22,711 nt of DNA from a virus: IMG/VR virus record IMGVR_UViG_3300025789_000167, positions 1 through 22,711 of that record. One strand, written 5' to 3'. Every line of letters begins with the position of its first letter. Position 1 is the stretch's first letter. Positions 1 to 22,711 of this stretch are shown one piece after another. Both the position numbers and the translations under genes were made by a program. The notes beneath the pieces are model-generated. The model saw nothing but the letters and a program-made list of their open reading frames with translations. It had not been told where the DNA came from and ran no database searches.

Positions 1-1
1 A

Positions 2-412
2 TTAATTTAATTTCTTTCTAAGTGAATTTATTAAATCATCACCAGTTCTTTTAATAAATGTGTCATTTTTTATTTTATTATTAATAGAATCCACTGAAGA
101 TTGTAGATTATTTAAATTATCTAATGAGTTTTGTAAATCACTTTCGATATTTACTAAACTATCATTAATTTGTTGTAATCTTATATATTTTAATGAGTCT
201 GCACTTTGTAAAGACTTATAATCAGTTTGTAGATTATTAATATTATTTTGTAATGAATCTCTTTGTTTTTGTATTTGTTTAATTTGATTCTGAAGATTTT
301 GATTATCTTTGATACCTGAAAAAGTCCACATAATAATAGTTATAATAAGACCAATAATAGAATAAACTATTTTTTTATTGGAAATATCAGGTGTTTGTTG
401 ATCTTCAGCCAT
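2..412 (-). CDS. Membrane-anchored coiled-coil protein, unknown function
   Basis: A 136-residue protein, complete with its stop codon at the window edge. After a polar 14-residue head there is one strong hydrophobic segment (about residues 15-31, rich in I, L and V). This is followed by a long Q/N/L/D-rich stretch (about 35-120) with heptad-like leucine and isoleucine spacing, which reads as a coiled coil. The likely topology is a single inner-membrane anchor with a helical rod. Some phage i-spanins have this plan, but there is no partner lipoprotein here to support that, and a tail or membrane scaffold role is equally possible. It diverges from the HAD gene across an 84-bp AT-rich spacer. 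No family recognised. Confidence 0.7.
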   Translation of the reverse strand: MAEDQQTPDISNKKIVYSIIGLIITIIMWTFSGIKDNQNLQNQIKQIQKQRDSLQNNINNLQTDYKSLQSADSLKYIRLQQINDSLVNIESDLQNSLDNLNNLQSSVDSINNKIKNDTFIKRTGDDLINSLRKKLN

Positions 413-429
413 AAATTATTTTATTTTTA

Positions 430-461
430 CAAAAACTTTGTCTATATTTGTAATATATATC
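430..461 (+). promoter_or_regulatory. Bacteroidetes-type promoter for the HAD/Zn-ribbon/ClpS genes
   Basis: TATATTTG at 443-450 matches the Bacteroidetes -7 consensus TAnnTTTG. It is preceded by CAAAAACTTTG and followed by TAATATATATC. The same arrangement recurs at 8206-8241 before another small gene, which strengthens the call. No clear -33 element was seen. Confidence 0.6.
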
Positions 462-496
462 TAAAATTATTTTCTACCTAAAAATAAATAAATTCA

Positions 497-1000
497 ATGT
501 TTAAAAGAATAGTGTCATTTGATTTCGACGGAACCTTAATTCACACGCCTACTCCTGAAACTGGAAGAGTAGAATGGGAACATAAAACCGGATTGAGTTT
601 TCAAGGTAGGGGATGGTGGGTAAATCCAGAATCTCTGAATACCAAGATATTTTACCCTGCTTTAAACCAGTGGGTTTTCAACAAATTTGATGAATATCAA
701 TCCGATCCTTCTAACTATGTTTTTATTGCAACAGGCAGATTGAAAAAGTTAGAGCCTCATGTAAAAAAGGTTTTAGATTTACATAATATTAAATGTGATG
801 TTTATTGTAACACAGGTGGAGATACATTTAACTTCAAATGTTATTTATTTGAAACATTAATCAATGTAAATCCTAAAGCTGAAGAGCTTATTATGTTTGA
901 TGATAGACATGAACATTTAGATAGATTTGTAGAATGGGGAAAGAAACAACGTATTAAGGTAACTATTATTGATGTAATTAACAAAAAACAAATGTTATAA
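497..1000 (+). CDS. HAD-superfamily phosphatase, RNA-repair-like (HAD_SAK type)
   Basis: 167 residues carrying the four HAD motifs: DFDGT (D9, D11, nucleophile and acid/base), ATGR (T79), K114 in FNFKC, and the acidic pair D135/D136 in MFDD. The segment GWWVNPESL near residue 39 is characteristic of the HAD group named after 'Swiss Army Knife' RNA-repair proteins. The family suggests a phosphatase acting on small phosphorylated substrates, perhaps RNA or nucleotide ends, comparable in role to the phosphatase half of T4 polynucleotide kinase; the substrate is inferred only. It is the first gene of a tight plus-strand trio, with a 1-bp gap to the next gene, and is preceded by a TAnnTTTG promoter. 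The start is the only in-frame ATG ahead of DFDGT. Confidence 0.8.
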   Translation: MFKRIVSFDFDGTLIHTPTPETGRVEWEHKTGLSFQGRGWWVNPESLNTKIFYPALNQWVFNKFDEYQSDPSNYVFIATGRLKKLEPHVKKVLDLHNIKCDVYCNTGGDTFNFKCYLFETLINVNPKAEELIMFDDRHEHLDRFVEWGKKQRIKVTIIDVINKKQML

Positions 1001-1001
1001 A

Positions 1002-1244
1002 ATGTTACCTAAGATATCTGAACATATGTGGTGTTACCATTGTGAACATGAATGGGAAACCGATGATTATTATAATTGTAAGGAATGTCCTAATTGTAAA
1101 CAGGAACCTATACATATTATGAGAACAAGCTCAACTGGATATGTATATGCTTGGATGTCGAAGCATAAAAATGATATTAGAGATAAAAAAATAGATTCAG
1201 TTTTAATTTACTCTAAAGGAAAAAAAATAAAATTTAATAAATAG
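1002..1244 (+). CDS. Small zinc-ribbon protein
   Basis: 80 residues. C11-x2-C14 and C29-x2-C32 (with an additional C26) form a likely zinc knuckle pair. The remainder is basic and ends in a lysine-rich tail. It follows the HAD gene by one base and precedes the ClpS-like gene by six, so it is almost certainly co-transcribed with them. No enzymatic motif is visible. Small ribbons of this kind often bind nucleic acid or a partner protein, but the function here is unknown. Confidence 0.65.
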   Translation: MLPKISEHMWCYHCEHEWETDDYYNCKECPNCKQEPIHIMRTSSTGYVYAWMSKHKNDIRDKKIDSVLIYSKGKKIKFNK

Positions 1245-1250
1245 TGATAT

Positions 1251-1532
1251 ATGCCAACGATAACTAAAAAACAACAACAAACTGATTTACAAGATAAACT
1301 TAATTCACCATTTATTTTGTGGTTACACAATGATGATTATAATTCTTTTGACTGGGTAATTGAGTGTTTAATTAAAGTTTGTGGTCATGAACCAGAACAG
1401 GCTTCTCAGTGTGCTCATCTTGTTCACTTCACTGGTAAATGTGATGTTAAAAGAGGTGATAAAGAGACTATTACTGAAATGTATAAGAAGTTAAAAGGTG
1501 CTAATCTTACTGTTAGTATGGAAAATGCCTAA
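1251..1532 (+). CDS. clpS: ClpS-like N-degron adaptor
   Basis: 93 residues with the ClpS core: the HNDDY signature (N27-D28-D29) after a first beta strand, the helix FDWVIECLIKVCGH, a helix ending in AHLVHFTGKCDV (H59), and the C-terminal SMENA that matches the SMEEA-like end of bacterial ClpS. In bacteria ClpS binds the N-terminal domain of ClpA/ClpC and delivers proteins with destabilising N-terminal residues for degradation. NDD and the conserved His line the N-degron pocket, and all are present. No Clp ATPase or protease is encoded here, so it would have to work with the host machinery. It is last in its operon; its stop abuts, with no gap, the convergent stop of the terminase C-half gene. 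Confidence 0.85.
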   Translation: MPTITKKQQQTDLQDKLNSPFILWLHNDDYNSFDWVIECLIKVCGHEPEQASQCAHLVHFTGKCDVKRGDKETITEMYKKLKGANLTVSMENA

Positions 1533-3785
1533 TTATAATTTAAAATTACCACCAAAATACTGATTACCGTTATTATAAACATGATTTTGAAATTGTTTCA
1601 TCATCTTTCTTTGTTTATTGATATTAATAATAGATGAATAGTCAGCTGCTTCTGAAAAGTCTGCTTCTTTCAAGATAAGATTAAAATAGTTTCTTGTTTC
1701 TGTATCTAAGAGAGTAGCCGCATAATCTTCACACATCTGTCTAAAATCATGTTTAGCAAAAACACTTGAGGCATTAACTAAGGACATAGTGGTATCATCA
1801 TTTCCGATATCTGCTGCATATCTTATATTTCCAGCAGATGTGATATGTTTAACAAAGGTAGTAATCTCTCTAATGTTATCTTCGTTTGTAATTACAAACT
1901 TCTTTTTATCCATAGCATCTTGATATTCTTTAACTAGTAAATTTTTATTATCTGTGATTTTTAATCCAACTCTTTCTTCAATAGCATCTGCTTTGTGTTT
2001 ATACTTGAAGAATATACTTGAGCCATAGTTGTTATTACTATCAAATACGTGTGGTAAATGAGCTAAAAATTCATTTCCATAGTTATTTAATTCCAATACC
2101 GCTTTAAAATTATCATAGTTTAGATACTCAAATACCAATAGGTAAAAGATTTCTGCAAGTTGTTTAACTGATACTAAGTTAGACCTAAACAGTCCTATTT
2201 GAACTAAAGTAAAGAAGTCACTCATATTAGTATAAGTATGCTTTTGTAGTTCAATAATTTCCTTAGACTTTGGTGCAAGTTTAAATATATTAATAATTGA
2301 ATAGTCTTGCCCCAAACCTTCTGATATATCGACTGATAGAACGCCTCTTATAATTTTTCTATGTATCGGCATAAACACTTCATCATCGTCAATCCATTTT
2401 AAATCCTTATAAGAGAATTTCAATTTTCTATCAAATTCATAAATTTGTTCACATTCATAATTCTTTTTATTATTTAGTAATCCCTCTATTGTTGCCTCAT
2501 TCAATAATGATCTACTTGAATTAATAAATCTAAGACCATATTCTTGGTTAAATGCATCTTCACCACCTATATCTTTGATTGCTTCTTCTTTCCAGGTTGT
2601 TGTTTCAGAAATTGCTTGAATTGGAACTTCTAATCCATTTGAATCTACAAATTGAAATGCTTTCGCCATTTGGTCACTACAAGCATCATTATTATAAACT
2701 AATATAACATTCTTTTGTGTATCACTATAAAATTTCATTTCAACTTTGGTCAGACTTCCAAATACTTGTTGAGTTTGTTCTAATATTTGTTCTTTAGCAA
2801 CACCATATTCGTGCATTTTATGAGGATTTAGTCTATAATAGGTAACAAATCTTCCAGGAACTTGATACCAGTAAACTCTCATTGCACGGTAGTTACTTCT
2901 TAATGGGTCTCCCTCTGGTCTTTCAGCATCAGTTAATAATCTATAAAATAAATTCATGCCGTTAGGAGTAGAGGTGATAATAATTTTAGAGTTTTCTATA
3001 GCTGATACAGTCGGGAATGCAGCGGTATAGTAAGCTTCAATTATATTGGGTGGAATGTGTGCAAATTCATCCATGTAAAGAAAGTCAATGGTAAAACCAA
3101 TAGCTGGTGTTTTTGTTCTAGCAGAGCTTTTAATTCTACATCCATTATCAAAAATGATGGATCTTTGGTTCCAGTTTTTAATACCAACTTTTAAAAAGAA
3201 TGGTAATTGTATATAGATTGACTTAATTTTATCTATAATTTCTATGGCGGTGTTTGCAATATTTGCCACAATCATAATATTTTTATCATTATTGAATGTG
3301 ATAAAGTGAAGCATGGTGATTGCTGCTGATACTGTGTTGTGACTTAATATACCATTTGTATAATATCTATGATCCTTATGATTAATAGTACTATCAAACA
3401 TAGAAACTTTAAATCCACTATTCTCAACTGATATAACTTTGGATAATCCAATATTGGTTTGAACCTCATTTCCAATTTTCAAATCTTTTACAAATACACC
3501 ATTATGATTTTCATCGAATACTATATGATTATCGGCACAATTTAAATAATATCCATTACTCAACATTAAATAATACTGTCTATATGGCTGTGTAATATGT
3601 ATATCGGTCATTTCTACCCAACCTGAATCTGACTTTACAGATAAATTTAAGTTGGATATTGTATTTAATATTTTTTTATTAATATCATTCTCGTCAATAT
3701 CTACTTTACTATATTCTATCTTTTCTATAACTTCTATTATGAGATATAATATTTTAATTAAATTATTCCTAAAAAAGTTAAACAT
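1533..3785 (-). CDS. C-terminal split-intein half + large terminase C-terminal part
   Basis: 750 residues in two parts. Residues 1-150 are the C-intein: a hydrophobic helix-like lead (1-25), a block B-like CADNHIVF (83-90) followed by FVKDLKIGNEV, then block F/G ending YYTNGILSHN with the catalytic His149-Asn150. Thr151 (codon 3335-3333) is the +1 extein nucleophile. Residues 151-750 are terminase: Walker B LYMDE (D239, E240), TSTPNG (271-276), and an RNase H-like nuclease with D486 (SVDISEGLGQDY), E565 (LELNNYG) and D663/D664 (GNDDT), matching the T4 gp17 layout. An extra block of about 83 residues (313-395) lies between VPGR and WKEEAI. Translation probably starts at M1, because M59 would cut a predicted intein strand. 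The gene overlaps the endonuclease gene upstream by 28 bp and has no promoter motif of its own. Confidence 0.93.
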   Translation of the reverse strand: MFNFFRNNLIKILYLIIEVIEKIEYSKVDIDENDINKKILNTISNLNLSVKSDSGWVEMTDIHITQPYRQYYLMLSNGYYLNCADNHIVFDENHNGVFVKDLKIGNEVQTNIGLSKVISVENSGFKVSMFDSTINHKDHRYYTNGILSHNTVSAAITMLHFITFNNDKNIMIVANIANTAIEIIDKIKSIYIQLPFFLKVGIKNWNQRSIIFDNGCRIKSSARTKTPAIGFTIDFLYMDEFAHIPPNIIEAYYTAAFPTVSAIENSKIIITSTPNGMNLFYRLLTDAERPEGDPLRSNYRAMRVYWYQVPGRFVTYYRLNPHKMHEYGVAKEQILEQTQQVFGSLTKVEMKFYSDTQKNVILVYNNDACSDQMAKAFQFVDSNGLEVPIQAISETTTWKEEAIKDIGGEDAFNQEYGLRFINSSRSLLNEATIEGLLNNKKNYECEQIYEFDRKLKFSYKDLKWIDDDEVFMPIHRKIIRGVLSVDISEGLGQDYSIINIFKLAPKSKEIIELQKHTYTNMSDFFTLVQIGLFRSNLVSVKQLAEIFYLLVFEYLNYDNFKAVLELNNYGNEFLAHLPHVFDSNNNYGSSIFFKYKHKADAIEERVGLKITDNKNLLVKEYQDAMDKKKFVITNEDNIREITTFVKHITSAGNIRYAADIGNDDTTMSLVNASSVFAKHDFRQMCEDYAATLLDTETRNYFNLILKEADFSEAADYSSIININKQRKMMKQFQNHVYNNGNQYFGGNFKL
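3336..3785 (-). other. C-intein (blocks B, F, G) of the split TerL intein
   Basis: This 150-residue segment ends exactly at CAC AAC (His-Asn) before ACA (Thr). It contains block B (ADNH), so the split lies between blocks A and B instead of at the usual endonuclease site between B and F. The YYTNGILSHN ending is typical of phage inteins and, from memory, close to the end of the AceL-TerL C-intein. Confidence 0.9.
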
Positions 3786-4741
3786 TTGTCTATTACACTA
3801 TTTTTATTTTTTCTATACTCAGAATCCCAAACTGTTAGAACTTCAAAGTTATTTTGATTTGCAATATCAATTTTAAACTTATCTTTGTTCCATATTTCTT
3901 TTGATGTCGGACCCTTTTCTTTCAAATAAGGATGTGGCTTATCATATTCATTGAACATAATTGGATTAGCGTGATAATAATCACCATTATATTCAATAAT
4001 TTTTTTTCTTTTCTTGTCACAAAAATCATATACAAAAAATCCTTTTTCTTTTACTGAGATATAAAATTCACTATTCTTTGTAGAGAAGTAAACATCTTTC
4101 AATTCAGAAACATCGTAATTATTTATGATATTATAAAATAGTTCTTGACTAATTTTTGAATATCCACATTTTATATTTCCATTTTCCAATAAATTCTTTT
4201 GCCATAGATGTTGTCTTTCTTTCCATCTTTTCAGTCCTTTTTCCTCACCGTATTTCTCAATACATTTTTCTAAACTAAATGTCCTTTGTCTATTTGATAA
4301 AATTTCTAAGGATTCCTGTTCAGTGAATCCTTTATTTAAATAATATTCCTTTTGTAAGGGTGATACTCTATCTTTCAAAGCTTTTTTAGCAAAGCTTTTT
4401 ACAACCTCATCTTTATCTTCAACTTCTTTATATTTGGTAAAATCTTTTGAAAATGGACTTCTTGACTTTCTTTCCTCTTCAGTAGTTCTACTTTTATGAT
4501 TTGGATTTTTATCACCAACATACATATCACGAAACATTTTTTTATATTTATCATCTCTCATATGCTTGCCCATTTTTTCAGTATCAACTTTTGCCATCAA
4601 TGGCGCACCTGGATATAATTCTTTATATTTCTCAGATGTTATATTGTGATATTTTAGATGTAATCCATATATTCTTTTGGATCTTCTACCACATATACGA
4701 CAGGTTACTACATCATAGTTATCAATTATTTCAAATTCCAT
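3758..4741 (-). CDS. Free-standing Vsr/EDxHD-like homing endonuclease inside the split terminase locus
   Basis: 327 residues. The N-terminus has a Ros/MucR-like C2H2 finger (C14-x2-C17-x10-H28-x3-H32) followed by ITSEKYKELYPG. The middle carries a KYGEEKGLKRWKERQ element (about 163-177) of the sort repeated in phage homing endonucleases. The C-terminal part reads KKIIEYNGDYYHANP (E250, D254, H257) and then VLTVWDSEYRKN, which fits the Vsr-like nuclease core known from endonucleases inserted between split-intein gene halves. It lies 19 bp after the N-half gene stop and overlaps the C-half gene start by 28 bp. A TTTTAATATATA element just upstream overlaps the N-half stop codon. The family role would be to cut intein-less alleles and spread the locus. 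The exact catalytic residues are my inference. Confidence 0.82.
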   Translation of the reverse strand: MEFEIIDNYDVVTCRICGRRSKRIYGLHLKYHNITSEKYKELYPGAPLMAKVDTEKMGKHMRDDKYKKMFRDMYVGDKNPNHKSRTTEEERKSRSPFSKDFTKYKEVEDKDEVVKSFAKKALKDRVSPLQKEYYLNKGFTEQESLEILSNRQRTFSLEKCIEKYGEEKGLKRWKERQHLWQKNLLENGNIKCGYSKISQELFYNIINNYDVSELKDVYFSTKNSEFYISVKEKGFFVYDFCDKKRKKIIEYNGDYYHANPIMFNEYDKPHPYLKEKGPTSKEIWNKDKFKIDIANQNNFEVLTVWDSEYRKNKNSVIDKCLTFLGII

Positions 4742-4754
4742 GGTTTTTTATTTT

Positions 4755-4766
4755 TATATATTAAAA
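4755..4766 (-). promoter_or_regulatory. TTTTAATATATA element before the split-locus endonuclease
   Basis: Perfect match on the minus strand, 13 nt upstream of the endonuclease ATG. It contains the TAA stop codon of the TerL N-half gene (4763-4761). It could give the endonuclease and the C-half gene their own transcript. Confidence 0.5.
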
Positions 4767-5285
4767 TTTTTGGTTCCTGTCTAATAGGTATAGTGCGTTA
4801 TACAATTTAATTTTAAAATATTCTAATAAATTTAGTGGCCTAATCTCCGAAAGAATTTGGTAGTAAAGGATTCCGAATCTATATATTTGACCACTTTTCA
4901 ACTCTATCAACGTATTAAATGAGAAGCATTTCCCAATTTGTCTACTTCCACATAAGATACTGAATCTTCCGTTATGATATAAGTCTAAGATATCTTTTTG
5001 ATATTCTCTTAATTTAATATTATTAATACTTCCATCTTCTGTTTTAACTCGACAATATTTTTCAGCGAAATAATGAATATCTAATTTACATTTAATATAT
5101 TCTTCTATTTCATCATCGATTAAGGCAAAAGTAAGACCACTTCTTCTAACACCGATTTCATTTTTAAACCATGGATTTTGAAACCTTTTAATGATGTATC
5201 CATCGTTAATTTGGTCAGTTATCTCTTGGACATTTTTACTATTGAATATAAATTTCTTTTCTTGAGCTTCTTTTACTGCTGGCAT
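4761..5285 (-). CDS. Large terminase N-terminal part + N-terminal split-intein half
   Basis: 174 residues. Residues 1-119 are the terminase N-terminus, with the Q-motif-like LREYQKDIL (about 92-100) and the start of the Walker A P-loop, CGSRQIGK (112-119). At Cys120 (codon 4928-4926) the sequence switches to an intein block A, CFSFNTLIELKSGQIYRFGI, and the remaining 55 residues end in a hydrophobic, helix-like tail (LLEYFKIKLYNALYLL). There is no terminase sequence after it, so the protein is inactive as an ATPase on its own: its P-loop stops at the catalytic lysine. Joining K119 to Thr151 of the downstream gene restores SRQIGK-TVSAA, as in T4 gp17 (SRQLGKTT). It diverges from the TerS-like gene over a palindromic spacer. 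The ATG at 5285 is used because an upstream extension would run into that spacer. Confidence 0.92.
   Translation of the reverse strand: MPAVKEAQEKKFIFNSKNVQEITDQINDGYIIKRFQNPWFKNEIGVRRSGLTFALIDDEIEEYIKCKLDIHYFAEKYCRVKTEDGSINNIKLREYQKDILDLYHNGRFSILCGSRQIGKCFSFNTLIELKSGQIYRFGILYYQILSEIRPLNLLEYFKIKLYNALYLLDRNQKF
4764..4928 (-). other. N-intein (block A only) of the split TerL intein
   Basis: 55 residues beginning with the catalytic Cys. Only block A is recognisable; the block B TxxH/NxxH motif is in the other half. The hydrophobic end of this piece and the hydrophobic beginning of the C-intein could pair to bring the halves together (inference). Confidence 0.9.
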
Positions 5286-5304
5286 AAAGGAATAGAATCA
5301 TTTT

Positions 5305-5316
5305 CAATATATATTG
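5305..5316. promoter_or_regulatory. Palindromic bidirectional element between TerL-N and TerS-like genes
   Basis: CAATATATATTG is a perfect 12-bp palindrome. Each strand reads TTTTnCAATATATA-like toward the gene it faces: start codons lie 19 nt away on the minus strand and 17 nt away on the plus strand. It resembles the TTTTAATATATA element used elsewhere and is a plausible shared promoter. Confidence 0.4.
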
Positions 5317-5333
5317 TAAAATTAGATTCTCCA

Positions 5334-5945
5334 ATGAGTGATAAGAAAGAGCAGAAAATAAATGAGCTTCAAAATGAGTTTGAAAGAATTCAAGATGGGT
5401 CAAAAGATATAGATATTTCAAAGTATCTGGCTAAAAAAGATGATCTACCTGATTTAGGAGAAATTCAAATTTATGACTATGATGCTGACTTAACGCAGTC
5501 TAGTGAGCAAGCTATGGATTTATTAGAGAGTCTAGTAGATTTATATTTAGGAGACGCTAAAAAGGTAGTTGAGCATCCTTATATTAAAAATAAAATGAAA
5601 GAAGATGCTTTAGTTTATGCCGAGACTATATTTCTTTCTAAAATGACAAGAAAAAACTTCCTTACACAACTAAGACAGGTTGATAACGGCGATAATAGTG
5701 CGAGAATGCATGAAGTTATAAACCAAACCGTATCACAAATTAGAGAAAACTCTAAATTCTCATCTACACAAAGAACTGAGCTCGAAAAGTTCTATAAAGA
5801 AACTAGAAAAGATTTAGGTTTAAATGAGTTATCCAATGTTGAATCTATACAAAGTGAGACTGAAAAAGAGAAAGAAGATACTAAAATTATGGATTCAAGG
5901 GGCTTGAATGATATGATTGATAAATATTTGAAAAATAAAGGATAA
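5334..5945 (+). CDS. Probable small terminase subunit (T4 gp16-like)
   Basis: 203 residues from the ATG at 5334 (MSDKKEQ). The in-frame extension upstream to 5178 is antisense to TerL-N and is rejected. The body is almost all helical: an acidic N-terminal region with DLGEIQIYDYDADL, a helical core (SLVDLYLGDAKKVVEHPYIKNKMKEDALVYAETIFLSK, in part), then QLRQVDNGDNSARMHEVINQ and a charged helical tail. This plan (flexible head, central oligomerising helices, flexible tail) fits T4 gp16, which regulates DNA packaging by TerL. The call rests on that plan and on its position, divergent from TerL. Its stop abuts the convergent HAD-like gene with no gap. Other structural roles remain possible. Confidence 0.55.
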   Translation: MSDKKEQKINELQNEFERIQDGSKDIDISKYLAKKDDLPDLGEIQIYDYDADLTQSSEQAMDLLESLVDLYLGDAKKVVEHPYIKNKMKEDALVYAETIFLSKMTRKNFLTQLRQVDNGDNSARMHEVINQTVSQIRENSKFSSTQRTELEKFYKETRKDLGLNELSNVESIQSETEKEKEDTKIMDSRGLNDMIDKYLKNKG

Positions 5946-7124
5946 TTAGAGCTTATCTAAAATATCTGCCAATTTACTATTAAAAGTTTTACCAGATTTG
6001 ATATAATTATCTAATAATGTCTCTGTAATATCCTCTTCTTTAGGACCAAAACGTTCCATATCTGCTCTATATTGATTAACATAATCAGAGTCAGCATCAT
6101 TTTCAAAGAATAAAATGTTACATTCATCTAACCAATCTTCTATATCTGATTGAATTTTATCATAGTTATACATTTCTAATTCCTTCAAATCTTCACAATA
6201 CTCCATTTTATTATTCATTATTTTAATTAAGGAATTTAAATATTCTTTTTTCTGTTCAAATGTATTTGTTTCATTAATTCTATTTAATTTGAAACTTTCA
6301 AATGTTTTAAGAAATGTTAAATATTCAATATTAACTTTCTTACTAACTTTTTTATTAACTAAATTTTCTGATATTTGATTCACTACTAAAACTGGCTTGT
6401 TTTCTGAAATGTCTTCTTTGATAACAGATTTCAAACCATCTTCTGTTTTTTTTAATAACATTTTAAGAGTGGTATTAACTTCATCTGCAATTTTCAAAGT
6501 ATCAAATTGGTTATCATAAAATTCAACAACATTATAAAATTCAACTTCTTCATTGATGAATTTAGTATCATCATTTTTATATCCAGTTAAATGTTGTAGT
6601 AATAATCTTATCTTTTTATATTTGATATCATCACTATTTTGGTCATAGAAAGTCTCTGAGATATAATAAAAATTTTTAATTTGTAATCCTTCTTCTTTTA
6701 ATTTTTGTTCTAGCTTTTCTATAATTTTTAGATAGTTATTTTTTGTTTGTCTTGAACACACAACGAATATATCATCATTAGAATTCTTTAGGTGTAGAAT
6801 ATTATCTAATAAGAATTCTGGTTTCATATCATCTATGATATCTTTATTTAGGAATTCTTGCATTGATATCCCAAGATTACCTAGACTTGAATGTGATATT
6901 TTTAATTTAACTTTTAATTTATTTGATAATTCACTTGATAACCAATAGGTAATGCCATTAAAATCGACTTTGTTTCCTTGATTTTTATAGATTCCACTTT
7001 TTATTAATTTAAAATCAGATTGGCTTATTTTCAATAAAGGTATATTTGGTTTAGTTTTATCTACTATCCAACAATATTGTTCTAATTTAACCAAGGTATC
7101 TAAGTCGAATATATGAGCTCTCAT
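5946..7124 (-). CDS. HAD-like protein with helical C-terminal extension
   Basis: 392 residues. The N-terminal 210 residues can be laid on a HAD fold: IFDLDT (D7, D9), VVCSR (S124), a lysine-bearing helix start IKYKKIRLL (K168-K171), and EFYDNQFDTL (D204). Residue T10 replaces the usual Gly-Thr order, so the motif I loop is degenerate and activity is uncertain. Residues about 220-392 are charged and mostly helical, without recognised motifs. Its ATG overlaps the stop of the upstream Zn-ribbon gene (ATGA), suggesting translational coupling. If it is active, a nucleotide or small phosphate-ester substrate is the family expectation; its position beside the terminase genes does not specify a role. 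Confidence 0.5.
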   Translation of the reverse strand: MRAHIFDLDTLVKLEQYCWIVDKTKPNIPLLKISQSDFKLIKSGIYKNQGNKVDFNGITYWLSSELSNKLKVKLKISHSSLGNLGISMQEFLNKDIIDDMKPEFLLDNILHLKNSNDDIFVVCSRQTKNNYLKIIEKLEQKLKEEGLQIKNFYYISETFYDQNSDDIKYKKIRLLLQHLTGYKNDDTKFINEEVEFYNVVEFYDNQFDTLKIADEVNTTLKMLLKKTEDGLKSVIKEDISENKPVLVVNQISENLVNKKVSKKVNIEYLTFLKTFESFKLNRINETNTFEQKKEYLNSLIKIMNNKMEYCEDLKELEMYNYDKIQSDIEDWLDECNILFFENDADSDYVNQYRADMERFGPKEEDITETLLDNYIKSGKTFNSKLADILDKL

Positions 7125-7336
7125 CTTGCGTATTTTTTAATATTTAAAGATGTTTGATGTGGTAAGCCATCCATTCTTGGTCCGTCATATTTTCTTTCAT
7201 TCCAAGAAACTCCGCCTGATAATTCACTATCAAAACTTTTACATTTTGGGCAAACATCAGGTCTTTTATCTTCTTTGTATTCAAAGGTGGCTTTACACCA
7301 AGGGTTTTTACAAATACCTTTTTTTATTTCATCCAT
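7121..7336 (-). CDS. Small zinc-ribbon protein
   Basis: 71 residues with a four-Cys ribbon: C9-x4-C14-x14-C29-x2-C32. The C-terminal half (GGVSWNERKYDGPRMDGLPHQTSLNIKKY) has no recognised family. It is coupled to the downstream HAD-like gene by a 4-bp ATGA overlap, so the two products are probably made together. A TTTTAATATATA element sits 5 nt before the ATG. It may be a nucleic-acid-binding or protein-docking module; function unknown. Confidence 0.65.
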   Translation of the reverse strand: MDEIKKGICKNPWCKATFEYKEDKRPDVCPKCKSFDSELSGGVSWNERKYDGPRMDGLPHQTSLNIKKYAR

Positions 7337-7341
7337 AATAG

Positions 7342-7353
7342 TATATATTAAAA
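7342..7353 (-). promoter_or_regulatory. TTTTAATATATA element before the Zn-ribbon/HAD-like pair
   Basis: Perfect minus-strand match, between the stop of the upstream gene (7356) and the ATG at 7336. The gap to the ATG is only 5 nt, so any transcript from it would be nearly leaderless. Confidence 0.45.
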
Positions 7354-7355
7354 TA

Positions 7356-7796
7356 CTATCTCACAAAACCTTTACACAGAGCAAAATCATATAATGTAGG
7401 TAAATTAAGATATTTAAGCAATCCCTTTTTAATATCGCCTAATGTTTTTGAATTTTTAATAATCTCAATAATTATAAACCCAAATTCTTCTTGAAAATCT
7501 AAATAACAATCAACCCAAGGTCTATTATAATTTTCTAAAAAAATCCACTCTTTGTTACCACCACTTAACCAATATAAACACTTTTCAGGATCTATTTGTA
7601 TATTATGATTAATTTCTAAGTTCCATAAATTCTTGTCTTCGATATTCATCATAAGTGCGACAGCTTCTGCTAAATCAGTTGTTATTTCTTTTTTAATTTC
7701 GAAAAATAGATCTTGATTAGGTTCTTGTGTAATTTTAACATTGTTATTTTTGAAGATTATAACATTGTTTTCTTTTACATCTCTTCTCTTTTTCAT
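7356..7796 (-). CDS. Unknown protein
   Basis: 146 residues, no recognised family. It has a basic start (MKKRRDVK), an alternating beta-like N-terminal half, and aromatic-rich segments (CLYWLSGG, WIFLENYNRPWVDCYLDF). The C-terminal part is helical (KTLGDIKKGLLKYLNLPTLYDFALCKGF). It is the middle gene of a minus-strand run: the upstream repeat protein ends 17 bp before it and the Zn-ribbon gene begins 19 bp after it, which suggests co-transcription. It is soluble, with no signal peptide or membrane segment. Confidence 0.6.
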   Translation of the reverse strand: MKKRRDVKENNVIIFKNNNVKITQEPNQDLFFEIKKEITTDLAEAVALMMNIEDKNLWNLEINHNIQIDPEKCLYWLSGGNKEWIFLENYNRPWVDCYLDFQEEFGFIIIEIIKNSKTLGDIKKGLLKYLNLPTLYDFALCKGFVR

Positions 7797-7813
7797 AACC
7801 TTGAGTTTTTTTT

Positions 7814-8113
7814 TTATATTTTTACGGATGGGGATGTAATACCACTTATAAACTTACCTTTGAAATTGCCATTTTCAAAAATGCCGTTTTCCCAGATTCC
7901 GTAAAAATTACCATTTTTCCAGATCCCATAGTGCCAATTGCCAGAATAAAAGTTACCAGAATTCCAGATAAGGGTCTTATTGATTATTTCAATAGAAGCA
8001 TCTTCGATCTCGGAGTCGATGATCCAATGGAATCCTTCTTGGTGTAAGATTTTTATAATTATAAATTCTTCTTTAATAGAAGTATCTTTGTAAAATAACT
8101 CTTTGTATTTCAT
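7814..8113 (-). CDS. Small W/N/G/F-repeat protein (pentapeptide-like)
   Basis: 99 residues. About residues 48-92 are a chain of short repeats in which an aromatic residue alternates with N-G or S-G pairs: IWNSGNFYSGNW, HYGIWKNGNFYG, IWENGIFENGNFKG. The spacing of F/W every five residues fits a pentapeptide-repeat-like beta solenoid, although the usual A(D/N)Lxx signature is absent. The preceding 45 residues are a mixed alpha/beta region. The repeat-bearing design suggests a binding or structural surface; no catalytic residues are visible. It is first in a minus-strand run and has a TTAAAATATATA variant of the upstream element 13 nt before its start. Confidence 0.6.
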   Translation of the reverse strand: MKYKELFYKDTSIKEEFIIIKILHQEGFHWIIDSEIEDASIEIINKTLIWNSGNFYSGNWHYGIWKNGNFYGIWENGIFENGNFKGKFISGITSPSVKI

Positions 8114-8126
8114 AAAATTAATAACA

Positions 8127-8138
8127 TATATATTTTAA
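8127..8138 (-). promoter_or_regulatory. Variant TTAAAATATATA element
   Basis: Minus-strand near-match to TTTTAATATATA, 13 nt before the repeat-protein ATG at 8113. It lies in the 131-bp divergent spacer 8114-8244, which holds this element, the plus-strand promoter at 8206-8241 and A/T runs, and nothing else I can support. Confidence 0.35.
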
Positions 8139-8205
8139 TTTTTAATAATAAAGTATCGTAAGTGGATTTTTTAAGAAATTTTAAAAAAAAATAATTTTAT
8201 AGATT

Positions 8206-8241
8206 CAAAAAACTTTTGTATATTTGTATCTAATATATATC
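8206..8241 (+). promoter_or_regulatory. Bacteroidetes-type promoter, second copy of the 430-461 arrangement
   Basis: TATATTTG at 8219-8226 matches TAnnTTTG. Flanks CAAAAAACTTTTG and TAATATATATC mirror those at 430-461, with four extra bases between the box and the AT tract. The ATG follows at 8245, so the leader would be short. Confidence 0.6.
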
Positions 8242-8244
8242 AAT

Positions 8245-8514
8245 ATGCGAGTATTATGTATAAAAGACGGACACAGTTCAGATCCAAAAGTAATTCGAGC
8301 TTTGAAAGGTTCATATTATCACGTAACTGAGGTTATTGAAAGAAAAGAAACCTTTGAAGGATGTAATATTTTCTATCGAATCTTAGAAACTGGAAAATAT
8401 TTACAAAGTGCATTATTATTTGTAATTGCACCAGAAGAAAAAGAAGATTCTTGCTTTGAGGATGTTGTAGAAGTCGAAAAAACTGAAAAAGTTAAATCAG
8501 CAAAACTGGTTTAA
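8245..8514 (+). CDS. Small unknown protein, possibly SH3-like
   Basis: 89 residues from the ATG at 8245 (MRVLCIKDG). An ATG 21 bp upstream lies inside the promoter box and is not used. The first 65 residues are strand-rich (RVLCIKD, YYHVTEVIE, IFYRILETG, SALLFVIA), compatible with a small SH3-like barrel. The last 25 residues are an acidic tail (EEKEDSCFEDVVEVEKTEK). It has its own TAnnTTTG promoter, which suggests early expression by host polymerase. It overlaps the convergent downstream gene by 4 bp. No family assigned. Confidence 0.6.
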   Translation: MRVLCIKDGHSSDPKVIRALKGSYYHVTEVIERKETFEGCNIFYRILETGKYLQSALLFVIAPEEKEDSCFEDVVEVEKTEKVKSAKLV

Positions 8515-8966
8515 CTTATTTTTATTTTAAATTCTGGATTTTTTGCTTTACCTGAATTAGTGTTTTTAGACCAATAAGCAATTAAATAGTCAATTGCCTC
8601 ATCTACACTAAAGAACTTTTTACTTCCTTTTGTATAAGGTTGCTCTTCTTGTCCTTCAAATTTTTTACTCAAAGATAAGTTCTTTTTATTTTCAATTTCA
8701 GTCTCATAAAAGTATATTGTAAGTCCAAATGTAGGACGATTGAATACATTATCTACTAATTTTAACTCAGCTATCACTCTATTATTGTGTATAAATTGAA
8801 AATAAGTATCTGATATTTTCTTAGAAGATATATCCCATTTTTTTAATTTACTACTCTCTTTACTTCCGGAAAAGAAAGGCTTTAAACCTGAAAAGGTTTT
8901 TTTTAATTTGGAAGAAAAATCTCCTAATAAGCCTTCATTGAAAGAATCAAAATTTTTGATATACAT
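8511..8966 (-). CDS. Unknown protein with capsid-targeting-like N-terminus
   Basis: 151 residues. It begins MYIKNFDSFNEGLLGD, which resembles the MKxxxxFxxE peptides found on several proteins of this window and the T4 capsid-targeting peptide. A basic S/K/F-rich linker follows (17-42), then a compact region about 42-151 with alternating strands (IAELKLV, FGLTIYFYETE) and a final helix (VDEAIDYLIAYW). Expected role, if the peptide is real: a protein packaged inside the head. There are no enzyme motifs. It overlaps the stop of the plus-strand gene by 4 bp, and a TTTTAATATATA element lies 19 nt before the start. Confidence 0.6.
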   Translation of the reverse strand: MYIKNFDSFNEGLLGDFSSKLKKTFSGLKPFFSGSKESSKLKKWDISSKKISDTYFQFIHNNRVIAELKLVDNVFNRPTFGLTIYFYETEIENKKNLSLSKKFEGQEEQPYTKGSKKFFSVDEAIDYLIAYWSKNTNSGKAKNPEFKIKIS

Positions 8967-8985
8967 ATCAGTTTTTTATTTTAAT

Positions 8986-8997
8986 TATATATTAAAA
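8986..8997 (-). promoter_or_regulatory. TTTTAATATATA element
   Basis: Perfect minus-strand match 19 nt before the ATG at 8966, in the divergent spacer shared with the 916-residue gene. Confidence 0.5.
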
Positions 8998-9026
8998 AAG
9001 ATTTTCTAAATTTTGTGTTTTATTAA

Positions 9027-9037
9027 TTTAATATATA
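9027..9037 (+). promoter_or_regulatory. TTTAATATATA element
   Basis: Plus-strand match 10 nt before the ATG at 9048. With the minus-strand copy at 8986-8997 it makes a back-to-back promoter pair. Confidence 0.5.
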
Positions 9038-9047
9038 ATCAAAATAA

Positions 9048-11798
9048 ATGTATCATTTTAGTATGAAATATCTAAAATCTCAAAACTTATATAAATCTGA
9101 AATCGAAACAAAATTAAATGAAGCAGTAGCAGATGCTTTTGGTAATGATATTACATGGGGTGGGTCACTTCTTGGAAGATTAATAAATTCTAGTATTAGA
9201 AAATTAAAAATCGGATATAATTATACTAAAGTTAATAATTTAGTAAACCTTGTTAAGGAAGAATTAAATGCTTTACTCGGAGTTTATTTACCGGATGATA
9301 AACAAAAAGAAGAATTTGGAAACTTACTTGCTAGAAGAATTCTAGAAAAAATATACAATGAGTCTACTGGTGATAAAGATGTTAAGGAAAAATTAGAAAT
9401 TCTACTTGGTACTCCAACTACAGAAGGTCTTATTGATCAAGTTATTGAAGAAGTAAAAAAGGTTGAAATGCCAAATAAGGAAGTCTTGATACAAAAGTTA
9501 GAAAAATTCAAAGAAGATTTGCTTAAGTTAAAAGAAGAAGGTGATAAAGAAAAAGATGAAACATCTGGATCAGAAGATGAGAAGTCTAAAGCTGCTAAAG
9601 TATTCTATCAAAACTCTAAAAATTTATTAATTGCAGTATCAAGAATACACTTAGATATTAAGAATAATACTGTTAAACTTGATATAAAAGTTAGTGATAA
9701 TGTTGGAGTTAGAGCAGGAACATTTTTTGATGAAGAAAAATATAAGAAAATGAGAACTAATTCAGTTAATGATGTTAATGCAAAGTTAGCTGAGGCGAAA
9801 AAAGCTGTTACTATATTTACTACCAAGAAAGACCAAGGAAAAATAAATTTTTATACTCAAGAGGTAAAAAATTTGACTAAAAGATTGGAAACACTTCAAG
9901 GAAAAAAAGTTACACCTAAACCTGAAGCTGAAAAGCCTGGTGAATCATCTATTCCTGAGTCAATGATTTATCTTATGAACGAAGCTTCTGCTAATATCAA
10001 AGATCAAGAGTTACACGCAAAAGCAGCTTGGAAAAAAGTTGTGAATGCTTATAATAAATCTGGAATTTCAAAATTTATACCTTATATAGACTCTTTAATT
10101 AATGCTACTGGTATTGATAAAATAAAAGAGTCAAAAGTAAAAATACTTGAAATCGGTAGACAAGTTGTTATAAATTATGATAATGTTGGTAAGCCAATAT
10201 CATTCGATGAATTAATCACAGAAGAACAAGGTCCATCTGTAAATGATGTTGCCAAATCAATTTCCTTATTCGGTAGAGTTTTATTAGCTTTTTCAGAAGA
10301 TTTAGGTCTTTTAGGTGCGTATGGTGCTTCTGGTGATACTGGTGGTGCAACTAATCATATAAAACTTTTCGTCACATCTTTCAATGAGATGAACAAGTCT
10401 TATCCAGTTATTAAAAAAGAATCTGTAATTCTTGATTACTCATCTTTTGTTTTAATAAAAGAGGCGGATGAAGATAACGTTGATTTAGATGAAAGCGATA
10501 CTGATAAAAATGAACCGGTTGAAGACACAAAAGAAACTACAACTGAAGTTGAGGGTGATAGTGTTAAGAAGTCTTGGTTTAAGTTTTTTAAACCAGGTGA
10601 AGAAAAAGAATGGAAGGTTACCGATAGTGATGTGAAATTAAGAGAAGACATTGAAAAATCAGCTGATAAAGAAGTAAATTTAAAAGCAAGCGATGCGGTA
10701 AATGATGATCATATAATTAAAATCGTAAATCTTTTTGGAAGAGCCTATAGACTTTACGCAACAGATTACATACCATCTGGTCGTCCTGGTGGAATTATTT
10801 CACAGAAGACTTTAAGAGAATATGAATATATAGGAAAAGGTTCAACAAGGACTCAACCATCTGGAACAGGTATATCGGTTGACTTTGGTCCTTGGGCAGC
10901 GAAAAGAGTATATGATAAATGGCAAGATGGTATAACAAAATTATTAGAAGATAAGTATTATAGAAAAATTTTGGCTAACATTAAATTTGTTTCAGAGGCA
11001 GAATCAACAACCGGCACACCTATGGGTCAAAAAACACAGAGATCTGGTAAAACTTTATTTAGTTTTATAAATGATATGTTAGCTCACGAGGGTGATTTCA
11101 AAAATCATAGACAAGACATATTTAGAAAATATTTTGGTGTAGAATCATCTACAAGTGGTGGAGAAATTGAAAACTTAGATAAAACTCCAAGATTTGATCC
11201 ATCCATACCAAAAGAAGACCAAGGTGATAAAAACGATCCTTTCTTTAGTAGCGCAGTTGATACTTTTAAAACTAAGAATTTAAAACTATCTAATTTAAAT
11301 GATAAGGTTTTAAAAGTAACTACAGATAATGCGGTATTCATAGTTTACCCATTTAAATCAGCAAAAGATGGTGAATGGGTGATGTTCAAATATCAAGTAA
11401 GTTCTAAAGATAATCCTTCACAATCTTTAGTAACAGATGCTTTAAAGGAAAAGAAACTTAAAATTGAATCTATCGAAGATAAAAAAGTAAATGGTATTCA
11501 ATATAAATCAAAAATGGACTTTAATGTAGGATATGCTATTATGAAGGGCAATACATTCACAGTAGGAAACAAATTTGTATTTAAATATGTTTCTTTAGAT
11601 AATGTTGGTGATGTTAAGGACTACACAATGAATGTCAAAAAGATTGAGTATCTAGTTGTACCGACTAATTTCAAAGATAGAAAAGGTGTTGAAAAGCAAC
11701 AACTTGATTTATGGACTATCAAAAAATTACCAGCACCTTATCTTATACCTAATGAAAAAAATGATGATATATTAAAATCATTCCAATCAAGTAAGTAA
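9048..11798 (+). CDS. Large unknown protein, probable virion component
   Basis: 916 residues, no recognised family. A second ATG at residue 6 (MKYLKSQNLYKSE) gives the MKYLK start shared by other proteins here and may be the true start. Residues 20-160 are helical. Two acidic, low-complexity linkers (about 160-185 and 470-510) separate three larger blocks. The last block (about 530-916) has mixed strands and includes RAYRLYATDYIPSGRPGG and DFGPWAAKRVYDKWQDG. Candidate L/I-x-E prohead-protease sites include KLNE near residue 28 and LIKE just before the second acidic linker. It lies one base ahead of the 188-residue coiled-coil gene and shortly before the tail sheath, with A-rich leader AAAATAA. 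Size, acidity and place suggest a head or tail structural or packaged protein. Confidence 0.6.
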   Translation: MYHFSMKYLKSQNLYKSEIETKLNEAVADAFGNDITWGGSLLGRLINSSIRKLKIGYNYTKVNNLVNLVKEELNALLGVYLPDDKQKEEFGNLLARRILEKIYNESTGDKDVKEKLEILLGTPTTEGLIDQVIEEVKKVEMPNKEVLIQKLEKFKEDLLKLKEEGDKEKDETSGSEDEKSKAAKVFYQNSKNLLIAVSRIHLDIKNNTVKLDIKVSDNVGVRAGTFFDEEKYKKMRTNSVNDVNAKLAEAKKAVTIFTTKKDQGKINFYTQEVKNLTKRLETLQGKKVTPKPEAEKPGESSIPESMIYLMNEASANIKDQELHAKAAWKKVVNAYNKSGISKFIPYIDSLINATGIDKIKESKVKILEIGRQVVINYDNVGKPISFDELITEEQGPSVNDVAKSISLFGRVLLAFSEDLGLLGAYGASGDTGGATNHIKLFVTSFNEMNKSYPVIKKESVILDYSSFVLIKEADEDNVDLDESDTDKNEPVEDTKETTTEVEGDSVKKSWFKFFKPGEEKEWKVTDSDVKLREDIEKSADKEVNLKASDAVNDDHIIKIVNLFGRAYRLYATDYIPSGRPGGIISQKTLREYEYIGKGSTRTQPSGTGISVDFGPWAAKRVYDKWQDGITKLLEDKYYRKILANIKFVSEAESTTGTPMGQKTQRSGKTLFSFINDMLAHEGDFKNHRQDIFRKYFGVESSTSGGEIENLDKTPRFDPSIPKEDQGDKNDPFFSSAVDTFKTKNLKLSNLNDKVLKVTTDNAVFIVYPFKSAKDGEWVMFKYQVSSKDNPSQSLVTDALKEKKLKIESIEDKKVNGIQYKSKMDFNVGYAIMKGNTFTVGNKFVFKYVSLDNVGDVKDYTMNVKKIEYLVVPTNFKDRKGVEKQQLDLWTIKKLPAPYLIPNEKNDDILKSFQSSK

Positions 11799-11799
11799 A

Positions 11800-12366
11800 A
11801 TGATAAAGAAGTATAAAGATTTTATAAGTGAAAAATTTATTATTGACCAAAATGATCCAGCTGAATTTGCAGCAGATAAAACAAGCTTTAATAAGTTAGA
11901 GGCAGATGTTAAAGAGTTTATGACTAAAAGAGTAACTCTTGATAATATCTATATTACGTATAAAGATGAGAAAGATTTAATTAATAAGTTATTTGCTCAG
12001 AAGTTTATTCCACAGAATACAGGAGATAAGAAGAAGATTAAATTTAATAATCCTCTATTTGGTTTATATGCGCAAGCAGCTGAGAAGAAAAGAGAATTAA
12101 AAAATATTCAGGATGACTTAGATACACAGAAGGATACATTATCTACTAGACAGTCTGATATTGCATCTAATCCAGATAATAAAGACTCTTTACAAAATGA
12201 CGTTGATTACACACAATCAAAAATTGGCGATTTGAATGATAAGATATCTAAAATTAAAAATGAGATTGTTACACTTGAAAGAAATACAAGAGATAAATTA
12301 AAACAGATGCAGAAGGATTTAGTTAATAATAAAAAAAGAATAGATTATTTTATGAAAACTAAATAA
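11800..12366 (+). CDS. Coiled-coil protein with capsid-targeting-like N-terminus
   Basis: 188 residues, very charged. It starts MIKKYKDFISEKF, strikingly like the T4 internal-protein peptide MKTYQEFIAEA, including an I-x-E site (ISE) where a gp21-type prohead protease would cut. Residues 90-188 are a long coiled coil (KKRELKNIQDDLDTQ, then DLNDKISKIKNEIVTLERNT). It begins one base after the stop of the 916-residue gene, so the two are probably translationally coupled. Likely an internal head or scaffold-type protein; no family assigned. Confidence 0.6.
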   Translation: MIKKYKDFISEKFIIDQNDPAEFAADKTSFNKLEADVKEFMTKRVTLDNIYITYKDEKDLINKLFAQKFIPQNTGDKKKIKFNNPLFGLYAQAAEKKRELKNIQDDLDTQKDTLSTRQSDIASNPDNKDSLQNDVDYTQSKIGDLNDKISKIKNEIVTLERNTRDKLKQMQKDLVNNKKRIDYFMKTK

Positions 12367-12391
12367 AATGAGAAAAAATCTGATTTTAAAA

Positions 12392-12402
12392 TATAATATA
12401 TA
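12392..12402 (+). promoter_or_regulatory. TATAATATATA variant element before tail sheath
   Basis: AT-rich variant of the recurring element, 25 nt before the sheath ATG in a 61-bp spacer. It is followed by AAAATAAACATTTTAAT, an unstructured A-rich leader without Shine-Dalgarno sequence. Confidence 0.4.
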
Positions 12403-12427
12403 AGTTAATAAAAATAAACATTTTAAT

Positions 12428-15400
12428 ATGGCTATTCAAATAAGCAAGTATAAAAGACCTGGCATCTTCATAGAAGAGTATGATAGATCAATTATTACCA
12501 GCCCTATAACTCAAGGGTTAAACACTTTGGTTGTTGGTTTCTCTAAAAAAGGACCAGTTAATACACCTGTATTATTAACCAATACTAATGATTTAACCAA
12601 TATATTTGGTGATATTGATAGAGGTTTAGAAAGAAAAGGATCTTTCTTCCACAGAACTATTACTAAGATGTTAGAGTCTAGTCCAGTATATGCTCTTAAT
12701 CTATTAGCTACTGATGATAATTTAGATACTATCCAATATAAATCATTATCAGCAGCAACTGATAAATCAAATGGAGATATACTTTCAAATTCCTACAGAA
12801 AGTTCTTCAATACTACAGGTTTCTGGAAAAGAGACACTGAAGCATTCCTTAATCTCACTAAAGATGATAGTGATTATAGTAATGTTGTACTTAGTATGAC
12901 TAACCTTTCTGATAAGCCAGTGAGCATATTTGTATTCAAATCAAATGCAATTGGTTTTGATGTTAGTTTAACTACTTGGTATGGTTCTAATGATTTAATA
13001 CCGCCATATTTGAATCCAAATGACTATGCTTCTGATTATTTAGTAGATGTTGTTGTTGTAGCCGGAGATTGGTCAAATTATAAAAGCTTATCAGTTGACC
13101 CAAGATGGTCATCATATTTCACATCAACTGGTCTTATCACAAGCCAAGTTGGTAACTTTACTAATGATAGAAACGTTAATTTATTAGCATATTATGAAGG
13201 TTTATCTTTAATCCCTTATTTCAGAGATTTAAATGGTAAGAATATCTTTGTTGAAACTATTGTTAACTTAGATACTGATAAAACTGGTGTGTTCTGCACA
13301 TTCAACATTGATTTAGTTGAAACAGATTATTCAAAAGGAATGCTTGATTTAATCGGTAATAACTTAGTTGGTACCGAACAATCAACTATTAACTTCTTAT
13401 CTTATCAAGATACAATTACTCAACAAATGCCTTATGGTGATGTTCCACTTGATAGACCAGGAAATGTTTGGGCTATCGTAAGTGCTTCTTATTCATCATC
13501 ATTTAGAGGAGCCACATCAACTTATCAAAGAACAGCAAACTATTCTGAAGGATATGTTAGTGGTGTTTCAGCAACTGCTTCGTCAACTACCGCTTCAGTT
13601 AACTTCAATTTAAGTTACAATATGCCTTATGCTGTTATTGGTGGTTTAGGAGTAACTGTAGATTCAACTACAGCTAGCTATACTGTAGCAACTTCAAGTT
13701 TCCCTAACACAGGAGCAACTTATACCTCTACTTTAGTATTACATAGCACTGGTGTAGTTGGTTCAGTAAATGGTACATTAACAAATGTAAATCCTGTTGT
13801 AGGTGCTAATGATTTAGTATTAGGATATGCAACTGTTTATTTAGGCACAAACGGTCAATTTAGTAATTTTAATTATCATAATGTTTATGTAAATCAAACA
13901 GGTTACAATGATTTAGCATTAGGTACTGATTACACAGTGTCTACTTCTGGTAACGATGTAGTAGTAACTTTCTTAGATACTGCAGCAGCTCCATCATTAA
14001 GTAACTATGAGCAATATAGAAAAATTAAATACTTTAATAATATTGTAAGTCATCTTAACTCACCAAGTCGTTTTGAAATGGCGACTATAGTTAATGGAGT
14101 TACTCAAGAAAAATTATCTTTAGCTGATGTAACAGTATCTAATGTTGTAACATCTACTTTATTAGATAAATCTTTCCAATTATCAGGTTTAGCTTCTTAC
14201 ACAGATATTAGTGTAAAAGGTAACTTAGTATTCTATGTTAAAGATGACGAGTTCATCGTTGGTTCAAACGGTATGACTACAACTACTTTAATTGGAACTA
14301 CAGCTTCTGGTGTAGTAGCTAAATACTCTCAATTCTATTTAGATTACTATAACGGAGACATCAATGACATGGATTATCTATATACTAACTTTGTAGATCC
14401 AATGGATATTGAAAACGGTGGATTTAATGTAACATTTGAAATCAAAAACGGTTTATACTACGTTGTATTACAAACTCAAACTGGATCAGCCGCTAATGGA
14501 TGGCCAAACGGTACTGTTCAGTCTGGTGATTTAATGATATTCCCAACAGCACAGTTAAACACTGGAGCTATAACTATCGAAGATTATACTAACCAAGCTA
14601 CTTTATTTGGTGGCACTGGTAATGGTAATGATGGTATGTATGCATTCTTATTATCAACTACAGTCGTATATGAATACTTAACTACTGTTACAAATATCTA
14701 TAATGTTAATTTAAAACATTACTTAAAAATGTATATCGATTCTTCTGATAACTTAACAGTTAGTTTCGTAGATTCTGTTGGTGATTCATTACCTTTAGAT
14801 TTAGGTCCTAATTTTGGTGGATCTACATTCTTTAATGAGTTAGAATACGCTCAATATGGTTTCAATGTATTCTCTGATAGATTAAACTACAAAGAATCTG
14901 TAGATGTTGTATATCCTGCTGGATATCAATCATCACCTAATAAGGTTCTTGTAGATGCAACAAGATATATTAATATCGTTATAGGTGACTTCTTAGAAGC
15001 TTATGTTGATACATCAAGCTTACAACCTGGAGAAGTTCCAAGAAGATTAACAAGAGTATTAAGTAAGAGATACTATCCAGCTGATACTACTTTAGTCGAA
15101 TTATCATGTGATTCTAAAATCGCAGTTAATAACTTAGGAACCTCAGTTAATCCTATCTGGCAAACAACTAGATATAAGAAAATAGAAGAGTATATTAGTA
15201 CTTACAAAGCTATTACCTTAAACGGATTTAAAATTAGACAAGCATCAATGCCTGATGGCACTGAAGTTAGACAAAATCAAATCTTAAACTTAGTTGCAGC
15301 TGGAACACCATTATATAACGCTTTAGTTAATAAAGATGCAATTGACTTCAGATATTTAATCGATTCATTCGGATTAGGTTTAATTTCTAACTCTAAACAA

Positions 15401-16246
15401 CAATTAATGGACATCTGTGGTGGAAGATTAGATTGTTTAGGATTCTTAAATATGCCTTCAATAAAACAATTCGCATCATCAACTAATCCTTCATTCTTAA
15501 CTAATGGAGTATTAGATACCGCACTTGTCGCTGCAGGTGGTAACATTTCACTAAATCCTTTGTACTTGTATTCATTTGGTCAAGGACAAGGTGTAACCAC
15601 GGTTGGTTATTTCACTCCTTACTTAACTGTAAGTGATAACGGTAGACCATTAGATTTACCACCAGCAATGTTTGTAGCTACTACTTATATGAAAAAACAA
15701 AATTCAAATATTTCTTCAATCGTTCCTTGGACAGTAGCAGCAGGTGTTACAAATGGTAAAGTAACTGGATTCAACAATGTTGAAACTGATTTCACTAACA
15801 TTGATATTGAAAACCTTAATGGAGCTCAAATGAATCCAATTGTATATAAGAGAAATAGAGGATTTGTAATTGAAACTGAAAACACAGCTCAAACAGAATA
15901 CAAATCATCATTATCTTACATACACGTTAGAGAAGTATTAATTGAATTGGAAAGATCACTTTCAGCTATGTTGTTAGACTTCCAATGGAAATTTAACACT
16001 CCTGATGTAAGAGCTGAAATAAAATTAAGAGCAGATGTAATCTGTGAACAATTTGTAAATAAAAATGGTTTATACAACTACTTTAACAAATGTGATGATG
16101 AAAATAACACACCTGATATAATAGATAATCAAATTGGTGTATTAGATACATATGTCGAACCAATAAAAGCGATGGGTATTATAGTAAATAATATTACTAT
16201 CTTAAGAACCGGAGCAATTCAAAGTGGTGGATTTATAAAATCCTAA
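12428..16246 (+). CDS. Contractile tail sheath protein (T4 gp18-like), greatly enlarged
   Basis: 1272 residues, about twice T4 gp18 (659). The N-terminus shows the sheath pattern KYKRPGIFIEEYDRS...GLNTLVVGFSKKGPVNTPVLLTN. The C-terminus shows the conserved sheath end: LIELERSLSAMLLDFQWKFN, RAEIKLRADVICEQF, YVEPIKAMGIIVNNITILRTG. The core must assemble around the tail tube and contract on infection. The extra length sits in the middle (roughly residues 355-800), rich in S, T, N, G and V with beta-strand repeats (VSGVSATASSTTASVN, GSVNGTLTNVNPVVG), which reads as one or more Ig-like or bristle-like outer domains. Codon use is smoother and richer in C-ending codons than its neighbours, as expected for a highly expressed gene. 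A strong terminator follows. Confidence 0.92.
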   Translation: MAIQISKYKRPGIFIEEYDRSIITSPITQGLNTLVVGFSKKGPVNTPVLLTNTNDLTNIFGDIDRGLERKGSFFHRTITKMLESSPVYALNLLATDDNLDTIQYKSLSAATDKSNGDILSNSYRKFFNTTGFWKRDTEAFLNLTKDDSDYSNVVLSMTNLSDKPVSIFVFKSNAIGFDVSLTTWYGSNDLIPPYLNPNDYASDYLVDVVVVAGDWSNYKSLSVDPRWSSYFTSTGLITSQVGNFTNDRNVNLLAYYEGLSLIPYFRDLNGKNIFVETIVNLDTDKTGVFCTFNIDLVETDYSKGMLDLIGNNLVGTEQSTINFLSYQDTITQQMPYGDVPLDRPGNVWAIVSASYSSSFRGATSTYQRTANYSEGYVSGVSATASSTTASVNFNLSYNMPYAVIGGLGVTVDSTTASYTVATSSFPNTGATYTSTLVLHSTGVVGSVNGTLTNVNPVVGANDLVLGYATVYLGTNGQFSNFNYHNVYVNQTGYNDLALGTDYTVSTSGNDVVVTFLDTAAAPSLSNYEQYRKIKYFNNIVSHLNSPSRFEMATIVNGVTQEKLSLADVTVSNVVTSTLLDKSFQLSGLASYTDISVKGNLVFYVKDDEFIVGSNGMTTTTLIGTTASGVVAKYSQFYLDYYNGDINDMDYLYTNFVDPMDIENGGFNVTFEIKNGLYYVVLQTQTGSAANGWPNGTVQSGDLMIFPTAQLNTGAITIEDYTNQATLFGGTGNGNDGMYAFLLSTTVVYEYLTTVTNIYNVNLKHYLKMYIDSSDNLTVSFVDSVGDSLPLDLGPNFGGSTFFNELEYAQYGFNVFSDRLNYKESVDVVYPAGYQSSPNKVLVDATRYINIVIGDFLEAYVDTSSLQPGEVPRRLTRVLSKRYYPADTTLVELSCDSKIAVNNLGTSVNPIWQTTRYKKIEEYISTYKAITLNGFKIRQASMPDGTEVRQNQILNLVAAGTPLYNALVNKDAIDFRYLIDSFGLGLISNSKQQLMDICGGRLDCLGFLNMPSIKQFASSTNPSFLTNGVLDTALVAAGGNISLNPLYLYSFGQGQGVTTVGYFTPYLTVSDNGRPLDLPPAMFVATTYMKKQNSNISSIVPWTVAAGVTNGKVTGFNNVETDFTNIDIENLNGAQMNPIVYKRNRGFVIETENTAQTEYKSSLSYIHVREVLIELERSLSAMLLDFQWKFNTPDVRAEIKLRADVICEQFVNKNGLYNYFNKCDDENNTPDIIDNQIGVLDTYVEPIKAMGIIVNNITILRTGAIQSGGFIKS

Positions 16247-16265
16247 TTAGAAAATTAAAAAATAT

Positions 16266-16297
16266 AAAAGTCGTATATTTCTATACGACTTTTTTTA
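16266..16297 (+). terminator. Rho-independent terminator after tail sheath
   Basis: Stem AAAAGTCGTATA / TATACGACTTTT with a TTTC loop, followed by a T run to 16297. It begins 19 nt after the sheath stop codon. It is the clearest intrinsic terminator in the window and isolates the sheath transcript from the endonuclease gene. Confidence 0.88.
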
Positions 16298-16316
16298 TTA
16301 AACAAATATTGGTGTA

Positions 16317-16327
16317 TTTAATATATA
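16317..16327 (+). promoter_or_regulatory. TTTAATATATA element before homing endonuclease
   Basis: Perfect match 21 nt before the ATG at 16349, just after the sheath terminator, so the endonuclease has a private promoter candidate. Confidence 0.5.
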
Positions 16328-16348
16328 TATATTAAACACACTATGTAA

Positions 16349-18046
16349 ATGAATTTAGAAGTATTTAAAAACTCTGACCCAACTGGTAAAATGTCTCGCG
16401 AGACATTTGTAATAAAAAACTATACAGAAGAGTATGATTATATCATAAAATTTTGCCAACAACATAATTTGGAAGATTTACCTTTTAAACAAAAAATATA
16501 TCATGCTATTAATAATATATCTAATATAGTTTTATGTAAGAATCCAGATTGTAATAACTCCGTTAATTATAAAAATTCAACCATTGGATATTATGAATAT
16601 TGTAGCGTTAGATGTATTTCTTCAGACCCGAATATTAAAAAAATAAAACGAGAAAAATCGATTGCTAAATTTGGAACAAAAACGCCAGCTGAGTCTGAAA
16701 TTATTAAAAATAAAATAGTAAAAAGTAATAATGAAAAATATGGTGGTAATTCACCGATGTCTAATAAACTAATACAATATAAATCTAAAAAAACATTATT
16801 GAAAAATTATGGCGTTGATAGTCCATCTAAAAGTGAAGAAATTTTAAGCAAAAGAATTAAATCATTTAAAAATAGTGGTTATAAAGAATCCTATAAAAAG
16901 ACATCATTAGAAAAATATGGAGTTGAACATCCATGGATGAATAAGGATATTCATATAAAATCAATTGAAAAAATAAAAATAACCAAAAATAATTTATTAA
17001 AAGAATTGGTAATTAATAAATTAAATAGTCAAAATGATGAACTATTGGATATAGATTATGATAAAAGAATAATTAAGGCAAAGTGTAAAAATGGACATAC
17101 TTATACTATAAATAGGCATATGTTATATAGCAGAAATAAATTAAATACTATATTATGCACAATTTGTAATCCAATATATTCCGGGATATCTGGTATGGAA
17201 GTTTCGTTGTTACATCATATCAAACAAGTTTATCAAGATGAGATTCTATCAAATGAGAGGATCTTAAATGGAAAAGAAATAGATATTTATTTACCTAAAT
17301 TAAAATTGGGATTTGAATTTAATGGATTGTGGTGGCATTCGGAGGAAAATAAACCAATTAATTATCATATTGATAAATATGATGAAGCAAAATCTTTAGG
17401 AATTGATTTAATCTTTATATGGGAAGATGACTGGTTATATAAACAAGAGATTATCAAATCTATTATTAATAATAGGATACAGGCTAATAAGGATAAAATA
17501 TACGCCAGGAAATGCGAAATTAGAAATGTATCTGCTAAAGATTGTAGAGATTTTCTTGAAGAAAATCATATACAGGGATATGTTGCTTCAAAATATAAAT
17601 ACGGATTATATTATAAAAATGAATTAGTTAGTTTAATGACTTTCGGAGAATTAAGAATTCCAATGGGATTTAAAAAAGAAAATAATGTATTTGAACTAGC
17701 TAGATTTTGCTCTAAATTAAATATAAATGTAGTAGGTGGTGCACAAAGATTATTCAAACACTTTTTAAAAGAAGTTAATTCAAAGAAAATTATTTCATAT
17801 TCTGAAATAAGTAAATTTAGTGGTGATTTATATTCCAGTCTTGGATTTGAATTTGAATCAATTTCAAATCCTAATTATTATTGGGTTATAGATGGTGTTA
17901 GGTTTCATAGGTATAATTACAGGAAAGACCTTTTAATTAAAAGAGGATATGATAAAAATAAAACAGAGGTTCAAATTATGACAGAAGATATGGACTCTTT
18001 TAGAGTATGGGATTGTGGACAAAGAAAGTGGGTTTATAACAATTAA
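16349..18046 (+). CDS. EDxHD/Vsr-like homing endonuclease with C-terminal DUF7487-like domain
   Basis: 565 residues. Layout: a treble-clef-like Cys4 finger (C63-x4-C68...C85-x3-C89); four spaced YG-type repeats, KFGTKTP, KYGGNSP, NYGVDSP and KYGVEHP (residues 108-195), probably DNA-reading; a second ribbon (C246, H250, C270-x2-C273); the nuclease core KEIDIYLPKLKLGFEFNGLWWHSE (309-332) through IFIWEDDW (355-362); and a C-terminal domain from about residue 395 (ENHIQGYVASKYKYGLYY, ELARFCSKLNINVVGGAQRLFKHF). It is a paralogue of the 525-residue gene at 19815-21392. It follows the sheath gene as a free-standing gene, not inside it. A 20-bp perfect palindrome lies in codons 14-20. Expected function: cutting of phage genomes lacking the gene at this locus. 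Confidence 0.85.
   Translation: MNLEVFKNSDPTGKMSRETFVIKNYTEEYDYIIKFCQQHNLEDLPFKQKIYHAINNISNIVLCKNPDCNNSVNYKNSTIGYYEYCSVRCISSDPNIKKIKREKSIAKFGTKTPAESEIIKNKIVKSNNEKYGGNSPMSNKLIQYKSKKTLLKNYGVDSPSKSEEILSKRIKSFKNSGYKESYKKTSLEKYGVEHPWMNKDIHIKSIEKIKITKNNLLKELVINKLNSQNDELLDIDYDKRIIKAKCKNGHTYTINRHMLYSRNKLNTILCTICNPIYSGISGMEVSLLHHIKQVYQDEILSNERILNGKEIDIYLPKLKLGFEFNGLWWHSEENKPINYHIDKYDEAKSLGIDLIFIWEDDWLYKQEIIKSIINNRIQANKDKIYARKCEIRNVSAKDCRDFLEENHIQGYVASKYKYGLYYKNELVSLMTFGELRIPMGFKKENNVFELARFCSKLNINVVGGAQRLFKHFLKEVNSKKIISYSEISKFSGDLYSSLGFEFESISNPNYYWVIDGVRFHRYNYRKDLLIKRGYDKNKTEVQIMTEDMDSFRVWDCGQRKWVYNN
16389..16408. repeat. Perfect 20-bp palindrome in 5' coding region of the endonuclease
   Basis: AAATGTCTCG followed directly by its reverse complement, with no spacer. 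It encodes KMSRETF-like residues near the start of the protein and is GC-rich at its centre (CTCGCGAG) in a very AT-rich gene. It could be an operator, or a protein-binding or cleavage site. Confidence 0.7.
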
Positions 18047-18064
18047 AATCCTTACATTTGTAAA

Positions 18065-18682
18065 ATGCTAACTATATCAAGTAAAAGAATTAAAGGAAGT
18101 GGTAAAGGAACTGAAATAGGTTTTCCTACTGTAAACTTTATACTAGATGAATTGCCATCTGGTTTAGAAATAGGTTTATATGCTATTATAAATCAATTAG
18201 GACAAAAAGGATTATCTCTTATATCAAAATATAAAAGCCAATATAGAATAGAAACACATATTATAAAAAAAAATATCAATGTTAATGTTGGAACTATGTA
18301 TAGTCTGATATTTTTAGATAAGTTGCGAGATCCTATAAGAACTCGCGATGTTAAATCAATGATTGAAAATGATATTAGATTAGCGACTGATTATTTTAGT
18401 AATTTTAAAACTTGCTTATCATGTGAGTTGTGTTATATACAAGATCATGGATATTCTAACTATACAGTTGAAGGATCTAATATTGGATGCTACGCTGGTG
18501 TATTTGAAGAAGGTGATTATTCTAATCGCGATACAATTGATATATATAACTCAGCCGGTTGTAAACACATGACAGTGGGTAGTCATTGGAAATTGGATGT
18601 AGATGGTGAAAGTGAAAGACCGTCAGATGATTGGATTAAAATGATACTAAGAGATCGTAAAATCAAGGATATAATAGAATGA
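18065..18682 (+). CDS. Riboflavin-kinase-like domain fused to a Cys-rich C-terminal domain
   Basis: 205 residues. Residues 3-112 follow the flavokinase domain of RibF: KRIKGSGKGTEIGFPTVNF with the GxPTxN nucleotide/Mg motif (19-24), GLYAI (37-41), the E-T-H strand RIETHII with the presumed catalytic Glu63, LYS/MYSLIFLDKLRDPIR (78-91), and a closing helix MIENDIRLATDYF. This family phosphorylates riboflavin to FMN. There is no FAD-synthetase (adenylyltransferase) domain. Residues 113-205 carry C117-x2-C120-x2-C123...C142 around GYSNYTVEGSNIGC, which may bind metal. The usual GxxPTF segment before the catalytic strand is poorly preserved, so substrate or activity may have changed. It starts 18 bp after the endonuclease stop, possibly in the same transcript. 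Confidence 0.72.
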   Translation: MLTISSKRIKGSGKGTEIGFPTVNFILDELPSGLEIGLYAIINQLGQKGLSLISKYKSQYRIETHIIKKNINVNVGTMYSLIFLDKLRDPIRTRDVKSMIENDIRLATDYFSNFKTCLSCELCYIQDHGYSNYTVEGSNIGCYAGVFEEGDYSNRDTIDIYNSAGCKHMTVGSHWKLDVDGESERPSDDWIKMILRDRKIKDIIE

Positions 18683-18728
18683 AAATAAGAAAGTCATCAA
18701 TGTGATAAAGAAATAATCTTATATTTTA

Positions 18729-18780
18729 TCTTCAAAATATTTTATATATACATTATGAAATATATAAAATATTTTGAAGA
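18729..18780. repeat. 21-bp perfect inverted repeat around a start codon
   Basis: Arms 18729-18749 and 18760-18780 (TCTTCAAAATATTTTATATA and its complement) pair perfectly, leaving a 10-nt loop that contains the ATG of the 35-codon ORF. In RNA this would present or hide that start codon. It may also act as an AT-only hairpin at the end of the riboflavin-kinase-like gene. Confidence 0.75.
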
Positions 18781-18862
18781 AATTGACATTTCAGGTTCTT
18801 TCTTATCATGCTATAAGGCTTTATCTAAACATAATTTTATATTCCTTCGGTGCGGTTTTTAA
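18755..18862 (+). CDS. 35-codon ORF with MKYIKYFEE start; likely gene remnant
   Basis: Reads MKYIKYFEEIDISGSF...LRCGF then stop. The first nine residues match the shared capsid-targeting-like start of the genes at 19207 (MKYLKTFEY) and 19810 (MKYLKIFEEF), but the body is missing and its 3' end overlaps the convergent ParB-like gene by 42 bp. I read it as the surviving 5' end of a deleted packaged-protein gene, or less likely a real micropeptide. The start lies in the loop of a perfect inverted repeat. Confidence 0.35.
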   Translation: MKYIKYFEEIDISGSFLSCYKALSKHNFIFLRCGF

Positions 18863-19207
18863 ATCTAAGACTTTTGCTTTTATATACTTTTCATTAGTAT
18901 TTATAGCCTTTTGTAATCTATGGTGTCCATCTAAAATCATATTATATTTACCATCAGTATTCTTTGATATAATAATAGGAAATGATAGGTCAGCAGCTTC
19001 TGCCCTTTTTCTAGTTGCTTCATCTTTTTTATCTTTATGAATACACATATCCTTTATTTCATCAACTGGTATTTCAACTACTGGTGAATTATTAAGATAT
19101 TTCTCTATTTCTCCAATAGTTATAGTTACCTCTTTTCCATCAATAGTGTCTATCCAAGATGTTTCCTGATAATGATTGTAATATTCAAATGTTTTTAAGT
19201 ATTTCAT
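18821..19207 (-). CDS. ParB/Srx-like domain protein with capsid-targeting-like N-terminus
   Basis: 128 residues. Residues 55-115 carry the ParB-like nuclease fold signature: VVEIPVDEIKDM, a polar loop, FPIIISKNTDGKYNMILDGHHRLQKAI, then YIKAKVLDL. The DGHHRL motif corresponds to the (D/E)GxHR phosphate-binding motif of ParB and sulfiredoxin-like proteins, some of which bind or hydrolyse nucleotides or nick DNA. There is no helix-turn-helix partition domain, so a plasmid-type ParB role is unlikely. The protein starts MKYLKTFEYYNHYQE, like other proteins here, which may mean it travels inside the head. It is followed downstream by the convergent short ORF. Confidence 0.75.
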   Translation of the reverse strand: MKYLKTFEYYNHYQETSWIDTIDGKEVTITIGEIEKYLNNSPVVEIPVDEIKDMCIHKDKKDEATRKRAEAADLSFPIIISKNTDGKYNMILDGHHRLQKAINTNEKYIKAKVLDLKTAPKEYKIMFR

Positions 19208-19243
19208 ATAGTATTTTTTTTATATATTTCATAAAAGTAATTT

Positions 19244-19810
19244 TTAAGCTATAAATTTACGAGTAACATATCCAGATATTGGAATTAATAACATTAAAAC
19301 TAGTAAAATGATTAAAATTATTTTAGAGTTCTCATCAATAGCATCTTTAGATTTTTTAAACAAAATTTTATAATCAATTTTTAATTTTTCAATATCTTTA
19401 GATTTAATATGATTTAAAGAATCACTTATATCTTGATCATACATATCATTGTCTTTAGCAAACTTTTCAATTTTAGAGCAAACATCAAGTATTTCATCAG
19501 GAGAAAATCTTGTGAATTTATCCTGTTTTAAATGATCAACAGATTTTATTAAATCAGATAACTCCGGATCTTTGACCTCTTCTTTTAATGTGTTTAAATC
19601 ATTAAAAACATTATCTAATTCATTAATTACATATCCCTTTGGGAAAAGGGGTTTGGTAGAAACAACAGCAGTAGTTGGTGCTATAAAAACTCCAGCTAAT
19701 GAATTTAAACTAATAAACAAAGAAGATATTAAAGGAACTATTGGTTTTAATGATATTTCTTCATTTAATTCATCTTTGTGAAATTCTTCAAAAATTTTTA
19801 AATATTTCAT
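19244..19810 (-). CDS. Two-TM protein with capsid-targeting-like N-terminus, unknown
   Basis: 188 residues. It begins MKYLKIFEEFHKDELNEE, whose L-x-E (LNE) could be a prohead-protease site. A hydrophobic stretch (about 23-51, PIVPLISSLFISLNSLAGVFIAP) and a strong C-terminal transmembrane helix (about 162-180, IILIILLVLMLLIPISGYV) flank a charged helical middle. The design suggests a protein that ends in a membrane, perhaps delivered with DNA at infection, but this is inference. The start overlaps nothing and lies 4 bp after the stop of the endonuclease gene upstream, implying read-through transcription. No family recognised. Confidence 0.55.
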   Translation of the reverse strand: MKYLKIFEEFHKDELNEEISLKPIVPLISSLFISLNSLAGVFIAPTTAVVSTKPLFPKGYVINELDNVFNDLNTLKEEVKDPELSDLIKSVDHLKQDKFTRFSPDEILDVCSKIEKFAKDNDMYDQDISDSLNHIKSKDIEKLKIDYKILFKKSKDAIDENSKIILIILLVLMLLIPISGYVTRKFIA

Positions 19811-19814
19811 ATTA

Positions 19815-21392
19815 CTATTTTTTTTTATATGTAAATTTTAAATTCCCACTATCATAAATTTTGTCTATACCTCTTTCTGACATAATTTCAAATTCAGTTT
19901 TTTCTTTATCATATCCTTCTTTTACCAAAATATCCTTTCTATAATTGAATCTATTTTTCCTAATTCCATTAACTACATAATAATAATTTGGTTGAGTAAT
20001 TCCATCCATACTAAATCCCAGCCTTCTATAAAGATTTCCATTTGACCAACATCTATCAGCATAACTTATTACTAAATTAGGATTATACTTATTTTTGAAG
20101 TATTTAAATATTTTAGAAGCCCCTCCGGTAATACTAAAATTCAATTTATTACAAAATCTTAAAAGTTCATATTGATCTTCCCTCTTCGTTTGTCCCAAAG
20201 ATTTTCTTAAAGAACCAAATGTCATCAAACTAACCAATTTATCTTTATAATATAAACCGATATTATATTTTGAAACTACACTCCCTTGTATATGATTTTC
20301 ATCAAGAAATAATTTAGTATCATTAAATGATACTTCCTTTACTTGACACAGCCTAGCCCAAATTCGATTGGATTTGCCTAATAGATTATTTATTCTTGAT
20401 TCAACAATTGATCTTTTATATTTCCAATCATCTTCCCAGATATGTATTAACTGAACACCCTTTTCTAAACAAATATTAGTTTTATTAACATGATAATTCT
20501 TATCTTTATATTTATCAGAGTGCCAATAGACACCATTAAACTCAAATGCAATTTTAGATTCAGATAAATAAATATCTAATTCCATTCCAATTAATGTCCT
20601 ATCATTTTTGATTACTTGATTATTATAAATAGAAGATATGTAATCATATAGTTGGTTTTGTGCATCAGACTCATTATTAATTGGATTACAAATTGTACAA
20701 ATAGTATTGTTGTTATTTATTCTATCATTTAAAGTATTTTTATGTATTTCAAATTGGTGTTTATTTTTACATATTAACTTATAAATAGATGTATCTACTA
20801 ATTCGACGAACTTAATATTATATTTACTTACCTTATCAGTTAGATATAAAATTAAATTATCTTTCTTTTTTTGATTTAAATTTTTAGTTTTTTCCTTCAT
20901 TATTATACTCAACTTATCTCTAACATCTTGTTTTTGTGATAAATATTTAACACCAAATTTATTTAAATTAGTATTTTCTACTTTTCTTTTAGTCTCTTCT
21001 AATTTTGATATATTTTCAACATTATATCTTTCCATTATAGACTTTTTATAAATTTCCTGAACTTTTGTATCCTTCATTGGATTATCTACACCATATTTAA
21101 CAAAACAAGTTTCTTTTCTTTTTTGTTTAATCGAAGGGTCATTGGATAAACAATAAGTTGAGCAATATTTTCTATATCCCTTTGTTATACTGATAAAATG
21201 AACATTTTTTCCACAATAACAATTTGGTGAATTATCCAATGAATGTATATGTAAATATAATTTTTCTTTCCAAGAAATATCGAGATAAAAAAGGCTATTA
21301 ATAAAAGAGTGAAAAGTAGAGAAGTTTTCACTTATCCACTTTTCACTTTTATTTTTATTTTTATCTGATAATATCTGTTCTATATAATCCAT
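19815..21392 (-). CDS. EDxHD/Vsr-like homing endonuclease, paralogue of the sheath-side one
   Basis: 525 residues with the same order of parts as the gene at 16349-18046: Cys4 finger (C58-x-C60...C77-x3-C81), YG-type repeats (KYGVDNP, RYNVENI, KFGVKYL; 99-150), second ribbon (C208...C232-x2-C235), nuclease core MELDIYLSESKIAFEFNGVYWHSD (270-293) with IHIWEDDW (316-323), and the C-terminal DUF7487-like domain (ENHIQGSVVSKYNIGLYYKDKLVSLMTFG, LLRFCNKLNFSITGGASKIFKYF, RLGF, NYYYVVNG). It starts 31 bp after the stop of the tail tube gene. A one-mismatch TTTTAATGTATA element lies 7 nt before the ATG. As a free-standing gene beside a conserved tail gene, it probably cuts the homologous site in related phages. 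Confidence 0.85.
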   Translation of the reverse strand: MDYIEQILSDKNKNKSEKWISENFSTFHSFINSLFYLDISWKEKLYLHIHSLDNSPNCYCGKNVHFISITKGYRKYCSTYCLSNDPSIKQKRKETCFVKYGVDNPMKDTKVQEIYKKSIMERYNVENISKLEETKRKVENTNLNKFGVKYLSQKQDVRDKLSIIMKEKTKNLNQKKKDNLILYLTDKVSKYNIKFVELVDTSIYKLICKNKHQFEIHKNTLNDRINNNNTICTICNPINNESDAQNQLYDYISSIYNNQVIKNDRTLIGMELDIYLSESKIAFEFNGVYWHSDKYKDKNYHVNKTNICLEKGVQLIHIWEDDWKYKRSIVESRINNLLGKSNRIWARLCQVKEVSFNDTKLFLDENHIQGSVVSKYNIGLYYKDKLVSLMTFGSLRKSLGQTKREDQYELLRFCNKLNFSITGGASKIFKYFKNKYNPNLVISYADRCWSNGNLYRRLGFSMDGITQPNYYYVVNGIRKNRFNYRKDILVKEGYDKEKTEFEIMSERGIDKIYDSGNLKFTYKKK

Positions 21393-21399
21393 ATTAGAT

Positions 21400-21411
21400 T
21401 ATACATTAAAA
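21400..21411 (-). promoter_or_regulatory. TTTTAATGTATA variant element before homing endonuclease
   Basis: One mismatch to the recurring element, on the minus strand between the tail tube stop and the endonuclease ATG. Confidence 0.35.
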
Positions 21412-21423
21412 TAAATAAATTGT

Positions 21424-22044
21424 TTAATATCCAGGAATCAAAGGAGGCTGAATTGTAAAATTACCATCAATATACTCATCAATCCAGTAGTCTGCTACAA
21501 ATTTAGCTGTCACATTTTCCCATATACTAGAGTTTTGACTCCAATCTAATTCTATCGAACCAACACCTTTAATTTGAGCATTTTGAAAAGTAACTCTTCT
21601 TAATACAACACCTTTTCTATCATGTTGGTTAACAATAATAGTACCAATTATATCACTCTTGTAATGTAAAGTACCATTTTGTGAGTTCCATACTAAGTCA
21701 TACCATGCTTTTAACACATTCCAAGTTTCCATAGAACCTTGATTATTTACGTTAACATTGAATTTTATATCAAAATCTATGTGTGTTTTCTCAGGAGTAG
21801 TCATAAATGCTCTTGTTGAGTATTTAAAACGTTGCATTGCTGTGCTAATATCCGGTGTTAAATCCAAAGTTACAGTATTTGCCTGTTGTAACATCAAAAT
21901 AGGGTCTCTACCTTGAGCCTGTAAGATGGTAGGCAATATGAATGTTATTTCAAATAAGTTTAAATATACTGGCTCCTGTGGGTCAGTTCCTGGGCCCCCG
22001 GGAGAGCCTGTAACTAATAATTGAGTAAAATGTGGTAATGGCAT
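21424..22044 (-). CDS. Tail tube protein (T4 gp19-like)
   Basis: 206 residues. The pattern fits the T4 gp19 / Hcp-like tube family: an N-terminal extended arm, EPVYLNLFEITFILP strand, LQQANTVTLDLTPDI, paired strands in the middle (HIDFDIKFNVNVNNQG), an interior helix (METWNVLKAWYDLVWN), HYKSDIIGTIIVNQHDRKGVVLRRVTFQNA, and a C-terminal VTAKFVADYWIDEYI. Such proteins stack as hexameric rings inside the sheath. The arm contains a GC-rich loop SPGGPGTDP. In T4 the tube gene follows the sheath gene directly; here the two are inverted relative to each other and about 5 kb apart, with two endonuclease genes between. Transcription likely starts in the duplicated promoter region upstream. Confidence 0.88.
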   Translation of the reverse strand: MPLPHFTQLLVTGSPGGPGTDPQEPVYLNLFEITFILPTILQAQGRDPILMLQQANTVTLDLTPDISTAMQRFKYSTRAFMTTPEKTHIDFDIKFNVNVNNQGSMETWNVLKAWYDLVWNSQNGTLHYKSDIIGTIIVNQHDRKGVVLRRVTFQNAQIKGVGSIELDWSQNSSIWENVTAKFVADYWIDEYIDGNFTIQPPLIPGY

Positions 22045-22085
22045 TTCGTTATATTATTTTTTTTAATTTTGTTTTAATTATAATT

Positions 22086-22097
22086 TATATATTAAAA
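22086..22097 (-). promoter_or_regulatory. TTTTAATATATA element, repeat copy 1 (toward tail tube)
   Basis: Perfect minus-strand match, 41 nt before the tail tube ATG. Confidence 0.45.
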
Positions 22098-22203
22098 TAT
22101 CTTTTGTCTCCATTAGATATTCTAATCTTTTTATTAATGTATATATTAATATAAAAAATCAAAAAAATTCTATTATAGAGAGGACAAATATTTTAATATA
22201 ATT

Positions 22204-22215
22204 TATATATTAAAA
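22204..22215 (-). promoter_or_regulatory. TTTTAATATATA element, repeat copy 2 (toward tail tube)
   Basis: Same element duplicated 118 bp further upstream; it could give a second start site for the tail tube transcript. Confidence 0.4.
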
Positions 22216-22308
22216 TATCTTTTGTCTCCATTAGATATTCTAATCTTTTTATTAATGTATATATTAATATAAAAAATCAAAAAAATTCTATTATAGAGAG
22301 GACAAATA

Positions 22309-22320
22309 TTTTAATATATA
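22309..22320 (+). promoter_or_regulatory. TTTTAATATATA element before small Zn-finger ORF
   Basis: Perfect plus-strand match at the right end of the tandem repeat, 5 nt before the ATG at 22326. Confidence 0.45.
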
Positions 22321-22325
22321 TAATT

Positions 22326-22475
22326 ATGAAATGTAAATATAGAAATTGTAATGAAATTGTATCTGGTGGTAGATCTGATAAAGAATATTGTAGTGTACAA
22401 TGTAAAAGAAATGAAAAGAAATATCGTCAAAGAATAAGAAAAAAATTATTAAAAAGTGAAAAAAACTTGCAATAA
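22326..22475 (+). CDS. Small Cys4 zinc-finger ORF, probably part of a broken HNH-type endonuclease
   Basis: 49 residues: C3-x4-C8-x13-C22-x3-C26 followed by a very basic helix (KRNEKKYRQRIRKKLLKSEK). The finger matches the first finger of the two large homing endonucleases here (same CSVxC / CSTYC ending) and the N-terminus common in small HNH endonucleases. It stops just after an A7 run. The +1 frame continues with a second zinc ribbon, so this looks like the 5' half of a frameshifted gene. As it stands it would be a small DNA-binding protein. Confidence 0.5.
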   Translation: MKCKYRNCNEIVSGGRSDKEYCSVQCKRNEKKYRQRIRKKLLKSEKNLQ

Positions 22476-22542
22476 GTGTAATATTGAAAAGGATATTGAA
22501 TTCTTTTATATTGAAAACCAAAGAAAACACAGAAGTCTTTAG
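22456..22542 (+). pseudogene. Out-of-frame zinc-ribbon remnant continuing the previous ORF
   Basis: In the frame +1 to the preceding ORF, from GTG at 22456, the DNA reads KKTCNKCNIEKDIEFFY then IENQRKHRSL and stop. The CxxCxxxKxxxxFY pattern is the ribbon that usually precedes the HNH core in phage HNH endonucleases, but no HNH core follows. Overlap with the preceding ORF around an A7 tract suggests a single ancestral gene split by an indel and truncated. Confidence 0.45.
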
Positions 22543-22550
22543 CTTCTGTG
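22528..22550. terminator. Possible hairpin at end of the HNH-like remnant
   Basis: CACAGAAG and CTTCTGTG pair perfectly over 8 bp with a 7-nt loop that contains the TAG stop of the remnant. There is no U tract immediately after it, so termination is uncertain. Confidence 0.4.
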
Positions 22551-22619
22551 ATGAATTTGGTATTATTTTATCAAAAAAGTTAAAAAAAGATTAAAAAAAT
22601 CAAAAAGAGAGATTAAAAC

Positions 22620-22630
22620 TTTAATATATA
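22620..22630 (+). promoter_or_regulatory. TTTAATATATA element before the TnpB-like gene
   Basis: Perfect plus-strand match, 5 nt before the ATG at 22636. Confidence 0.45.
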
Positions 22631-22635
22631 CTAAT

Positions 22636-22711
22636 ATGTTAAAGTCGTATAAATATAAGATCAAACCAAATGAAGACCAAATTGTTTTGTTAAACAAACA
22701 TTTTGGATCCA
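22636..22711 (+). CDS. tnpB: TnpB-like RNA-guided nuclease, 5' end only (runs off window)
   Basis: 25 codons are visible: MLKSYKYKIKPNEDQIVLLNKHFGS. This is the hallmark start of IS200/IS605 TnpB (M-x-K-x-Y-K-Y/F-R/K-I/L-x-P-N-x-x-Q...L...F/G), where the first strand and helix belong to the wedge domain. The family cuts DNA guided by an RNA made from the element's 3' end. The RuvC residues and the right end, with its guide RNA, lie beyond the window. No TnpA (Y1 transposase) is visible to the left, so this may be a stand-alone copy. The TTTAATATATA element just before it suggests it is expressed with phage genes. Confidence 0.75.
   Translation, partial: MLKSYKYKIKPNEDQIVLLNKHFGS

Follow-up and report, generated by a model that had tools for sequence, protein, structure and literature searches.

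The large terminase gene (terL) of the 22,711-nucleotide stretch of viral DNA analyzed here (the window) is broken in two within its Walker A loop. Protein trans-splicing of a split intein at this position, on which DNA packaging would depend, is by far the best explanation and in our judgment a highly probable one. A large terminase of the T4 gp17 type would be made as two polypeptides, with the break between Lys and Thr of GKT. Because this break lies inside the phosphate-binding loop, neither half would have a complete ATPase site. The N-terminal intein part (IntN, with Cys1) and the C-terminal part (IntC, with a terminal His-Asn followed by extein Thr+1) would associate and fold into a Hint domain, which would splice the two exteins together as a single TerL whose SRQIGKT loop is whole. 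The most likely role of the endonuclease encoded between the halves is to cut terL alleles that lack the intein, at the same conserved P-loop codons; such cutting would let the whole cassette (IntN, endonuclease, IntC) spread by repair.

The terL-N ORF consists of an N-extein (residues 1-119, ending in CGSRQIGK) and a 55-aa IntN opening with CFSFNTLIEL. The terL-C ORF consists of an IntC (residues 1-150, closing with TNGILSHN) and a C-extein opening with TVSAA (Table 1). This is the arrangement of a fractured gene with a split intein: two ORFs, each holding a host half and an intein half, with uninterrupted homologues in existence. The sequence-only reading of this DNA had placed CGSRQIGK before Cys and SHN before TVSAA, and both junctions are found there; its joining of K119 to T151 was confirmed from both ORFs and yields 719 aa (119 + 600). 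Intein blocks B, F, and G, which it had assigned to terL-C, are all present, but the usual Thr of block B is Ala. Its span of 1533-5285 does hold the two terL halves, but a third gene within it, the endonuclease-like ORF, had been missed. The window virus is a virus of bacteria, and its record is a 22.7-kb metagenomic fragment.

Table 1. Features of the fractured terL locus, with positions in the window.
Feature	Position	Strand	Remark
terL-N ORF, 174 aa	5285..4761	-	
terL-N extein, 119 aa, ...SRQIGK	4929..5285	-	first half of Walker A loop; phrog_5989 match
GK codons of Walker A	4934-4929	-	end of terL-N extein; uninterrupted homologues continue GK-T
IntN, 55 aa	4761..4928 (incl. stop codon)	-	Cys1 and block A; helix-like tail (by eye)
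Homing-endonuclease-like gene, 327 aa	3758..4741	-	28-nt overlap of its 3' end with terL-C
terL-C ORF, 750 aa	3785..1533	-	
IntC, 150 aa	3336..3785	-	block B CADNH aa 83-87; blocks F/G ...HRYYTNGILSHN
IntC helical N-terminal part	aa 2-44		in structure model
Thr+1 codon	3333..3335	-	second half of split GK^T junction
terL-C extein, 600 aa	1533..3335	-	Thr+1 completes Walker A
Walker B FLYMDEF	3083-3063	-	terL-C extein; role assigned after T4 gp17
ITSTPNG	2978-2958	-	terL-C extein; motif role assigned after T4 gp17
Candidate nuclease motif SVDISEG	2336-2316	-	role assigned after T4 gp17
Candidate nuclease motif LELNNYG	2096-2076	-	role assigned after T4 gp17
Candidate nuclease motif DIGNDDTT	1811-1788	-	role assigned after T4 gp17

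In profile searches, terL-N matched phrog_5989 (terminase large subunit, E 1.6e-17), with no match in the Pfam search, and terL-C matched Pfam Terminase_6N starting at residue 151 (E 3.4e-15) as well as several TerL phrogs. Across the ATPase, the C-extein (E 1.5e-24) and an uninterrupted homologue (E 1.1e-43) both aligned to T4 gp17, the nuclease part being weakly aligned in the same gp17 comparison. Together, the halves have the T4 gp17 architecture of a Walker A/B ATPase followed by a nuclease, with Walker A complete only once they are joined.

The split falls between intein blocks A and B, which is atypical, and leaves a short IntN and a long IntC. The window IntN is longer than the 15-37 aa given for published atypically split inteins in the available parts of the sources (PMC10189870 among them). 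Block B (TxxH) retains its His in the window (ADNH), and CatC has SDNH. By sequence, IntC matched the solved inteins VidaL (3.5e-07) and Cat (8.3e-05). When IntC was searched by profile against the PDB, Tako8, a designed protein, had the best E-values for the sequence as a whole, with no single stretch passing, and inteins came next. An AF2 model of IntC alone, built from 11 sequences, is of modest confidence (pLDDT 71.6, pTM 0.46) and has five PDB matches at E ≤ 0.001, all of them inteins; VidaL, the top match by sequence, is also the top match by fold (1.1e-4). The model points to a Hint fold for IntC, with low TM-scores (0.35-0.42) for its first five intein matches.

Among 80 of 92 related viral loci, terL runs on through GK-T in 58, is broken at this codon junction in 21, and is truncated in 1. 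The wider set of relatives, drawn in part from 80 of 391 matches with loci sharing identical IntC DNA merged, holds 81 distinct IntC sequences from many samples. An assembly error, which the sequence-only reading had named as a way to be wrong, would join unrelated pieces, and the window sequence is indeed metagenomic. However, two other IMG/VR contigs (L002 and L003) match the window at 100% identity in every part, the relatives come from many samples, and the named cultured phages Atu_ph07 and SCTP-2 also show a fractured terL; we regard an artefact as next to impossible. The halves are adjacent in Atu_ph07, a phage of Agrobacterium, whereas terL occupies three loci in SCTP-2. For 12 of the 81 distinct IntC sequences, the locus contains no N part. 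Six of these loci have less than 0.8 kb of upstream sequence (L119, L138, L145, L171, L174, and L176), the IntC of L115 is identical to that of L116/L117, which have an N part, the halves are dispersed in L142 and L167/L168, L245 is clpA/B-like, and L170 and L184 complete the list.

The two halves could also serve as a two-chain terminase without ligation, in which the intein pieces are a clamp holding the P-loop together, much as a ribonucleotide reductase split by a homing endonuclease stays functional as two peptides (available part of PMC10448857). A clamp alone would not need catalytic residues, however, and these are conserved: all 69 distinct relatives that have an N part carry Cys directly after GK, and of the 81 distinct IntC sequences, 76 end in HN with T or S next (over all 81, HN-T in 73, HN-S in 3, SN-T in 2, LN-T in 2, and 1 incomplete). 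The cut also falls within the nucleotide-binding loop, and we consider this alternative to trans-splicing unlikely. Altered IntC ends are seen in LR756500 (SSQ) and LR756501 (NLN).

All parts of the cassette are under purifying selection in the 13 chosen pairs tested (NG86, unsaturated values). Values of dN/dS were 0.05-0.28 in 10 of 11 pairs for IntN (0.47 in the other), 0.10-0.25 in 11 of 12 for IntC (0.39 in the other), and 0.06-0.38 in all 12 for the endonuclease. The host halves gave 0-0.24 in 11 of 11 pairs (terL-N) and 0-0.18 in 10 of 11 (terL-C, with 0.38 in L205/L212).

The GK^T break recurs in other very large phages, some with the halves far apart. In L043, G014, G015, LR756501, and SCTP-2, the halves are unlinked or on opposite strands, which excludes cis mechanisms in those relatives and leaves joining in trans or a two-chain enzyme as the sole workable options. 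This bears on joining at the RNA level by a group I or II intron, in cis or in trans. According to the available part of one source, ICP1 terL is RNA-spliced and phage terL introns beside homing endonucleases exist (PMC10448857). The window gave no Rfam match, either as a whole at gathering scores or at positions 3200-5400 at E ≤ 1, and the additional coding regions remain open and conserved, with purifying selection acting on their protein products. Together with the exclusion of cis splicing in relatives with inverted or unlinked halves, this makes an RNA intron highly improbable.

A contiguous terL elsewhere in the genome had been another named objection to a trans-spliced terminase. No intact contiguous terL was found in the records of eight long relatives (152, 195, 201, 271, 276, 345, 348, and 735 kb); these hold only the two halves and, in 3 of 8, shorter paralogues without a usable Walker A or nuclease part. 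The 22.7-kb window record has one match; no virus contig was rated at least 90% complete, and the second-copy test is partial for the window phage itself. A decaying terL whose job has been taken over by another terminase gene would fit the second TerL-like ORFs in several related large genomes (G003, 256 aa; G020, 302 aa; LR756500, 272 aa; LR756501, 394 aa). However, these paralogues leave no room for a nuclease part, and either their Walker A lacks its Lys (SRQMGIS, SRQMGIT) or the loop is missing altogether; both terL halves show low dN/dS, and G004, G007, G015, and G021 have the two halves only. Decay is therefore very unlikely.

The endonuclease-like protein combines a ROS/MucR-like finger (aa 10-54), which in the window protein itself scores below the Pfam cutoff, with a C-terminal part resembling Vsr nucleases; EDxHD is the label for the Vsr-like homing endonuclease type of fractured split-intein genes. 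The C-terminal part of its structure model matched 3r3p and 1cw0 (probability 0.99, E 0.03 and 0.036). These ranked 3 and 4 after two mitoribosomal chains, with no PDB match of the model at E ≤ 0.001, and a profile search gave 3r3p at E 0.16. The likeness to I-Bth0305I and Vsr lies in the fold of the C-terminal part, at weak E-values, and the difference in the N-terminal finger. A class of 55 distinct loci with an endonuclease counts in L121, with a different endonuclease type on the opposite strand, and L150, with a remnant. By tblastn, remnants were found in L071 (E 4e-5), L150 (9e-25), and L153 (4e-7), with a weak match in L157 (0.045) and none in L118 or L148. The intein ends remain GK/C and HN/T in L071, L150, and L153 despite the reduction of the endonuclease.

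Filled and empty allele pairs show mobility. The near-identical phages L055 (empty) and L059 (filled) have flanks of 98.5% and 96.4% identity. In L057/L062, the flanks are 97.7% and 99.7% identical and the cassette ends 55-66%, and in L135/L137 the cassette has dS of 0.17-0.29 versus 0.56 and 1.71 in the exteins.

Naturally split inteins with a short IntN and a long IntC are already known to interrupt terL in AceL-TerL, GOS-TerL, and Cat, and the window IntC is related to CatC. The break point differs, at GK^T in the window versus VEFE^C in the natural Cat relatives on which this comparison rests. Among 80 of 125 Cat relatives in IMG/VR, 59 match F.VEFE followed by Cys, with an IntN of 29 aa in 58 of the 59, and the C parts, among those listed, resume at CEFLGS. 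They likewise have an endonuclease gene between the halves: a simple pattern found a GIY-YIG-type ORF in 63 of the 80 loci, it lies between the halves in the 6 loci inspected, and L264 matches Pfam GIY-YIG. Since both the terL split site and the endonuclease are different in the natural Cat relatives, the window appears to hold a new variant, with an atypically split intein in the Walker A loop. Dassa et al. 2009 reportedly described genes fractured by split inteins, together with a new family of endonucleases; the window shares with that system a host gene in two ORFs, a split intein, and an endonuclease between them, and may differ in having its split between blocks A and B and in the separation of the halves in some relatives.

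According to the available part of PMC10189870, GOS-TerL is Ser1/Cys+1, whereas the window is Cys1/Thr+1; PolB16 OarG lies in a DNA polymerase gene and is split near its N end (15/168 aa), whereas the window intein lies in terL and has a longer IntN with a helix-like tail. A terL intein is mentioned in the available part of the announcement of Klebsiella phage Magnus (PMC6763660), which is grouped here with the contiguous terL inteins of Ackermannviridae. A literature search of partial coverage, with Dassa et al. 2009 outside it, returned no description of a terL split at GK^T. The Ackermannviridae LIMEstone1, Kuja, VAP7, and ZQ1 have a contiguous terL intein with a related IntC at this same junction; it differs in forming one ORF, with an intein of 159-179 aa and presumed cis-splicing.

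Related inteins also occur in ClpA/B-like and DnaB-like genes. It is probable that they form a mobile split-intein family specialized on the GK^T/S codons in the Walker A loop of P-loop ATPases of phages (TerL, ClpA/B-like, DnaB-like helicase), with interchangeable endonucleases, and that this family has made the packaging motor a stable multi-gene enzyme in several lineages of huge phages, a 735-kb genome among them. The catalytic loop would then exist only after trans-splicing of the products of unlinked genes, three of them in Salicola phage SCTP-2, whose second IntC gave no Cat match in the PDB and matched gp41-1 best (E 0.037). If splicing occurs, packaging would have to wait for two (or three) separately made proteins to come together and be ligated, which would place the genome-packaging motor behind a natural AND gate. 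The Walker A break point adds to those seen for terL, the relatives offer protein engineering dozens of natural split inteins of the P-loop, and the filled and empty allele pairs and cultured phages are material for in vivo tests of homing and trans-splicing.

An origin of the helices at the two split ends as zippers serving the split is not supported, because the corresponding stretches (by eye) lie in one piece in the contiguous inteins L130 and L160. The contiguous L130 branches from within the split forms, which suggests re-fusion, in a tree that was built on few columns and leaves many forks open.

At the large terminase (terL) locus, the window, an entire IMG/VR virus record that comprises a 22,711-base genome fragment (27% G+C), carries three successive minus-strand genes: terL-N, a gene for a 327-aa protein, and terL-C. 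Re-reading the window showed that the sequence-only reading, which described terL as fractured by a split intein, had the coordinates and sequences of both halves correct but omitted the middle gene from its list. This gene overlaps terL-C by 28 nt, so that terL-C starts inside its 3′ end, and the exteins of the two halves sum to 719 aa. In profile searches, terL-N matched terminase phrogs and no Pfam model, and terL-C matched both Pfam and terminase phrogs. T4 gp17 can be aligned with the C-extein (E 1.5e-24), and the gp17 alignment of an uninterrupted relative, L073, runs through SRQIGKT (E 1.1e-43); the break therefore separates Lys from Thr in Walker A, with Walker B and the rest on the terL-C side. 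By eye, no clear Shine-Dalgarno sequence is present in the A/T-rich leaders of terL-N, the endonuclease gene, and terL-C (5286-5300, 4741-4760, and 3786-3800). A ClpS-like adaptor gene adjoins terL (1251-1532, plus strand; Pfam ClpS, E 3e-15), and resembling ORFs were seen by eye near terL in L043, L084, and L086.

Coordinates of terminase pieces, TerL-like paralogues, and endonuclease genes (slashes here and in the text mark extein/intein borders)
Feature	Record	Coordinates	Strand	Remarks
terL-N	window	5285..4761	-	extein end SRQIGK, then 55-aa IntN with Cys first
327-aa gene (endonuclease-like)	window	4741..3758	-	between terL halves
terL-C	window	3785..1533	-	150-aa IntC at start, ends TNGILSHN, then TVSAA
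Free-standing endonuclease	window	16349-18046	+	phrog_3339 homing endonuclease, DUF7487
Free-standing endonuclease	window	19815-21392	-	phrog_3339 homing endonuclease, DUF7487
First terminase piece (L105)	SCTP-2	429356-429748	-	ends LGK/C
Second terminase piece (L095)	SCTP-2	256428-257321	+	IntC, HN/T, to LLY/C + intein-like sequence at Walker B
Third terminase piece (L104)	SCTP-2	215993-218077	-	intein-like start ending VSQ/CDEFAF
TerL-like paralogue (L345)	LR756501	699.9-701.0 kb		394 aa
TerL-like paralogue	L091	6532-7350		
TerL-like paralogue	L262 (G020)	466-1374		
TerL-like paralogue	L087 (G003)	1357-2127		

A C-extein scan of viral loci, which is blind to the intein, gave 58 terL genes uninterrupted at GK-T, 21 fractured there, and 1 shortened (80 of 92 loci taken). 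Further loci were added from an IntC-alignment scan (80 of 391) and an endonuclease-alignment scan (70 loci), and merging those with identical IntC DNA left 81 distinct sequences, the window's included. Split halves with an endonuclease match between them account for 55, a class that takes in two mis-sorted loci (L121, with another endonuclease type, and L150, with a remnant). The halves are split and adjacent with no endonuclease match between them in 11, inverted in 1, and replaced by a contiguous intein in 2 (194 and 197 aa); the other 12 have no N part within the locus. Cys directly follows GK in 69/69 distinct relatives having an N part, and IntN spans 42-72 aa in split forms. The IntC end and +1 residue read HN/T in 73, HN/S in 3, SN/T in 2, and LN/T in 2, with 1 cut off (n = 81).

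We calculated dN/dS (Nei-Gojobori) for 13 chosen pairs; several of the dS values are above 1, and these are rough. Unsaturated ratios were 0.05-0.28 in 10/11 pairs for IntN (0.47 in L057/L064, with very few changes), 0.10-0.25 in 11/12 for IntC (0.39 in L113/L118), 0.06-0.38 in 12/12 for the endonuclease, 0-0.24 in 11/11 for terL-N, and 0-0.18 in 10/11 for terL-C (0.38 in L205/L212). These ratios argue that the intein pieces, endonuclease, and terL halves are maintained as working protein.

In several relatives the halves are dispersed. L043 has terL-N and terL-C on opposite strands, separated by 3.2 kb and each carrying an intein part. G014 (152 kb) has N at about 1.8-2.3 kb (plus) and C at 24.5-26.8 kb (minus), and about 67 kb separates N from C in G015 (271 kb); both N parts end GK/C. 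Wherever the halves are far apart or on opposite strands, cis splicing of RNA or protein is excluded. The halves in the 735-kb genome LR756501 share a strand, with 12.4 kb between them. At the IntC end, LR756501 has NLN (L090 4563-5000) and LR756500 has SSQ (L091 4560-5000) in place of SHN, and the splicing chemistry of these two may be different. Three unlinked genes are annotated as terminase large subunit in Salicola phage SCTP-2 (MF360958.1, 440 kb), apparently one large terminase divided into three pieces at Walker A and at Walker B, where intein-like parts flank the breaks. The intein-like sequence at the start of the third piece is a weak case, its best PDB match reaching E 0.037; the same piece also holds a contiguous intein (Pfam Intein_splicing) ahead of Terminase_6C. 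The cultured Agrobacterium phage Atu_ph07 has adjacent terL halves with Ser1; a word search did not find "intein" in the main text of its paper. Four large phage genomes contain short, ATPase-only TerL-like paralogues, which either have another residue in place of the Walker A Lys (SRQMGIT, SRQMGIS) or lack the loop; they are possible decoy or regulatory motor subunits.

Trans-splicing of terL-N and terL-C is the most likely mechanism: IntN and IntC would bind each other, the bond after K119 would shift to Cys1, and Thr+1 would attack before Asn150 cyclizes, releasing normal TerL. Bond shift, +1 attack, and Asn cyclization are standard splicing steps (PMC3443213). The endonuclease would cut empty terL alleles, which lack the cassette (IntN, endonuclease gene, and IntC). 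Both activities, splicing and cutting, are inferred.

The near-identical phages L055 (empty) and L059 (filled) have flanks 98.5% and 96.4% identical, and the L059 cassette is inserted precisely at the boundary of the Lys and Thr codons. L057 and L062 share flanks (97.7% and 99.7%), with cassette ends of 58% identity in the first 150-nt window and 55-66% in the last six, and windows of up to 96% in the 5′ part of the endonuclease gene, which indicates that alleles were exchanged. In L135/L137, cassette dS (0.17-0.29) is far under that of terL-N (0.56) and terL-C (1.71); the cassette therefore moved after the host genes diverged. A second, long contiguous intein was read in the TerL-C nuclease part of L059, L062, and L080, past C-extein residue ~517, so that the same terL bears both inteins; matches stopping at residue 515-517 suggest it in L060 and L063-L069 too.

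Among eight aligned members of the endonuclease family, seven match the ROS/MucR finger (Pfam) and three DUF559; the window protein alone scores under the Pfam cut-off for the finger. In a structure search with a model of the C-terminal part, I-Bth0305I (E 0.03) and Vsr (E 0.036) were similar to it, each with probability 0.99; there was no match at E<=0.001, and two mitoribosomal chains ranked above both. In L071, L150, and L153, the gap holds only remnants of the endonuclease 3′ end (tblastn E 4e-5, 9e-25, and 4e-7), yet the intein ends are intact. A remnant may be fused to IntN in L157/158 (E 0.045), where IntC ends SN. The gap instead holds a phrog_3339-type endonuclease on the opposite strand in L116, L121, L122, and L144 (575-589-aa open frames) and on the same strand in L172 and L173; the phrog scan took in L116, L144, and L172, and all six match the window's two free-standing endonucleases (best match 33-42% identity). 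With remnants beside intact intein ends and swapped endonuclease types, the split has survived the loss of its endonuclease and has also traded it for another.

Split-intein terL is already known from AceL-TerL (IntN 25 aa), GOS-TerL (37 aa), and the Cat consensus (PMC11766414). We searched IMG/VR with the C piece of Cat (CatC) and took 80 of 125 relatives. Printed examples gave the pattern F.VEFE with C or S next, which fitted 59/80 of these, all 59 with Cys. In the printed examples the C part resumes at CEFLGS, and by pattern a GIY-YIG-type ORF occurs in 63/80 loci (80 of 125). Unlike the window's site, this break maps by eye near NQEYG, residue 263 of the window C-extein. The cultured T4-like Escherichia phage HY03 (NC_031047.1) has a third kind, IYIDE/C...HN/CAF at Walker B, around a small endonuclease (phrog_15427; L344 1507-4359). 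Because sites, lengths, and endonucleases differ, the predicted split intein of the window is distinct, and new relative to the forms compared here, in site, piece lengths, and endonuclease pairing. Escherichia records make up 14 of the 88 with a CatC match. The four Ackermannviridae read have a contiguous intein at the same GK-T junction as the window's split one. They group with SCTP-2 in the IntC tree (88 rows, few columns; support 97/76), where the contiguous intein of L130 falls within a group of split forms (95/80).

Two other host genes carry inteins of this family. A ClpA/B-like gene in L245 (302-kb contig, 1674-5906) is broken GTGK/C...HN/T with a related endonuclease between. In L255 (contig of a Clostridia MAG, 4152-6086), the break reads NVGK/C...SHN/S; Pfam marks the C half as DnaB-like (DnaB_C, E 1.1e-14) and gives no match for the N half. 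The P-loop is the feature common to these predicted terL, ClpA/B-like, and DnaB-like hosts.
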